Source of the DNA: Acidobacteriaceae bacterium
GTDB taxonomy: Bacteria > Acidobacteriota > Terriglobia > Terriglobales > Acidobacteriaceae
NCBI GenBank assembly: GCA_903642235.1
Contig: CAHJWL010000009.1
Span: forward strand, 62,001-126,000
Direction: 5' to 3'
DNA length: 64,000 nucleotides
Part shown: piece by piece, positions 1-64,000 of the stretch
Numbering within the stretch: position 1 is the first letter of the stretch
Layout of the letters: each line of letters begins with the position of its first letter
Translations under genes and position numbers: made by a program
Notes under the pieces: model-generated
The model's database searches: none
What the model saw: only the letters and a program-made list of their open reading frames with translations
What the model was told of the DNA's origin: nothing

Positions 1-1
1 G

Positions 2-1255
2 TACGGGCATGCACAGGTGGAGATCGTCCGAGAGACGAAGCTGTTTCGCGGTCTCGAAGGCGAGCTCGATGTGTGGATGTCGCATGGTGATGAAGCGAAG
101 ATTCTTCCGGAGGGCTTTGTGCTCACGGCACAGACGCCCAACGCGCTTGCAGGCATTGCAAACGAAGAGCGGAGGATGTGGGCCGTGCAGTTCCACCCTG
201 AGGTTGCGCACACGCGTCAGGGAACGGAGCTGCTGAAGAACTTTGCGCTCGACATCTGTGCGGCAGAGCCCAACTGGACGCCGGAGCACTTCATTCAGGC
301 CACGATCGAGCGGGTGCGCGCGCAGGTCGGCGAGACGGGGCATGCGATCTGCGGACTCTCTGGCGGTGTGGACTCGAGCGTTGCAGCGGTGCTCGTGGCG
401 CGTGCGATCGGCAATCGCCTGACATGCATCTTTGTGAACAATGGCGTGCTGCGAAAGAACGAGTTTGCGAAGGTGCAGCGCACGATGCGCGAGTCGCTGG
501 GGCTGACTGTGGTCGCTGTCGATGCAGGGGAACGGTTCCTTGCGAAGCTGTCCGGAATCACGGATCCGGAGCAGAAGCGGAAGGTGATTGGCAACGAGTT
601 TATCGCGGTGTTCGACGATGAAGCGCGAGCGATTTTTGAGGCTGAAAAGAGCGCCGGAGAGGAGATCGCATGGCTGGTGCAGGGAACGCTCTACCCGGAT
701 GTGATTGAGTCAAGCAGCGTGCACGGACCGTCGCACACGATCAAGAGCCACCATAATGTGGGCGGGCTGCCGGCGGATATGAAGCTGAAGCTGATCGAGC
801 CGCTGCGGGATCTGTTCAAGGATGAGGTGCGGCGGATCGGCCGCGACCTTGGTATGCCGGCCGAGATCATCGAGCGGCAGCCATTTCCCGGGCCGGGGCT
901 GGCGGTGCGCATACTGGGTGAGGTAACGGCTGAACGCGTCGCCATGCTGCAGGAGGCGGACGCGATCGTGGTGGAGGAGATCAAGGCAGCAGGGCTATAC
1001 AGCAGGGTGTGGCAGAGCTTTGCCGTGCTCCTGCCGGTGAAGTCCGTAGGCGTGATGGGCGATCAACGGACGTACGCGAACGCATGCGCGATCCGCGCGG
1101 TGGAGAGCGAGGATGGCATGACGGCGGACTGGGCGGCGCTGCCGGAGGCTGTGCTGCGCCGCATCTCCAGCCGCATCGTGGGTGAGGTGCGAGGGATCAA
1201 CCGGGTGGTGTACGACATTACGTCAAAGCCGCCAGGAACGATCGAGTGGGAGTGA
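2..1255 (+). CDS. guaA: GMP synthase (glutamine-hydrolysing), 5' partial
   Basis: Converts XMP to GMP with ATP and glutamine in cytosolic purine synthesis. The reading frame is open from the window edge, so the N-terminal part of the glutamine amidotransferase domain is cut off. Visible features are the end of the class I amidotransferase domain with QFHPEV (catalytic His and Glu), the ATP pyrophosphatase P-loop LSGGVDSSV about 50 residues later, and the C-terminal dimerisation domain ending in [13 protein letters not shown], the usual GuaA terminus. The stop at 1253-1255 faces the convergent aldolase gene only 44 bases away. Identification is firm; only the true start is unknown. Confidence 0.97.
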
Positions 1256-1299
1256 GCCTGCGGGTCGCGGCGAGGTGGCTGCGGCGCAATCAGCAACCG

Positions 1300-2313
1300 C
1301 TAGCCGAGTTCATCCATACTGTTCACGCCGAACTTCAGGTACCACGGGCTGGCGGCTTCGAGGGCCTTGTTGACGTTCTGGATGTTTTCGACGCCTTTGG
1401 TGTTGAGCCAATCTTCGAAGGCGGTCGGACCCTGCTTGGCGTAGACCGCGATGCCGTCTTTCCAGGTGGCCCGGCCGCAGAGGACGCCGTTGAACTGTGT
1501 GCCGGCCTCGGCTGCAAGGCCGAGGGTTTCGACGAAGACGGCGTTCGAGACACCGGCTGAGAGATAGATGAAGGGCTTGTGGGTCATCTGCTCGGCGTTG
1601 CGGAAGTGTTCGATGGCCTCGGGGCGGGTATAGGCTCTTTCGCCGCCGTAGGTGTGGGTGCCTTCGACGAAGCTCATCTCGACCGGAACCTCGACCTTGA
1701 GAACGTCGATGTTGTAGTGGTCTTTGCCGAACTCGGCCATGGAGCCGGAGACGATCGAGGGCTTTTTGCGCGCGTAGGCCAGGGATTTCTCATCGCCGCC
1801 CTCGGCGTCGTAGCCGACGAACTCGAGAAAGAAGGGGATGTCGTTAGCGCGGCACTCGTCACCGATGCGCTCGATCCAGGCATGCTTAAGATCGTTGATT
1901 GCGGTCTTTTCGAAGGGAGTGTAGTAGAGCAGGACTTTGACGCAGTCCGCACCAGCTGCGCGGAGGCGCTGCACGCTCCAGAGATCGAGGAGGTCGGGGA
2001 GGCGGCCGGGAGTGGCGGAGTCATAGCCGGTCTTTTCGTACGCCAGCAGCAGGCCGGCGTCGTTGCGGTGCCTGATGGCGGACATGCCATATTCAGGGTC
2101 CAGCAGGATCGCGGAGGCGTGGCGCGTGAGCACGGACGTGACGAGGGTCTTGAACTCTTCCAGATCATGCGCGTCGGACGAGGCGCCACGCGCTGTGGCG
2201 AGAGACTTCTGCAACGATCCGCGCTGGTCCATGGCGGCTGCGGCAATGATGCCGTGCGCGTTCGAGACGGCCTTCAGGCCTGCAAGTTTTCCGGGGGTCA
2301 AAGATGTGGGCAC
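1300..2313 (-). CDS. LacD-type tagatose/fructose 1,6-bisphosphate aldolase
   Basis: Predicted class I (Schiff-base) aldolase of the LacD family, cleaving tagatose or fructose 1,6-bisphosphate to two triose phosphates in the cytosol. Recognisable segments are the N-terminal AAMDQRGSL, CVKVLLYYTP (holding the likely Schiff-base lysine), FFLEFVGYD, VLKVEVPVE, FIYLSAGVS and GVLCGRATWKDGI. From the chosen start it is 337 residues, near the family's roughly 325. I chose GTG at 2313 because AAGGAGA lies 9 bases upstream; an ATG at 2334 and longer upstream extensions lack a ribosome site. In an organism without lactose genes nearby, a general glycolytic role is as likely as tagatose breakdown. Confidence 0.88.
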   Translation of the reverse strand: MPTSLTPGKLAGLKAVSNAHGIIAAAAMDQRGSLQKSLATARGASSDAHDLEEFKTLVTSVLTRHASAILLDPEYGMSAIRHRNDAGLLLAYEKTGYDSATPGRLPDLLDLWSVQRLRAAGADCVKVLLYYTPFEKTAINDLKHAWIERIGDECRANDIPFFLEFVGYDAEGGDEKSLAYARKKPSIVSGSMAEFGKDHYNIDVLKVEVPVEMSFVEGTHTYGGERAYTRPEAIEHFRNAEQMTHKPFIYLSAGVSNAVFVETLGLAAEAGTQFNGVLCGRATWKDGIAVYAKQGPTAFEDWLNTKGVENIQNVNKALEAASPWYLKFGVNSMDELG

Positions 2314-2322
2314 AGCGGGAAA

Positions 2323-2329
2323 TCTCCTT
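2323..2329 (-). promoter_or_regulatory. Ribosome binding site deciding the aldolase start
   Basis: AAGGAGA on the minus strand, 9 bases before a GTG codon at 2313. It lies inside the longer open frame, so it favours the internal GTG over the ATG at 2334. Confidence 0.6.
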
Positions 2330-2766
2330 TTCATGGGATTAGATGCGAGTTGGAGCGGGCGCCTTTGCCGGCGGCCGCTGGTGCGGGTGTCTCTAGCAAC
2401 CGAATTACCTGCTCCCCTACCCGGGGGTCCCAAAGTCTTGATCAATGGAGCTTAGCGTGGCCGAAGTACGGTACTTGTCCGCCTGTCGTACCGGGTTTCC
2501 GCTTGAGGCAGAGAGGATTCCATACGGATGCAAACTTATTGCGAGAATAGCAGGATGGAGGAATGAAGTACGCTACGCCACTACCCGCTTGTGAACGCGG
2601 GACTGTAGATCGCATTCCGCGGGGGTGGGATGGATCGTCTATGTAGATGCGCCACGTTAAGTGGCCCGGGCAAATAGGGATTGTTCCCGTGGTGCAGAGA
2701 ACTTGCGATCGCTGCTTCGGTCGAGATGACGGCAGGATTTGGAACAGTCAGGACGCAGTTCGGGTG
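2330..2766. other. Intergenic region without a gene
   Basis: About 440 bases between two minus-strand genes. I see no convincing coding frame or RNA gene. It holds an interrupted inverted repeat (CGGTAC near 2471 and GTACCG near 2491) that could be an operator or hairpin upstream of the aldolase, a small hairpin GCCAC-GTTAA-GTGGC near 2651, and near 2712-2735 a stretch (CTTCGGTCGAGATGACGG) resembling the dispersed repeats elsewhere in the window. The aldolase promoter presumably lies here, but no clear -35/-10 pair stands out. Confidence 0.4.
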
Positions 2767-3549
2767 TTAGCGGATGGGGTGCAGGGTGCGTCTCCAACGG
2801 GTTTCGTCGAAAAAGTGGAGGGTGGTGTGGAGGGTTGAGACGACGCGCTCGGCGGGTGAGGTTTTGTTGGTGTCGTCCTCGGGGGTGTTGAAGGACCAGT
2901 AGACAACGAGAGAGCGACCGATGAGGTTGCCCTCGGGGACGAGGCCCCAATAACGGCTGTCGTAGCTGTTGGCGCGATTGTCACCCATGACGAAGTAGTG
3001 GCCGGGCGGGATGACGAGATCTTCGCCCTGAAGGTGGGCGGGGAGATCGACGGACCAGGTGGCGGTGGCGGCGGCGCCGGTGCTGTTGCCGGGCGGGATC
3101 GCTGGGAAGTCGTCGTTGTAGGGGTTATAGTTCGCGGCGGTGGGTTGCGTCGCAAAGGGCTGGGCCTGCGCGACGCCGTTGCGAAAGAGGATTCCGTGGC
3201 GGAGGTGGATGCGGTCGCCTGGGATGCCGATGACGCGCTTGACGAGGATGTCGTGATCGCCGACAGCGTTGGGGGCGGGGCGGAAGAAGACGACGGGCTC
3301 GTCGCGCTGGAGCGGGCGGTAGGGGACGAGGCGAGCCCAGGCGGTGGCTGGGGCGAGCGAGGCCCGATCGACGAGAACGTGGTCGCCTACGAGGAGGGTG
3401 CTGGCCATAGAGGCTGAGGGAATGACGAAGTTCTGCACGCTGAAGGTAATGAAGAAGAGCCAGATTGCAATCAAGCCGGCGAAGGAGGCAACGGAGGTGA
3501 GGCCGGTCTCTTTCGGGGGCGTCTGCGCGGTGTCGTCGGGTGTCGGCAT
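2767..3549 (-). CDS. lepB: Signal peptidase I
   Basis: Membrane-anchored serine/lysine protease that removes signal peptides from secreted proteins. The 260-residue product has a single N-terminal membrane segment (about residues 22-42), then PSASM with the nucleophile Ser47, VKRVIGIPGD with the general base Lys104, and the C-terminal box MGDNRANSYDSRYWG. All S26A family boxes are present and in order. It lies between the aldolase and rph on the same strand, 29 bases from the rph stop, so co-transcription with rph is plausible. Many secreted products in this window would be its substrates. Confidence 0.95.
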   Translation of the reverse strand: MPTPDDTAQTPPKETGLTSVASFAGLIAIWLFFITFSVQNFVIPSASMASTLLVGDHVLVDRASLAPATAWARLVPYRPLQRDEPVVFFRPAPNAVGDHDILVKRVIGIPGDRIHLRHGILFRNGVAQAQPFATQPTAANYNPYNDDFPAIPPGNSTGAAATATWSVDLPAHLQGEDLVIPPGHYFVMGDNRANSYDSRYWGLVPEGNLIGRSLVVYWSFNTPEDDTNKTSPAERVVSTLHTTLHFFDETRWRRTLHPIR

Positions 3550-3578
3550 GGGGCATCCCTCCAGGTGAGATGAGTAGG

Positions 3579-4343
3579 CTAGGCGGCGGCGATGGCAGCG
3601 GCTTGCAGATCAAAGAGCTGTTCGATGCCGGACTGCGCGAGATCGAGCATACCGTTCAGCTCGGCGCGGCTGTAGGACTCTTTTTCGGCGGTGGCTTGCG
3701 TCTCGACGAGCCCACCGGAGGCGAGCATGACGACATTCATATCGACGGTCGCACGGGAGTCTTCCTCGTAGCAGAGATCGAGCAGCAGGTTGCCGTCGAC
3801 GATGCCGACGGAGGTGGCGGCGACGCTCTGACGCAGAGGCGAGCTCTTGAGGGTTCCGGCGGCGACGAGTTTATTGAGAGCGATGGCGAGGGCGACGGCG
3901 GCGCCGGTGATGGCGGCGGTTCGGGTTCCGCCGTCGGCCTGGAGGACGTCGCAGTCGAGAATGATGGTGCGCTCACCGAGAACCTTCATATCCACCACGC
4001 CTCGCAAGGAACGGCCGATGAGGCGCTGGATCTCATGGGTGCGTCCGCCGATCTTGCCGCGTTCGCTTTCGCGGGCGGTGCGGGTGAGTGTCGCGCGGGG
4101 GAGCATGCCGTACTCCGCTGTGACCCAGCCACGGCCGGAGTTTCGCAGCCAGCCGGGCACGCCCTGCTCGACTGTGGCGTTGCAAAGCACGCGGGTGTTG
4201 CCGGCTTCGATCAGGGCAGAACCTTCCGCGGTGCGGACGTAGTTTGGCGTGATGCGGATGGCGCGAAGTGCATCGGCGGCGCGATTGTCCGGGCGGAAGA
4301 GGGCAGGAGCGGACGCGTCTGAAAGGGGCGAAGCCGTGGGCAT
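3579..4343 (-). CDS. rph: Ribonuclease PH
   Basis: Phosphorolytic 3'-5' exoribonuclease that trims the 3' ends of tRNA precursors. The 254-residue product carries the RNase PH boxes [15 protein letters not shown] (about 100-114) and [18 protein letters not shown] (about 131-148), which include the phosphate-binding and RNA-contacting arginines, and has the normal family length. The ATG at 4343 is chosen because the open frame continues far upstream with non-homologous, unlikely protein; the family N-terminus [15 protein letters not shown] starts soon after it. lepB follows downstream. Confidence 0.96.
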
Positions 4344-4440
4344 GAAGCGATTATAGAAGGCAGGCGGCGGGCGGTCGGCATCACTGCAGGGGCATCTGCC
4401 GTTTGCTATTCTGAGCCTGATTGGAAAGTGGGTGACGGGT

Positions 4441-4668
4441 ATGGCAGAAGAGGCAGTCCGAATTACAGTACGGCCGAATGGGCCGCTGCGGGTGGAAGGA
4501 CACATTATTTTGCAGGACGCTGATGGCAAGACATGGGATCTTTCCGGGAAGCCGGCGGTCAGTCTGTGCCGCTGCGGCTTGAGCGAGAAGCGTCCCTTCT
4601 GCGACGGCTCGCACAACAAGGCCGGGTGGCAGTGCCTGGCATCCCCGGGGAATCTCACTGGACAGTAA
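4441..4668 (+). CDS. CDGSH iron-sulfur domain protein
   Basis: Small 75-residue protein predicted to bind a [2Fe-2S] cluster through the CDGSH motif. The ligands read C43-x-C45, then C54 and H58 in FCDGSH, matching the 3-Cys/1-His pattern of the mitoNEET family. There is no membrane segment, so it is probably cytosolic, with an electron-transfer or redox-sensing role; no partner is evident. The ATG at 4441 is preferred to an in-frame GTG at 4432, because a GGAAAG element lies 12 bases before the ATG but too close to the GTG. It lies divergent to rph. Confidence 0.85.
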
Positions 4669-4705
4669 GGCAAAGGAACGGCAGAGCGCCGACGGCGCTG
4701 AGGAG

Positions 4706-6571
4706 ATGCGGGTGGGCAAGGTTGTGCTGAGGTGGAGTGCTGCTGTGTTGTTCACCGTGACCGCGACGGCAGGCCTGTGCTCTGCGCAGAGTGTCGCGGA
4801 GGCACCCGCGTATACCAGGAGCGAGGCGATGGTGCCGGTGCGCGATGGTGTGAAGCTGCATGTTGTGCTGCTGCGGCCTGCCGGCTCAGAGACGCAGGGC
4901 GACGCGCTGCCGTTCCTGATGCAGCGGACGCCCTACGGCGTGGACACCGCGACTTCGGAGCAGGTCCACAAGCAGAAGCCGGAGCTTGCTGCCAGCGGAT
5001 ACATCTTTGTCTTCGCGGATATTCGCGGGAGATACAAGAGTGAAGGACAGTTCGTGATGAATCGTCCGGTGGTGGCGCACACGAGCAAGAACGATGTCGA
5101 TGAGACAACCGACACCCGCGACACCATCGACTGGCTGCTGAAGAACGTTCCACATAACAGCGGCAAGGTGGGTGTGTACGGGATCTCCTACCCAGGATTT
5201 CTGGCGGCGATGGCCGGGATTGACGCGCATCCGGCAGTGAAGGCGATCAGCCCGCAGGCGCCGATGACGAACGTCTGGCTGGGCGATGATTTCTTTCACA
5301 ACGGCGCCTTCCGAGAGACCTACGGATTTGACTATGTGCAACAGCTGGAGGCACAAAAGACAGATGTTCGGGTGCAGTCGAAGGAGGACACCTTTGACTT
5401 CTTTCTACAGAACGTGAACTTCGAGGGCGCTGCAAAGGCCGCGGGGATGGCTGGCCTGCCGACAGCGATGCGCTTCCTGAACGAACCCGCTTATACGAGG
5501 TTCTGGCAGGGGATGGCTGTGGAACAGCGACAGACGAAGGTAGAAGTTCCAACGCTCGAGGTCGGCGGCTACTGGGACCAGGAAGACATGTGGGGACCGC
5601 AGGCCGAGTACGCCGCCCTGAAGCCGCATGACGCGAAACAGCAGGTCTTTCTGGTTCTTGGTCCATGGAATCATGGAGGGTGGGGCGGCCCTGCCCGCAC
5701 TCTGGGGGCGATCGACTTCGGTGAGCCGACCGGTGAGGAGTACCGCACGACGATCGAAGCGCCGTTCTTTGAGCTCTACCTGAAGAGCAGACCGGGATAC
5801 GCGCTCAAGGACGTGGCCAGCTTCCGCACAGGCGTGAACCAGTGGAAGCGGTACGAGGCATGGCCGCCGAAGCTGGGTTTCACGGCGAAGAAGCTGTTTC
5901 TTGCACCTGAGAAGGCGCTGACGCTGGTGCAGCCGACAGGCGTGTACGACACGAAGGCAGCGGCGTACGTTGCTGATCCGGCAGATCCGATTCCGTACCG
6001 GCATCGGCCGGTGCAACCCACCTACGGAGAGGGATCTACGTGGAGAACCTGGCTGGCGGAGGACCAGAGATTCGTCAGTGGGCGGAAGGATGTTGCGAAC
6101 TTTCAGACGGCACCGCTCGATCGCGATAACACCATCACGGGTGACATCAAGGCCGATCTGTTTGCCGCGACCACCGGAACGGATGCGGACTGGGTGGTGA
6201 AGCTCATCGACGTGTACCCGGACGATGCGCCCGGCGCCATGGCCGGGTACCAGCTGATGGTGGCGGAGGAGATCTTCCGCGGACGCTACCGGAAGAGCTT
6301 TGAGCAGGCGGAGGCGGTGAAGCCCGGTGAGGTCGATGAGTATCGCTGGAGCCTGCATGGCGCCGACCACACGTTCCTGAAGGGCCATCGCATTCTGGTT
6401 GAGGTGCAATCGAGCTGGTTCCCGCTCTACGACCGGAACCCGCAGACCTTTGTTCCGAACATCATGTCGGCGGCGGCGGACGCCTACAGACCGGAGACGA
6501 TCTCGATCTATGGCTCCGAGAAGTACCCCTCGCACATCGAGTTTCTGGAACCAAGCGAAGAGGGCAGGTAG
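4706..6571 (+). CDS. Secreted CocE/NonD family hydrolase (X-Pro dipeptidyl-peptidase S15-like)
   Basis: A 621-residue exported alpha/beta hydrolase with a signal peptide ending near SAQS (residues 25-29). It shows the S15/CocE features: RTPYG near the oxyanion region, [12 protein letters not shown], the nucleophile elbow GISYPGF with Ser161, the late catalytic histidine in [10 protein letters not shown], and a C-terminal jelly-roll domain with [13 protein letters not shown]. Members cleave acyl esters or amides, or X-Pro peptides; related enzymes include glutaryl-7-ACA acylase and cocaine esterase, so the substrate is not predictable here. The next gene, a Nudix hydrolase, starts 8 bases after the stop and is probably co-transcribed. 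Confidence 0.9.
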
Positions 6572-6578
6572 AGCGGGC

Positions 6579-7172
6579 ATGCGAGAACAGGCAACAGCGC
6601 CGATCCGCACGATCAGTTCGCGTGAGGTGTATCGCAATCCGTGGGCAAGCGTGCGCGAGGATGTAATTGAACGCGCCGATGGGCAGCGCGGGATCTACGG
6701 CGTCGTCGACAAGGATCCGGCGACGATCATCCTGCCGATCGAACGCACGGCGGAGGGCGAGTTCGTCTATCTGGTCGAGCAGTTTCGCTACACCGTGCAG
6801 GAGACGCTGATGGAGTTTCCGCAGGGTGGCTGGGAGCGGCCGGACATCGATCCAGAAGAGCTTGCGCGCGGGGAGTTGCAGGAGGAGACAGGCCTAACGG
6901 CAGGGAAGATGACCCATATCGGCGCGCTGTGGATTGCGTACGGTGTGATGCGGCAGCGACACCATATCTTTCTTGCTGAAGATCTGCGTGCAGGTCAGAC
7001 GCATCGGGATCCGGAGGAGCAGGATATGGTGGTGCATCGCGTCCCGGTCGATGAGTTTGAGGCGATGCTGCTGGACGGGCGCGTGCAGGACAACTGCTCA
7101 GCTGCTGCCTGGGGTCTCTATCTGGTCTGGACGCGCCGTGGACGGCCGACGCAGCAGACACGCCAGGCGTAA
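6579..7172 (+). CDS. Nudix hydrolase, ADP-ribose pyrophosphatase-like
   Basis: A 197-residue cytosolic enzyme expected to hydrolyse a nucleoside diphosphate derivative such as ADP-ribose. A beta-strand segment YLVEQFRYTVQ precedes the Nudix box (about 83-106), which ends ARGELQEETGL. The canonical R of REUXEEXGU is Gly here, but the metal-binding EE pair is intact and ARGEL variants are common in this family. The ATG at 6579 is 8 bases after the upstream hydrolase stop; in-frame sequence further upstream belongs to the hydrolase gene read in another frame. It converges with the DUF2076 gene across a hairpin-rich gap. Confidence 0.87.
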   Translation: MREQATAPIRTISSREVYRNPWASVREDVIERADGQRGIYGVVDKDPATIILPIERTAEGEFVYLVEQFRYTVQETLMEFPQGGWERPDIDPEELARGELQEETGLTAGKMTHIGALWIAYGVMRQRHHIFLAEDLRAGQTHRDPEEQDMVVHRVPVDEFEAMLLDGRVQDNCSAAAWGLYLVWTRRGRPTQQTRQA

Positions 7173-7202
7173 GCCCGGTGCTCCAGGGATGAGCGCTGGG
7201 CA

Positions 7203-7270
7203 GGATCTGCGGCAGAGAAGCAGATCCCTTCGGCATGACAACCAGAGCAGTGGTACGGTTGCTGCCGAAG
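7203..7270. repeat. Paired hairpins between convergent genes (REP-like, possible terminator)
   Basis: Two adjacent inverted repeats. GGATCTGC (7203-7210) pairs perfectly with GCAGATCC (7220-7227). Then CTTCGGCA plus AACC (7228-7243) pairs with GGTT plus TGCCGAAG (7257-7270) with a small internal mismatch. They fill the gap between a plus-strand and a minus-strand gene, so they could end transcription both ways, though there is no long T-run. The GCAGATCCCTTCGGCATGACAACC segment matches repeat copies near 20331 and 21008. Confidence 0.6.
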
Positions 7271-7296
7271 AGATCCTGAGAGCTTGTTGGGTGCGA

Positions 7297-8148
7297 TTAG
7301 AAGGAGTTGTCGGAGGAGCTGTCGTCTGACATGCTGTCGCCGCCGTCATCGAAGCTGCTGTCGTCTGTGTCGCTGGTGTCGTTGAAGGCGCTGTCATCGC
7401 CATCGTTTGGTGAGGCGTCATCACCTGAGGCGGCAAGGTCGTTGTCATCCGTAAAGGCGTTGCTGCCGGGATCATTATTGTCCTTGGAGCGATCATCGTC
7501 TACGAACTGGCTTCCGCGATCGCCGGCTCCGCGGGCGTCGTCTCCGTAGTAGTTGTTGACGATCTCCTCAGGCCTTCCGGCTCCGCCGCCCATACCGGTC
7601 GCAGCGTTGCCGAAGCCGTGCATAAGCGACTCCACGCCTTCAAACGCGAGAGCACCTGCGGCTACACCGGCCGCGGTCTGCATGGCGCCGCGCAGAAAGC
7701 CGCCGCCCTGGGATGGCGGGGCGACCTGCGGGCTGCCGTAGGCCGGTTGTGCGGCGTAGCCAGGCTGGGCGTAGCCGGTCTGCGTGGGGTATCCGGGAAC
7801 CGGTGCGTACTGGCTGCTCGCCTGTGCCTGCGGTGGAGGCGGGGCGGCCGAGCGGTCAGAGCCGCCGCCGCCGAACAGGCCGCCGAGGAAGCTGGTTGCC
7901 GGCTTGGGATGCTGTTGCTGCGCCTGCATCTGCTGCATCTGTGACTTGAGTGTGGAGAGCTGCTGCTGAGCCTGATCGAGCGCGTACTGCTGCACCAGCA
8001 CGGTCTGTGACAGGATGTAGAGCGCATCCGGAGTGCGGCCAAGGCTCCCCTGCAGCAGGCGCTCGGCATCAGCATCCTTTTCAGCCAGCTGCGTCTTCTG
8101 TACGCGGTCGATCAGACCGTTGATCATGCCTTGCTCTTGTGGCGTCAT
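7297..8148 (-). CDS. DUF2076 family protein with acidic C-terminus
   Basis: A 283-residue protein of unknown function. Residues 1-80 (MTPQEQGMINGLIDRVQKTQ onward) form the helical, Gln-rich DUF2076 region. A Pro/Gln/Tyr/Gly-rich linker follows, then GGGFLRGAMQTAAGVAAGAL, which resembles a membrane-inserting or glycine-zipper helix. The last 80 or so residues are almost entirely Asp, Ser, Asn and Gly. DUF2076 is described as a periplasmic ligand-binding sensor-like domain, but I see no signal peptide. The start at 8148 has AGGGAG 6 bases upstream; the open frame beyond it runs through repeat DNA and is not protein. Confidence 0.8.
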   Translation of the reverse strand: MTPQEQGMINGLIDRVQKTQLAEKDADAERLLQGSLGRTPDALYILSQTVLVQQYALDQAQQQLSTLKSQMQQMQAQQQHPKPATSFLGGLFGGGGSDRSAAPPPPQAQASSQYAPVPGYPTQTGYAQPGYAAQPAYGSPQVAPPSQGGGFLRGAMQTAAGVAAGALAFEGVESLMHGFGNAATGMGGGAGRPEEIVNNYYGDDARGAGDRGSQFVDDDRSKDNNDPGSNAFTDDNDLAASGDDASPNDGDDSAFNDTSDTDDSSFDDGGDSMSDDSSSDNSF

Positions 8149-8189
8149 TGCTTGCTCCCTTGCTCCGTGGCTTTTTGGCCCGTGCAGAG

Positions 8190-8430
8190 TATAAACGCGG
8201 GAGAGAGGCTTCGGGGTACCGCCTGAAGCAAATGCGGAGTTGCTCGCTGCGTTCAGAATGACAAAGCAAGGACAAAGGCGAGAAGCAGGTTCTTCGCTGC
8301 GCTCAGAATGGCAAACAATGAAAAAGCTCAGAACAACAAACAAGAAAGCACAGAACAGAAGACAAGGAAGTACAGATCGGTGCGGAAGTTTCTCTCGACT
8401 TCGCCCCAGGTTAGAACGACAAATCTCAGG
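8190..8430. repeat. Dispersed short repeats (CHSERSE-type)
   Basis: Between the DUF2076 start and the end of the next minus-strand gene are two or three degenerate copies of a short intergenic repeat: TTGCTCGCTGCGTTCAGAA near 8242, GTTCTTCGCTGCGCTCAGAA near 8290, and a looser one near 8393 (CTCGACTTCGCCCCAGGTTA). Each is followed by a TGACAA- or TGGCAAA-like tail. Read in reverse they encode the well-known false peptide CHSERSE. No gene is seen here; the short frames crossing it are artefacts. Confidence 0.75.
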
Positions 8431-8460
8431 AGTATCGCGCTCAAGGATGCTGCAGGCTGT

Positions 8461-9705
<1,245 letters not shown>

Positions 9706-9800
9706 AGCTCAACCTGCCTTTGTGTCTTGTCGTGTCTTTGGAACTCCAAGAGGATGAGGACGAGCGGCTCCGAGGCGCCAACTCTCCCTAGTCCAGCGCT

Positions 9801-11381
9801 CTAGTTGAAGCCACGACGGGTCCGGTTGCGGCTGCTCGATTCCTCACGGACCTGATCGCGCATCTTCTCGCCGTACTGCGCCGCCTGGTCGTTACGCTGC
9901 TTCTTATCGGCTGCCGAGAAGGCACGCTCTTCGCTGCGGCTGATGCGCTTGTGGGCGGTCATTCCTTCGAGCAGGAACTCGGCAGCTGAGACAACCACCT
10001 CCGGGGAGGACTTTGCGGTGATCTCAAGAGGCGACAACTTCTCAAGCAGACCCTGAATCTGCTTGAGTTCCCCAAAGCTCGCCTCTGACGCCTGCGCGTC
10101 AGTCAACTGCACAGTACCGCCGAGATTGAACCACTGCTCGATCTGCTGCGTGTTGGTCTCTGCGAAGTATTGATCGAAGATGCTGGCGACGGAGTTGCGG
10201 ATGATCTCGCGGATGACGGTATCCGCACCGCGCATCTCGCCCTCGTATTCAAGCTCAATCTTGCCGGTAATGCCGGGGAGAGCGGCGTAGATGTCGCCAA
10301 CCCGTGGAACAACCGTAGCCTCGCCATGGATCAGCGCGCGGCGTTCCGCATTGGAGACCACAAGCTCCATGGTTGAGATCGGCAGCCGCTGCGAGACACC
10401 GGAACGCTTGTCTACCTTCTTGTCGTCACGCGCTGCGAAGGCCACGGTCTCGACGATCTGACGGATGTAGTGTGGGATCAGGATCTGCTGGATGATGTAG
10501 GCTTCTCCGGTGGCGGAGGGGGCGTAGCTGCGGGCGGTCCAGGCCTCCTGCTCGGTGATGCTGATGGCGTCGTCAATCGACTCCGGGTAGTGTGTGCGGA
10601 TCTCTGAGCCGATGCGATCCTTGAGCGGCGTCACGATCTTGCCGCGTGCGGTGTAGTCCTCGGGATTCGCGGAGAAGACGATGGCGACGTCGAGCTCCAG
10701 GCGGACGGGGTAGCCCTTAATCTGAACATCGCCTTCCTGCATGATGTTGAAGAGGGCAACCTGGATCTTGCCGGCCAGATCCGGAATTTCATTGACGGCA
10801 AAGATGCCGCGATTGGCACGGGGCAGAAGGCCGTAGTGCATGGTCAGCTCGCTGCCGAGTTCGTGGCCGGAGCGCGCGGCCTTGATCGGATCGACGTCGC
10901 CAATGAGATCGGCCACCGTGACGTCGGGCGTTGCGAGCTTCTCGACATAGCGATCCTGCGGAGTCATCCAGGCGATCGGCGTGTCATCACCCAGGCGCGC
11001 CAGAAGGTCGCGGGAGAACTTGGACAGGGGCGCATACGGATTGTCGCGCAGCTCGGAGCCGGCTACAAAGGGTGCAAAGGGATCGAGCAGCGTGGTGAGC
11101 GAGCGCAGGATGCGGCTCTTCGCCTGACCGCGCAGACCAAGCAGAATGAAGTTGTGGCGAGAGAGCACGGCATTCACAATCTGCGGCACGACGGTATCGT
11201 CGTATCCGATGATGCCGGGAAACAATGCCTCCCCGGTGCTCTGGATCGATCGCAGCCGCGTGATTAGATTGTCGCGCAGCTCGTCCTTGACGCTACGCGC
11301 CACGCGGTCCGGGGTGTAGTCACTTGCGCGCAGAGCGCCGAGAGTCTTCGGCAGGGAGTCTGGAAGGGTGTTGATCGCCAT
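9801..11381 (-). CDS. MoxR/Mg-chelatase-like AAA+ ATPase
   Basis: A 526-residue AAA+ protein related to ChlI/MoxR chaperone ATPases. The nucleotide-binding loop reads GLRGQAKS (82-89), with Ala where the Walker A Gly before Lys is normal. The Walker B region reads IFAVNE (about 193-198), with Asn for Asp. It also has VFSANPEDYTARGK (sensor-like) and DRIGSEIRTHYP (arginine-finger region). The ATG at 11381 is chosen because upstream frame shows no similarity. It is presumed to act with the VWA protein encoded just downstream, as BchI acts with BchD. Whether the motif changes are family-wide cannot be settled here. Confidence 0.85.
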   Translation of the reverse strand: MAINTLPDSLPKTLGALRASDYTPDRVARSVKDELRDNLITRLRSIQSTGEALFPGIIGYDDTVVPQIVNAVLSRHNFILLGLRGQAKSRILRSLTTLLDPFAPFVAGSELRDNPYAPLSKFSRDLLARLGDDTPIAWMTPQDRYVEKLATPDVTVADLIGDVDPIKAARSGHELGSELTMHYGLLPRANRGIFAVNEIPDLAGKIQVALFNIMQEGDVQIKGYPVRLELDVAIVFSANPEDYTARGKIVTPLKDRIGSEIRTHYPESIDDAISITEQEAWTARSYAPSATGEAYIIQQILIPHYIRQIVETVAFAARDDKKVDKRSGVSQRLPISTMELVVSNAERRALIHGEATVVPRVGDIYAALPGITGKIELEYEGEMRGADTVIREIIRNSVASIFDQYFAETNTQQIEQWFNLGGTVQLTDAQASEASFGELKQIQGLLEKLSPLEITAKSSPEVVVSAAEFLLEGMTAHKRISRSEERAFSAADKKQRNDQAAQYGEKMRDQVREESSSRNRTRRGFN

Positions 11382-11515
11382 AGCGAAAGTATAGAACTCC
11401 GGCAAGGCGAGCACAGCTGTATGCGCCCTTGCGTGTGTGTGGGATAGGGCATTTCCGCCTATAGTGTGCGCTGTTGCGCGTCGCAGGCGCCGGTCTCCAG
11501 AGTTTGAGGACGGCG

Positions 11516-12379
11516 CTAGAAGCGGCCGAGACCTGTGGCATCTTTCAGAACCAGGGCATACCAGAGCACGGGTGTCGCGAGCAGAAGGGCATCGATCCGA
11601 TCGAGGATGCCCCCGTGACCGGGAAGAAGAGTGCCCGAGTCCTTGACGCCGGCGCCGCGTTTCACAGCCGACTCCAACAGATCTCCAAGCTGGGCGGCGA
11701 GGTTGAGGACGACGGCGAGTGTGAGTGTCTGCCAGAGCGGCTCCCCGATATGAAGCACGAGGTTGCCGCGGGCACTGAGGAGGTCGCTCGCGTAGAGCAG
11801 CATGCCGGTGACAGCGAGCGAGCCCAGGACCGAGGCGATGGAGCCCTCCCATGTCTTGCCGGGAGAGAGGCGCGGAGCGAGCTTGTGCCTGCCAAAGGCG
11901 CGGCCGATGTAGAGCGCGGCGATGTCACCGGACCAGACGGCGAGCATGAGGAAGACGACGAGCGCGGGGCCATCTTCCTGTTTCCAGAGCAGAGGAATAA
12001 GAGAGAGGGGATAGGCGATCCAGATGAGGCCGAAGAGGCCTTGCGCGGTATCTGGCAGGACCTGAATGGCGGGTGAGCGGAAGCCGTTCCAGGCGAAGAG
12101 CGCGAGGGTAAGAAAGCTGATGACGGGCAGCTGTGCATCCACGGGGAAGCTTGGCAAAGTCACGGCAAAGACAGCTGCGGTGGCGACAACCATCCAGGGC
12201 AGCGGGATGCGAAGGCGGGCGTTGTGCGCCTCTGCACCGACCCTTGCCAGTGAAAGGAATTCCACAACGGCAAGCTCGGCCACGAGAAGCGCGGCAAGGG
12301 TGAGCATCCAGAGCCTGCCGAAGAAGATGAGGGCGAAGACGGCAAGGATGAGGACGAGAGCGGTGAGGATGCGTTTCAT
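11516..12379 (-). CDS. cdsA: Phosphatidate cytidylyltransferase
   Basis: Integral membrane enzyme that makes CDP-diacylglycerol from phosphatidic acid and CTP, the entry to phospholipid synthesis. The 287-residue product has multiple hydrophobic segments, the segment LSPGKTWEGSIAS, and the CDS signature KRGAGVKDSGTLLPGHGGIL followed by DRID near the C-terminus. The ATG at 12379 is chosen because longer in-frame sequence upstream overlaps the divergent aldo/keto reductase region. uppS, its usual operon partner, lies about 1.2 kb upstream on the same strand, beyond an inverted gene. Confidence 0.93.
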   Translation of the reverse strand: MKRILTALVLILAVFALIFFGRLWMLTLAALLVAELAVVEFLSLARVGAEAHNARLRIPLPWMVVATAAVFAVTLPSFPVDAQLPVISFLTLALFAWNGFRSPAIQVLPDTAQGLFGLIWIAYPLSLIPLLWKQEDGPALVVFLMLAVWSGDIAALYIGRAFGRHKLAPRLSPGKTWEGSIASVLGSLAVTGMLLYASDLLSARGNLVLHIGEPLWQTLTLAVVLNLAAQLGDLLESAVKRGAGVKDSGTLLPGHGGILDRIDALLLATPVLWYALVLKDATGLGRF

Positions 12380-12450
12380 GGACCGTCTCTGAGCATACGC
12401 GGCCCTTGAAGCTGGAGTTCCCGGCGGGGCTGACGCGCATCTGAAATGCC

Positions 12451-13449
12451 ATGGTGACAACACAGCATACAAAGGCAGAGATCGAAACAAAGACGCTGGG
12501 CAACTCGGACATGGAACTGACGGCGATCGGCTTTGGGGCATGGGCCATCGGCGGCGGAGAGTATGCCTACGGCTGGGGGAGCCAGGAGGATGCTGCGTCC
12601 GTCGCGGCGATTCAGAAGGCGATAAATATGGGCGTGAACTGGATCGACACGGCAGCGATCTATGGGCTGGGCCACTCGGAGGAGGTGGTAGGCAAGGCGC
12701 TGCGGCAGATGGACGGCGAGATCCCGTATGTCTTCACCAAGTGCTCGCTGCGGTGGAACGAGAGACGCGAGATCTACAGCAGCCTGACAGCCGAAGGCGT
12801 GCGGTATGAGGTGGAGCAGAGCCTGCAGCGGCTGGGAGTTGAGGCCATTGATCTCTACCAGATCCACTGGCCACAGCCTGAGAACGAGATCGAGGAGGGT
12901 TGGGGAACGCTGCAGGAGCTGATCCAGGAAGGCAAGATCCGGTATGCGGGCGTATCGAACTTCTCGGTCGAGCAGATGAAGCGGGCACAGGCGATCGCGC
13001 CGATCACGTCGCTGCAGCCGCCGTTCTCCCTTCTGAAGCAGGACGTAGCTGCGGAGATTCTGCCGTTCTGCGAGGAGAACAACATCGGCGTGATTAATTA
13101 CTCGCCGATGCAGGCCGGCCTGCTGACGGCGACCATGACAGCAGAGCGCGTGGCGGCGATGCCGGAGGACGACTGGCGGAAGAACAATGCGGAGTTCAAA
13201 TCGCCACAGCTCGAGAAGAATCTGGCGCTCGCGAAGCGGCTCGAAGCAATCGGTGAGCGGCACCAGGTGAAAGCAGGGGTGGTGGCAATCGCATGGACGC
13301 TGGCGAACCCGGCGGTGACGGCGGCGATTGTGGGTGGGCGAAATCCGGAGCAGGTGGCGGACACGGCGACGGCGCTCAAGTTCAGGCTGAGCGCGGAGGA
13401 GGTACAGGAGATTGACTCGTTTGTGAGAGAGACCGGCATCGGAGCGTAA
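12451..13449 (+). CDS. Aldo/keto reductase
   Basis: A 332-residue NADPH-dependent oxidoreductase of the aldo/keto reductase superfamily, expected to reduce an aldehyde or ketone in the cytosol. The catalytic tetrad is visible as D66 and Y71 in WIDTAAIYG, K97 in VFTKCSL and H139 in LYQIHW, with cofactor-binding GGRNPEQV near the C-terminus. The substrate cannot be told from sequence. It lies in opposite orientation between uppS and cdsA, which are normally adjacent. Confidence 0.92.
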   Translation: MVTTQHTKAEIETKTLGNSDMELTAIGFGAWAIGGGEYAYGWGSQEDAASVAAIQKAINMGVNWIDTAAIYGLGHSEEVVGKALRQMDGEIPYVFTKCSLRWNERREIYSSLTAEGVRYEVEQSLQRLGVEAIDLYQIHWPQPENEIEEGWGTLQELIQEGKIRYAGVSNFSVEQMKRAQAIAPITSLQPPFSLLKQDVAAEILPFCEENNIGVINYSPMQAGLLTATMTAERVAAMPEDDWRKNNAEFKSPQLEKNLALAKRLEAIGERHQVKAGVVAIAWTLANPAVTAAIVGGRNPEQVADTATALKFRLSAEEVQEIDSFVRETGIGA

Positions 13450-13591
13450 GTGCAGGTTGTGGACGAGTGATGCAGGACGCCGCCTGTCTTCGCTCGTTCC
13501 TCCTGGAAGCTTCCTTACTGTCTGAACGATGTGCTGCGGTCCTTTGTTGACTCGGGATGGCGGGTCTCGACGAGGGGATCAGACGCAGGTC

Positions 13592-14554
<963 letters not shown>

Positions 14555-14731
14555 AAGCGACCTCGCAGGCCGCGGGCAGGCTCCTGCAGCTTTAGACGCT
14601 AGCACAGCGGGAGGGTGGGTGCAATGAAGGGAAGTACGGGATGGGAGAGGCTGCGGACGGGCTGTTCGGGCTCTATGGCTGAGCCTGAAAGTCGCCGTCC
14701 GCAGCGGAGGTTTGTTCGAGAAAACGGGCGG

Positions 14732-15265
14732 CTAGGCGCTGCGGCGACGGCCGGCGGCGAGCTCGCGAACATGGTTGAGGAAGATGGAGCGCTGGAGAGA
14801 GTCGAGCTGCGAGGCGTAGTGCGCGATCTCAGCGATGAAGGGGTCAGTCATGAGGACGGCAGTCTCGTCTTCGTGGCGGGTGTGCGAGTCGCGCAGGAGG
14901 ACCGAGATATCAACCTGCAGCGCGTTCGCAAGGCGCGAGAGCGAAGAGAGTGTAGGCATGGCCTTGCCATTCTCGATCTTTGAGATGTACGTGCGTGGCA
15001 CGCCCATGCGTCCGGCAAGCTGACGCTGAGAAAGGTTGCGTACGTGGCGCAGATCGCGAACAGCCGTGGCGACCTGAACATGACCATCCGGAACAGAGAC
15101 TGGGGGAACCAGGGTGAGCGGCAGTGGTGCGGGTTCGGGTGCTTTGACCTCGAGCGATCGCTTGCAGCGGGCGCAAGTGGCGGTGGCACGGCGGAATTGC
15201 ACAAGATCGCAATGGTCGCAGCGCAGGACCTCACGCTGTTCAACAGAAGCCATCATGGTTGCCAT
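14732..15265 (-). CDS. XRE-family regulator with N-terminal zinc ribbon
   Basis: About 177 residues. The N-terminal part has two Cys pairs, CDHC and CARC, 12 residues apart, likely a zinc ribbon. A Pro-rich linker leads to a helix-turn-helix: NLSQRQLAGRMGVPRTYISK with IENGKAMPTLSSLSRLANAL is a canonical Cro/C1-type domain. The C-terminal tail (DPFIAEIAHYASQLDSLQRS onward) is helical and may dimerise. It is predicted to be a DNA-binding regulator; the target and signal are unknown. ATG codons at 15265, 15256 and 15253 are all possible starts, with no strong ribosome site to choose between them. Confidence 0.82.
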   Translation of the reverse strand: MATMMASVEQREVLRCDHCDLVQFRRATATCARCKRSLEVKAPEPAPLPLTLVPPVSVPDGHVQVATAVRDLRHVRNLSQRQLAGRMGVPRTYISKIENGKAMPTLSSLSRLANALQVDISVLLRDSHTRHEDETAVLMTDPFIAEIAHYASQLDSLQRSIFLNHVRELAAGRRRSA

Positions 15266-15520
15266 AGTTTTGTCGTTCGCGGGCGGTTGCCAGAGCGGGC
15301 ACCGCAGCACACGTCCGATAACGGAAGCATGTGATGTGCCTAGACTGGCACTGAGGTATCCCATCAGTCAAGGGCAATTGCCCGACAGAACGCGGTGAAA
15401 CCCGGAAGAACCCGGAGATGGAACCTGCCTGGTAAACACCGTCGCCACATCTTCCTGCATCGCCCGGCTGCTGCCGAGGCCGCGCATCCAGGACGCTTTC
15501 AGCCGAGAGAGCGTGGGAAG

Positions 15521-16129
15521 ATGGACAGCATGGGCGACGCGAAGTACGGGCGGGAGGCAGCGCAAGCGCTGCTGCTGGAGTGGACGCAGGGTGAAAGCCT
15601 GCGGAAGCATGGGCTGGCGGTTGCGGCGTGCACAGAGGCGTACGGCAGGCTTGAAGCACTGCGGCAGGGGCTGAGCGGGGATGCAGTCGATGCCTTTGCA
15701 GAGCCGTACTGCTGTGCGGGGCTGCTGCACGACATGGATTACGAACGGCATCCCTCGCTTGAGGAGCACCCGTTCGTAGGGGTGAAGTACCTGCGTGAGG
15801 CGGGCTGGCCGGAGGAGATGCTGCACGCGATCCTGGCGCATGCGGACTACTCGGGCGTGTTACCGGAGACGCACCTCGATAAAGCGCTCTTCGCGTGTGA
15901 CGAGCTGTCGGGCTTCTTGACGGCATGCGCGCTGGTGAAGCCGTCGAAGGCGATCGCGGATGTAGAGGTTGCGGGAGTGAAGAAGAAGATGAAGGACAAG
16001 GCGTTCGCGCGGGCGGTGAAGCGGGAGGATATGACGCGGGGTGCTGAGCTGCTGGGCGTGCCGCTCGAGGAGCACATCGGAATCTGTCTGCTGGCGATGC
16101 AGGGGCGGGCGGAGGAGCTGGGACTATAA
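15521..16129 (+). CDS. HD domain protein
   Basis: A 202-residue protein with the pattern of HDIG-type metal-dependent phosphohydrolases: KHGLAVAA, then LLHDMDYERHP (the HD pair), HPFVG, and ILAHADYSG. These supply the usual metal-binding His and Asp residues. Such proteins act on nucleotides or other phosphate esters in the cytosol, but the substrate here is unknown. ATG at 15521 is used; a second ATG at 15530 has GGGAAG 9 bases before it and is an equally good start. It is divergent from the XRE regulator gene, so the 255-base gap may hold promoters for both. Confidence 0.8.
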   Translation: MDSMGDAKYGREAAQALLLEWTQGESLRKHGLAVAACTEAYGRLEALRQGLSGDAVDAFAEPYCCAGLLHDMDYERHPSLEEHPFVGVKYLREAGWPEEMLHAILAHADYSGVLPETHLDKALFACDELSGFLTACALVKPSKAIADVEVAGVKKKMKDKAFARAVKREDMTRGAELLGVPLEEHIGICLLAMQGRAEELGL

Positions 16130-16170
16130 CTTCTTTACGAGGCAGACGAAGGGCTGGTCGCCTTGTAGCT

Positions 16171-16533
16171 TCAGTTACAGCCGCGAAGAAGCGTCAGCCA
16201 CACCAGTGAGAGAACAATGGAGCCGATGATGCCGATGAGAAATACAGGCGCGCGGGTGCCTGCAGCGCTGAGATCGGATCTCTCGTTTTCACGGGGGCTT
16301 TCGGGATTGTAGGCGACAGGAAAGAGTGAGCTCTGCGGGATGGGCTCTTTTGAGCTGAACTGTCCGGTGTAGAGCTCTCCATCAACGAAGTAGTTGAAGG
16401 CGATGAGAAAGTGGCGAGGGGTTGGCACGCCGAAGGCGATCGCTCGGCCCGCGCCGGCGGTGTAGGTGCAGGCTGTAACGGTGGCAATGGCCTTTGGCCA
16501 GGAGCTGGGGGAGAGATCCGGTTCAGGAGCCAT
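16171..16533 (-). CDS. Small DUF3592-like membrane protein
   Basis: A 120-residue protein with one C-terminal membrane segment (about 96-114, FLIGIIGSIVLSLVWLTLL). The central part has a soluble beta-type stretch: FNYFVDGELYTGQF, then FPVAYNPESPRENE, which resembles the DUF3592 pattern of YxVdGxxYxG followed by V.YdPxnP..n. No catalytic residues are apparent and the function is unknown. It is transcribed after pncA (gap of 12 bases) and is probably in the same operon. Confidence 0.6.
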   Translation of the reverse strand: MAPEPDLSPSSWPKAIATVTACTYTAGAGRAIAFGVPTPRHFLIAFNYFVDGELYTGQFSSKEPIPQSSLFPVAYNPESPRENERSDLSAAGTRAPVFLIGIIGSIVLSLVWLTLLRGCN

Positions 16534-16545
16534 GGATGTTCGATG

Positions 16546-17172
16546 CTAGAGATCGGCGACGCTCATGCGGCGAACACCCTGCGTGCTGAAACCCTCCTGA
16601 ACAGCGGCGATGGTGCCCGGAAGATCGACGGCGGCGGTTAGGTCTTCGAGGACGAAGGTTTCGAAGCCCAAGCGGACGGCGGCAAGGGCGGAGTGGCCGA
16701 CGCAGAAGTCGTAGGCGACGCCGACGAAGAAGAGGCGGGTGAGGGTGCGTTCCCGCAGGTAGGCGGCGAGGCCGGTGGGCGTCACGCGGTCGTTCTCGAA
16801 GAAGGCGGAGTAGCTGTCGACGCCGGTGCGGAAGCCTTTGCGGAGGATGAGTTCGGCGTGCGGGAGGTGGAGGCCGGCGTGAAGGTGGGCGCCCGCTGTT
16901 CCCTGGAGGCAGTGATCGGGCCAGAGGCTCTGAGTGCCATAGGAGGCTTCGATGCTGTCCTCGAAGGGCTGTTTGCCGTGAGTGCTGGCGAAGGAGATGT
17001 GACCGGCGGGGTGCCAGTCCTGGGTGCACAGCACGTGATCGAAGCCGCGGGCGATGGCATTGATGCCCGGAAGAAGAGTCTCGCCGCCGCGCACCTTAAG
17101 CGGAGCGCCTTCGACGAGGAAGTCGTTCTGCATGTCGATCACGAGCAGCGCATCATGCGGAGTGAGATCCAT
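16546..17172 (-). CDS. pncA: Nicotinamidase
   Basis: Deamidates nicotinamide to nicotinate in NAD salvage; the same family activates pyrazinamide. The 208-residue isochorismatase-fold product shows the catalytic triad Asp13 (VIDMQNDF), Lys112 (LRKGF) and Cys157 (GVAYDFCVGHS). The metal ligands are Asp52 and His54 in QDWHPAGH plus His87 in WPDHC. Length and spacing fit bacterial PncA, and the metal ligands separate it from plain isochorismatases. It is divergent from the thioesterase gene at 17221, with only 48 bases between the starts. Confidence 0.93.
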   Translation of the reverse strand: MDLTPHDALLVIDMQNDFLVEGAPLKVRGGETLLPGINAIARGFDHVLCTQDWHPAGHISFASTHGKQPFEDSIEASYGTQSLWPDHCLQGTAGAHLHAGLHLPHAELILRKGFRTGVDSYSAFFENDRVTPTGLAAYLRERTLTRLFFVGVAYDFCVGHSALAAVRLGFETFVLEDLTAAVDLPGTIAAVQEGFSTQGVRRMSVADL

Positions 17173-17220
17173 GCCGTCGATTTTAGTTGGTTACTCGAGA
17201 GCTGCCCGTAGACTGGAGCG

Positions 17221-17673
17221 ATGATTTCAGGGCCGGGAGAAGCGCGGGTTCGGGTTCGATACGCCGAGACCGATCAGATGGGTGTGGTGTACCACGCGAA
17301 CTACCTGGTGTGGTTCGAGGTGGGCCGGGTGGAGTTGATGCGATCGCTGGGGTTTGATTACGGCTCTCTCGAGCGGGACGAGGACTGCCTGATTGCGGTT
17401 GTGGAGGCGACGGCACGCTATAAGCTGCCGGCGCGGTATGACGAGGAGCTGGTGATCCGGACGCGGGTGAATGGAGCGCGCTCCTCACTGATCAAGTTCG
17501 GGTATACGGTCTCGCGTGCCGCGGATGAGGTGATTTTGTGCACGGGCGAGACGACACACGTGGTTGTTGGACGGGACATGAAGAAGCGTGGGCTGCCGGA
17601 GAGGTACCTCATGGCATTTCGAAGTGCAGCCGGTGATGCGATGGCAGGGTACGGTGCGCTGGCCCGCGGATAG
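17221..17673 (+). CDS. YbgC-like acyl-CoA thioesterase (4HBT family)
   Basis: A 150-residue hotdog-fold thioesterase. The 4HBT signature RYAETDQMGVVYHANYLVWF carries the catalytic Asp18, with EVGRVELMRSLG after it and the typical late strand VILCTGETTHVVV. Such enzymes hydrolyse short- or medium-chain acyl-CoA or acyl-ACP in the cytosol. YbgC often sits with tolQRAB, but no tol genes are here, so the exact physiological substrate is open. The ATG at 17221 is close to the start of the fold and needs no extension. Confidence 0.88.
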   Translation: MISGPGEARVRVRYAETDQMGVVYHANYLVWFEVGRVELMRSLGFDYGSLERDEDCLIAVVEATARYKLPARYDEELVIRTRVNGARSSLIKFGYTVSRAADEVILCTGETTHVVVGRDMKKRGLPERYLMAFRSAAGDAMAGYGALARG

Positions 17674-17725
17674 GGCCGCGGACGCATGGTACGAAACGAA
17701 GCCGCACCGGCTGCGCGACGATGCA

Positions 17726-18778
17726 CTAGCCGGGAAGCTGTGATTCGGCTTCAGGAATGCCGGCCGCGTCGACGTTCGTCTCTGGTTCCATCTGTCCTGC
17801 GGCGCGGGCGATCGCCCAGCATTTGGCGTACTTCCAGCTGACGTAGGCGGAGTGATAGAGGTGCAGCAGCAGGCCTTCACGGCCGTCGAGAAAGCCCAGA
17901 CGGAAAAGGTAGTTGCGGAAGAACTCGAAGGTCGGAATGACAAAGACGTTCCAATGGAAGGAAAGCCAGGAACTGCTGGTTCGGTTCTGCTCCAGCAGCA
18001 GGCGCGCGCCCAGGGTGCTGTAGCGATCCATATGTTCGAGGTAGCTTTCGAGCGTGGGATAGGCGTGATGGATCAGGTCGGAGTCCAGGGTCTCGGAGGC
18101 GCCGTCGAACTGGATTGTCTCGTGCACCGGGCGGTCTTCAAATGCGCTGGCAAAGGCAACGGCGTTTCGCCGGAAGAGGCGAAGTTTGGGGTCAGGGTAG
18201 TAGCCGCCGTGGCGCATCCACCGGCCAAGAAATAGGTTGCGCCGGCGGAGATGGAAGGCGTCAAGGGGCGGGTTGGTCGGCAGCAGGGCACGGAGCTGTG
18301 TCTGCAGCTCGGGTGAGAGCTCTTCATCGGCGTCAAGCGACAGCACCCAGGTGCCGCGACACTGCTCGATGGCGAAGTTCTTTTGTGCGGCAAAGCCGCG
18401 CCATGGTTCAGAGAAGATGCGTGCGTTGCTCTCGCGCGCGATCTCTAGGGTGCGGTCGGTCGAGCCGGAATCGACCAGAACGATCTCGTCGGCGAAGCGC
18501 ACGCTGGCCAAGGTGCGAGCCAGATTGGACTCTTCGTTGCGGGTGATGATGGCGACTGAGAGCAGGGGTGGGGGACCTGCCGGGACGCCGGATGTGTGCT
18601 CGCTGGCATCCAGAGGCGGGACATGGAACAGATGGCTCAGAGTGCCTCCGTGAAGGGCGCTGCAGACGTGCTGCCAGTGTAGTTGAGGGTAGCTGACGAA
18701 GAAAGGAGCTTCTGCCGGATCTCGCTGCGAGGGTGTCGAGTCAGGCAAGCCGGATGGCGGGGTTCTCCAGGAACTCAC
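17726..18778 (-). CDS. Glycosyltransferase family 2 (WaaE/KdtX-like)
   Basis: A GT-A fold glycosyltransferase of up to 350 residues. SVAIITRNEESNLARTL, EIVLVDSGSTDRTLEIA and the metal-binding LSLDADEELS are the nucleotide-sugar binding and DxD regions. FHLRRRNLFLGRWMRHGGYY and KLRLFRRN are typical of the WaaE/KdtX group that modifies lipopolysaccharide core, so an envelope glycan role at the inner membrane is likely. The first roughly 70 residues look non-homologous. The GTG at 18778 overlaps the cyaY end; a TTG near 18750 would also give translational coupling to cyaY, so the true start is uncertain. Confidence 0.83.
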   Translation of the reverse strand: MSSWRTPPSGLPDSTPSQRDPAEAPFFVSYPQLHWQHVCSALHGGTLSHLFHVPPLDASEHTSGVPAGPPPLLSVAIITRNEESNLARTLASVRFADEIVLVDSGSTDRTLEIARESNARIFSEPWRGFAAQKNFAIEQCRGTWVLSLDADEELSPELQTQLRALLPTNPPLDAFHLRRRNLFLGRWMRHGGYYPDPKLRLFRRNAVAFASAFEDRPVHETIQFDGASETLDSDLIHHAYPTLESYLEHMDRYSTLGARLLLEQNRTSSSWLSFHWNVFVIPTFEFFRNYLFRLGFLDGREGLLLHLYHSAYVSWKYAKCWAIARAAGQMEPETNVDAAGIPEAESQLPG

Positions 18779-19076
18779 GGAGCAGGCGCTCGATCAGCGG
18801 CTTCAGAGCCTCACCGGTCCTGGGGAGGACGAAGGCGGTCTGCTCGGCGGACCAGTCGAGCTTGAAGCTGGTGGACTGAGCGGAGATCCAGAGCTGACGG
18901 ACGGGCGTCTGCGGGGTGAGGACAAATTTGCCGGGACGATCTTCAAACAGGATGTTCAGCACGCCATTGTTCTCTTCCGCCTCGAAGCCACCTTCTTCCT
19001 CGGCGTCGATCAGAGACTTCTTGAGGGAGTCGAGGGCGCGATCGGACTCGCGGCGGAAGGTGGATTCGTCAATCAT
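18741..19076 (-). CDS. cyaY: Frataxin-like iron donor protein CyaY
   Basis: A 111-residue acidic protein matching CyaY/frataxin, which binds iron and regulates IscS during Fe-S cluster assembly. The N-terminal helix (MIDESTFRRESDRALDSLKK) carries acidic residues; the core strands include NGVLNILFEDRPGKFVLTPQ and the family's PVRQLWISAQS (compare PLHQVWLATKQ in E. coli). RTGEALKPLIERLLREFL fits the last helix. No isc or suf genes are next to it. It overlaps the glycosyltransferase gene downstream by up to 38 bases, and ssb ends 63 bases upstream. Confidence 0.72.
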   Translation of the reverse strand: MIDESTFRRESDRALDSLKKSLIDAEEEGGFEAEENNGVLNILFEDRPGKFVLTPQTPVRQLWISAQSTSFKLDWSAEQTAFVLPRTGEALKPLIERLLREFLENPAIRLA

Positions 19077-19139
19077 GGCTTTATTGTAGAGGCGCTGGTG
19101 CAGCAGGGGAGTGCAGAGCTGTCGTGGAGCTCCGAGGAC

Positions 19140-19643
19140 CTAAAAGGGAATGTCGTCGTCGGTAATGCCGGTGTCGCCATAGTCCGGTGCGCCGGCTGGC
19201 TGACGCTGGTCGTAGCCGGTGGAGTTTGATTTAGCGTAGGAGTTGGAGTTGGACTGACTGTAGGAGCCGGAGGAGCGCTCACCGCCGCCGCTGGCGGAGT
19301 CACCGGCGCGGCCGCCGAGCAGTTGCAGATCGTTGACCAGGATCTCTGTCTTGTACTTCTTCTGCCCAGACTCTTTGTCGTCCCAGGAGCGGGTCTGGAT
19401 CTTGCCTTCAACGTAGATCTGCGAGCCTTTTTTCACGTAATCGCGGACGATTTCGGCAGTGCGCTGGAAGGCGACGAGATTGTGCCACTCCGTCTTATCG
19501 ACCCATTGGCCATCCTGGCCTTTGGTGCGATCGGTGGTGGCGAGGGCGAAGCTGGCGATGCTCATGCCGCCCTGGGTCGCACGGATCTCGGGGTCTTTGC
19601 CGACGTTGCCGACGAGAATGACTTTGTTAACGCCTCTTGCCAT
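19140..19643 (-). CDS. ssb: Single-stranded DNA-binding protein
   Basis: A 167-residue SSB that coats single-stranded DNA in replication and repair. The OB-fold occupies residues 1-110 (ARGVNKVILVGNVGKDPEIR, KTEWHNLVAFQRTAE, QIYVEGKIQTRSW). A Ser/Asn/Gly-rich linker and the acidic protein-interaction tip DDDIPF complete it. The ATG at 19643 has GGAGA 6 bases upstream; the 20-codon extension to 19703 is not needed. It shares the strand with cyaY downstream. Confidence 0.97.
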   Translation of the reverse strand: MARGVNKVILVGNVGKDPEIRATQGGMSIASFALATTDRTKGQDGQWVDKTEWHNLVAFQRTAEIVRDYVKKGSQIYVEGKIQTRSWDDKESGQKKYKTEILVNDLQLLGGRAGDSASGGGERSSGSYSQSNSNSYAKSNSTGYDQRQPAGAPDYGDTGITDDDIPF

Positions 19644-20004
19644 GTGAAGTCTCCGATCGAGGTCGAGGATAGCAGAGGAGGGTGGCCGGTGCGCCAGCGG
19701 CAAGCCTGCCCACCCCTGCGTTTGTGATCCAAAATCTTCGATTCAGGGCGCTTAGGCCCGGATCGACACTGTGAGTAACCTGCACGAAGGACACGGTGTG
19801 CTCTGCCCGGCTGATGTCTCTGACCTGAGCGATCGCTTAGACGTCATGGTACCGGATCAACCGGCGAGGTGCGCCAGCCAGGGTTGGCTGCGCGGCGAGT
19901 GTTTCTCCCGATGCTGTGCTGCTGTTCGGCTGCAGTGCTGGCCATTTCCCTTGAGTGAAAGTTGCACGAAGAGTGCGGCCCCGACTGTACCTTCGGAGAG
20001 ATGC
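19644..20004. other. Intergenic region without a gene
   Basis: About 360 bases between ssb and a small membrane protein gene, both on the minus strand. I find no credible coding frame, RNA gene or repeat. The frames crossing it have shadow-type composition. It must hold the ssb promoter near 19650-19750, but I cannot point to boxes with confidence. Confidence 0.4.
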
Positions 20005-20229
20005 TTAGCGGCGGACGTCGCCGATGAGCTTGAGGGTGGCGAGCAGAAGTGTGAGCAGGCCGGTTGGGACACAGCCAAGAGCAAAGACCAGGGCGAGCCA
20101 GCCAGAGTTGGTCTGCGGGCCGTGCGGAGTATAGCCGCCGAAGAACCAGGCGACCGAGCCGGCGCAGAGGGCGCCAACCGAGAGGATGCTCAAGCCGGTG
20201 ATGAGAAGTTTGCGGGTGTCAGACTGCAT
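20005..20229 (-). CDS. Small two-helix membrane protein
   Basis: A 74-residue protein with two predicted membrane helices (about residues 8-31 and 43-67), separated by a short loop containing FFGGYTPHGPQTNSGW, and ending in GDVRR. I do not recognise the family. It lies downstream of the DUF420 and heme O synthase genes on the same strand, so a minor role in cytochrome oxidase assembly is possible but unproven. Frame, hydrophobicity and context support a real gene; no homology was tested. Confidence 0.55.
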   Translation of the reverse strand: MQSDTRKLLITGLSILSVGALCAGSVAWFFGGYTPHGPQTNSGWLALVFALGCVPTGLLTLLLATLKLIGDVRR

Positions 20230-20285
20230 GGTTCAGGGCGAACTTTCTTCGGGCGGCGGATGACTTGGGCGAGCGACCGGACAGA

Positions 20286-20360
20286 AGGTCGGAGAAGAAT
20301 GACTTCCGCGGGATAAGACGGGAAGGCAAAGCAGATCCCTCCGGGATGACAACAAAAAGA
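20286..20360. repeat. Dispersed hairpin repeat
   Basis: The core GCAGATCCCTCCGGGATGACA (20331-20351) contains the small palindrome ATCCC-TCC-GGGAT. It has the same stem and GATGACAAC tail as copies near 21008 and 21036, with different loop bases. It sits between two minus-strand genes and codes for nothing visible. Confidence 0.7.
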
Positions 20361-20396
20361 TGGGCATGTCCTGGCCCATAATCGTGGAGCGAATGA

Positions 20397-20954
20397 CTAT
20401 CGATAGACGGCGAGCATGGCATATACGACCACGCCGCTTACAGACACGTAAAGCCAGATGGGATAGGTGTAACGGGCAAGCCGCTTGTGGGCGGCGAAGC
20501 GGCCGGAGAGCGAAAGAAAGAAGGTCACAAGGATCATGGGAAGCGCGATGACGGAGGCGAGGATGTGCGGCGTGAGCAGGATCCAGAGATATACGAAGCG
20601 AGCCGTGCCGTGGCCGGGGAAGCGGGCATCGCCATGAAGCGCGTGGTTGGTGATGTACGCGACAAGGAAGAGCGAAGAGAACAGGAACGCGGTGAACATG
20701 CTGTTGCGGTGTGCGGTGATGGCCCGATGGCGGATGTAATAGAGCCCGAAGAGCAGAGCGACCGTGCAGCAGGTATTAAGGGCGGCGTTGAGCGCCGGCA
20801 GAAAGGTGAGGTGTGTGCCGGCCACATCGATCGGGGCATGGAAGTAGACGAGCCAGGCCAGGAAAGCGCTTGCCGCGGCGGAGACAGCGACGATACCGGC
20901 GATGATCGACGGCGGCGTTCTGTAGGTGACGGGCTCGAGCGTTGCGGAGGGCAT
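20397..20954 (-). CDS. DUF420 membrane protein, cytochrome oxidase assembly
   Basis: A 185-residue integral membrane protein with five hydrophobic segments, belonging to the DUF420 family (related to Bacillus CtaM/YozB), which is linked to maturation of haem-copper oxidases. Histidines conserved in the family appear in LVYFHAPIDVAGTHL, YYIRHRAITAHRNSM, YITNHALHGDARFPG and LLTPHILASV, consistent with haem or copper handling in the membrane. The heme O synthase gene lies 111 bases upstream on the same strand, separated by tandem hairpin repeats, which supports the oxidase-assembly assignment. Confidence 0.85.
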   Translation of the reverse strand: MPSATLEPVTYRTPPSIIAGIVAVSAAASAFLAWLVYFHAPIDVAGTHLTFLPALNAALNTCCTVALLFGLYYIRHRAITAHRNSMFTAFLFSSLFLVAYITNHALHGDARFPGHGTARFVYLWILLTPHILASVIALPMILVTFFLSLSGRFAAHKRLARYTYPIWLYVSVSGVVVYAMLAVYR

Positions 20955-21004
20955 GGGGGCTTTCGGGGTGAGAGGATGTTTTTAAAATGGGTCAAAGCAA
21001 AGGC

Positions 21005-21060
21005 AACAACAGATCCCTACGGGATGACAACCAAAAGCTCCCTGCGGGATGACAACCAAG
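21005..21060. repeat. Tandem dispersed hairpin repeats
   Basis: Two copies in direct tandem: CAGATCCCTACGGGATGACA near 21010 and GCTCCCTGCGGGATGACAAC near 21037. The stems TCCC/GGGA are kept while the loop changes (TAC, TGC). They lie in the 111-base gap between cyoE and the DUF420 gene. Confidence 0.75.
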
Positions 21061-21065
21061 AAAAG

Positions 21066-22037
21066 TTAGAAGAGCAGGCGGCCCTGTGCGTTCAGGATCA
21101 TGGCGGCAAGCAGCAGGGGCAGATAGATGACGGAGACGCGCAAGAGATCGCGCGCCAGGGTACGTGACTTGGGGCCGAGCGGCGCGCGCAGGATGCCGGC
21201 AAAGCGAAGCGTAAATCCGAGATAGACGAGGCCGAGAAGCACGGCGACAACGGCGTAGGGCTTGCCGGTGATGCCGAGCCAGGTGGTCCAGAGAGAGACG
21301 GGGATCATGAGGACGGCGTAGAAGACGCTCTGCAGAACGGTGGCGCGGGCGGCGTCTTCGATAGGCTGCTGCGCGGCGGTAACCTGGATGCCCCCGCGGC
21401 GATAGTCATCCCGGTAGAGCCAGCCGATCGCCATGAAATGGGGGAACTGCCAGACGAAGAGAACGGCAAAGAGAGCGACGCCGGGCCACTCAATCAGGCC
21501 ACGGGCGGCCGTCCACCCGATGAGCGGCGGCAGGGCCCCGGGAAAGGCGCCGATGAAGGTGTTCAGCGTCGTAATGCGCTTGAGCGGAGTGTAGATGCCG
21601 ACGTATCCGGCGGCGGTGAGAAGTGTAAGTGTGCCTGTGATGGGGTTGGTCACATGGACGAGGTACAGCGTGCCGAGGACGATGGCTGTGAAGCCGATCA
21701 GAAGGCCGTGCGGAAACGAGATGCGGCCGGCGGCCATTGGCCGAGACGCGGTACGCTGCATGGTTGCGTCGGAGCGGTGTTCGAGCGCCTGATTCAGAAC
21801 GGAGGAGCCAGCCGTAACCGCGGCGATGCCGATCATGGCCTCAACCAGGCTGATATGGAAGGGACTGATGCCGCTGCGCAGCGAGCCGAGATAGAAGCCG
21901 GCCGCGGCCGTAATCACGACCATGGTGGAGACACGTGGCTTGAAGAGTGTGGCGTAGTCCGCGAGGAGCGAAGGAGACGCGGTGGCGGCCTCTGCGCGCG
22001 GAGCTTGCTCGGGAGAGGATGTCGCTGTGAGGGCCAC
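21066..22037 (-). CDS. cyoE: Protoheme IX farnesyltransferase (heme O synthase)
   Basis: Polytopic membrane UbiA-type prenyltransferase that attaches farnesyl to haem B, making haem O for terminal oxidases. The 323-residue product shows LFKPRVSTMVVITAAAGF at the start of the fold, the prenyl-diphosphate binding motif NQALEHRSDATMQRTASRPM, and the second aspartate-rich region FMAIGWLYRDDYRRGG. Family-typical length and about eight to nine membrane segments. CtaA and the oxidase subunits are not in the window. Likely co-transcribed with the DUF420 gene, despite the repeats between them. Confidence 0.94.
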   Translation of the reverse strand: MALTATSSPEQAPRAEAATASPSLLADYATLFKPRVSTMVVITAAAGFYLGSLRSGISPFHISLVEAMIGIAAVTAGSSVLNQALEHRSDATMQRTASRPMAAGRISFPHGLLIGFTAIVLGTLYLVHVTNPITGTLTLLTAAGYVGIYTPLKRITTLNTFIGAFPGALPPLIGWTAARGLIEWPGVALFAVLFVWQFPHFMAIGWLYRDDYRRGGIQVTAAQQPIEDAARATVLQSVFYAVLMIPVSLWTTWLGITGKPYAVVAVLLGLVYLGFTLRFAGILRAPLGPKSRTLARDLLRVSVIYLPLLLAAMILNAQGRLLF

Positions 22038-22102
22038 ACCTAGAGTTTATCGCGTCAGGCCCTGGACGGGCGGAAACTCTGCGCGCCGGTGTAGTAGCAA
22101 TG

Positions 22103-22148
22103 AAAAAGCCCGTATGCCCGGCGAGAGATCCGCTCGCGGGCATACGGG
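22103..22148 (-). terminator. Rho-independent terminator of the PEP-CTERM gene
   Basis: A perfect 12-bp inverted repeat, CCCGTATGCCCG (22109-22120) with CGGGCATACGGG (22137-22148). It extends past one bulged base to about 16 bp, with a 7-base loop. On the minus strand the stem is followed by CTTTTTCA, a U-run, as expected for termination of the gene ending at 22188. Confidence 0.88.
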
Positions 22149-22187
22149 ATGGGTTCTGCTCCAAAGCCGTCTACCGTACCGCTCTAC

Positions 22188-22823
22188 TCAGGCGGAGCGG
22201 CGGAAGCGGCGGCCGAGACCGACCAGTCCGGTGAGACCTGTCCCAAGCAGAGCGAAGGTGGAGGGTTCGGGAACTGGCGCGGGATCGTCGAAGCTGGTGT
22301 CTGTGAAGCCTTCAACGAGGATGTTGACCGGGCTTCCGGCGCCTTTGTAGTTGCCGGGGTGGGTGTCGTTCAGGACGAGGATGAGGTCCTTGTTTGTGGG
22401 GGCGATGACCTGGAAGGTGACTGCGTTGACCCCGAAGTAGTTGGGGCTGGATCCGGCGTCGCCCAGGTAATGGAGAGCTTCGTTGGCCGGGTCATAGCTG
22501 CCCGCGTAGGCCGAAAGGAAGTTGTCGCTGCTGGCGGCGTAGTCAAAGATCGAGATCTGCAGATACGGTGTCTGTGCAAGCGAGGCGGCGGAGAAGTCAA
22601 AGGTGGCGTACTCATACTGCGTGGTCACGTTGAGAACACCGGGGAAGGTCTTCTTTGCGGACCAGTCAGAGGGTGTGCCGGAGCGGCTGAGACGGCCAGT
22701 CTGAACTTGAGATCCGGCGGGGACCTTAGTGTCGAATTGCATGATCGTCTCTGCGGTGGCGGCGGCGGTGGAGAGAGTGGCAAGAGCACAGACGGCAGAG
22801 AGAAGCATCTTTGAGGCGTTCAT
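22188..22823 (-). CDS. PEP-CTERM sorting domain protein
   Basis: A 211-residue exported protein: a signal peptide ends near TAAATA (residues 18-23), and a mature beta-rich domain follows. The C-terminus has VPEPSTFALLGTGLTGLVG then LGRRFRRSA, the tripartite PEP motif, hydrophobic helix and Arg-rich tail recognised by exosortase. Such proteins are sorted to the cell surface, often with exopolysaccharide. No exosortase gene is in the window. The function of the mature domain is unknown. A strong terminator lies 40 bases downstream, so it is the last gene of its transcript. Confidence 0.92.
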   Translation of the reverse strand: MNASKMLLSAVCALATLSTAAATAETIMQFDTKVPAGSQVQTGRLSRSGTPSDWSAKKTFPGVLNVTTQYEYATFDFSAASLAQTPYLQISIFDYAASSDNFLSAYAGSYDPANEALHYLGDAGSSPNYFGVNAVTFQVIAPTNKDLILVLNDTHPGNYKGAGSPVNILVEGFTDTSFDDPAPVPEPSTFALLGTGLTGLVGLGRRFRRSA

Positions 22824-22923
22824 GGTGTCTCCTGGAAGGGGTGGTGCGGCATGTGGAACAGAGGTGAGGTGCGGGAGAGCCCTGCGGCGGACTCTCCCTT
22901 TCCGTGGCGACCGGAGAATTAAG

Positions 22924-24801
22924 CTACTTCACGGCCTGCGCCGCCTGCACGGCGGGAAGCGCCATGAGGATGCCGTAGCCGCTGTCGCGATCGACACCTG
23001 CGGCCATGTTGTCGACCGTGGTCGTGTGTAGAATCTTGATGATCTGCGTGTTGGTGAGCGAGGGATGCGCCGACTTCACCAGTGCCGCGATGGCAGCTGC
23101 GTGGGGTGCGGCGGCGGAGGTGCCGAAGAAGGGAGCGAAGGCTGGTGTTTTGGCGAAGACGCCGTCCGCGGCGGTCGCGTCCGGCTTCTGCAGGGTTACG
23201 CCACCCTTGGCCGCATAGGTGAACTTGCCGGGCGTGATGGCGGTGCCGTCCGGGTTGAAGAAGATCTTGCGTGGGCCGTCCGAGCTGAAGACCTCGACCG
23301 GATTGGCTGGGCCGGTGAAGGGTTTCACGCCCGTGCGGGCGCTGTTCCAGTAGGTTGCCGCCAGGGTAAAGGTGTTTTTGCCGGCGTTGTGGCCGAAGGT
23401 GGCGCTGGCCGTGCCGATCGCAAGCGTAGCGCGCTCGGTGTCGATGTGAAAGGCGCGCGTCGCGCCCTTGTAGAGCGCTACAACGACCTGATCGCCGGCA
23501 GCCGGGCAATAGCCGGTTGGCGTCTTGCTGGCGCAGCGGGCGGGGGCGCTGGGGGAGACGTACTCAAATGGATCCTGCGTGCCGTTCTGCGTGTCTGTGC
23601 TGGCGCCCTTCACTGTTGTTCCGGTGGCATCAAGGATGTAGAGGTCGTAGTCGTCGGCAGCGCCGCCGAGAGGATCGGACCAGTGCAGCCCGACTCCTGA
23701 ATCGGCTTCCGTGGTGAGGGTGTCTGAGAGCTGGGGAGCGCTGACGGAGCCGAAGTTGTGCAGTTTGCCCAGGCCGGGTACAGTGCCGCCGCTGCGGAAG
23801 TCTCCGTCCCAGGTGCCGGAGGTGCCGGAGGTCAGATTGCCGGAGTTGGCCGCGGAGGAGAAGTAGATTCCGCCATCAGCGGTGATGTCATTGACGGCCT
23901 GTGCGACGATGCCATCCTGGTAGACCGGTTCGTCGCCGTAGCTGACATCGTCGACGATGATGTCGCAGTGATAGGTGAAGCGAAGGGCGCGGATATTGTC
24001 GGCGAAGGTGTCTTCGCCGGTAAAGGCGGTGGCGAAGAAGAGGTGGGCGGCCGGTGCGAGATCGTGCACGATCTCCATCATGGCTGTGCCTTCATCTTCG
24101 CCGCTGGCGGGACCGGCCTGGCCGGGCAGAACCGTTACGTTCGCCGGCAGATCGCCGCTGGCGATGAGGGCCGCCACGCGTGCGGGGCTGGCACTATCCG
24201 AGAGAACACCTACGTTGATGCCGGAGCCGGTGACGCCCAGCGCGACGGCCTTATTTGCCGTGTGCGCGATGTAGCCCTGCGAGGTCACGGAGCCGACGTT
24301 GGTGTGGGCGTATGCGGCCTCACGCAACGCGTGCACGTCGGTGCTGCTCGCAAGCGTGAGCAGGTCTGCGGCTGCGACGTGGGTGTTCAGGCGACGGGCG
24401 GCAAAGGCAGTCTGTGGCGCGGGACCGTCGATCTGTTCGGCGGTGCTCATGACGCGGCTGCTCATGAGAGAGGGCGAAAGATCGGCGTGGAGGGAAACAA
24501 CGACCTTGCCGGTTGCATCGATTGCGCCTGGATTGATGAACCTCGCCATGCTGCCGAGCGGTTGATGGTGCGCCTGCCGCGAGAGAAGAATGAGGTTGAA
24601 CGACATTTTCTTCTCGGCATCGGTGAAGGTGTCCTTGAATGCGGCGATCTCGGCTAATTGCTTCTGCGCAGCGGGCGAAAGCACGGCAGTGCTTTGCGCG
24701 CCGGCTGGAGCCAAGGAGCCGGCAACCAGGGCCAGCGCGGGGAGGATGAGGCTGAGCCGGCATGGAGACCAACCAGCGAGGGGAACGAGCAAACGATGCA
24801 T
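22924..24801 (-). CDS. Secreted subtilase-like (S8/S53) serine peptidase
   Basis: A 625-residue exported peptidase with a signal peptide ending near APAGAQS (31-37). The subtilisin-fold boxes are INVGVLSDS with Asp202, ASGEDEGTAMMEIVHDLAPA where Glu237 stands where subtilisins have the HGT histidine, and FFGTSAAAPHAAA with Ser562. A Glu-Asp-Ser set is the sedolisin-type arrangement known from acid-active peptidases, though here it is inferred by eye. A beta-rich insert lies at about 330-520. The ATG at 24801 has GGAG 9 bases upstream. It precedes the PEP-CTERM gene on the same strand. Confidence 0.82.
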   Translation of the reverse strand: MHRLLVPLAGWSPCRLSLILPALALVAGSLAPAGAQSTAVLSPAAQKQLAEIAAFKDTFTDAEKKMSFNLILLSRQAHHQPLGSMARFINPGAIDATGKVVVSLHADLSPSLMSSRVMSTAEQIDGPAPQTAFAARRLNTHVAAADLLTLASSTDVHALREAAYAHTNVGSVTSQGYIAHTANKAVALGVTGSGINVGVLSDSASPARVAALIASGDLPANVTVLPGQAGPASGEDEGTAMMEIVHDLAPAAHLFFATAFTGEDTFADNIRALRFTYHCDIIVDDVSYGDEPVYQDGIVAQAVNDITADGGIYFSSAANSGNLTSGTSGTWDGDFRSGGTVPGLGKLHNFGSVSAPQLSDTLTTEADSGVGLHWSDPLGGAADDYDLYILDATGTTVKGASTDTQNGTQDPFEYVSPSAPARCASKTPTGYCPAAGDQVVVALYKGATRAFHIDTERATLAIGTASATFGHNAGKNTFTLAATYWNSARTGVKPFTGPANPVEVFSSDGPRKIFFNPDGTAITPGKFTYAAKGGVTLQKPDATAADGVFAKTPAFAPFFGTSAAAPHAAAIAALVKSAHPSLTNTQIIKILHTTTVDNMAAGVDRDSGYGILMALPAVQAAQAVK

Positions 24802-25180
24802 TGGGGAGCTCTCCTTGAAGTCACAACCATCCGCTACACACAGCTGCCGCGCCGTTCCGAAACGGCCTGTTCTCTTCCGTCTCCGACCAGGAGAGACAAC
24901 ACTCCGGATCGGCTGGCGTTCCAAACGCATGCATGTAGTCGTGAGCAGGAGTGTACCGGCAGACATCGGAAGCGGAAACGTGAATTATTTTGCAACATGG
25001 CATTATGGAAAGTGTCCGCAGGTTGCTCTGCACCGGCTTTGACCGCGCTTCGCGATGCGGCTGTGCCAGGCGGAGCGATGGGGTCGTTGACCGCATCCTT
25101 TGCCGGCTGCTAGCGTTCGCTGTGCTCCCGCGGAACCCAGAGGCGATGCTGAATGCGCGGACGCGGCACGGGGAGTGACG
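24802..25180. other. Divergent intergenic region, peptidase / glpK
   Basis: About 380 bases between divergent genes, so promoters for both should lie here. No gene is seen. There is a short hairpin CCGTT-CCGA-AACGG near 24852-24866 and an AT-rich patch near 24980-25015 (GAATTATTTTGCAACATGGC) that is the best promoter candidate, but I cannot assign -35/-10 boxes to either strand with confidence. Confidence 0.4.
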
Positions 25181-26674
25181 ATGATGGAGCGGCGGTTTGT
25201 TCTGGCTCTTGATCAGGGAACCACAAGTTCACGGGCGCTGGTGATTGATGAGAGTGGCGAGGTCGCGGCGACAGCGCAGCGCGGCTTCGAACAGATCTTT
25301 CCCCAGCCGGGCTGGGTGGAACACGATCCGATTCATTTATGGTCCTCCGAGATTGGTGTGGCGGCGGAGGCGCTCGCGCATGCAGGGCTCGAGACCACGG
25401 ATATCGCGGCGGTGGGCATCGTAAACCAGCGGGAGACGACGCTGGTCTGGGATCGCAGAACGGGTGAGCCGGTCTATAACGCGATCGTCTGGCAGGATCG
25501 GCGGACCTCAGGCTTCTGCGAGCGGCTGCGCGCCGAAGGCCATGAGCCGATGATCCAGGCGCGGACCGGGCTGCTGGCGGACGCGTACTTTTCCGCGAGC
25601 AAGCTGCGCTGGATCCTCGATGAAGTCGAGGGTGTGCGGGCGCGGGCCGAGCGCGGCGAGCTCTGCTTTGGCAACGTGGACAGCTGGCTGGTGTGGCGGC
25701 TGACCGAGGGCGAGCGGCATGTGACGGACGTGACGAATGCCTCGCGCACCATGCTGTTCAACATCCACACTATGGCGTGGGATGACGATCTGCTGGAGCT
25801 GCTGCGGATCCCGCGGTCCATGCTGCCGGAGGTAGTGGATTCAAGCTGCGTATGCGGGATGACGAAGGCTGGAATTCCGGGCATTCCGATCGCCGGTATT
25901 GCAGGAGATCAGCAGGCGGCGCTGTTCGGACAGATGTGCACGTCGCCCGGGATGGTGAAGTGCACCTTCGGCACCGGCAGCTTCATGCTGCTCGAAACGG
26001 GAACCGATCCGATGCCGTCGAAGAACCGCCTGCTCACGACAGTGGCATGGCGACGAGACGGTCGTGTCGAGTACGCGCTTGAAGGCAGCATGCTGATGGC
26101 GGGCGCGGTGGTGCAGTGGCTGCGCGACGGGCTGGGCATCATCCGCCGATCAAGCGAGGTGGAGGCGTTGGCGGCTTCCGTGCCTGACTCCGGCGGCGTT
26201 GTGATGGTGCCCGCATTTGCCGGTCTGGGCGCGCCGCGATGGGACGGGAACGCACGTGGCGCGCTGCTGGGGATGACGCGGGGAACGACAAAGGCGCACA
26301 TCGCGCGCGCGGCTCTCGAGGGTATCGCGCTGCAGGTGGTGGATGTACTTGAAGCGATGCAGGCGGACTCTGGCCTGCCGTTGAAGGAGCTGCGGGTGGA
26401 TGGCGGAGCCTCCGCAAATGACATGCTGATGCAGCTGCAGGCGGATCTGCTGGATGTGCGCGTGGTGCGGCCACGCAACACGGAGACGACAGCGATGGGT
26501 GCGGCGTACCTGGCGGGTCTGAGCGTCGGCTACTGGCAATCGCCGCAGGCGATCGCGCAGCAGTGGAGGGCGGAGCGTGTGTTCGAACCGAAGATGACGG
26601 AGACGGAGAGGTCGGCGATGCGCGAACGATGGAATCAGGCACTGGGAAGGGCGACGGGATGGGAGCAGCCATGA
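25181..26674 (+). CDS. glpK: Glycerol kinase
   Basis: Phosphorylates glycerol to sn-glycerol 3-phosphate with ATP, trapping glycerol in the cytosol. The 497-residue FGGY-family product begins with [16 protein letters not shown] (phosphate-1 motif) and contains [17 protein letters not shown], the [14 protein letters not shown] phosphate-2 region and [18 protein letters not shown] with its adenosine-binding region. ATG at 25181 follows GGGAG by 5 bases; a second ATG is one codon further. The stop overlaps the glpD start in an ATGA, so the two are translationally coupled. First gene of the glpKDF operon. Confidence 0.97.
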
Positions 26675-28272
26675 TGCTTGATCGGCCCGCTCTGCTGCGC
26701 GAGGCAGGGGGATCGGCGGTGTGGGATGTGGTGGTGATCGGTGGCGGCGCGACCGGTCTTGGCACGGCTGTTGAGGCTGCCTCACGCGGGTACAGGACTC
26801 TGCTGCTCGAACGCGACGATTTTGCCAAGGGAACCAGCAGCCGCAGCACAAAGCTGGTGCACGGCGGTGTGCGCTATCTCGAACAGATGAACGTCACCCT
26901 GGTTCTGGACGCGCTGCGGGAGCGTGGCACCATGCTGCGAAACGCGCCGCACCTGGTGCGGCGGCAGCCGTTCATCGTGCCGATCTACCGTGCGATCGAT
27001 ACGCCTTACTTCGGTTTGGGGCTGAAGGTATACGAACGGATGTCGGGCAAGTTTTCGTTTGGCGCCTCGCGCATGCTGTCGCGTGCAGAGACAATCGAGC
27101 GCCTGCCGACAGTGGAGCGCACCGGCCTGCGCGGCGGCGTGCTGTACTTCGACGGGCAGTTTGACGATGCGCGCTACGCAATCGCGCTCCTGCTGACGCT
27201 CTTCGATCAGGGCGGCGCGGCGCTGAACCATGCGGGCGTGACCAAGGTGCTGGAGCGCGAGGGCCGGGCGACGGGCGTGCGGGTGCGCGACGAAGAGACG
27301 GGCAACGAGTTTGAGGTTCAGGCAAAGGCAGTGGTCAACGCGGCGGGCGTGTTTGCCGAGCAGGTCCTGCGGCTGGATGGCGAGCCGCGCGAGGAGCTGC
27401 TGGCGATCAGCCAGGGAACACATTTCGTGCTGCCGCCAGAGTTTCTGCCGGGGACGAATGCTCTGATGGTGCCAAAGACTGCCGACGGGCGCGTTCTCTT
27501 TGCGATTCCGTGGCACGAGCACCTAGTGGTTGGAACAACCGATGTGGGCGTGCCGCGCGCGGAGAACGAGCCACGATCGAGCGCAGAAGAGCAGCAGTTT
27601 CTGCGCGAGCACATCCGTCGCTACCTGGGCCGTACGGTACGCGAGGCCGATGTGCAGAGCATGTGGTCGGGTCTGCGGCCGCTGGTGAAGACCGGCAACG
27701 CGGCGACCTCGAAGATCTCACGCGACCACAAGGTGATGGTTGCGGGAAACAGGATGGTTACAATTGTCGGCGGGAAGTGGACGACTTACCGGCGCATGGG
27801 GCAGGACACCATCGACAAGGTGGCTGAGGTGTGTGGATGGACCCCTGTCGCTCCCAAGACCGAGACCTTGCGGCTGCATGGGGCTACGGACGGCGAAGCT
27901 GCGGCGCTTGGCGCTTGGGAGGGCGTCTACGGAACCGACAGCGAAGCGGTCCGTGCATTGAGCGACGAGGCGCCTAAGCTGGCGGAGCCGCTGCACCCGA
28001 GATTGCCGTACATGGGCCGGGATGCCCTGTGGGCCGTGCGCCACGAGATGGCACGGACAACGGAGGATGTGCTCGCACGGCGGCTGCGGGCGCTGTTTCT
28101 CGATGCAGACGCGGCGATCGAGATGGCGCCTGCGGTGGCCGCGCTGGTGGGTGCGGAGCTTGGCCGGGATGAAGGTGCTGTGCAGCAGGACCTGGCGGCT
28201 TTCCAGGCGATCGCCGAGGGTTACATTTACCGGGAGAGTGCGGGTGCGCCGGCTGCAGGGGAGAGAGCATGA
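26671..28272 (+). CDS. glpD: Glycerol-3-phosphate dehydrogenase (FAD)
   Basis: Oxidises sn-glycerol 3-phosphate to dihydroxyacetone phosphate, passing electrons to quinone; a peripheral inner-membrane flavoenzyme. The 533-residue product opens with the FAD-binding [20 protein letters not shown], then [32 protein letters not shown], and [20 protein letters not shown] in the C-terminal part, all GlpD family boxes. The start is set by the ATGA overlap with glpK and by GGGAG 5 bases upstream; the frame is open further up, inside glpK. It overlaps glpF by another ATGA. Confidence 0.96.
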
Positions 28273-29006
28273 ACGTTGCAGAGCCGTTCTGGGGAGAGTT
28301 CTTCGGGACGATGGTGGTGATCCTGCTCGGCAACGGCGTCGTTGCAGGCGTGCTTCTGGCGAGATCGAAGGCGCAGGGATCAGGCTGGCTCGCCATCACC
28401 ACAGGATGGGCAGTTGCTGTCTTTGCCGGTGTGGCGACGGCATCCGCCATGGGTGACTCGGACGCACATTTGAATCCGGCCTTTACTGTCGCTTCCGTAC
28501 TCATGACGGGCAACGCGTCGCGGCTGCTCACGTATATTCCCGCGCAGATTCTGGGTGCGTTCGTTGGCGCAGTGCTGGTCTGGCTGCAGTATAAGCTGCA
28601 CTGGGCAGAGACGCCGGAGCAGGAGCTGAAACTTGGTTGTTTCTCGACGTCGCCTGCCATTCGTAACCTTCGCTGGAACTTTCTCAGTGAGGTGCTGGCA
28701 ACGTTCGTCCTGGTGCTGGTCGCGACAGCCTTGCTTTCACGCCGGGTGTCGCCGGGCGGGCTTGCGCCGGGGCTGGGGCCGATGCTGATTGGCGCTCTGG
28801 TGTGGGGCATCGGTCTGTCGCTTGGAGGGAGCACAGGATACGCGATCAATCCGGCGCGCGATCTCGGGCCCCGGCTGGCGCACAGCCTGCTGCCGATCGC
28901 CGGCAAGGGAAGCTCAGACTGGAGCTATGCCTGGATTCCGATTGTTGGGCCGTGCGTTGGTGCCACACTGGCAGCCGCGTTTGTGCGGCTGTTCGGGGTT
29001 GTGTAG
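28269..29006 (+). CDS. glpF: Glycerol uptake facilitator (aquaglyceroporin)
   Basis: A 245-residue MIP-family channel for glycerol entry across the inner membrane. Six membrane helices and the two half-helix motifs are visible: HLNPAFT (NPA at 69-71) and YAINPARDLGPRLAH (NPA at 194-196). The Asp following NPAR is the residue that marks glycerol facilitators rather than water channels. It starts within the glpD stop codon (ATGA), completing a glpK-glpD-glpF operon whose products import, phosphorylate and oxidise glycerol. No GlpR-type regulator is adjacent. Confidence 0.95.
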   Translation: MNVAEPFWGEFFGTMVVILLGNGVVAGVLLARSKAQGSGWLAITTGWAVAVFAGVATASAMGDSDAHLNPAFTVASVLMTGNASRLLTYIPAQILGAFVGAVLVWLQYKLHWAETPEQELKLGCFSTSPAIRNLRWNFLSEVLATFVLVLVATALLSRRVSPGGLAPGLGPMLIGALVWGIGLSLGGSTGYAINPARDLGPRLAHSLLPIAGKGSSDWSYAWIPIVGPCVGATLAAAFVRLFGVV

Positions 29007-29029
29007 CAGACCTTTTCAGTTCATTAGCG

Positions 29030-29437
29030 TCAACGGACGACGGCCAGATAGACGGCCATTGCCAGGCCGCCGAGCGCGAGGATGATGGCCAGCACTACGG
29101 CCTGCATCGAAATGCGGCCGGCCTGCCAGGTGCCGGTGCGAAGCTCGCGAATAAGCTGCACATGCCGCAATGCGGCAAGAAGATTAACCAGGACACCGAG
29201 GGCGACGAGCGCGATGCCCGAGCCGCGAGGCAACGTTGCTGTGTGCCCGGTGGGGCGATCGCCGACCGAGTCGAGCTGCCGCAGAAAGAGCGAGAACCGG
29301 CTGACGGCAAAGCCGACGCCCATCAAGCCAAGGCCGGTCCGGATCCAGGCGAGGAAGGTGCGTTCCGCGGCGAAATAGACGCGCGGGTCCCGCTCCGCCG
29401 GGCTCGTTTCGGAGGTTGGTTTGGCTGCGCTGGTCAT
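29030..29437 (-). CDS. DUF202 membrane protein
   Basis: A 135-residue protein of the DUF202 (YidH) family. The N-terminal box DPRVYFAAERTFLAWIRTGL is diagnostic, followed by three hydrophobic segments. Function is unknown. It converges with glpF across a 23-base gap. Its start overlaps the polX stop by four bases (ATGA on the minus strand), so it is translated with polX. Confidence 0.88.
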   Translation of the reverse strand: MTSAAKPTSETSPAERDPRVYFAAERTFLAWIRTGLGLMGVGFAVSRFSLFLRQLDSVGDRPTGHTATLPRGSGIALVALGVLVNLLAALRHVQLIRELRTGTWQAGRISMQAVVLAIILALGGLAMAVYLAVVR

Positions 29438-31209
29438 GGCTTCGGGCGCAGGTTGGCGAGCAGCGCCTCTGCGGTGGGTTGCGTGTTCAGCACGTCAGCA
29501 GCGGTCAGCCAGGCGCGGCGCAGCTGCGTGATGCCCCAGCGGATGTAATCGAGATCTTCAATGGCATGGGCGTCTGTGTTGACGACCAGGCGGCAGCCCA
29601 GCTGCTTCGCCATGCGGAGGTGCAGGTCGTTGAGATCGGCGCGGGCGGGCGCGGCGTTGTGCTCGACCGCGACACCCAATTCAGCGGCGCGTTTGAGGAC
29701 CTTTTCCAAATGGATGGCATACGGGTCGCGGCGCAGAAGCTTGCGGCCTGTGGGATGGCCGAGGATGCGGGTATGAGGGTTTTCGAGCGCGGCGAGAACG
29801 CGGTCGGTCATCTGCTCGGCGGGCTGATCAAAGCGCGAATGCACACTGGCAACGACAATATCGAGTTGGGCAAGGGTGCTGTCTTCAAGGTCAAGCTCGC
29901 CCGCGCCGAGGATGTCCACCTCCACGCCGGCAAGCAGGGTAATGCGGCCTTCCATCTCCGTGTTGACCTGCCGAATGCGTGCCGCATGCGCAAGGGCGCG
30001 AGCGTCATCCATGCCGTTGGTCATGGCAAGGTTCTTCGAGTGATCGGTGATGGCGATGTACTTCAGTCCGCGTGCCAGGGCGGCCTCGGCCATGTCGCGG
30101 ATCGAGCACGCTCCGTCAGTCTCGAAGGTGTGCATATGCAGATCGCCGCGGATATCCTCGCGCGTGATGAGGGTGGGAAGGCCGCCCTCTGCCTTGCCGG
30201 CGAAGCTGGCTGCGGCGGCCTCAAGCTCGCCGCAGTTCTCACGCAGCTCTGGCGGAATCCATGCCATGTCCAGTGCGTTGTAGATCTCCTGCTCGGTTGC
30301 TGCGGCGACGATCACGTTATCTTCCACACGCAGCAGAGCGTATTCCGAGAGGGTCAGGCCGCGCTTGATGGCGCGCTGCCGCAGGGTGACGTTGTGGTGC
30401 TTGGAGCCGGTGAAGTACTGGAGCGCAGCGCCGTAGCTGGCGCGCGGCAGAAGGCGCACATCGACCTGGAGCTGGTTGCGCAGAGTAAAGGAGACCTTGT
30501 TCTGCCCCTTGGCGATAAGCTTATCGATCAATGGCAGAGCGGCCACATGATCGACCGCCGCGGCAACCACGTCGGGCTCGCAGGCAGGACCGGTGACAAG
30601 CAGGTCGAGGTCGCCAACGGTCTCGCGGCCGCGCCGCAGCGAGCCGGCCGGCGTGATCGTCTCGATGCCGGGAAACTCGCGGATCAGCGCACTGATGCGA
30701 TCGGCAAAGGCAGTTGCCTGATCGATCCGGAAACGACCCGTATTCTTCTTATGATCCGCGATGCCTTTGAGCAGCTTCTCGGTGAACTTCTGGCCCATGC
30801 GCGGCAGCTTGAGCAGGTGCCCGGCCTTTGCGGCTTCTTCAAGCGTGTCGATGTCGGCGACCGCGAGCGCGGACCAGAGCATGGCAACGGTCTTCGGTCC
30901 CATACCCGGGAGCCGCAGAAGCTCCAGCATCGTCGGCTTGTATTTCGTCAGCAGCTCCGCACGCAGCGGCATGGTGCCTGTCGCAACCAGATCGCGAATG
31001 TTCTGCGCCATGCCCTTGCCGATGCCGGCGATCGCAAGCAGCGCCTTCGGATCGGAGTCGGGCTCGGTGAGTGTGGCCAGCTGTGTCGTCTGCTGTTCGA
31101 CGGCCTCCGCGGCGCGGCGGTAGGAGCGCACGCGAAAGGGATCCTGTCCATCGATCTCGAGCAGAGCGGCGGTCTCATCCAGAAGGCGGGCGATGGTGAT
31201 GTTGTCCAT
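29434..31209 (-). CDS. polX: DNA polymerase X family protein (PolX)
   Basis: A 591-residue repair polymerase/exonuclease. In order it has helix-hairpin-helix segments (about 45-130), a family X polymerase domain with AGSLRRGRETVGDLDLLVTG carrying the first two metal-binding Asp and LQVDVRLLP the third, and a C-terminal PHP phosphoesterase domain starting DLHMHTFETDGACSI with later ITDHS and VEHNAAP. Bacterial PolX uses the PHP domain as a 3'-5' exonuclease and the polymerase domain for gap filling. The ATG at 31209 has GAAAG about 7 bases upstream. The cold-shock gene precedes it by 45 bases. Confidence 0.95.
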   Translation of the reverse strand: MDNITIARLLDETAALLEIDGQDPFRVRSYRRAAEAVEQQTTQLATLTEPDSDPKALLAIAGIGKGMAQNIRDLVATGTMPLRAELLTKYKPTMLELLRLPGMGPKTVAMLWSALAVADIDTLEEAAKAGHLLKLPRMGQKFTEKLLKGIADHKKNTGRFRIDQATAFADRISALIREFPGIETITPAGSLRRGRETVGDLDLLVTGPACEPDVVAAAVDHVAALPLIDKLIAKGQNKVSFTLRNQLQVDVRLLPRASYGAALQYFTGSKHHNVTLRQRAIKRGLTLSEYALLRVEDNVIVAAATEQEIYNALDMAWIPPELRENCGELEAAAASFAGKAEGGLPTLITREDIRGDLHMHTFETDGACSIRDMAEAALARGLKYIAITDHSKNLAMTNGMDDARALAHAARIRQVNTEMEGRITLLAGVEVDILGAGELDLEDSTLAQLDIVVASVHSRFDQPAEQMTDRVLAALENPHTRILGHPTGRKLLRRDPYAIHLEKVLKRAAELGVAVEHNAAPARADLNDLHLRMAKQLGCRLVVNTDAHAIEDLDYIRWGITQLRRAWLTAADVLNTQPTAEALLANLRPKP

Positions 31210-31254
31210 AACGTTCTTTCCGTTCAGATGCATGCGGACGCGGGCCGCAGTGCT

Positions 31255-31470
31255 CTAGAGGCCCTTACGCAAGAGCAGGACGTGAGCGGCCTGGGGTCCT
31301 CGCTCGCTCTCAACGATGTCAAACTCCACCTCGTCGCCGTCCCGCAGTGTCTTATACCCTTCGGTTTCGATCACGCGGTAGTGCACGAAGACGTCCGGAC
31401 CGTCTGCCCGGCCCAGAAAGCCGAAGCCTTTCGCCGTGTTGAACCACTTTACAAACCCACGGCAGGGCAT
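31255..31470 (-). CDS. Cold-shock domain protein
   Basis: A 71-residue single cold-shock domain that binds single-stranded RNA or DNA. RNP1 reads KGFGFL within [14 protein letters not shown] and RNP2 reads VFVHY. The usual FFH in RNP2-type strands is FVH here, and the C-terminal strand ends [12 protein letters not shown] at 31470 gives a normal-length CspA protein that begins [10 protein letters not shown]. It starts 5 bases after the end of the upstream Nudix gene, so it is probably co-transcribed with it rather than having the long cold-induced leader of E. coli cspA. Confidence 0.9.
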
Positions 31471-31474
31471 CGCG

Positions 31475-32215
31475 TCAGAGAGTCCCGGCGCGACGGCCCT
31501 GGGCGAGCAGGGAGACGCCGATGAGGGTCTTGCCATCATGCAGCTTGCGGTCGGCGATCAGCTGCAGGACATGGGAGAGCGGCGTGGGGAGAAGCTCGAT
31601 GTGCTCATCTTCTTCAGGCTTCGCCACGCCGTGTTCCAGATCCTGCGCAAGGTAGATCTGCATCCACTCGCCGAGAAAGCCGGGGCTGGCGAAGTACTTG
31701 GTCAGCAGGGTCCAGCGTTTGGCGCGGATACCGGTCTCTTCGATCATCTCGCGCTTGGCCGCGGCAAGCGGGCGCTCGTTGGGTTCGATACGGCCGGCTG
31801 GCAGCTCGAGCAGAAACTGACCGGCGGCATGGCGGTACTGCCGGATGAGGATGACGGCGGGATCCTTTGGACCGGTGCCAAGCGCGCGGTTCTTGGTCTC
31901 GTCGATTGCCAGGATGACAACTGATCCGTTATGCCGGATCACATCTTTCTGCCTCGCCTTCGAGTCGCCAGGCTCGATGAGCGTGTCTGTGTACACAGAG
32001 AAGACCTTACCCTCATAGGAGAGCTTCGAGTCGATCAGCTGCGGCTTGCCGGCATTGCGCCGCTTGCGGATCTCGGGAGCGGGCTGCTCCTCCTCGCTCG
32101 AGACGGGTCGTTCTGCGGAGGTCGAGGGCTCGGCGGCTCCGGTATTCAGCTCCTTTGTGGCGGGGGAGAGTGTGGCGACGGTGCCGGATGCGGGCTTCTT
32201 TACAAAGGGGGCCAT
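31475..32215 (-). CDS. Nudix hydrolase (ADP-ribose pyrophosphatase family) with long N-terminus
   Basis: A 246-residue protein. Residues 1-55 are low-complexity Ser/Glu/Pro-rich sequence with no recognised domain; the Nudix domain follows, with [27 protein letters not shown] and the box [20 protein letters not shown] then TGI, a complete GX5EX7REUXEEXGU. LPAG and FLLE before the box fit the NudF/ADP-ribose group. It differs from the Nudix protein at 6579 in having the canonical Arg. The N-terminal tail could mean the true start is further in, but no better ribosome site is seen. Confidence 0.85.
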
Positions 32216-32396
32216 GCGGCTACGGTACCATCAGCTCTGTCTCGGCAACATCTGCATCGCGCCGTTTCAGAGAGGCATCCAACCCTCTACGCGGTCCTGC
32301 CCCAAGCGGTGTCTCCACAGGCTATTTGCCGCGGAGTTCCACGGCCGGTGTGCGGACCCTGAAGATTCTGTACTGGAAGTGTAGGGACCGACCCGA

Positions 32397-34034
32397 ATGA
32401 ACCTAGCAACGAGCGCCGAGTGTTTCCCGATCACTGTGCTGCCTCATGTTTCAGCGCTGTACCAGGCCTATCTTGGTCTGGGAGGAGTGGCGAACAACGC
32501 GGCGGCGGCGGCTTGGTACGGCGCCGGGCTGGAGGGTGGCGCTTTCTCAGGAAGCTGGATGGGGCAGCCGGTAGCAGGCGGCAAGGACCTCGTGCGGCTG
32601 GCGGCGGAGCTGGATCGGCAGGCACGGAGCTTTGGCGCGGGTGTGCGCACGTTCGAGAATATCGCGCGGCTCCAGTCGGGTGCTCGCGCCGTGGTCACAG
32701 GGCAGCAGGTGGGCCTGCTGGGCGGCCCGCTGCTGGTACTCGAGAAGGCGGCGACGGCGATCGTGCGTGCGCGTGAAGCGACGGCGCGGACGGGTATAGC
32801 GCATGTGCCGGTGTTCTGGCTGGCAACCGAGGATCACGACCTCGCGGAGGTCGATCAGATTGGGCTGCTTACAAAGACCACGGTCGAAACCTTGCGGGCT
32901 GGCCTGACGAGTGGCGGCGCGCCGGTCGGCGGCGTGCAGCTCGGGAGCGAGATGGAGGCGGTGCTTGCGCAGGCGGAAGAGCTGCTCGGCTGGGCGCCCC
33001 TCGCTGGTCTGCTGCGCGAGTGTTATGCCCCGGGGCAGACACTTGGCAGCGCCTTTGGCCAATGGATGACGCGCCTCTTTGCCGATCACGGATTGATCGT
33101 GATGGACGGCTCAACACGGGAGTTTCACGCGCTGGGCGCGATGGCGTTGCGCTCTGCGATTGAGAACGCCGGGCCGCTCGAAGAGAAGTTGATCGCTCGC
33201 AGTGCAGAGCTTGAGGCGAATGGCTTTCATGCGCAGGTGAAGGTTGCGGATGGCAAGAGCCTTCTGTTCCTGATTCGCGATGTTGAGGGAGTGAAGCAGC
33301 GCGTCTCCCTGCGTCGCTCCGGGAACGGATGGAAGGCCGGACACACGCTCTACACCACGGCCGAGCTGCTCGGGATTCTCGATGCCGAGCCGGAGCGTTT
33401 GAGCCCGAACGCCCTGTTGCGGCCGGTCTTTCAAGACACCATTCTGCCGGTGGCAGCCTATGTGGGCGGCCCTGCGGAGATCGCGTACTGGGCACAGAGC
33501 GCGGTTGTGTATGCGCGGATGCTCGGCGCGGTCACACCCGTCCTGCCGCGCTTGACGGCGACGCTGCTCGAACCGGCGATCGCAGCCATTATGGACAAGG
33601 ACGAGGTGCAGCTTCCGGATGCGCTTACGTCCGCCGATGATCTCGCGATGCGGCTGGGTGCGCGTACCATGCCCATTGAGCTCAAGCGGCGGCTCTCCGC
33701 CACCGGGAACGCCCTGGAGACGGAGCTTGATGCCTTGATGGCCTACCTTGCCGGGATGGACGCGAGTCTTGGGCGTGCAGCCGGCGTGTCGGGATCGAAG
33801 ATGCGTTATCAGATGAACCGGCTCCGGAGGCTGGCAGCACGGGCGGAGGTTGAGAAGAAAGACAGTCTGCGTAAGCACGCGGCGGCTATCGCGCTCAACC
33901 TCTTTCCAGACGGTCATCCGCAGGAGCGTGTCATCGCCGGAGCCTGGTACCTGGCGCGTTATGAAGGGCTGATCGAGCGGTTGATCGACGCCGCGAAGGG
34001 CATGTGCGGCGGCCACGCCATCATCCGCCTGTAG
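32397..34034 (+). CDS. bshC: Putative cysteine ligase BshC (bacillithiol synthesis)
   Basis: A 545-residue protein of the BshC family, which adds cysteine to glucosaminyl-malate in the last step of bacillithiol synthesis. Recognisable boxes are VVTGQQVGLLGGPLLVLEK, HVPVFWLATEDHDLAEVD, and PVAAYVGGPAEIAYWAQ, with a coiled-coil C-terminal region (about 440-510) and NLFPDGHPQER near the end. Length fits the family. bshA and bshB are not in the window. The finding implies a bacillithiol-type low-molecular-weight thiol in this Gram-negative organism. Confidence 0.92.
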   Translation: MNLATSAECFPITVLPHVSALYQAYLGLGGVANNAAAAAWYGAGLEGGAFSGSWMGQPVAGGKDLVRLAAELDRQARSFGAGVRTFENIARLQSGARAVVTGQQVGLLGGPLLVLEKAATAIVRAREATARTGIAHVPVFWLATEDHDLAEVDQIGLLTKTTVETLRAGLTSGGAPVGGVQLGSEMEAVLAQAEELLGWAPLAGLLRECYAPGQTLGSAFGQWMTRLFADHGLIVMDGSTREFHALGAMALRSAIENAGPLEEKLIARSAELEANGFHAQVKVADGKSLLFLIRDVEGVKQRVSLRRSGNGWKAGHTLYTTAELLGILDAEPERLSPNALLRPVFQDTILPVAAYVGGPAEIAYWAQSAVVYARMLGAVTPVLPRLTATLLEPAIAAIMDKDEVQLPDALTSADDLAMRLGARTMPIELKRRLSATGNALETELDALMAYLAGMDASLGRAAGVSGSKMRYQMNRLRRLAARAEVEKKDSLRKHAAAIALNLFPDGHPQERVIAGAWYLARYEGLIERLIDAAKGMCGGHAIIRL

Positions 34035-34090
34035 GTGGCATCTCCGCAGGGCTCGGTCGCTTTTACAATAGACGTGCGAGGGAACGGGCT

Positions 34091-34399
34091 ATGGGGATGA
34101 GCGATGCAGCATTTGAGGTGATGTGTCCGGACTGCGGAGCGATGATCAAGGTAGATCCTGTGACGCGATCCGTGATCGCGCACACACCTGTTGCGCGCAA
34201 GAAGACGTTTGAGGACTTCGGCGAGGCGGCACGTGCGCTCCGCGAGCAGGACGCGCGCCGCGACTCGCTATTTGCGCAGAGTGTCGAAGCACAGAAGAAC
34301 AAGGATGATCTGCTGTCGAAGAAGTTTGCCGAAGCGGTAAAGAAGGCGAAGGAGAACCCGAACTCCGGCAAGCCGCTGCGTGACTTTGATCTTGAGTAG
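34091..34399 (+). CDS. Small zinc-ribbon / coiled-coil protein
   Basis: A 102-residue protein of unknown function. The N-terminal FEVMCPDCGAMIKVDP has one CPxCG knuckle, and the rest is charged, helical sequence (EAARALREQDARRDSL onward, about 45-90) likely to form a coiled coil. With only one Cys pair it may dimerise to bind zinc. The ATG at 34091 follows GAGGGAA by 6 bases. It lies 56 bases after bshC on the same strand and may share its transcript. Confidence 0.65.
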   Translation: MGMSDAAFEVMCPDCGAMIKVDPVTRSVIAHTPVARKKTFEDFGEAARALREQDARRDSLFAQSVEAQKNKDDLLSKKFAEAVKKAKENPNSGKPLRDFDLE

Positions 34400-34402
34400 A
34401 CC

Positions 34403-34902
34403 TCAGAAAAGATGATCGAGTCGCTTGAGTGCTGCCAGGCGAAGAGATGGAGACAGACGGAAGTTTGTCGCGTCCAGTCTGCTCAAAGCCAGTGAAAGAT
34501 CGACCTTTCCGAGGCGGGCAGCTCTTTCAGGTACACCCAATGTTCCGCATACGTTGAGGTGAAGATTTTTGGCCAGCCGTCTCCCTTCAAGTTCATCAAT
34601 CAAAACCGTAGAGAGCTTCCGGTCAAGCGCGAGCTCAAGGGCCTGTCGCTCTCCGGCATCGAGTGCGCTGAGTTCAGGGCGTGTGGGACTTCACCGATAT
34701 CGAGGTTGAGCCAATCTGGTGGGTGCGCGATCCAGGCTCGTACGACGGCTGAAGTTCAAGGATGTCTCAATTCCGCAATCACGGCTTCAGGGATCACTAC
34801 ATGGCGGAAGAGGAGCGGCAGGAGAGCATCTTCGTTGATCAGAACCAGATAGTTTAGTGGCGATGTATCAGAAACGACAATCGTGCTCTCAGCGGATATC
34901 AA
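34403..34902 (-). pseudogene. Broken PIN-domain (DUF3368) toxin gene
   Basis: Reading the minus strand just after the UPF0175 antitoxin gives VVSDTSPLNYLVLINEDALL, then PLLFRHVVIPEAVIAELRHP, the N-terminal half of a DUF3368/PIN nuclease. This is interrupted by TGA at 34756-34758. The frame resumes (TSAVVRAWIAHPPDWLNLDI) until a one-base loss near 34664-34669, after which the next frame continues LDAGERQALELALDRKLSTV and LIDELEGRRLAKN to the stop at 34403. Two independent lesions make this a pseudogene. The active-site Asp codons remain readable. A TTG near 34902 overlapping the antitoxin end is the likely original start. Confidence 0.82.
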
Positions 34903-35128
34903 GAGAGTCTGCTTCTAAATCTTCAAGGCTGTAGCTCTGCTCCCAAACACCATGCTCTTTGAGAAAACCATCGAGTTCATAACGAGTTTCGAACCCGAGG
35001 AGCAGACGTGTTTGAAGTGTCGTAAGAGCTCCACTGCGAAAGGCGGCGAGCGCAAAGGCTTTGAGGGCCTTTTGGGTGCTTTGCGGATGCTGCGCGAGAT
35101 CGTCCGGAAGATCAACCGTGATCTGCAT
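34889..35128 (-). CDS. UPF0175 family antitoxin
   Basis: A 79-residue protein: MQITVDLPDDLAQHPQSTQK, then ALKAFALAAFRSGALTTLQT, fits UPF0175, small ribbon-helix-helix-like antitoxins encoded just upstream of DUF3368/PIN toxins. It would bind DNA and repress its own operon while neutralising the toxin. Here the toxin gene next to it is broken while this gene is intact. Promoters for it and for the divergent ABC-F gene must share the 44-base gap, so self-repression could also affect the ABC-F gene. Confidence 0.8.
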   Translation of the reverse strand: MQITVDLPDDLAQHPQSTQKALKAFALAAFRSGALTTLQTRLLLGFETRYELDGFLKEHGVWEQSYSLEDLEADSLDIR

Positions 35129-35172
35129 GAGGAAACGATAGCATGTGTCGTCAAAGACGATAGACTGAACCT

Positions 35173-36972
35173 ATGCCGCCAATTCTGAATGCTCAGGGCC
35201 TGACGAAGGCCTTTGGAGCCACACCCCTCTTCAAAGACATCGCATTCACCGTTTCGGAAGGGGAGCGGATCGGGCTCATCGGACCCAACGGCGCAGGCAA
35301 GTCGACGCTGCTCGCGTGTCTTGCGGGCGAGCAGGACGCGGATACAGGTGAAGTGGCGATGCGCAAACGCGCGCGCGTCGGCTACGTGCGGCAGGAGTCT
35401 AATTTCACCGACGGCCTCAGCGTTCGCGAGGTGCTGATCGCCGCACTTGACAACGCGAGGGTTGCGGAAGGCGAGCACGAGGGCCGTCTGCGCGAGACCA
35501 GCGGCCGCATCGGATTTCCTTCACTTGATGCGACTGCAGCCTCCTTGAGCGGCGGCTGGAAGAAGCGGCTTGCGATTGCGGAGGCCATCGTCACCGCGCC
35601 TGACGTGCTGCTGCTGGACGAGCCGACCAATCATCTGGACCTTGAAGGAATCGAGTGGCTGGAAGGCATGCTGCGCACGGCTCCGTTTGCCTGCGTCATG
35701 GTCAGCCATGATCGTTACTTCCTCGAAGAAGTTGCGACCGAGATCGTTGAGTTGAGCCGCGTCTACGCGGATGGCATGCTGCGCGTGAGGGGAACGTACT
35801 CAAAGTTTCTCGAAGGCCGCGAGGCGTATATGGAGTCGCAGTCGAAGATGCAGGATGCGCTCCGCAATCGCGTGAAGACCGAGATCGAGTGGCTGCGGCG
35901 CGGGCCCAAGGCACGGGCGACCAAGGCCAAAGCGCGCATCGACAACGCACATGGATTGATCAGTCAGCTCAAGGATGTCGACCAGCGCACCCGAACCTCG
36001 AGCGCCGGTATTGAATTTGCCGCGACCGATCGCCAGACCAAGCGGCTGATCGAACTGGATGATGTTGCTGTTGAGCTGGGCGGCCGTGAGATCGTGCGCG
36101 GGCTCAGCTTCACGGTGGCGAACGGAACGCGCGTTGGGCTCGTTGGGCCGAACGGCTCCGGGAAGACGACCCTGCTGCGCCTGATCACGGGCGAGCTTGA
36201 GGCGAGCGCAGGCGTGGTGAAGCGTGCGGGTGCACTGCGCATGGTGTACTTCAGCCAGATGCGCGAGCTGCCGGAGTCCATGACGCTGCGCCGCGCGCTG
36301 GCGCCTGACTCTGACTCGGTCGTCTACGGCGGACGTGTCGTGCACGTGGCCAGCTATGCCGCGAAGTTCCTCTTTACCGGCGAACAGCTCAACCAGCCTG
36401 TCGAGCGGCTGAGCGGCGGCGAGCGAGCCCGCGTTCTGATCGCGCGGCTTATGCTGGAGCCGGCGGACGTGCTGCTGCTCGACGAGCCGACGAACGATCT
36501 TGACATTCCGACGCTTGAGATTCTGGAAGAGAGTCTGCTCGAGTATGCGGGCGCGCTGATCCTGGTGACGCACGATCGCTACATGCTCGATCGCGTGTCG
36601 ACCGTCGTCCTCGGCCTTGATGGAACCGGCCGCTCGAAGGCCTTTGCGGACTACTCGCAGTGGGAGCAATGGCGAGGTATCAAGCCTGGCCGCGATGAGA
36701 GTCCGGCCGAAACCGCGGTTGGTAAGAAGGGCAGCGCGACCTCTTCGAAGAAGAAGCTTTCGTACCTCGAAGCGCGTGAGTTCGATAGCATCGAGGCCGC
36801 GGTTGAAGCCGCGGATGCGCGTCTTGAAGCTGCCCGCGATCGTGTCGACGAGCCCGCAGTCGCGACGGACGCGGGGGCTCTCACTGAAGCTCTCGCAGAG
36901 ATGGAGGCGGCGCAGGAGGAGAGCGATCGCCTATACGCGCGATGGGCGGAGCTGACCGAGAAAGCTGGTTGA
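35173..36972 (+). CDS. ABC-F family ATPase (Uup-like)
   Basis: A 599-residue cytosolic protein with two ABC ATPase domains and no membrane segments. Domain 1 has GPNGAGKST (about 37-45), LSGGWKKRLAIAEA and LLLDEPTNHLDLEG; domain 2 has GPNGSGKTT, LSGGERARVLIARL and LLLDEPTNDLDIPT. The NHLDLEG/NDLDIPT pattern marks ABC-F proteins, which act on ribosomes or DNA rather than in transport. A C-terminal charged coiled coil (about 535-599, SYLEAREFDSIEAAVEAADA) is the mark of the Uup subgroup, implicated in DNA structure tolerance and ribosome function. Confidence 0.92.
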   Translation: MPPILNAQGLTKAFGATPLFKDIAFTVSEGERIGLIGPNGAGKSTLLACLAGEQDADTGEVAMRKRARVGYVRQESNFTDGLSVREVLIAALDNARVAEGEHEGRLRETSGRIGFPSLDATAASLSGGWKKRLAIAEAIVTAPDVLLLDEPTNHLDLEGIEWLEGMLRTAPFACVMVSHDRYFLEEVATEIVELSRVYADGMLRVRGTYSKFLEGREAYMESQSKMQDALRNRVKTEIEWLRRGPKARATKAKARIDNAHGLISQLKDVDQRTRTSSAGIEFAATDRQTKRLIELDDVAVELGGREIVRGLSFTVANGTRVGLVGPNGSGKTTLLRLITGELEASAGVVKRAGALRMVYFSQMRELPESMTLRRALAPDSDSVVYGGRVVHVASYAAKFLFTGEQLNQPVERLSGGERARVLIARLMLEPADVLLLDEPTNDLDIPTLEILEESLLEYAGALILVTHDRYMLDRVSTVVLGLDGTGRSKAFADYSQWEQWRGIKPGRDESPAETAVGKKGSATSSKKKLSYLEAREFDSIEAAVEAADARLEAARDRVDEPAVATDAGALTEALAEMEAAQEESDRLYARWAELTEKAG

Positions 36973-37005
36973 GAGTGCAGCGCTGTGACGTATGCTGCTC
37001 TCACG

Positions 37006-38328
37006 ATGAAGCTCTTCTCAACGCAACATACTCTTTTGAACGCGGCTGCCCTTGCCGTTCTGCTGGCCGCGAACCTGCGTGCAGCCGCGCAACTCGCCGA
37101 GCCAAAGCAGGTGGTTGTTCTCCATGCGGCCCGCATGCTCGATGTGCGCGCCGGCACGCTGGTCGCACCGGCGGAGATCCTGATTGAAGGCGACACCATC
37201 AAGGAGATCGGCACCCACGTCTCTCGTCCGCCGCTCGCGCAGGTCATCGATCTCGGCGATCACACGTTGATGCCCGGCTTGATTGATGCGCACGTGCACC
37301 TGTTCCTGCATCCTGGCGCGGAGGATCTGCAGACCGTGCAGGAGAGCGTACCGCAACGTGTGCTGCTGGCAGCCGAGGCTGCGCGCTCTGATCTGCAGGC
37401 AGGCTTCACGGCGGAGCGCGACATGGGCACAGAAGGTGCAGGCTCGGCCGATACGGCCATTCGCGACGCGATCGATGCCGGCCTGATTCCCGGGCCGCGC
37501 ATGCGTATGAGCGGCAATGCAATCAGCATCCTTGGCGGGCATGAGGATGCGATCGGCTACAACCCGGCGCAGCATGTGCTGGGCAATGCGGACTACGCGA
37601 ACACAGCAGACGAGCTCGTCGCGACGATTCGGCAGCAGCGCAAGGAGGGCGCGGACTTCACCAAGATCTACGAGACGGGCAGGGATCAGCTGACGGGAGA
37701 CGTGTTTGAGACACCACCGCAGTACACGGTCGAGCAGCTGACGGCGGCGGTCGCGGAGGCCAGACGCTTCAGCCTGGGCCAGCCGGGACACGGCGTCGCG
37801 GTGCATGCTACGGGCGAACCTGGAACCGGCTTTGCGGTTCAGGCCGGTGTGGCAAGTGTTGATCACGCCTACGTTTTGAGCGAGGCGACGATGGCGATGA
37901 TGAAAGCCAGGAAGATCTACGCGGTGCCGACGTTTGCGATCACTGAGTACTTCGCCCAGACAGCCTCTACGCCCGAGCGCAGGCAGAAGGACGAAGCTGG
38001 GCAGACGCTGCACGCACGGGAGTTCAAGCGGCAGATGGCTGCCGGAGTTCCGTTTGCCGCGGGCAGTGATGTGGGCCCGTTTCCTCACGGAACGCAGGCA
38101 CGGGAGCTTGAACTCATGGCGCAGTTTGGCATGCCGGCGGCGGATGTGTTGCGCGCCGATCTGTTGAACGGTGCAGACCTGCTGGGCTGGAACGGCCGGA
38201 TTGGCGAGTTGAAGACCGGGATGTTTGCGGACGTTATTGCGGTGGAGGGAGATCCGCTGTTGGACATCTCAGCGGTTACAAGGGTACGTTTCGTGATGAA
38301 GGGCGGCGTGATCTTTCGCCGGCCATAG
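37006..38328 (+). CDS. Secreted amidohydrolase (Xaa-Pro dipeptidase/imidazolonepropionase-like)
   Basis: A 440-residue exported metal-dependent hydrolase. The N-terminal signal peptide (FSTQHTLLNAAALAVLLAAN) is followed by the amidohydrolase fold: MPGLIDAHVHLFL gives the HxH metal pair, GHGVAVHATG and SVDHAY the later His ligands, and AAGSDVGPFPHG the conserved Asp. Members hydrolyse cyclic amides or dipeptides including Xaa-Pro; the substrate is not fixed. ATG at 37006 puts the signal peptide at the N-terminus; a GTG at 36985 would add seven residues. Confidence 0.87.
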   Translation: MKLFSTQHTLLNAAALAVLLAANLRAAAQLAEPKQVVVLHAARMLDVRAGTLVAPAEILIEGDTIKEIGTHVSRPPLAQVIDLGDHTLMPGLIDAHVHLFLHPGAEDLQTVQESVPQRVLLAAEAARSDLQAGFTAERDMGTEGAGSADTAIRDAIDAGLIPGPRMRMSGNAISILGGHEDAIGYNPAQHVLGNADYANTADELVATIRQQRKEGADFTKIYETGRDQLTGDVFETPPQYTVEQLTAAVAEARRFSLGQPGHGVAVHATGEPGTGFAVQAGVASVDHAYVLSEATMAMMKARKIYAVPTFAITEYFAQTASTPERRQKDEAGQTLHAREFKRQMAAGVPFAAGSDVGPFPHGTQARELELMAQFGMPAADVLRADLLNGADLLGWNGRIGELKTGMFADVIAVEGDPLLDISAVTRVRFVMKGGVIFRRP

Positions 38329-38329
38329 T

Positions 38330-39034
38330 TCATTCGACGAGATAGATCGGATCGGCTAGCGCGATCGAGCCGGAAACAAGCGTTCGCGCATAGATTCCGA
38401 CACGCCCATCGCGTCGCCGTGCAAGCCACCGCAGCGGCGTACGATCCTCGACCGCAGTCTCCGGATGGAGCGAGACCATGCGGCAGCGCGGTATCCGTTC
38501 GAGCATCTGCAGCTGCACCTGCTCGCCTATCTGCAGCACCTTTCCGGCAAGCTCATCCTCCGCGAACGGCTCAGCGCGATCGAGAGCCAGAATGATGTTC
38601 GACCGGAGACGTCGCGCATCGAAGCTGCCAAGCTCCCCGGCGAGGCTGCGCTCCGTTGCCATCGAATGCAGGGCGATAGGCCGGACGTCGGTGAACGGCC
38701 GGTCCCGTTCCAGCAGGCGCAGGCTGCTGCTCCTATCAGCTTCAAGACCAAGGTGAACCGGAAGATCGGCAGCTGCACGCCCGACCATCGCGCCGGACGG
38801 AACGCGCACCACAACCTGTCCCGCGGCCGTTTGCCGTGCCTGCGATCGCAGCATGGCGGAGCGTTCGCTGGATCGCAGGAGAGGCTTGCCCACAGGAGCG
38901 TCCGCACTCTCAAAGGCGAGACGCCGGTCGCCGTCGATGCCATACTGCCCCACGCCCAGCGTCTCGCACCGCTCCCCCTGCATGCTCTTGATTGGGTACC
39001 GCCAGAGCTGCGCGATATGTCCGAGAGATGTCAT
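38330..39034 (-). CDS. MOSC domain protein
   Basis: A 234-residue protein with the MOSC N-terminal beta barrel (AQLWRYPIKSMQGERCETLG, GIDGDRRLAFES) and a C-terminal MOSC domain (FDARRLRSNIILALD, then RCRMVSLHPET and GVGI-like RVGIYARTLVSG). MOSC proteins handle sulfur bound to the molybdenum cofactor or reduce N-hydroxylated compounds using it. The catalytic cysteine of the family may be that in IPRCRMVS. The ATG at 39034 is preferred over a longer frame reaching 39091, which would run to within 27 bases of the fabI stop region without similarity. Confidence 0.82.
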   Translation of the reverse strand: MTSLGHIAQLWRYPIKSMQGERCETLGVGQYGIDGDRRLAFESADAPVGKPLLRSSERSAMLRSQARQTAAGQVVVRVPSGAMVGRAAADLPVHLGLEADRSSSLRLLERDRPFTDVRPIALHSMATERSLAGELGSFDARRLRSNIILALDRAEPFAEDELAGKVLQIGEQVQLQMLERIPRCRMVSLHPETAVEDRTPLRWLARRRDGRVGIYARTLVSGSIALADPIYLVE

Positions 39035-39063
39035 TGAGGGTCCCGGATCCTTGCAGGCCGGCG

Positions 39064-39840
39064 TCAGATGCCTGTGATGTTGAAGCCGCAATCGACAAAT
39101 GTAACCTCGCCGGTAATGCCGCTCGCGAGCGGGCTGGAGAGAAACAAGGCGGTGTTGCCGACCTCGTTCTGCTCCACATTGCGATGAAGCGGAGCCCGGC
39201 TTGTAACGGCATCGAGGATCTTCGAAAAGTCGCCGATTCCGCGAGCCGCGAGAGTCTTGATCGGGCCGGCGGAGATGGCGTTCACGCGGATCTTTCTAGG
39301 ACCGAGCGACGCGGCAAGGTACCGCACCGTGGCCTCAAGCGCAGCCTTCGCAACACCCATCACGTTGTAGTTCGGGAAGACCTTGTCCGAGCCGTAGTAC
39401 GTCAACGTGAGGATCGATCCACCATCGCTCATCAGCGGCGCTGCAGCGCGCGCCAGAGCGATGAGTGAGTAGACACTGACGTCATGCGCGATACGAAATC
39501 CGTCACGGCTGGTAAGTAAGAAGTCGTTCTTGATCTCGTCCGCCGGCGCAAAGGCAACGGAGTGAACCAGCACATCGATCTTGCCGAAGCTCTGCTCTAC
39601 CTGCGCGAAGAGGGCGTCGATCTGCTCATCGTGCGCAACATCACAGGCAAAGGCGCGGCCCGTTCCCGTCTGTCCGAGATCTTCCAGCAGCTGTTCGGCC
39701 TCGCGCTGCAGGCGTTCCAACTGGTAGCCGAGCACCAGCGTGGCGCCTGCTTCAGCCAGCTTCTGCGCGATGGAATACGCAATGCTGCGCTTGTTGGCGA
39801 GACCAAAGACGACGGCGACCTTGCCCTTCATGTCAATCAT
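39064..39840 (-). CDS. fabI: Enoyl-[acyl-carrier-protein] reductase (NADH)
   Basis: Reduces enoyl-ACP in the last step of each fatty-acid elongation cycle; the target of triclosan. The 258-residue SDR-type product has the FabI cofactor loop VFGLANKRSIAYSIA and the active site Tyr158/Lys165 within YYGSDKVFPNYNVMGVAKAA, spaced as in E. coli FabI (Y-x6-K). The C-terminus GNTALFLSSPLASGITGEVT is typical. It lies on the same strand as the MOSC gene downstream. fabG is at the other end of the window, not in an operon with it. Confidence 0.96.
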   Translation of the reverse strand: MIDMKGKVAVVFGLANKRSIAYSIAQKLAEAGATLVLGYQLERLQREAEQLLEDLGQTGTGRAFACDVAHDEQIDALFAQVEQSFGKIDVLVHSVAFAPADEIKNDFLLTSRDGFRIAHDVSVYSLIALARAAAPLMSDGGSILTLTYYGSDKVFPNYNVMGVAKAALEATVRYLAASLGPRKIRVNAISAGPIKTLAARGIGDFSKILDAVTSRAPLHRNVEQNEVGNTALFLSSPLASGITGEVTFVDCGFNITGI

Positions 39841-39952
39841 TGCTGCGGGGATCTCCTGTGCCCATGCGGTTCACGATTTCATCGGTTAGGATACCAGCGG
39901 CTATCGGCTCGTGCCGCGTGCTCCTTTGCGAGCAGCGTACAGGGTGATGCGT

Positions 39953-40825
39953 TCAGCTCGCCTGTGTCTCGAGAATGAGCTCGAATGCCGACCATGCCTC
40001 GGCGGAAAGTGTCAGTTCAGCGCCGGTTACATTCTCTTCCAGATGTTTGATCGAGCTTGTTCCTGGGATCGGCAGCATGACCGGCGATCGCTGAAGCAGC
40101 CACGCGAGCGAAAGCTGGTTGAGGCTCATAACGTGCTCGGCCGCGAACTCCTGCACGGCTGAACCCGCGTGGGCCAATTTGCCGGCCGCCAGCGGATACC
40201 ACGGAAGGAATGTAATGCCGTGCTGCTCACAGAAGCGGAGGGTCGACTCGCTCTTGCGCTCGATGAGGTTGTATTTGTTCTGCACGCTGACGATCGGCAC
40301 GGTCGCCTGGGCGCGCTCGATCTGCTCGGGTGTGACTTCGGAGAGGCCGATGTGGCGGATTTTGCCCTGCGTTTGCAGGTTTTTGAGGGCACCTAGCGTC
40401 TCTTCGACCGGAACCGTTGGGTCGATGCGGTGCAGCTGGTACAGATCGATCCGTTCCAGCTTCAGCCGGCGGAGAGAAAGCTCAACCGACTGTATGAGGT
40501 AGTCGGGCCGGCCAAGCGGCTTTGATTTAGCTGGACCAGTGCGCGTCAGACCGCCCTTGGTTGCGATGACCAGGCCTTCTGTGTAGGGATGGAGCGCCTG
40601 CGCCAGGAGCTCTTCAGCGATCTGCGGGCCGTACGCGTCGGCTGTATCGAAGAAGTTGATGCCGAGCTCGACGGCGCGCCGCAGCAGGGCCACCGCCGTG
40701 TCGCGACCGCCTGGCGGCTCGCCCCAGGCACCCTCGCCGACGAGCCGCATGGTGCCGTAGCCCAGGCGGTTGACGGGCAGGTCATTCCCCAGCAGGAAGG
40801 TCGCGCTCGAGGCTAGAGAGCTCAT
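39953..40825 (-). CDS. Aldo/keto reductase
   Basis: A 290-residue NADPH-dependent reductase. The catalytic tetrad is D60 and Y65 in FFDTADAYG, K90 in IATKGG and a His in LYQLHRIDP. LPIPGTSSIKHLEENV supplies the cofactor 2'-phosphate region. It belongs to a different subgroup from the aldo/keto reductase at 12451, with a longer N-terminus (NRLGYGTMRLVGEGAWGEPP). The substrate is unknown. Confidence 0.9.
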   Translation of the reverse strand: MSSLASSATFLLGNDLPVNRLGYGTMRLVGEGAWGEPPGGRDTAVALLRRAVELGINFFDTADAYGPQIAEELLAQALHPYTEGLVIATKGGLTRTGPAKSKPLGRPDYLIQSVELSLRRLKLERIDLYQLHRIDPTVPVEETLGALKNLQTQGKIRHIGLSEVTPEQIERAQATVPIVSVQNKYNLIERKSESTLRFCEQHGITFLPWYPLAAGKLAHAGSAVQEFAAEHVMSLNQLSLAWLLQRSPVMLPIPGTSSIKHLEENVTGAELTLSAEAWSAFELILETQAS

Positions 40826-40863
40826 CCTCCCTGAGATGCAGTCTGCTACGCCGGGCAGGCCTT

Positions 40864-41244
40864 TTAGCCGTGTAAAAGCCAGTCGTACTGCTCGTCTGAG
40901 AGCGGCACGACTGACAGGCGGAACTGCCGGAAGAGCAGCGAATCATGGAAGAGCGAGGCATCGCGCAGAGCGGCGAGCGACCTCTCCTGCTTCAGGCGCT
41001 TGCCCGCCTTGATGCGAACCTGCGGGTTTTTAGGATCGCTCGCGTCGACGGAGACCACGGTGGCCGTGCCGATGACGGCCTTGCCGACCTGCGAGTGGTA
41101 GACAACCAGCTTTTCACCCCGCTTCATGCCGCGCAGGCTGATCAACGCCTGCGGGTTCTTGATGCCGTCCCAGACTGTTTCGCCGTCGCGGACGAGATCG
41201 TCAAAGGAGTATTTGTCAGGTTCGGTCTTGAGAAGAAAGGGCAT
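40864..41244 (-). CDS. EVE domain protein
   Basis: A 126-residue PUA-like EVE domain: FLLKTEPDKYSFDDLVRDG, VWDGIKNPQALISLRGMKRG, LVVYHSQVGKAVIGTA and the C-terminal RQFRLSVVPLS. EVE domains recognise modified bases in DNA or RNA; this single-domain form resembles thymocyte nuclear protein 1. Its partner and modification here are unknown. It lies 33 bases from murI on the same strand and could be its downstream operon gene. Confidence 0.88.
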   Translation of the reverse strand: MPFLLKTEPDKYSFDDLVRDGETVWDGIKNPQALISLRGMKRGEKLVVYHSQVGKAVIGTATVVSVDASDPKNPQVRIKAGKRLKQERSLAALRDASLFHDSLLFRQFRLSVVPLSDEQYDWLLHG

Positions 41245-41277
41245 GGGGCTGGATCTCCTGTCTGGCCTGCCTCCGGG

Positions 41278-42093
41278 CTAACCGCCCAGATCGACCAGGG
41301 TTACGAGTGGGAGCGGATGGCCGAGAAAGCGTGAGCCAAGCTGCTGGAACTTCTCGACCGAGTCGGTCGCGAAGACGGCAAGAGGCTGAGCTTCGGCCGC
41401 GAGCGGGGGTACCGCCGGAAGCCGGGCAAGAACCGCTTCGGCGGTAGCGCGGGCAGAGTCGATGATGTGAAGTGGCCTGTGCATCTGCTCCAGAACTGTG
41501 TGCAGCAGAGGTTTCAGCACTGGATAGTGGGTACAGCCAAGCAGCAGGGTGGTTGCATCCGGGGCCTTCATCAGGGCCTCTGTCAGGTAAATGCGGGCGA
41601 CCTCAGCGGTCACCGGGTGCGCAGTCCAGCCTTCCTCGACGAGCGGAACGAGCAGCGGACAGGCTTTCTCTGTTGACCGGATTCCAAGCAGATCGAGGGT
41701 TCGCGAGTAGGCGTTTGACTGAACGGTAGCGGCCGTGGCGAGCACGACGACGCTGCCGGCTGGGTTGGCGGCGAAGGCCGCATGGGCGCCGGGTTCAATC
41801 ACCCCGAGTACAGGGACGAATCCGGCGGCGGCCCGTATCTCGTTCAGTGCCAGGGCAGTTGCGGTGTTGCAGGCGATGACCAGAAGATCAGCGCCTTCCC
41901 TCAGCAGGAAGTTGGTGCTGGAGACGGCGTACCGGGCAATGGTGGTTCGGGACTTTGATCCGTAGGGCAGGCGCGCGGTATCGCCGAGGTAGGTAAACCG
42001 TGCATTTGGAATGAGATCGAGGAGCTCGCGAAGCACTGTGAGACCGCCGAAGCCGGAGTCGAAGACGCCGATTGTGAAAGGTTTGGAGGTCAT
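41278..42093 (-). CDS. murI: Glutamate racemase
   Basis: Interconverts L- and D-glutamate, supplying D-Glu for peptidoglycan. The 271-residue product has GVFDSGFGGLTVLRELLDLI at the N-terminus and the two catalytic cysteines Cys75 (VIACNTATALAL) and Cys187 (LLLGCTHYPVLKPL), each in the family context. Length is normal. The start codon overlaps the end of the GerMN gene (ATGA), so it is translated in step with the upstream wall genes. Confidence 0.95.
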   Translation of the reverse strand: MTSKPFTIGVFDSGFGGLTVLRELLDLIPNARFTYLGDTARLPYGSKSRTTIARYAVSSTNFLLREGADLLVIACNTATALALNEIRAAAGFVPVLGVIEPGAHAAFAANPAGSVVVLATAATVQSNAYSRTLDLLGIRSTEKACPLLVPLVEEGWTAHPVTAEVARIYLTEALMKAPDATTLLLGCTHYPVLKPLLHTVLEQMHRPLHIIDSARATAEAVLARLPAVPPLAAEAQPLAVFATDSVEKFQQLGSRFLGHPLPLVTLVDLGG

Positions 42094-42758
42094 GGGCGCG
42101 TGGCGGCTGTGTCGACGGCGGGGTAGGTACGGGTCAGATCGGCGTGGCCGGCGAGGGTCTCACGCGGATGGCCGTCGACGACGAAGCGTATCTGTGTGAT
42201 CTGGGGAAGGTTAGCATGCAGGGTACCGATGATGGAATCGAGCGTAAGGGCCTCGACCTCAACGCCGGAGGGGTGGTTGTCGGCAAAGGCACCGTGCAGA
42301 TTCACTACCGCAAGCTGTCCGGAATCGCCGTAAACAGGGCTGTTCCGCATCGATATTGCGCTGCTTTTGCGCGGAATGGACGCCTGCGCGGGCTCTTGGA
42401 GTGGCAGGGCGAGCAGAAAGACATCGTCGACGGCCGGTCCGCTCGGCAGGGGATGGGCGGAGCCGGGCAGAGTGTACTGCACGAGAAGATGCTCGAGCAG
42501 AGCGCGGGCACGGGTCGAGGCTTCAACCGGCATGGCGAGTGGACGGTCCTGCCGGGTGATGGCGCCGTCGCTGTCCGAAGCGAGATCGAGAGTCACGGTC
42601 TCGTTTTCGGCGGAGATCGGGGCGGAGATGGGCGTCTCATCCTGCGGGGTGGCGAGCCGCTTTTCAGCCTGGCGGCAGCCGTGCAGCAGAAAGGCAAGCG
42701 CGAGCAGGATGCCCGCGGCAAGCGCCCAAAAGAGATAGTGCTGATGTCGGGGGATCAT
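42090..42758 (-). CDS. GerMN domain lipoprotein or membrane protein
   Basis: A 222-residue exported protein. A hydrophobic N-terminal segment (about 9-27, LFWALAAGILLALAFLLHGC) ends in a Cys that could be a lipobox, though LLHGC is a weak match. The GerMN domain follows (TRARALLEHLLVQYTLPGSA, AVVNLHGAF, and IRFVVDGHPRETLAGH). GerMN domains are found in spore germination GerM and in envelope proteins associated with amidases. ATGA overlaps at both ends tie it to the amidase gene upstream and murI downstream, so a role in peptidoglycan turnover is likely. Confidence 0.82.
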   Translation of the reverse strand: MIPRHQHYLFWALAAGILLALAFLLHGCRQAEKRLATPQDETPISAPISAENETVTLDLASDSDGAITRQDRPLAMPVEASTRARALLEHLLVQYTLPGSAHPLPSGPAVDDVFLLALPLQEPAQASIPRKSSAISMRNSPVYGDSGQLAVVNLHGAFADNHPSGVEVEALTLDSIIGTLHANLPQITQIRFVVDGHPRETLAGHADLTRTYPAVDTAATRP

Positions 42759-43531
42759 GGCTGGGCAGCCGCCGCAGGATCGGCTGCCGGTGGGTCTGCG
42801 TGACCGCGCCAGAACAACAGGGCAGTGGCGACGGACTGAGCAACGCGTGCCTGGTAGCCCGAGTCAGCCGGGGAGAGGCCGCGGGTCGGCGCGAGTTCAA
42901 GGAGCACAGCGGGGCAGGTAAGGCTGTCAAGCGGACGGATGGTTGCGCGACTGGTGTGGACCGGAAGTCCGGCACGGGCGATCGCGGTCGAGATTTCGGC
43001 GGCGAGCCGATCACTCTGCTGGAGGAAGCCGGCCTGGGCCGCGTCCCAGGCAAGCAGAGTGGGGACTGCGTCAGAAGAGTGCGGGAGCGGCAGAGCGGAG
43101 GTGATGAGATGAACGCCCGAGCCTGTGCCGGTTGCGTGCAGGACGATGCAGGCGAAGGGGTGGACGTGATTCGCCTGGCCGGCGCGCTGGTCAGGCGTGG
43201 GTGCGGAAGGGGAGATGGCGCCAGTGGACGGCGCGCCTGCGGCCTGTGCTTCGGTATCGCGGGTGGAGAGCACGGTGAGCCCAAGCGCGGAGAGCTGCGA
43301 GCGCAAGCGGCCGGCGAGGGCAAGGGTAATGTCTTTCTCAAAGATCGGCTCGCCCGCAGGGCTGAGCAGAGGCGCGCCGGCGTCATCGCCCCCGTGGGCG
43401 GGATCGAGGAAGACGAGGGCGTGGTTGAGGGTGGATCGTGGTGCCGGCGGTGGAGTGGGTGTTTGCTGCGGGTCCTGCGCGGCGGGAAGAAGCAGGCCAA
43501 ACAGGGCGAGATGGCGGGCGAGCGGAGTCAC
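42755..43531 (-). CDS. N-acetylmuramoyl-L-alanine amidase (Amidase_3)
   Basis: A 258-residue zinc amidase expected to cleave the bond between MurNAc and the stem peptide. LVFLDPAHGGDDAGA gives the first His, FEKDITLALA a Glu ligand, IVLHATGTG the second His (usually SIHAN), and CPAVLLELAPTRG the catalytic Glu. All four catalytic-zinc positions are therefore present, in a somewhat divergent context. The N-terminus has a short hydrophobic stretch then Pro-rich sequence, a possible signal peptide. First gene of a three-gene operon with the GerMN protein and murI. Confidence 0.85.
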   Translation of the reverse strand: MTPLARHLALFGLLLPAAQDPQQTPTPPPAPRSTLNHALVFLDPAHGGDDAGAPLLSPAGEPIFEKDITLALAGRLRSQLSALGLTVLSTRDTEAQAAGAPSTGAISPSAPTPDQRAGQANHVHPFACIVLHATGTGSGVHLITSALPLPHSSDAVPTLLAWDAAQAGFLQQSDRLAAEISTAIARAGLPVHTSRATIRPLDSLTCPAVLLELAPTRGLSPADSGYQARVAQSVATALLFWRGHADPPAADPAAAAQP

Positions 43532-43615
43532 GTCAGGTGTTGATTGTACGGGCTGGTACCGGGTGAGCGGGACAACGCATGTCGCCTCCCGCGGTGCCTG
43601 GGCGAACGTGCTCTT

Positions 43616-45391
43616 TTACTGCTTGTAGATGCGGGACTCCCACGCGCCAAGGTTGAGAGTGGAGGTGCTGGCCTCATGCGAGTCGGGAAGATCCGATAAA
43701 AGTAGAGTCGCGGCCTTCAGGCTCTCGGGCAAGGTGTAGTGCACCGGGCTGGAACTGAAGTTTTCGACGACGAGGTACTGCTCCTTGCCGAGCGTTCGTG
43801 TGTAGGCAAAGACCTGCGGGTGCTGCGGGTCGAGGTCCTTGAAGTCGCCGTAGACGAACGCAAGCGTTCCCGCGCGCAGCTTGATCAGGGCTCGAACATA
43901 GTTCAGAACGGACGCCGAGTCTGATTCCTCCTGCTCGGCGTTGATCTGCTTGTAGTTGGGGTTTACGGCGAGCCACGGATGTGCGCTTGTGGTGAAGCCA
44001 GCCTCGGGAGAGCTGTTCCACTGCATCGGGGTGCGGGCGTTGTCGCGAGAGACCTTTGCCTGCGCTGCGAGGAAGTCCGCAGCGGAGATTTTGCCGGTCT
44101 CCACCTCGGCCTTATAGGCATTTTTGATCGAGATATCGTCGTAGTCTTCGAGCTTCTTGAACGGGTAATCCGTCATTCCGAGCTCGTCCCCTTCGTAGAG
44201 AAAGGGCGTGCCGCGCAGGGTCAGGATCATGGTTTCGAAGAGCTTGGCGCAGGGCACGCGGGTGGCTTGTGAATCGTTGCCGAAGGTGGAGACGATGCGC
44301 GGGTTGTCATGGTTTGAAAGGAAGACCGTGTCCCAGTCATGCTTCGTCAGCACGGTCGCGTGGGCGTCGTAGATGGCTTTCAACTCCGGCAGGGACCAGC
44401 TTCCGAGCTGGCTGGGACCGAAGTCGGAGCGGCCAAGCTTGATCGCGTCGAAGTTGAAGATCATGTTGAGCTCGTGGCGGCGGTCGTCCACCAACGAGTT
44501 TTCCTGAGCGAGGGTGGTGCCGGTCGCTTCCCCAACGGACATGTCGTCGTACTTCGAAAGCACATCGTGATTCATCTCGCGAAGGTACTCGGCAAGATGG
44601 GGACCATTTGCGTAGGCGTTGGGCGGCGCCTTGAGTTGCTCGGCGGTCAGGTCGGGCATGCCTGTGGGCTTGGAGATCAGCGGAATCACATCCATGCGGA
44701 AGCCGGAGACGCCCTTGTCCAGCCAGAAGCGCATGAGGCTGTAGACCTCTTCGCGCACCTTCGGGTTTGTCCAGTTCAGATCGGGCTGCTTGGCTGCGAA
44801 GTAGTGCAGGTAGTACTCGTTTGTCTTCGGATCGAGCGTCCAGGCAGAACCGGAGAAGTAGGACGGGTAGTTGTTGGGCGGGGTCCGGGTCCCGTCCGGC
44901 GCTGTTTTGCCGGGTCGCCAGATGTAGAAGTCGCGGTAGGGGTTCGTCCTGCTCCTGCGGGATTCGACGAACCACTTGTTCTCGTCCGAGGTGTGGTTGA
45001 CGACGAGATCGATGATGAGGCGCATGTGACGCTGCTTGATGCCGGCGAGCAGGGTGTCAAAGTCCGCCATGGTGCCGAACTCCGTCATGACCTTCCGGTA
45101 GTCGCGGATGTCGTAGCCGTTGTCGGCGTTGGGGGAGTCAAAATGCGGGCTCAGCCAGATGACAGCGACGCCCAGCTTCTGCAGGTAGTCGAGCCTTGAC
45201 GTGATGCCGGGCAGGTCGCCGATCCCATCTCCGTTGGAGTCCTGAAAGGAGCGCGGGTAGACCTGGTAGACGACGGCTTCCTTCCACCACTTCGGCTCGT
45301 AGCCATTGACCAGCTGCTGCGCCGGAGCTGCCGCGGGGAAGGCAGAAAGAGCTGCGACGATGGAGGCTTTGAGAAGCATGCGCCAGAACAT
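43616..45391 (-). CDS. Secreted GH13 alpha-glucosidase / oligo-1,6-glucosidase-like
   Basis: A 591-residue exported glycoside hydrolase with a signal peptide ending near FPAAAPAQQ (18-26). The (beta/alpha)8 barrel starts AVVYQVYPRSFQDSNGDGIG and carries DLVVNHTSDENKWF, GFRMDVI (nucleophile Asp), MSVGEATG (acid Glu) and FLSNHDNPRI (third Asp). QDSNGDGIGDLPGI plus VVNHTSDEH-like boxes put it in the oligo-1,6-glucosidase/trehalose synthase group of GH13. It would hydrolyse alpha-glucans or maltose-type sugars outside the cytosol. The exact specificity cannot be set without comparison. Confidence 0.9.
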   Translation of the reverse strand: MFWRMLLKASIVAALSAFPAAAPAQQLVNGYEPKWWKEAVVYQVYPRSFQDSNGDGIGDLPGITSRLDYLQKLGVAVIWLSPHFDSPNADNGYDIRDYRKVMTEFGTMADFDTLLAGIKQRHMRLIIDLVVNHTSDENKWFVESRRSRTNPYRDFYIWRPGKTAPDGTRTPPNNYPSYFSGSAWTLDPKTNEYYLHYFAAKQPDLNWTNPKVREEVYSLMRFWLDKGVSGFRMDVIPLISKPTGMPDLTAEQLKAPPNAYANGPHLAEYLREMNHDVLSKYDDMSVGEATGTTLAQENSLVDDRRHELNMIFNFDAIKLGRSDFGPSQLGSWSLPELKAIYDAHATVLTKHDWDTVFLSNHDNPRIVSTFGNDSQATRVPCAKLFETMILTLRGTPFLYEGDELGMTDYPFKKLEDYDDISIKNAYKAEVETGKISAADFLAAQAKVSRDNARTPMQWNSSPEAGFTTSAHPWLAVNPNYKQINAEQEESDSASVLNYVRALIKLRAGTLAFVYGDFKDLDPQHPQVFAYTRTLGKEQYLVVENFSSSPVHYTLPESLKAATLLLSDLPDSHEASTSTLNLGAWESRIYKQ

Positions 45392-45587
45392 GCCGCATTC
45401 TACCGAGCGGCGGGCGTTTAGGCGAGGATGCTCGATGCGTCCTTCACCTTCTGCCCAGGGATACCGGACGATTGATCACGAGCATCTGCCTCGTGGAGTC
45501 GCTCGCGGCGGACTCCGGAGAGCGAGCGGTAGATTTTTGATGAGCCGGAGACGCTCCTGCTGACATCTAGCAAGCAGGAGCGTAGCT

Positions 45588-46349
45588 ATGAAGATTTCAG
45601 GAAACTGCATTCTGATCACAGGTGGAACAAGCGGCATCGGCCGCGGCCTGGCTGAGGCTTTGCATGCAAAGGGGAACAAGGTCATCATTGCCGGGCGCCG
45701 GCAGAACCTCCTGGATGAGGTCTCGGGACAGAACCCGGGGATGATTGGCGTGGCTGCGGACCTGGGTAGCAGCGCGGGCGTGGAGGCTTTTGCGGGCGAG
45801 GTGAAGGCTCGGTTCAGCGACCTGAATGTGCTGATTAACAATGCAGGCATCGCGGGTTTGGAGGATTACACCGCCGATTCAGTGGATCTGTCGCGTGCGT
45901 ACGACACGATCCAGACAAACATCAGCAGCGTGGTTCAGCTTTCGGCGGCGCTGCTGCCAACACTTCGGGCGCAGCCACACGCTACGCTGGCCGTGACGAC
46001 CTCTGGTCTGGCGTTTGTGCCCTACCCTCCGGGGCCGGTGTATGGCGCGACGAAGGCTTTCATGCATAACTGGCTGGATGCCTTGCGGGTGCAGCTCCGC
46101 AAAACGCAGGTCGAGGTGCTGGAGATCGCACCACCGTACGTGCAGACGGAGCTTGGTGGTCCACGGCAGGCAAGCGATCCTCGAGCGATGCCGCTTAAGG
46201 ACTACGTCGACGAGGTCGTCCAGATCCTGGAGAGCAACAGCGCCGAGAAGGGCGAGGTGCTGGTCGAGCGCGTGAAGCCGCTCCGCTGGGCGGAGAAGAA
46301 TGGGGAGTACGACAAGTTTCTGGATATGTTTGCCTCGATGCACGACTAG
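45588..46349 (+). CDS. Short-chain dehydrogenase (DltE-like)
   Basis: A 253-residue NAD(P)-dependent oxidoreductase. The Rossmann motif TGGTSGIGRGLAEAL is at 11-25, LINNAGI follows, and the Ser-Tyr-Lys set lies in TTSGLAFVPYPPGPVYGATK. IAPPYVQTELGGP and the C-terminus (ESNSAEKGEVLVERVKPLRW) match the DltE group, named from its location near dlt genes; no dlt operon is here. Substrate unknown. A strong bidirectional terminator follows its stop. Confidence 0.88.
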   Translation: MKISGNCILITGGTSGIGRGLAEALHAKGNKVIIAGRRQNLLDEVSGQNPGMIGVAADLGSSAGVEAFAGEVKARFSDLNVLINNAGIAGLEDYTADSVDLSRAYDTIQTNISSVVQLSAALLPTLRAQPHATLAVTTSGLAFVPYPPGPVYGATKAFMHNWLDALRVQLRKTQVEVLEIAPPYVQTELGGPRQASDPRAMPLKDYVDEVVQILESNSAEKGEVLVERVKPLRWAEKNGEYDKFLDMFASMHD

Positions 46350-46379
46350 AGGCACTGCTGGACTTGGGATGGAGAACAA

Positions 46380-46410
46380 AGCTGGGGCTTCGAGCTCCAG
46401 CTTTTCTTTT
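46380..46410 (+). terminator. Bidirectional Rho-independent terminator
   Basis: AGCTGGGGC (46380-46388), loop TTCGA, GCTCCAGCT (46394-46402): a 9-bp stem with one G-U pair, then TTTTCTTTT. It ends the SDR gene. Read on the minus strand the stem is followed by TTTGTTC, so it may also stop the DUF1015 gene that ends at 46415. Confidence 0.85.
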
Positions 46411-46414
46411 GGTG

Positions 46415-47971
46415 TTAGTCGAGGGCGTAGATGGCGAGGCCGCTGAGGAGCTTGGGGTAGAAGTCTGTGGACTTCTGGGGCATGACGTCGCCCGAGAGTG
46501 AGACTTCTTTCAGCTGGTCGAGGGTGATGGGTTTGATGAGGAAGGCGAGGTCGGCGGCGCCAGTCTGGACGAGGGTGACGGCTTCGCCGGCGTCGCGGAG
46601 GTAGGAGATGTTGCCGGTGGCCTTGATGCGTTCGGGTGTGAGGCCGAGCAGGTGGTCGAGGAGCACGGTGTGGAGCTCGGCGACCTCAAGCTGGCGCTGC
46701 TTGGGGCTGAGCGGGGCAAGGAGGGGGGCGACGGCTTCGGGCTTTGGCTGGAGGAGGTAGTTGCCAGCGAGGGTGACGGCAACGAAGGCGTGACCGGCCG
46801 TGGCGTTGAGGGCGGCGAGAAGCCGGGTAGCAGCCGCAGCGGCGGTTTCGACGATGGGTGCAGGCGAGACGGTGGGGTCAGTCTCGCCGAGCTGGGTGAC
46901 GGTGTAGAGGGCGGAGGCGCGGGTGAGGAAGTCGGGCGAGGAGAAGCCGCGAGCATTTCCAGACAGACTGGCGCTGCCGTCGGTGGGTCCGCCGTTTTCC
47001 TCAGGCAGGGTCACGGGCGCGCTTCCAAGACCGGTGACGACGCGGTGGGTGGGCAGGATGGTGATGCCGGGGGCGTCCATGTTGACGAAGGTCATCATCA
47101 TGGCGGCCTCGGGGAACGGGGGAGCGGCGAGGTTAGGACGCTGGTCCGAATCGATCAGGTTCGAGGGGGACTCGTCGTTTTCGTCGCGACGCTGGCCGAA
47201 GGGTAGGTTGAGCTGGGCGGAGCGCTCCTTGGCGTAGGCGACAGAGGTCTCGTAGCGGTGGTGACCGTCGGCGATGATGAGCTTCTTATCGCGCATGGCG
47301 GTAACAATGAGGTTGATGAGGGTGGGATCGGTGAGCTTCCAGACGCGGTGGACGACATCGTACTCGTCGGTGATGGTGAGGTCGGGCTGGGTGTGTGCCT
47401 GCCCGTCAGCATCCTGGGCGCCGCCGCTGCCGGCGCCGAAGATGAGCTTTTCGGCGGTGAAGGCGGGGTCGGAGTAGAGCATGTAGATCTGCTCGCAGTA
47501 GGCGCGGGTGGCTTTGAAGAGGGCGAGGCGGTCGGACTTGTGCTTGGGGAAGGTCTGCTCGTGGCGGTAGACGACCTGGTCGGCGTAGTCGTAGAGGTGG
47601 CCGAGGGCGATGAAGCCGCGACGCTCGCGGGTCTCTGAAGTTCCCGGAACGGCGTAGGTCTGCGAGTAACCGTAGAGGGCGGGCTCGGCCTCTTCGCGGA
47701 GGATCTCCTCGCGGCGCCAGCTGGCGAGATAGTTGGCGGCGCGGGTGTAGACGTTGCGGGCGCGCTCGCCGGACGGAAGGAAGTCCTGGGGCTCGGTGTC
47801 GGCGGGCTCGTGCTTGCCGAGGATGACGCGGATGAGGTTGTAGGGACTGAGCTCGTAGTAGCGCTGCTGCATGGCGGACGAGATCTTGTCGTAGGGCTGG
47901 GTGACGACGTCTTCCATGCGGACGCGGCTGGTGTCGTAGCGAAGGGCGCGGAAGGGGTAGATCTGGGCCAT
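46415..47971 (-). CDS. DUF1015 domain protein
   Basis: A 518-residue protein of the DUF1015 family: AQIYPFRALRYDTSRVRMED, VVTQPYDKIS, YDYADQVVYRHEQTFPKHKS, and the central IIADGHHRYETSVAYA, which resembles a ParB/sulfiredoxin-like catalytic HHR motif. Function is unknown, though distant relation to ParB-like serine kinases has been proposed for the fold. Compared with typical members (about 410) it has an insertion around 300-380 rich in Asp, Asn and Gly. The start at 47971 matches the family N-terminus; longer frame upstream is not needed. Confidence 0.85.
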   Translation of the reverse strand: MAQIYPFRALRYDTSRVRMEDVVTQPYDKISSAMQQRYYELSPYNLIRVILGKHEPADTEPQDFLPSGERARNVYTRAANYLASWRREEILREEAEPALYGYSQTYAVPGTSETRERRGFIALGHLYDYADQVVYRHEQTFPKHKSDRLALFKATRAYCEQIYMLYSDPAFTAEKLIFGAGSGGAQDADGQAHTQPDLTITDEYDVVHRVWKLTDPTLINLIVTAMRDKKLIIADGHHRYETSVAYAKERSAQLNLPFGQRRDENDESPSNLIDSDQRPNLAAPPFPEAAMMMTFVNMDAPGITILPTHRVVTGLGSAPVTLPEENGGPTDGSASLSGNARGFSSPDFLTRASALYTVTQLGETDPTVSPAPIVETAAAAATRLLAALNATAGHAFVAVTLAGNYLLQPKPEAVAPLLAPLSPKQRQLEVAELHTVLLDHLLGLTPERIKATGNISYLRDAGEAVTLVQTGAADLAFLIKPITLDQLKEVSLSGDVMPQKSTDFYPKLLSGLAIYALD

Positions 47972-48242
47972 GTGCGGGGGAGTTCCTTTGAGCTGGGTGC
48001 CTTTTCGGATTGTACGGGTGGGTGCAAGGGTGACCGTTGCTCCGGGATAGCGGCGCGCCGCCGAGAGCTGCTTGTCAGCCGCGCTCCGAAGAACAAGGAA
48101 CGCTCCCGAGTAAGTCACCGGGAAAGAAAAGCATCCGGGGTCGGAGATGGGAGTCTATCTAGACAGACCTGCAGGTACGTGTTGCGCTGCAGTGACTTGG
48201 CTGGTTGCCGGTTCTATCAGTGAAGCGGATGGGGAGTAGACG

Positions 48243-49823
48243 TTGGCGGATGAGCACGCGGAATGGAAACCTAAGTTCAACCCGTGGTTGATTGCGGCTA
48301 CGGTAGCACTGGCGGCCTTTATGGAGGTGTTGGATACCTCGATTGCCAACGTGGCGCTGCCACATATCTCCGGCAATCTCGGAGCGAGTCAGGACCAGGG
48401 AACGTGGGTGTTGACAAGCTACCTGGTCTCGAATGCAATCGTTCTGCCGCTGGGCGGGTGGGCGTCCAGCGTCATCGGGCGTAGGAACTTCTTTCAGCTC
48501 TGCATTGTGATCTTTACGGTTTCAAGTTTTCTCTGCGCGATCTCACCCAGCCTGCCGATCCTGCTGCTCGCGCGGGTGTTGCAAGGCATTGGCGGCGGCG
48601 GTCTGCAGCCGATGGCGCAGGCTATCATGGCGGACTCGTTCGAGCCGAAGAAGCGTGGGCAGGCATTTGCGCTGTATGGTCTGGTCGCGGTGCTTGCGCC
48701 ATCGATCGGGCCGACGTTGGGTGGATGGATCACCGATAACTACTCGTGGCGATGGATCTTTTACATCAATCTTCCAATCGGCCTTCTGGCGCTGCTTCTG
48801 GTACAGCGCATGGTGCAGGACCCGCCGTGGATCAAGGCTGACAGATCGAATCTGTTCCGGCTCGATTACGTCGGGCTTGGATTCCTGACGCTGGCGATGG
48901 GCGGCCTGCAGATCGCGCTTGATAAGGGTGAGGAGAACGACTGGTTTGCCAGCAATTTCATCCGTAGCTTTGCGCTCATGTTTGCCATCGGGATAGCCGG
49001 ATTCATCTATTGGGAGTGGAAGTCAAAGGCTCCGCTGATGAATCTCAAGCTCTTCAAGTTCAGAAACTTTGCGATCTGCTGCTTCCTGATGAGCCTTGTA
49101 GGCGGTGTGCTGAATGCATCCACGGTGTTACAGCCGCAGTTCCTGCAGGCCTTGCTGGGGTATACGGCGACGAACGCAGGCAAGGCGCTCACGGCCGGAG
49201 GCATTGCGCTGGTGATTGTTATGCCGGCTGCCGGCATTCTGACGGGTAAGTTCAGCGCGCGCAATCTGGCGGCGGCCGGCTTCGTCTTCTTCGCCTGCTC
49301 GTTCTACTACGCGGCAACGCATACGACGCTGCAGATGAGCTTCGGCTTTGCATCGTTCCTGCGGGTGCTGCAGATGCTGCCGATTCCGTTCTGTTTCATC
49401 TCGATCACAAATGCTGCGTATGTGGGTCTGCCGCGTGAGGCGAGCAACCAGGTCTCGGGCATCATCAACTTCATGCGGAACGTGGGCGGAAGCATCATGA
49501 TTGCGATCACGGGCGCGGCGGTGACGAATCGGGGGCTGTTTCATCAGGCGAGGCTGCAGGAGTCGATGCGGATGACGAATCCAGTCTTTGCCGAGCGGGC
49601 GCAGGGTCTCGCTGGAGCGCTCACGACGAGCGGAGGCGGGGCACAGGGCATGGGGGCGGCGCAGGCTTCCATCTACCAGCAACTGCAGCAGCAGGCAGGC
49701 GCGCTGGGCTACTCGGACATCTACATGGCGTTGTGCTGGATGAGCTGCGGGATGATTGCCCTGGCATTTCTGCTGAACAAGAACAAGCCCGGGGACGCGC
49801 CGAAGGATGCGGCCGCCCACTAG
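48243..49823 (+). CDS. MFS multidrug exporter (DHA2/EmrB-QacA family)
   Basis: A 526-residue polytopic transporter with about 14 membrane helices. Helix 1 carries FMEVLDTSIANVALPHISG, the DHA2 hallmark; WVLTSYLVSNAIVLPLGGWA and LLLARVLQGIGGGGLQPMAQ (motif C-like) follow, with an RG-R-N motif after helix 2 (VIGRRNFFQ). Such proteins pump drugs or anions against the proton gradient, often with a periplasmic adaptor, but no HlyD-type gene is beside it. The start is TTG at 48243, with GGGGAG 7 bases upstream; no ATG gives the complete first helix. Confidence 0.9.
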   Translation: MADEHAEWKPKFNPWLIAATVALAAFMEVLDTSIANVALPHISGNLGASQDQGTWVLTSYLVSNAIVLPLGGWASSVIGRRNFFQLCIVIFTVSSFLCAISPSLPILLLARVLQGIGGGGLQPMAQAIMADSFEPKKRGQAFALYGLVAVLAPSIGPTLGGWITDNYSWRWIFYINLPIGLLALLLVQRMVQDPPWIKADRSNLFRLDYVGLGFLTLAMGGLQIALDKGEENDWFASNFIRSFALMFAIGIAGFIYWEWKSKAPLMNLKLFKFRNFAICCFLMSLVGGVLNASTVLQPQFLQALLGYTATNAGKALTAGGIALVIVMPAAGILTGKFSARNLAAAGFVFFACSFYYAATHTTLQMSFGFASFLRVLQMLPIPFCFISITNAAYVGLPREASNQVSGIINFMRNVGGSIMIAITGAAVTNRGLFHQARLQESMRMTNPVFAERAQGLAGALTTSGGGAQGMGAAQASIYQQLQQQAGALGYSDIYMALCWMSCGMIALAFLLNKNKPGDAPKDAAAH

Positions 49824-50129
49824 GGGTTCAGAACGAGCTCTTATTTCGCAGTCTCTCGGGGCGTAGCGACGCGGCATGCGGAATGCCTGGTTGCACTGCA
49901 AACCGGCCTGGCTCAAAGGCTTGAGTACCTGCGTTTTGATAGGGCGACGGCACGGTGCACTCTGTTGGGGCACAAAAGGCGACTCGGGGTGTAGTCTGCG
50001 GGCAGGTGGCTCAGATTGGAGCGTTCCCGTGGCAGCATAGGGCGGGGTGAGCTGAAGAACGTACAGGCTTCGGTGGGGATCGCGACGACTGCCGAAAAGA
50101 ATACCGTCGCGAGTAGGCCGGGCCAGAGC
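49824..50129. other. Intergenic region without a gene
   Basis: About 305 bases between the exporter and the first VWFA gene. I see no coding frame with protein-like composition, no repeat and no RNA gene. The frame of the downstream gene is open back to a TTG at 50016, so part of this could be coding if that start is used. Confidence 0.35.
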
Positions 50130-51227
50130 ATGTGTGACGCACGAGAAGTATTTGGAGCGAAGAGCGCAAAGAGCCGGGTTACTCGCTGGGCGGTGCTCCT
50201 GGCATTTCTTGCCGGGCTGCTGATGACCGGGGCCCTGAGCCGCAGTGCATCCGCGCAGGAGAATCCGCTGGGCCAGGTCACGACCGATCCAGCGCCGCCC
50301 AAGCCGAAGTCAGCCGAAGAGCGGAAGCCGGTGGTGGACGGGACTGGACCTTCTGGAACGAATGCCGCGGAGCTGGCAACCAGTCGCAAGAACTCGCGGA
50401 TTCGTGTCGACGTGAATATGGTTCTGGTGCCGATGACGGTAACGGACCCGATGAATCGTCTGGTGACGGGGCTTGAGCGCGAGAACTTCCAGGTCATCGA
50501 AAACAACATGGTCCAGCAGGTGAAGAGCTTCTCCGTAGAAGATGCTCCCGTGTCGATCGGAATCGTCTTTGATCTGAGTGGGAGCATGAGCTCGAAGTTC
50601 GCCAGGGCGCGCAAGGCGCTGAGTGAGTTTCTGCGGACAAGTAATCCGCAGGACGAATACTTCGTCGTCGGCTTCAATGACCGGCCGGCGGTGATCGTTG
50701 ATTTCACCAGCGATGTCGAGGATGTCGAGGCGCGCATGGTCATGCTGAAGCCGGCGAACCGCACAGCGCTGATCGATGCGATCTACCTGGGCGCGAACAA
50801 GCTGCGGCAGGCCAAGTATGACCGCAAGGCGCTGCTGATTATCTCGGACGGCGGCGACAACCGCAGCCGCTATACGGAAAATGAGCTGCGGCGCGTGGTG
50901 AAGGAGAGCGACATGCAGCTCTACTCGATCGGCATTTTCGACCAGTACGCACCCACGCAGGAAGAGCAGCTGGGGCCGCTGCTTCTGACAGACATCTGCG
51001 AGATGACGGGCGGGCGCATGTTTCGGGTGTCGGATGTGGGCGATATGGGCGATATCGCGACGCGCATCTCAGCAGAGCTGCGGAACCAGTACGTGATCGG
51101 GTACCGGCCGAACAATATCAAGCATGACGGGAACTGGCGTAAATTGAAGGTGCGACTGCTGCCGCCGCCGGGTCTACCGCTGCTGGCTGTGCACTTTCGC
51201 CAGGGGTACTATGCACCGTCGGACTAG
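50130..51227 (+). CDS. Secreted VWFA domain protein, acidobacterial type (first of pair)
   Basis: About 365 residues with an N-terminal export helix (TRWAVLLAFLAGLLMTGALS) ending near SASAQ. The mature part has a short beta domain (RIRVDVNMVLVPMTVTDPMN, then LERENFQVIENN, the usual pre-VWA segment of the acidobacterial VWFA-related family) and a von Willebrand A domain with an intact MIDAS, DLSGSM, and ISDGGDN. The C-terminus ends RQGYYAPSD. MIDAS residues suggest metal-dependent ligand binding outside the cell. The start is uncertain: ATG at 50130 is used, but the frame is open to 50016. It overlaps the next gene by 17 bases. Confidence 0.88.
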   Translation: MCDAREVFGAKSAKSRVTRWAVLLAFLAGLLMTGALSRSASAQENPLGQVTTDPAPPKPKSAEERKPVVDGTGPSGTNAAELATSRKNSRIRVDVNMVLVPMTVTDPMNRLVTGLERENFQVIENNMVQQVKSFSVEDAPVSIGIVFDLSGSMSSKFARARKALSEFLRTSNPQDEYFVVGFNDRPAVIVDFTSDVEDVEARMVMLKPANRTALIDAIYLGANKLRQAKYDRKALLIISDGGDNRSRYTENELRRVVKESDMQLYSIGIFDQYAPTQEEQLGPLLLTDICEMTGGRMFRVSDVGDMGDIATRISAELRNQYVIGYRPNNIKHDGNWRKLKVRLLPPPGLPLLAVHFRQGYYAPSD

Positions 51228-52335
51228 ATGGGCTTCTGTGGCGTTATTTTTGACGCTGCTGGGGTACGGGGTTTGCGCGCCGGCTCAAAGTGCGGCTCAG
51301 GGACAAAGTGGGCAGCAGCCTTCCTTGACGGTCGATCGCGATCCGGTTGAGTCTCCCGACCCCGATCTTCCCTCGCCGGCAGCAGCGACCCAGACCCAGC
51401 CTACGGGCCAGACAGCGCAGGAGCTGGCACGGGAGAACGGCCGCTACACGCTGCGGCAGGATGCGTATGAGGTCCGGCTGAACGCGACAGTGATCGATGG
51501 CAGTGGCCGATCGATCCTGGACCTCACGAAGGATGCCTTCCATGTCTACGAAGACGGCGTGCCGCAGACAATCGGCTCTTTCCGGCATGAGGATCTGCCG
51601 GTCTCGCTGGGAATCCTGATTGACAGCTCCGGGTCGATGTACGACAAGAAGCAGGCGGTTGAACAGGCGTCGCTCAACCTGATCAAGCTGTCGAATCCGC
51701 AGGATGAGGCGTTCCTGGTGGATTTTTCCTGGGAGGCGTTCATCGACCAGGACTTTACCAGCGACATCAACAAGCTGCAGCAGGGGCTCGGCTACATCAA
51801 GGCAAGCGGCGGCACGGCGATGTATGACGCGCTTGTAGCCAGCGCGGACTACCTGGCGAAGAACGCAAAGAAGCCGAAGCAGGTGCTGCTGGTCGTCACG
51901 GACGGTGAAGATAATGCGTCCAGCGCGACGCTCGAGCAGGCGATTCGCAAGATTCAGGATCTGGATGGGCCGGTTATTTACTGCATCGGCCTGCTGTTCG
52001 GGTCGGATACGGACAAGCGTGAGGCGCGCCATGCGCAGCGCGTCCTGCAGACCTTGAGCGACCAGACGGGCGGGCTCTCCTACTTCCCGAAGTCGGTGAA
52101 AGAGGTCGATGCGATCACGGCGGAGGTTGCGCAGGATATCCGGACGCAGTACTCGATTGCCTATCGGTCGACGAAGTCGCCCACGCTCGGCGGCTATCGA
52201 CAGATCCACGTCGATGCGAAGGAGAAGGGCTACAGCAAGCTGCAGGTGCGAACGCGGACTGGTTATTACCCGAAGGTGGCGGCCGACAGCGAGGCCGCGC
52301 CACCCGCGATGGGAAGTGGAAGCGGACGAAAGTAG
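51211..52335 (+). CDS. Secreted VWFA domain protein, acidobacterial type (second of pair)
   Basis: A 374-residue paralogue of the preceding protein, with the same layout: an export helix ending near CAPAQSA (22-28), a Pro/Gln-rich spacer, a beta segment (YEVRLNATVIDGSGRSILDL, then AFHVYEDG), and a VWA domain with MIDAS D138-S-S140-G-S142 and VTDGEDN. The C-terminus reads RTRTGYYP, matching RQGYYAP in its neighbour. The 17-base overlap with the upstream gene means the two are translated together, which suggests they act together, perhaps as a heterodimeric surface binding module. No ligand is known. Confidence 0.9.
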   Translation: MHRRTRWASVALFLTLLGYGVCAPAQSAAQGQSGQQPSLTVDRDPVESPDPDLPSPAAATQTQPTGQTAQELARENGRYTLRQDAYEVRLNATVIDGSGRSILDLTKDAFHVYEDGVPQTIGSFRHEDLPVSLGILIDSSGSMYDKKQAVEQASLNLIKLSNPQDEAFLVDFSWEAFIDQDFTSDINKLQQGLGYIKASGGTAMYDALVASADYLAKNAKKPKQVLLVVTDGEDNASSATLEQAIRKIQDLDGPVIYCIGLLFGSDTDKREARHAQRVLQTLSDQTGGLSYFPKSVKEVDAITAEVAQDIRTQYSIAYRSTKSPTLGGYRQIHVDAKEKGYSKLQVRTRTGYYPKVAADSEAAPPAMGSGSGRK

Positions 52336-52504
52336 CGGCTTCAGTCTCTCCCGCGAACGGCACGTTACCGGCGCTCGCTCATGGGAAGAAAGCGCTTGCG
52401 AGCCGGCAGGGCGACAGGTATAAACACCTCATTCTTTCTTCTCCAGCGGCTCTGCGTGCGTCGAGCAGGGCGACTGGCTGAAGCTGTCGGACTGCTCTCT
52501 CGCC

Positions 52505-54538
52505 ATGTCGCCATCTCAGCACGTCCAGAAGACCAGCCGACGAGCCCACCCCCGGGTACGTCTTTTGATCGGGCTATTCCTCGCGGTATTCTTCGGGCTC
52601 TGTGCGGGACTGCCCGCGGCCGCTACGAAGGTTGAGTCCGTTCCGGACTGGGTGAAAGCCGCCGCATCACAGACGCTGCCGAAATACTCTGACCGAACCA
52701 ACGCAGTGGTGCTTCGCGATGACAGAACTGTGTCTGTCGGAGCGGACGGGCGAGCGACCGAGCACCGCCGGCGCGTCGTGAAGATCCTTCGCCCGCAGGG
52801 CCGTGAGGATGCCCGCATCTTTCTCCCCTTCGACTCCGAGACCAAGCTGACGGATCTGCATGTCTGGAGCATCGGACCTGATGGTCACGAGTACACTCTC
52901 CGGGACAAGGAGATCGGGGAGGTGGGTTTTCCCGGACAGGGCAGCCTCTATATGGATCTGCATGCACGGGTTGCCGAGGCTCCAGGGCGGGATCCGGGCG
53001 GCATTGTGGCCTATGAGTACGACCAGCGCTCGCATGCGTATGTGAACGAGACCACATGGCACTTTCAGAGCGAAATTCCTGCTCTCGCGCAGAGTTTTAC
53101 GCTGGAACTACCGGCCGGTTACAGCTTCGGCTCGGTGTGGTCGCACCATGAGCCAGTGAAGCCGGCGGATCTGGAACATATGCGCTGGCGCTGGGAGCTG
53201 AAGGATGTTCCCGCGATCGACCTGGACGATATGGCATACACGCCAGATGAGGCGGCTCTGGCAGGCCGTGTCACCGTGCACTACGCCGGTTCAGCCACGG
53301 CTGCACCGGTCGGCGATACATGGAAGAGTGTGGGGCAGTGGTACCGGACGCTGGAGTCCAACCGACTGGACGCAACCCCGGAGATCGCGGCCAAGGCGAA
53401 GGATCTCGCGGGCGCCTCGCCCGACTTCTACACGCGGGTGGAGCCGGTGGCGGAGTTCGTGCAGCGGCAGATCCGCTACTTCGTCATCGAGATGGGAATC
53501 GGCGGCTACCAACCACACGCCGCGGCGGAGATCTTCCGCAATCGCTATGGCGACTGCAAGGACAAGGCGACGCTGCTCTCGGCGATGCTGTCGTCAATCG
53601 GCGTGCACTCCGCGCTGATGATGGTCGATGACCGGCGCGGCGCGATTGATCCAAAGGCGCCGTCTATTCTGGCCGATCACATGGTCACGGCGATCGAAGT
53701 TCCAGAGGGGTACCGGTCGCCGAAGTTGCGGAGCGTCATTACCGCGGCCTCGGGCAAGCGGTACCTCATCTTCGATCCCACATGGGAGAAGACGCCGTTC
53801 GGACAGCTGGAACATGAGCTGCAAGGAAGCTACGGTGTGCTGATGGAAGGGGACCAGAGCGAGATTGTGGCCCTTCCCGTACTCTCTCCGGATCTGAACT
53901 CGATCCGCCGCTCGGCGACCTTCCGGCTGACTGCCGAAGGTGTGCTGCAGGGACGGGTGACAGAGAAGCGATACGGCGACTCCGCCTCCATGCGTCGCTA
54001 CCTCTATGAAAGAGAGGACGCGCAGCAGCAGGAGCAGTTCCTTGGCCGAGTGCTCCGCCAGGACTTTGCAAGCTTCTCTGTCGCCGACTTCAAACAGGAA
54101 AATCTCGGTGCGCTGCACCAGGATCTGACGACGAGCTTCGACCTGACAGCGCAGCACTTCGCGCGCCAGATGGGTCAGATGTTGATGGTGCGGCCGCGTG
54201 TCTTTGGCACCGAGGATCTGCGACCCAGCGTGCGGCGCCAGCCGGGCCCGCGGCAGGTGCCGATCGACCTGGTGGAGACCGTGCAGGCCCAGGACGACTT
54301 CGAGATCAAGCTGCCGGCCGGCTACACGGCCGAGGAGTTGCCGGAACCTGTCTCTCTGACGCTCGACTTTGCAAGCTACGAAAGTGCAACAACGCTGCTG
54401 GGAGACACCCTGCACTTTCACCGGTCGTATACCGTCCGGCAGGTTCTGCTGCCGGCCGAGAGATTTGCCGACCTTGAACGGCTTGCCGCCGTCATTGCCA
54501 CGGATGAACAGAGCAATGCGATTTTGAAGAAGCTTTGA
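52505..54538 (+). CDS. DUF3857 / transglutaminase-like secreted protein (active-site intact)
   Basis: A 677-residue exported protein: signal helix at about 19-40, an N-terminal DUF3857 beta domain (about 60-230), a transglutaminase-core domain with Cys351 in RYGDCKDKATLLSAML, His392 in ADHMVTAIEV and Asp424 in IFDPTWE, and a C-terminal beta domain (about 470-677). The complete Cys-His-Asp triad means it could act as a protease or transglutaminase-like enzyme on peptides or wall material in the periplasm. It is followed 25 bases later by a paralogue lacking the triad, and preceded by the VWFA pair. Confidence 0.9.
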   Translation: MSPSQHVQKTSRRAHPRVRLLIGLFLAVFFGLCAGLPAAATKVESVPDWVKAAASQTLPKYSDRTNAVVLRDDRTVSVGADGRATEHRRRVVKILRPQGREDARIFLPFDSETKLTDLHVWSIGPDGHEYTLRDKEIGEVGFPGQGSLYMDLHARVAEAPGRDPGGIVAYEYDQRSHAYVNETTWHFQSEIPALAQSFTLELPAGYSFGSVWSHHEPVKPADLEHMRWRWELKDVPAIDLDDMAYTPDEAALAGRVTVHYAGSATAAPVGDTWKSVGQWYRTLESNRLDATPEIAAKAKDLAGASPDFYTRVEPVAEFVQRQIRYFVIEMGIGGYQPHAAAEIFRNRYGDCKDKATLLSAMLSSIGVHSALMMVDDRRGAIDPKAPSILADHMVTAIEVPEGYRSPKLRSVITAASGKRYLIFDPTWEKTPFGQLEHELQGSYGVLMEGDQSEIVALPVLSPDLNSIRRSATFRLTAEGVLQGRVTEKRYGDSASMRRYLYEREDAQQQEQFLGRVLRQDFASFSVADFKQENLGALHQDLTTSFDLTAQHFARQMGQMLMVRPRVFGTEDLRPSVRRQPGPRQVPIDLVETVQAQDDFEIKLPAGYTAEELPEPVSLTLDFASYESATTLLGDTLHFHRSYTVRQVLLPAERFADLERLAAVIATDEQSNAILKKL

Positions 54539-54563
54539 CCACTTTCCTACGCCAAGGATCTGT

Positions 54564-56573
54564 ATGCCGATATCACGACTTGCCGTCTCTCTGACCCTGG
54601 TAGCCTGCCTTGCGGGATCGATGCGATCAGCATGGGGCGCCGATCCATGGACTCCGCCCACACCGGAGGAGCTCTCCATGACTTCATCCCCGCAGGCGCC
54701 GGGAGCGCGGGCAATTTATCTCTTCCGCGAGCAGATCACCGAGGATGCGCTGCACATGTACAGCGTGCACGTCCGAATCAAGGTGCTGACCGAGGCCGGA
54801 AAGGACCTGGCCAACGTGGAGCTCAGCTACGCGCATGGTGGTCGGGGCCAGCTGAACCTCGATGAGGTAGGCGGCCGGACGATCCATCCGGATGGAACTG
54901 TGGTGGCCTTCACAGGAAAGCCTTATGAGAAGCTGGTCGGCAAGGTCAACGAAGCAAAGTACATGGCCAAGGTCTTCAGCCTGCCGGATGTCACCGTGGG
55001 CAGCATCCTCGAATATCACTACAAGCTGCGCTACGACGATCACTACTACATCTCACCGGACTGGTATATCCAGGAGGATCTCTTTACCCGCAAGGTCCAT
55101 TTCCTCTGGAAACCGACAGATGCCGAGTTGCTGACAAACGACGACCGCGGCCAGCTCACCAGCCACGTCGCCTGGACGCCGATTCTGCCGGCAGGCATCG
55201 ACGTGCACCAGGAGCGCGGGGCAAACGGTCGGCTGACACTGGAACTCTCGGCCAACGACATTCCTGCGATCGCGCGGGAAGAGCACATGCCGCCCTTGAA
55301 CAGCTTCACCTATCGCGTTCTTTTCTACTACACGCCCTACCGCGGAATGGACGATTACTGGAAGAACGAAGGCAAGTACTGGGCAAGGCGGCGGGACAAG
55401 TTTATCGGGCCCGGACCCGCGGTTCGAGCAGCCGTGCAGGAGATGGTGAAGGGCAGCGATGCTCCGGAGCAGAAGCTGCGCACGATCTATGCCGCAACGC
55501 AGAAGCTCGAGAACTCAGATCTGACGCGAGGACACTCCGCAAGCGAGGACAAGGCGCAGGGTCTCGGGGAGATTCATACGACCGACGATATTCTGCGTCG
55601 GAAGCGGGGCTCCGGCGACCAGTTGACGGCATTGTTTGTAGCCATGGCGCGCGCCGCGGGAATGAAGGCTTACCTGATGGGCGTGACGAACCGGGAGCGC
55701 AGCTTCTTCTACCCGGCCTATCTCAGCACACAACAGCTGGATGACGATATCGCGATCGTGAACTATGACGGCAAGGATCACTTCTATGATCCAGGCGTAC
55801 GCTTCTGCCCCTTTGAACATCTCGCCTGGCAGCACACGCGAACCTCCGGCATTCGGCAGGTGGAAGGCGGTGCCGTCCTGACTGAGACCAGGACGGAGGC
55901 GTACAAGACATCGCAGTTGAAGCGGGTGGCCGATCTGACGATGGATGACCATGGCGTAGTGAGCGGATCGATTCTGGTTACGTACTCCGGAATACCGGCA
56001 ATGCGCTGGCGCCAGCTCTCGGTGAGTTCGGATGAAGCGGCGGTGCGGCACGATCTGGTGGAACAGGTGGGGTCGCTGCTGCCGGGCGGTATGCAGCTGA
56101 CGATCGCGTCGATCTCGGCTCTGGACGACTATGAGAAGCCGCTGATCGTGAAGTTCAATGTAAATGGACCGATCGGATCACCTGCCGGAAAGCGCTTGCT
56201 GGTGCCTGGCGCGCTGTTTGAAAGCAATCGCAGGACTATGTTTTCGAGTGAGAAGCGGCAGCAGGCAGTGGACTTCGACTACGGTCTGCTGATTCAGGAC
56301 GCGGTTCGCATCAAGCTGCCAAAGACACTGGCTGTTGAGTCTCTGCCGAACGAGGCAACGGCCGACTTCCAGAAGTTAGCTGGCTTCAACATGACTGCCG
56401 AGAACACTGCTGGAGCCTTCACGATGCGCCGCAACTACGCGCTGGGGGAGTTCTTCTTCAAGCCGTCGGAGTACACGGATCTGCGCAAGTTCTTTCTCAC
56501 GATGGAGGCCGCCGACCAGCAGAGTGTCGTGCTGAAGCAGGCAGCGCCGGCTGAGTCAAAGGGCGGCCAGTAG
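54564..56573 (+). CDS. DUF3857 / transglutaminase-like protein, triad lost
   Basis: A 669-residue exported paralogue of the preceding protein, with a signal peptide ending near SAWGAD. The DUF3857 domain is present (VHVRIKVLTEAGKDLANVEL, SILEYHYKLRYDDHYYIS). In the transglutaminase core the expected GDCKD is RGSGDQLTALFVAMARAAG: position 351 is Gly instead of Cys. The next His is replaced too (QLDDDIAIVNYDGK), while the Asp region (FYDPGVRF) remains. It is thus probably not a cysteine hydrolase. It may bind or regulate the active partner encoded just before it. Confidence 0.85.
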   Translation: MPISRLAVSLTLVACLAGSMRSAWGADPWTPPTPEELSMTSSPQAPGARAIYLFREQITEDALHMYSVHVRIKVLTEAGKDLANVELSYAHGGRGQLNLDEVGGRTIHPDGTVVAFTGKPYEKLVGKVNEAKYMAKVFSLPDVTVGSILEYHYKLRYDDHYYISPDWYIQEDLFTRKVHFLWKPTDAELLTNDDRGQLTSHVAWTPILPAGIDVHQERGANGRLTLELSANDIPAIAREEHMPPLNSFTYRVLFYYTPYRGMDDYWKNEGKYWARRRDKFIGPGPAVRAAVQEMVKGSDAPEQKLRTIYAATQKLENSDLTRGHSASEDKAQGLGEIHTTDDILRRKRGSGDQLTALFVAMARAAGMKAYLMGVTNRERSFFYPAYLSTQQLDDDIAIVNYDGKDHFYDPGVRFCPFEHLAWQHTRTSGIRQVEGGAVLTETRTEAYKTSQLKRVADLTMDDHGVVSGSILVTYSGIPAMRWRQLSVSSDEAAVRHDLVEQVGSLLPGGMQLTIASISALDDYEKPLIVKFNVNGPIGSPAGKRLLVPGALFESNRRTMFSSEKRQQAVDFDYGLLIQDAVRIKLPKTLAVESLPNEATADFQKLAGFNMTAENTAGAFTMRRNYALGEFFFKPSEYTDLRKFFLTMEAADQQSVVLKQAAPAESKGGQ

Positions 56574-56583
56574 GTCAGATCAC

Positions 56584-58932
56584 TCAGCTGGTCGTCTCGC
56601 TGACCTGCAGAGCATCGATCTTCTGGCTCAGGTCTGCTTCTGCTCGTTGACGCTCAGAGTGCAGCGCGGCGAGGTCTCGACGGAGCGCAGTCAGCGTGTC
56701 CTCCTGCGTGTTGAGCTCGGCGGTGTAGCGCCGGGCGAGGGCGCGCTCTTCGCTGGAACCCTTGAGTGCGGACAGATTGTCGCGGAGACGTTTCTGATCG
56801 TCGACGAGCTGATCGATGGCAGCCTGCTTCTCCCCCAACCGATCATCGACGGAAGTCACGGCGCGCTTCGCGGCGAAGACGGGTTCAAGCTGCTGCAGCA
56901 GCGCGGGACTGGCTTTGGCGTTGTGGAGAAAGAGGGCGAGCTGGTCCTCGCGGGAATCGACCAAGCGGAAGAACTCGTCGAGGCTGTGCCGCTCGCCGAT
57001 GTGGAGGCGCACAGTCTCTTTCGGCCCGGTCACGACGCGGAAGCGATAGGCCGCGGGCGTACTCTCTGTGGGCTTCGGGTCAGAGGTGGGCTGGCCGCCG
57101 TTGCTCTCGAGGGTCCATCCCTGGCGGCGAGGCTGCTCCACGATGACGGTGCGCGGATCAGGAGCGGCGTTTGTGACCAGATACTCGACCTCGGCGATCT
57201 CGGCAGAGGTGGCTTTGAGCACGCCTTTGGAGATAGAAAGGGCAGTCACGCGCCGGGTGTCGCGGCGATCGTCGGCGGTGACGCGGACTGCCTGATCGGC
57301 AGCGTAGGAGAGCAGGCGGCGCTCGCCGGGGTGGACCGTGTCGAGCAGACCCTCGCCGCCAAAGTTGCCGTTTTCGACAATCGTGAAGGACCCGCGATCA
57401 AGGGTGAGCGCGGAGGAGTTGGTGATCCAGAGGGCGCGCAGGGCAACGGGCTCGGACGGTGACCAGAGCGTGACACGCTCGGAGGTAATGGGTATCTGGA
57501 GGATCGGCACCAGGGCCGAGCCGTTGCGCGGGATGGTGACGGGATCGGTGAGGTTGTAGGCGAAGAAGTCGTCGAAGGCGGCGGTGGTGGTGTTGGGGTT
57601 GGTGGAGTTGACGGCGATGGTTTCGTAGGGCTGCATGGGACGGGCGGAGGTGCCATGCGACTGAGAGAGCATTCGGGAGCGGCCGTTCAACGGAATGGAG
57701 CCTACTGTGGCATCTTGTGCCACAGAGACCGTCGCATTGGCTGACCCCATGCCGCCGAGGACTCCACCGGGTGCGCTACCGGCCGATCCGCCCGACATCC
57801 CGCTCATCCCGGCTACGCCGGCGACCTGGGGCGCTGGAGGAGCTGGCGCATCGACGGCCGCGTCATGCGTCTGCGGGGTGAGCTGGGCGTCCTGAGCGAT
57901 GGGGATCTCGGGGCGGCGGGCGTAGATGGGCTGGGCGAGCGGCTGCAGAAAACTCTGCGGGCTGCCGGCGATGAGCGAGAGATGAACGTTGGTCCAGTCC
58001 TCGCCGGTAGTGTTGTCGATCACGGAGAAGCCCTGCACTGTGGCGGTCTGGCCGGCCGAGGAAGGAGCGGGTAGCGTGCCGGTACCCGGCGCAGAGGTGG
58101 GATCGGTAAAGAGGATGCGATAAGTGGACTTCCAGACCGGCACCTCAGACAGGAAGGAGACGCGCAGCTCACGCGGCGCAGAGCCGCCGGCAGGCCCATG
58201 ATCGGTGAGCGCAAGGTGGCGGATACCTTCGGAGCGATTGCGGTCGAGGAGTTCGAAGTAGGTCTTAAGGTCGGTGCGGAGAGGCGAGTCGAGCAGGCGA
58301 ACGACAGTGCTGCTGGTGAGCTCGAGGGTGCGCATGGCGCCGGTGTCAGCGACAACGGTGAGGAAGCGACGCTCCGGCGCGGGTCTGGCGTTTACATCGG
58401 CGGACGGGACGGGACGGAGATCGAGCGAGAGAATGCGTCCAGTGAAGGCAGCCCCCGAGCCGGTGACTTCAATGCGGGCGCCACGCAGCGAGTTGAAGAG
58501 GTCCTGCTCGGTTGGCTGTTCGCCCAGGGAGAGTGGAAGCGCGCGCAGCTGCTGGTCAAGCGGGGTAGTCGAGTTGTAGCCGGCGCCGGTGATGCGGCCG
58601 CCGCCAAGGTCAATGGCGGTGAGCGACTGGAGGGCATCGTTGAGCTGGGTCGAGGTGAGATCAAGCGTGACCGTCTGGTCGCCGGCGACGCGGCCGGTGT
58701 GCTCAAAGAACCCAACCCCATTCTTGTAGAGCGAGACGTGCGTCACAGGGAGATTGGTGGCCTGTGTTCCCGCAGACGAGGAGGCCGCAGCGGATGTGCG
58801 CCGCGGGTGAGAGCCGGGCGCGGCCTGGGCCAGGAGCGGCGTGCGTAGAGGGGTGGCGAGCAGACAGGCAGAGAGGGCGAGAGAACGAGGCGTGCGCAAG
58901 AGGGAACTCCTGAGACCGGTCTGGCAGGGCAT
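56584..58932 (-). CDS. Secreted DUF4139 domain protein
   Basis: A 782-residue exported protein with a hydrophobic signal region (about 14-35), a beta-rich N-terminal domain (VTHVSLYKNGVGFFEHTGRV), a DUF4139-like beta domain (about 230-600, with FSVIDNTTGEDWTNVHLSLI) and a C-terminal coiled coil (about 690-775). A Gly/Ser/Met-rich linker lies near 365-400. DUF4139 proteins are exported and of unknown function; related ones include mucoidy inhibitor-like proteins. It faces the DUF3857 paralogue tail to tail across 10 bases, so it has its own promoter. Confidence 0.8.
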   Translation of the reverse strand: MPCQTGLRSSLLRTPRSLALSACLLATPLRTPLLAQAAPGSHPRRTSAAASSSAGTQATNLPVTHVSLYKNGVGFFEHTGRVAGDQTVTLDLTSTQLNDALQSLTAIDLGGGRITGAGYNSTTPLDQQLRALPLSLGEQPTEQDLFNSLRGARIEVTGSGAAFTGRILSLDLRPVPSADVNARPAPERRFLTVVADTGAMRTLELTSSTVVRLLDSPLRTDLKTYFELLDRNRSEGIRHLALTDHGPAGGSAPRELRVSFLSEVPVWKSTYRILFTDPTSAPGTGTLPAPSSAGQTATVQGFSVIDNTTGEDWTNVHLSLIAGSPQSFLQPLAQPIYARRPEIPIAQDAQLTPQTHDAAVDAPAPPAPQVAGVAGMSGMSGGSAGSAPGGVLGGMGSANATVSVAQDATVGSIPLNGRSRMLSQSHGTSARPMQPYETIAVNSTNPNTTTAAFDDFFAYNLTDPVTIPRNGSALVPILQIPITSERVTLWSPSEPVALRALWITNSSALTLDRGSFTIVENGNFGGEGLLDTVHPGERRLLSYAADQAVRVTADDRRDTRRVTALSISKGVLKATSAEIAEVEYLVTNAAPDPRTVIVEQPRRQGWTLESNGGQPTSDPKPTESTPAAYRFRVVTGPKETVRLHIGERHSLDEFFRLVDSREDQLALFLHNAKASPALLQQLEPVFAAKRAVTSVDDRLGEKQAAIDQLVDDQKRLRDNLSALKGSSEERALARRYTAELNTQEDTLTALRRDLAALHSERQRAEADLSQKIDALQVSETTS

Positions 58933-59143
58933 GCTGCGGTGTTAGACCGTCGCCTGGTCCACTTTGTTCCCGGCAGTTGGCTTCTTTTCGCACAGGAGTG
59001 TGCGCGAGAAAGGCCGTCGCCCGGATCGTCAAGCCCTGGATCGAGGGCGGGAGGAGGAAAGCGGGACGCGCGAAGCTCCCGCGAATGCATTGTTGAATCA
59101 TTCTTCGATGTCGTACTATCTAGTCCGCAGCGAAAGGCTCACG

Positions 59144-59650
59144 ATGACATCGGGCATGGAGACGACCGGACCGAAGCTGTGGACGGTACTGGCGCGGGCC
59201 TACCGGCACATGGCGGAGGTGCTCGAGGCGAGCGTTGCGGAGGAGGGACTGTGCCTGAGCGACTTCGCCGTTCTGGAGGTGCTGCTGCACAAGGGGCCGC
59301 TGCCTATCTCGACCATTGGGGATAAGGTGCTGCTCACGAATGCCTCGATGACCTCGGCGGTCGATCGCCTGGAGGCGCGCGCGCTTGTGGCGCGAGGAAG
59401 CAGCGATGAGGATCGGCGCATCCGCGTGGTGTCGTTGACCGGCTGCGGCCGGCGGCTGATTACGGATGTCTTTGGCCGGCATGAGCAGGAGATTGAAGCC
59501 ATGATGGCGGAGCTTAAGCCCGTGGAGCGGGACAGCCTGCGATGCAGCCTGAAGCGGATCGGGCTGAAGGCGGCAGAAATCCATGCGGAGCGAACGGCTT
59601 TAAGACAGTCGCGGCTTCGCGGCTGCCGGAAGGATCGTGAATCCGGGTGA
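59144..59650 (+). CDS. MarR family transcriptional regulator
   Basis: A 168-residue winged-helix regulator: LWTVLARAYRHMAEVLEASV, LSDFAVLEVLLHKGPLPIST, IGDKVLLTNASMTSAVDRLE and the wing SSDEDRRIRVVSLTGCGRRL are in the MarR order. MarR proteins bind DNA as dimers and respond to small ligands or oxidants. ATG at 59144 follows AAAGG by about 7 bases; an ATG at 59108 would add 12 residues. Upstream, TTGTTG (about 59089) and TACTAT (about 59113), 18 bases apart, could be its promoter. The YceI gene follows on the same strand and is a candidate target. Confidence 0.85.
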   Translation: MTSGMETTGPKLWTVLARAYRHMAEVLEASVAEEGLCLSDFAVLEVLLHKGPLPISTIGDKVLLTNASMTSAVDRLEARALVARGSSDEDRRIRVVSLTGCGRRLITDVFGRHEQEIEAMMAELKPVERDSLRCSLKRIGLKAAEIHAERTALRQSRLRGCRKDRESG

Positions 59651-59744
59651 CAGGCCAGAGGAGCGGTTGCCTTGGTGCGGACGCAGAGCCGAGACGCTCA
59701 GCACCCTAACTCGAACGCGGTAGAAACACCTGGAGGCTTGTACG

Positions 59745-60338
59745 ATGCGACGGACGACACTCACTCTTTCTCTTTCGACCCTGATGCTTGGCAGCGCGGC
59801 GGCGCTGGCGCAGGCGGTTCCGTATGCCATCGATCCGGCGCACTCGGAGGTCGATTTCTCGATCAAGCACATGGCGATCTCAACCGTGCACGGGCGGTTC
59901 TCGATCAAGAGCGGAACGGTGAACTACGACGCGACCGATCCGTTGAAGAGCACGGTGGAAGCGATCATCGACGTAAAATCGGTGAGCACGGGCGAGCCGC
60001 AGCGGGATGGACACCTGAACAGCCCGGACTTCTTCGATACGGCAAAGTACCCGACGGCTCAGTTCAAGAGCTCGAGCGTGAAGAAGATCGGTGACGGCTA
60101 TGACGTGTATGGCGATCTGACGATGCATGGCGTCACGAAGCCGGTCACGCTGCATCTGGACCAGCCGAGCAAGGAGCAGATCGGGATGGACGGCAAGCCG
60201 CACCGCGGGTTTTCGGCGACAACGCAGATCAATCGAAAGGACTTTGGTCTGGTCTGGAACGGCAATCTGAAGTCAGGCGACAGCGTGCTGGGAGACGAGA
60301 TCAAGATGACGTTCGAGGTGGAGGCGGGCAAGGCCTGA
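59745..60338 (+). CDS. YceI family periplasmic protein
   Basis: A 197-residue lipocalin-like protein with a signal peptide ending near AALAQA. YAIDPAHSEVDFSIKHMAIS, VHGRFSIKSGTVNYD, DGHLNSPDFFDTAKYPTAQF, and LTMHGVTKPVTLHL are the YceI boxes. YceI proteins bind isoprenoid or fatty-amide ligands in the periplasm. GGAGG 8 bases before the ATG at 59745 makes a strong ribosome site. MarR-YceI pairs are often seen, and the MarR gene just upstream may control it. Confidence 0.92.
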   Translation: MRRTTLTLSLSTLMLGSAAALAQAVPYAIDPAHSEVDFSIKHMAISTVHGRFSIKSGTVNYDATDPLKSTVEAIIDVKSVSTGEPQRDGHLNSPDFFDTAKYPTAQFKSSSVKKIGDGYDVYGDLTMHGVTKPVTLHLDQPSKEQIGMDGKPHRGFSATTQINRKDFGLVWNGNLKSGDSVLGDEIKMTFEVEAGKA

Positions 60339-60392
60339 CGGCCAGACCGCTGAACGGATCTTAAACGGCAGGAGCGGCCCTGGCGAAGGCGG

Positions 60393-60800
60393 CTAGCTCA
60401 GGGCCGTCTGGGCGAACTTCCGCACCATGGCAAGCAGCAAACGGCGGTCGCTGTCGCCCAGGTTGGCCGAGTAGCGCTGTACCTGCGTGAGGAAGCGGAT
60501 CTCCTCTTCGCCCAGGTTCAGCCCGCTCATCTCGCGCCCGACTGTCTCCTCTGCAAAGAATTCTGAGAGCTGCAGATCGAGCGCTTTAGCGATCTTCTGC
60601 AACGTCTCGAGCGACGGAACTGTGTGGCCGTTCTCCACCCGCGAGAGGTAGCACCGCAGAAGGCCGGTCTTCTTCTCAATATCTCCCTGCGACATGCCTT
60701 TCTGGAGGCGATATCCGCGGATCGTCGTTCCAATGTTCATCGAGACTGGCTGCGGGACCGAGGGGAGCACCGCCGAAGGAAAGGTTTGCATGTCTGCCAT
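60393..60800 (-). CDS. XRE-family transcriptional regulator
   Basis: About 135 residues with a Cro/C1-type helix-turn-helix: GYRLQKGMSQGDIEKKTGLL, then CYLSRVENGHTVPSLETLQK and IAKALDLQLSEFFA. The C-terminal tail LGEEEIRFLTQVQRYSANLG, then DSDRRLLLAMVRKFAQTAL, is helical and resembles that of the XRE protein at 14732 in position, though without the zinc ribbon. Function unknown. ATG codons at 60800, 60791 and 60740 are possible starts; none has a clear ribosome site, and I use the first. Confidence 0.82.
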   Translation of the reverse strand: MADMQTFPSAVLPSVPQPVSMNIGTTIRGYRLQKGMSQGDIEKKTGLLRCYLSRVENGHTVPSLETLQKIAKALDLQLSEFFAEETVGREMSGLNLGEEEIRFLTQVQRYSANLGDSDRRLLLAMVRKFAQTALS

Positions 60801-60976
60801 GAGCCGTAACTTACCCAGCCCTGACGAGTCGGTCAATGACTATCTTGTGGGATTCGTACCCTCGAACCAGCCGAGGTTCACCAGCAGTCGGATACCGCTT
60901 AACCCTCATCCTTTACTTGAAGGCGAGGCGGGGATGGAACCAGACTCGACAACAGCGCAAAGGTAACAGGTGCGGG

Positions 60977-61723
60977 TCACGCCATATGCATGCCGCCGTT
61001 CACATCGAGAGTATGGCCTGTTATGTAGCCGGCCTCCTCGGAGGCGAGAAAGCGCACAGCGTGGGCTATCTCCTCTTCTGTGCCGCAACGGCCGAGTGGG
61101 ATCAGAGGAAGCATGGCAGATCGCTGCTGCTCATTGAGAACGGCGGTCATGGCAGTCTCGATATATCCCGGGGCAATGGCGTTGACGGTGATGGTGCGGC
61201 TGGCAAGCTCGCGGGCAAGGCTCTTGGTCAGCCCGATGAGGCCCGCCTTCGACGCCGCGTAGTTGGCCTGCCCGGCCTGGCCCATCTCGCCGACGACAGA
61301 GGTCACGTTGATGATGCGGCCCCAGCGAAGCTTCAGCATCTGCGGCAGCAAGGCCTGCGTCAGCAGAAAAGCTCCGGTCAGATTGGTGGAGAGGACGTCG
61401 TCCCAGTCGGCGCGCTTCATCCGCATGGAAAGCCCGTCGCGGGTGATCCCGGCGTTGTTCAGCAGGATCTCGACCCTGCCGAAGCGCTCGAGGACGGCCT
61501 TGCCGCAGGTTTTGATCGAGGCGTCGTCGCCGATATCGAGGGTGAAGGCTTCGGCTGTGCCACCCGCGGCCTGGATCTCCTCTGCCACGCCTGCCAGCTT
61601 GTCGGCGTTGCGGGCGGCCAGGGCGACCGTTGCGCCGCCGCGGGCTAACTCAAGGGCGCAGGCGCGGCCGATTCCCTGCGAAGCGCCGGTAACCAGCGCA
61701 ACGCGCCTTGAAACTGTACTCAT
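60977..61723 (-). CDS. fabG: 3-oxoacyl-[acyl-carrier-protein] reductase
   Basis: Reduces 3-oxoacyl-ACP with NADPH in fatty-acid elongation. The 248-residue SDR product has VALVTGASQGIGRACALELA, ILLNNAGITRDGLSMRMKRA, NVTSVVGEMGQAGQANYAASK (Ser-Tyr-Lys), VNAIAPGYIETAMTA and GYITGHTLDVNGGMHM, all FabG features. ATG at 61723 follows AGGAGAG by about 6 bases; the upstream extension to 61780 is not supported. No acpP or fabD/fabF is adjacent, so it is a stand-alone copy. Confidence 0.92.
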   Translation of the reverse strand: MSTVSRRVALVTGASQGIGRACALELARGGATVALAARNADKLAGVAEEIQAAGGTAEAFTLDIGDDASIKTCGKAVLERFGRVEILLNNAGITRDGLSMRMKRADWDDVLSTNLTGAFLLTQALLPQMLKLRWGRIINVTSVVGEMGQAGQANYAASKAGLIGLTKSLARELASRTITVNAIAPGYIETAMTAVLNEQQRSAMLPLIPLGRCGTEEEIAHAVRFLASEEAGYITGHTLDVNGGMHMA

Positions 61724-61806
61724 CGTGCTCTCTCCTGCCGCCATCCAAGGCAACAGGTTTGAGTATACGAAGCCAGGCACTCCAGCGCAGTGTTGAGGTC
61801 GGCCGG

Positions 61807-62568
61807 CTACTCTCGCTGCAGACCCCAGATGTAGACCTCAAGTTCTTGGGCGAAGTGCAGGACGGGAGCCAGCGACGGAAGAGTGAAGCCGAAGTCGGCC
61901 GGCAGGTCGTTCTGTTCGAACTCGGCCTCCGCAGGTTGCAGCGGCCATGGCTGGTGGTGGATTTCGCCGACCAGCAGGTGGCCTCGTGGCGACCTTGTAA
62001 ACAGGCAGTACCGTTCGGTAAGGAAGCTCGCCAGATCTCCTGGTTCGCTCAAGGAGGCGGGCCCTGTCGGTCGATAGCGCACCCGAACTTCCGCCGGACG
62101 CGAGGGCGGCAGCCAGCGCCGGCTCCGGTAGGCGACTTCGCCGTTGGCGAGGCTCGTCCTCGACATGCTCGCTGGAAAGTACGGCAGATGAAACAGAACG
62201 CGGGCGCCGAAGACAGCCAGGACGCTTGTGGCATCAAGAGAAAAGAAATAGACACCACGGTGGCCGGTTCGCCGGGATCGCACATAGGTGCGCAGGTTGA
62301 GCTCAGGAAAGCTGCGCGTGGTAGGGAACCAGATGGTGTGCTCCCCGACCGCCCGGACGCGGACTCGATCCATGAAGAAGGGCACCACACCCAGCCAGGC
62401 CTGTCCGTCGTAGAGATCGACCTCCACACCGCTTGGGAGCCGTCCGGCCAGGGCCTCCGGCGGGACTGGCCAGTGCGCGAAGAGCAGGTCATTCCAGCGC
62501 TGCGCCATCCGCCATCTCTGCGCAGGGAGAGGGTAGGGGCGATGCGCGGTGTGGTCGAGAGCGGACAT
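61807..62568 (-). CDS. DUF2071 (YqjF-like) protein
   Basis: A 253-residue protein of the DUF2071 family: RMAQRWNDLLFAHWPVPPEA, LYDGQAWLGVVPFFMDRVR, and FPELNLRTYVR are diagnostic. The fold is related to acetoacetate decarboxylase, but no catalytic Lys is evident by eye. Function unknown. It lies 83 bases upstream of fabG on the same strand and could be co-transcribed with it. Confidence 0.9.
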   Translation of the reverse strand: MSALDHTAHRPYPLPAQRWRMAQRWNDLLFAHWPVPPEALAGRLPSGVEVDLYDGQAWLGVVPFFMDRVRVRAVGEHTIWFPTTRSFPELNLRTYVRSRRTGHRGVYFFSLDATSVLAVFGARVLFHLPYFPASMSRTSLANGEVAYRSRRWLPPSRPAEVRVRYRPTGPASLSEPGDLASFLTERYCLFTRSPRGHLLVGEIHHQPWPLQPAEAEFEQNDLPADFGFTLPSLAPVLHFAQELEVYIWGLQRE

Positions 62569-62678
62569 ACCTGATAGATGCCGGTGTTACCGGCACCAGA
62601 GAGCTTCGGGCAGGTTCATCGAAGAAACAGCTTGGATTTGGTACTGATTCCCAGAACCAGCTGAGATAGCCTTGAGCC

Positions 62679-64000
62679 ATGCCCATGCTCGAGCACCAGA
62701 TGACACTCGCCAACGAGCCGGTTCAGCCAGAGAGTATGAGCGGATCGGATCCCGTCGCGGTCCCCTCTCAGGACATGGCAGCGGCCCCGCGCGCGACCGA
62801 CGTGTATGCGATCCATGGCGCTGACCCGGAGGTGCTGGCCTACGCGATGGCCAAGTACTCCCGTTCGTCGCTGAGCATGAAGGAGTCGCTGGCCGAGATC
62901 AGCGCGAGCCGGGCCGAGCAGTTTCTGAACACCTTCTATTTCCAGTACGGCCATCGGTCGATCGCCGATCTGGCGCACATTCCCTTTGCCATCGAGCGGC
63001 TCTCGCTCTTGGCTGCGATCGATCTTGTCGACGAGCAGCGCTGGGATGGCCAGGAGCGGTCGACGCGGTACCAAAACTTCGAGAGCTCCGGCTGGTATAC
63101 ACCGGATCTGGGCTCCGCGACGCCGACCTTCACCATTGCCGTCCAGAGTCTCTTTCACGCGTATGAAAGCGTCGGCGCGGGCATGTTTGAGTCGCTGCGC
63201 AGTGCCATTCCGAGACCGGAGGCGATGAAGCCGGACGCGTACGAGCGCACGCTGCGGGCACGTGCCTTTGATGTGGCACGCTACCTGCTGCCTCTGGCTG
63301 CCAACACCTCGCTTGGCCAGATCGTGAACGCTCGCACGCTCGAGACACAGGTATCGCGGCTTCTGACGAGTGACTTTGCGGAGATCCGCGGTCTCGGCGA
63401 ACAGCTGCGCGCGGCTGCCGCCGGCCCGGCCTGGAATGTGCAGGAGACAACCTCGGCGGGGCTGATCGCCGATCTGCAAGCATCGGCTGACCCGCACGCG
63501 CGCGCTGCGGCGGAGGCGCTGCGGCGGCCCGTCGCCACCGCGCCCACACTGGTCAAATATGCGCAGGCCAACGACTATCAGGCCAGAACGCGGGTGTCAC
63601 TTGCACAGGCTGCCGCCGAGCTGATGGCTGGCCAGGCGATTGCTCCGGCGCCGGTGGTCGATCTGATCGAGGAAGGGGAGCCGCTCGAAGTCGAGCTGGC
63701 GGCCTCGCTGCTCTACCCGAACTGCCACTACCCGTACCGGCAGCTGCGCGACCAGGTGGCGGCCCTGCCGGAGGCTCGCCGCTCCGAGCTGATACGGCTC
63801 GGCGCCGAGCATCGCGGCCGCCATGACGAGCTGCTGCGCGGCTTCTCGGCGGGCGCCAGTCTGCGCTTTGACATCCTGATGGACATCGGCGGCTTCCGCG
63901 ACATGCACCGGCACCGCCGCTGTACCCAGCTGTTGCAGCCGTACACGGACCTGCACGGCTATGAGGAGCCGGTCTGCCCGGGGCAGCCGACCCTTGCCGA
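62679..64000 (+). CDS. ThyX-like (FAD-dependent thymidylate synthase family) protein, 3' partial
   Basis: The frame is open from an ATG at 62679 to the window edge (440 residues visible, no stop). An N-terminal domain has YGHRSIADLAHIPFAIERLS (Gly91-His92) and QRWDGQERSTRYQNF, laid out like the GHxS...RHRxxSxNxxSxRY region of ThyX but without the RHR. A second, similar block near the edge reads FRDMHRHRRCTQLLQPY (Arg411-His412-Arg413). Two ThyX-like units in tandem seem present. Known ThyX proteins are about 220-250 residues, so this is a long form that may make dTMP or do something else. Confidence 0.72.
   Translation, partial: MPMLEHQMTLANEPVQPESMSGSDPVAVPSQDMAAAPRATDVYAIHGADPEVLAYAMAKYSRSSLSMKESLAEISASRAEQFLNTFYFQYGHRSIADLAHIPFAIERLSLLAAIDLVDEQRWDGQERSTRYQNFESSGWYTPDLGSATPTFTIAVQSLFHAYESVGAGMFESLRSAIPRPEAMKPDAYERTLRARAFDVARYLLPLAANTSLGQIVNARTLETQVSRLLTSDFAEIRGLGEQLRAAAAGPAWNVQETTSAGLIADLQASADPHARAAAEALRRPVATAPTLVKYAQANDYQARTRVSLAQAAAELMAGQAIAPAPVVDLIEEGEPLEVELAASLLYPNCHYPYRQLRDQVAALPEARRSELIRLGAEHRGRHDELLRGFSAGASLRFDILMDIGGFRDMHRHRRCTQLLQPYTDLHGYEEPVCPGQPTLA

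Follow-up and report, generated by a model that had tools for sequence, protein, structure and literature searches.

The question raised by this locus is whether five large genes lying side by side in a 64,000-nt stretch of DNA (the window) from an Acidobacteriota genome of the Edaphobacter group encode one envelope system, as the original prediction had proposed with gene order in relatives named beforehand as the check, or whether a smaller functional unit lies among them. Open reading frames were confirmed for all five: two VWFA genes, VWFA-1 (50130..51227) and VWFA-2 (51211..52335), which overlap by 17 bases as predicted; two DUF3857 genes, here termed TGa (52505..54538, 677 aa) and TGd (54564..56573, 669 aa), which were likewise found to be 25 bases apart; and a DUF4139/MuiA-like gene (56584..58932). 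The first four are on the + strand, with 169 bases between VWFA-2 and TGa, and the fifth is on the - strand, convergent with TGd across 10 bases. A hydrophobic leader was judged by eye to begin all five proteins; the leaders suggest export of TGa and TGd, and the DUF4139-like protein is also predicted to be exported.

The predicted family labels stood for the VWFA proteins, both members of TIGR03436 ‘acidobact_VWFA’ (235.6 bits for VWFA-1 and 196.2 for VWFA-2, cut-off 81.25), and for the DUF3857 (PF12969) proteins (84.9 bits for TGa and 34.0 for TGd, cut-off 24.6), with both of the latter scoring slightly below the Transglut_core cut-off of 23 (20.8 and 22.9, respectively). The label was weaker than predicted for the fifth protein, which reached 24.1 bits against a cut-off of 31.8 for DUF4139 (PF13598) and 37.4 against 112.6 for TIGR02231 (the MuiA family), and which is by these scores a distant relative only of DUF4139/MuiA. 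Both VWFA proteins carry, by eye, the MIDAS pattern D-x-S-x-S ... T ... D. No paper on the TIGR03436 names was found in the open-access literature of one library, and the DUF4139/MuiA papers in the same library do not, by title, treat function.

The central observation concerns the catalytic residues of the two DUF3857 proteins. In the alignment, TGa has an intact Cys-His-Asp triad, comprising Cys351 in a GDCKDK motif (codon 53555..53557, +), His392 (53678-53680, +) and Asp424 (53774-53776, +), whereas in TGd the catalytic Cys is replaced by Gly351 (55614..55616, +) and the His by Asp394 (55743-55745, +), with only the Asp retained, as Asp409. TGd is thus, judging by residue loss, a catalytically dead paralog of TGa, and the predicted ‘dead partner’ is borne out. 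The distinction extends well beyond this genome. Among 82 TGa-class entries, 75 had Cys-His-Asp, three had Cys-His-Glu and four were fragments without the core, and Cys351 and His392 were invariant in 37 sequences. Conversely, no Cys occupied the catalytic column in any of 100 TGd-class open reading frames, a total in which duplicate loci and fragments are counted and three entries have a gap. A His was present at its column in 5 of the 100 by profile alignment and in none of the TGd rows aligned by MAFFT. In the Acidobacteriota-wide survey, nine dead members had a gap, rather than another residue, at the Cys column.

The two proteins are predicted to share one fold. AlphaFold models of TGa and TGd had mean pLDDT values of 90.7 and 91.9, and Foldseek placed 3KD4 first for both, with 3ISR and transglutaminases also matched; on these models, both proteins have a papain-like transglutaminase core. 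The DUF3857 protein 3KD4 (BDI_1141, Parabacteroides distasonis) shares its fold with both over most of their length (VIA-align for the TGd model: Z 22.4, rmsd 5.0, 478 residues aligned) and was the sole PDB relative found by sequence. It is titled ‘putative protease’, yet the profile alignment places Pro at the catalytic Cys (GTPLE against GDCKD), which suggests that it too is a dead family member. One paper, in a passage, names 3KD4 as a fold match and another names a DUF3857 gene beside lolA; the Pfam description of DUF3857 makes no mention of live/dead pairing.

Periplasmic Cys-His-Asp enzymes of papain fold are also found among the bacterial transglutaminase-like cysteine proteases (BTLCPs) LapG and HvyA. 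To our knowledge, neither has a DUF3857 domain, and we know of no control of LapG by a dead paralog. LapG structures matched TGd at a Z of about 9 over 130 residues, and no LapG/BTLCP family matched in a Pfam search to an E of 0.01, leaving the core fold alone in common. LapG is reported to be governed by LapD (PMC4359373), and HvyA to act in capsule control with its triad required (PMC4241560).

The combination of a live and a dead DUF3857 copy recurs widely in two phyla. TGa and TGd occurred together in all 29 same-genus loci, defined as those fetched around TGd that contain TGa (TGd being split in one, L060), and in nine loci of other families, where the order is reversed and TGd comes first; with starts chosen by script, the two reading frames share 1-50 bases in eight of these loci and are separated by 9 bases in the ninth. 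After 13 redundant loci were dropped, exactly one live copy was present in the multi-copy loci of the genus (29/29), the other families (9/9) and the window (1/1), and in 24 of 26 from named genomes. The same held for 31 of 36 multi-copy loci in the Acidobacteriota-wide survey, for which 40 of 47 tandem clusters were fetched and four of the 40 showed a single member, and for 13 of 13 in Bacteroidota, of which three repeat named loci and one aligned weakly. The predicted arrangement of an enzyme with a dead partner is supported, and it extends through the genus to other families, across Acidobacteriota and into Bacteroidota. None of these sets contained a locus with two copies both having Cys and His, and larger arrays consisted of one live and two to four dead copies.

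Of 99 Acidobacteriota genomes sampled from across the phylum, 47 had genes for DUF3857 proteins, and 38 of these 47 had them in tandem. A same-strand neighbour within 5 kb accompanied 97 of 124 DUF3857 matches in the 47 genomes and 31 of 49 matches in 19 Bacteroidota genomes. Lone copies were live in all nine examined from Acidobacteriota (27 listed) and in eight of ten examined from Bacteroidota (18 listed); some live copies thus exist by themselves, and not every live member needs a dead partner. No claim of independent origins of the dead copies is made: a first tree needed five live/dead changes and a reduced tree, containing 73 of 121 rows after long, awkward or near-duplicate rows were dropped by the analyst, needed three, and a single origin was not rejected on the reduced tree (AU test, p 0.237). 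Adjacency without partnership could arise if a gene was duplicated in tandem and one of the two copies lost its activity.

The explanation that we favour, at a probability of roughly 0.65, is that TGa is a predicted exported Cys-His-Asp enzyme and TGd its pseudoenzyme partner. In the periplasm or at the cell surface, TGa would most likely use its papain-fold, transglutaminase-like core to cut or transfer peptide or isopeptide bonds, and the structurally matching TGd would most likely bind TGa or its substrate, thereby activating, targeting or restraining the enzyme. Conserved adjacency, catalytic loss in one member only, the same predicted fold and breadth across two phyla are what the analysis shows, and export, a physical partnership, the type of bond and the substrate are what we infer. 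A possible parallel is offered by the M16 peptidases (clam-shell halves, M16B pairs), zinc peptidases of unrelated fold that resemble TGa-TGd in working principle, by analogy and not by kinship, with TGd likened to the half without an active site that completes the enzyme. The M16 active site typically lies in one half while both halves are needed, according to PMC12731061. Enzyme and dead-paralog pairs are known in other folds, and no description of a DUF3857 live/dead pair was found in the listed titles and abstract starts of the open-access literature in one library. Under this explanation, two annotations of ‘unknown function’ become a testable two-protein enzyme, a deposited ‘putative protease’ structure becomes a suggested pseudoenzyme, and a defined target is gained in a group of soil bacteria whose study is difficult.

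A bolder extension, to which we give rather less than even odds, is that the DUF3857 enzymes of Acidobacteriota and Bacteroidota are an ancient obligate heteromer of one live subunit and one to four dead paralogs, the latter serving as interchangeable substrate receptors or regulators. If so, each locus would represent one enzyme with its adaptor set, and the only crystal structure found for the family would be that of an adaptor rather than a protease.

The converse possibility, that TGd is functionally unconnected to TGa, being either a binding protein in its own right or a duplicate in slow decay, with adjacency as a mere trace of tandem duplication, is considered unlikely. In its favour, no co-evolution of TGa and TGd beyond the species signal was detected by a partial-Mantel mirror-tree test over 17 same-genus loci (partial r 0.12, p 0.226; 0.27, p 0.097 with two controls instead of three), the value for TGa and an unrelated neighbour, M17, being 0.72. 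Dead copies also occur without a live one, in four loci from a single family (L257, L261, L263 and L264), in two lone Bacteroidota copies (L303 and L311) and in one lone copy within the genus (L066), whose genome has a full pair elsewhere. However, decay is difficult to reconcile with genus orthologs of TGd that are full length at about 46-57 percent identity, with nine invariant columns in 54 sequences from two phyla and with a confident predicted fold, and the adjacency of TGa and TGd outlasts both the reversal of order between groups and a different place in this genome.

Less probable again is a role for the TGa-TGd pair as a cellulose secretion (bcs) accessory in Edaphobacter that has moved away in this genome. 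Its position is striking, as TGa is preceded by a same-strand bcs gene in 22 of the 29 genus loci (BcsC in 13, fused BcsAB in eight and BcsQ in one) and the pair follows BcsAB even in six genomes with no BcsC match; the upstream genes have the BcsQ-BcsAB-BcsZ-BcsC order given for the Acidisarcina polymorpha locus in a passage of PMC9693552, from the main text of which the word transglutaminase is absent. However, the housekeeping gene argS is equally linked downstream (22/29), so that inherited gene order can explain the bcs position, and presence of the pair was not significantly associated with that of bcs genes (Fisher p 0.74 for BcsC, 0.058 for BcsB and 0.42 for either). Further, bcs genes were found in none of the ten loci from other families or around the second TGd copy (L063-L072), no family recurred among 20 genes flanking 12 loci from outside the genus set, and the gene after bcsC in this genome begins 7 bases beyond it, with no pair in that place. 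On the argS and presence results, the candidate is given a low probability.

A single envelope system, made up of ligand-binding VWFA proteins, a DUF3857 pair directed at peptides and a structural DUF4139 protein, is highly improbable and, as a conserved five-gene system in these relatives, is ruled out by synteny: adjacency and leaders in this genome, and the closeness of VWFA and DUF4139 genes in 5 of the 16 DUF4139 loci from relatives, speak for it, but neither the VWFA pair nor a DUF4139 gene occurred in any of 40 relatives’ DUF3857 loci (11-20 kb each), two pyridoxal-phosphate enzyme genes (families from locus L101) separate the VWFA and DUF4139 genes in three of the five close loci, the parts differ in genome share (20/60 for DUF4139, 46/50 for VWFA-1 and 36/49 for TGd), and the VWFA genes in 2 of 46 named DUF3857 loci (L178 and L196) are a distant paralog at 29-30 percent identity, whose family has 13 matches over cut-off in this genome.

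Homologs of the VWFA, DUF1015, MFS, DUF4139, MarR and YceI genes were absent from all 40 of those DUF3857 loci (tblastn, E 1e-5). Within 49800-59100, no promoter-like sites were found and seven terminator-like sites were counted, compared with 5.0 in shuffles. The interval from VWFA-2 to TGa contained none of the seven, and RNA folding in it was not above shuffles (z -0.78). No repeats marking an insertion around the pair were present in the window, and a plasmid search gave no match. The gene-order comparison instead resolved the VWFA pair, which adjoins TGa-TGd here and is outside the pair’s system, as a conserved unit of its own, divergent to a DUF1015 gene (46415..48118, - strand) in 35 of 40 relatives’ loci. 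The region would then be three separate units joined, comprising the VWFA pair by DUF1015, the DUF4139-like gene, which is near the VWFA pair in some relatives, and the TGa-TGd module, which sits elsewhere in the relatives examined. As TGa-TGd is missing here from its usual place after bcs, its present neighbours look like the outcome of a move, and the tempting five-gene system like an accident of local gene order.

TGa and TGd, adjoining DUF3857 paralogs on the forward strand of the window (52505-54538 and 54564-56573), form a real and widely conserved pair of one live and one dead enzyme. The original prediction of a Cys-His-Asp enzyme with a dead partner was borne out by alignment with the window's pair, in which every TGa row carried Cys-His-Asp and every TGd row lacked Cys and His while retaining Asp, and it recurs across Acidobacteriota and Bacteroidota loci; the named relatives with a TGd alignment were chiefly Edaphobacter, Granulicella and other Acidobacteriaceae. 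Within the same genus (probably the Edaphobacter group), a TGd match was found in 36/49 genomes, including the window's own and one remnant (G023). A residue census of 40 fetched loci, 46 named loci, the own genome's third copy and the window, redundant loci counted in, found Cys absent from 100/100 TGd-class ORFs, with His in 5/100 by profile alignment at a column that is less securely aligned; the 82 TGa-class entries comprised 75 with Cys-His-Asp, 3 with Cys-His-Glu (Bacteroidota) and 4 fragments. When the count was limited to loci showing two or more cores, after removal of 13 redundant ones, a single copy was live in 29/29 genus loci, 9/9 loci of other families, the window and 24/26 named loci, the exceptions (L178, L188) being contigs that stop inside a TGa-like gene ahead of its core. 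Some loci are arrays in which a live copy is joined by two to four dead copies (L177, L184-L187, L190, L273), the largest having four dead (L186). Broken copies also occur, TGd in L060 and TGa in L161 (E. modestus) and L173, through either decay or sequencing error.

Across the phylum Acidobacteriota, DUF3857 matches occurred in 47/99 genomes, and 97 of the 124 matches had a same-strand neighbour within 5 kb. Forty of the 47 tandem clusters were fetched (five of the remaining seven belong to the genus), and in the 36 loci with at least two recognised members, four loci with a single recognised member being left out of the count, Cys and His occurred together in a single member in 31, in no member in five and in two members in none. 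The five without a live member were L274, which is cut by a contig end, and four loci of a single family (f26; L257, L261, L263, L264), tandem pairs with Cys missing in both copies. One dead member kept Cys and lost His (L262), the live gene lay on the opposite strand in L258, and nine dead members had a gap at the Cys column with no GDC-like motif. In a sample of genomes from the same phylum as a Bacteroidaceae record, taken to be Bacteroidota, one copy was live in 13/13 loci with two members in view, of which three repeat named loci and one (L296) has a weakly aligning dead member; three rows, each a further fragment of a gene already counted, were left out of the neighbour count for this sample. 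Lone copies were live in 9/9 examined from Acidobacteriota (out of 27 listed, the nine being mostly their genome's best match and so possibly biased) and in 8/10 examined from Bacteroidota (out of 18 listed).

A 121-copy tree groups dead copies of both phyla in a main dead clade, weakly supported (82), and places other live/dead pairs on separate branches. Five changes of the live/dead label are required on this tree vs 39.6 in shuffles, and 3 on a reduced 73-copy tree, on which a single origin of all dead copies was not rejected (AU test, p-AU 0.237). On both trees, the arrangement is either ancient or of repeated origin.

Structure models of TGa (mb759adead173) and TGd (m413f751a0c33) were confident and broadly share one domain order, i.e. 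a signal-like N-terminal helix, a beta-rich DUF3857 part, a transglutaminase-like core and a C-terminal beta part. For both models the top Foldseek match was 3KD4, also the only PDB sequence match (E 0.01); profile alignment places Pro at its catalytic Cys position, so that this structure, deposited as a putative protease, looks like a dead copy. The N-terminal part of both models resembles the lumenal part of the oligosaccharyltransferase subunit Ost1/ribophorin I, and also the N-terminal domain of M1 aminopeptidases.

TGa is most likely an exported peptidase or transamidase using its Cys-His-Asp triad, and TGd most likely a pseudoenzyme partner that would bind TGa or TGa's substrate. Adjacency, the asymmetry in catalytic residues and the fold are observed, and export, a complex of the two proteins and the bond type are inferred. 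The best analogy is the M16 peptidases, in which, according to PMC12731061, the active site typically lies in one half and both halves are needed. The same superfamily as TGa includes Caulobacter HvyA, described in PMC4241560 as a periplasmic enzyme with an essential triad that controls surface polysaccharide, showing that such an enzyme can govern this process. However, a mirror-tree test gave no TGa-TGd signal beyond species signal, which counts against partnership, as do the family with all-dead pairs, the few dead copies that stand alone and the ability of live copies to do so. An earlier description of a live/dead DUF3857 pair was not found among the papers listed from one open-access library.

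A cellulose (bcs) gene precedes TGa on the same strand in 22/29 genus loci (BcsC 13, fused BcsA-PilZ-BcsB 8, BcsQ 1); a few named loci beyond the drawn genus set, e.g. Granulicella sapmiensis L169, also carry bcs upstream. Past the pair there usually lie an oppositely oriented uncharacterised gene, a flippase-like gene, argS and an M17 peptidase gene. The link to cellulose calls for caution, because argS is equally linked (22/29), co-occurrence of TGd with cellulose genes was not significant (BcsC p 0.74, BcsB p 0.058, either p 0.42), and bcs genes were absent from L063-L072, i.e. nine other-family loci and the lone-TGd L066. Neighbours also vary by locus elsewhere, with no family recurring among 20 flanking genes in 12 loci of other families and other named genera. 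The own genome (3.79 Mb, 29 contigs) has a cellulose locus (L200, G000:C3:38000-57900; BcsAB, BcsZ, BcsC) that is intact but without TGa-TGd, with 7 bases separating the bcsC stop from the stop of the next gene; in three genomes without a TGd match (L202, L203, L207), the same uncharacterised gene lies 0.3-1.3 kb past bcsC. In six loci (L035, L036, L040, L044, L046, L062), whose genomes gave no BcsC match, BcsQ and fused BcsAB are present with the TG pair; a different channel may export cellulose in these genomes.

The proposal that the pair belongs to one envelope system of five exported proteins is refuted, as a conserved system, by the relatives' loci examined, in which the VWFA pair and DUF4139 gene sit apart from TGa-TGd. 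All five ORFs, with VWFA-1 (50130-51227, forward), VWFA-2 (51211-52335, forward) and the DUF4139-like gene (56584-58932, reverse), lie as predicted, including the 17-base VWFA overlap and the 25-base DUF3857 spacing; both VWFA proteins passed the TIGR03436 profile cut-off and TGa and TGd that of DUF3857, and the fifth protein resembles DUF4139 at a score under the curated cut-offs. Fifteen window genes were mapped onto 40 loci of 11-20 kb around DUF3857 genes from 39 genomes. TGa and TGd were side by side in 29/29 same-genus loci (L034-L062; TGd split in one) and together in nine of other families, L066 and L073 holding only TGd or its remnant, and VWFA-1, VWFA-2, DUF4139, DUF1015, MFS, MarR and YceI homologs were absent from all 40, such that the five-gene order was shared by 0/40; the only further matches, both weak, were two to the ORF at 45588, which lies upstream. 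Since the pair's loci lack VWFA and DUF4139 genes and the VWFA pair has its own neighbours, the window's gene order reflects local juxtaposition, and the five-gene arrangement is a local accident.

VWFA-1 matches were found in 46/50 genus genomes (E 1e-60) and 52/61 class genomes (E 1e-80), with VWFA-2 following in 39/40 genus loci (L114-L153; the contig ends in the remaining one) and DUF1015 upstream in 35/40, some of the other five being contig ends. The two overlapping VWFA genes and the DUF1015 gene divergent to them (window 46415-52335) are well conserved as a unit; nearby are genes for a glutamate racemase and a GerMN-domain protein, and relatives also have an amidase gene there. The EmrB-type MFS gene between DUF1015 and VWFA-1 (48243-49823) gave no match in the 40 VWFA loci of relatives. 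The DUF4139 gene had a match in 20/60 genus genomes, and VWFA genes were near it in 5/16 DUF4139 loci, in three of which (L100, L101, L109) the gap holds two genes, pyridoxal-phosphate enzymes as judged from the L101 copies.
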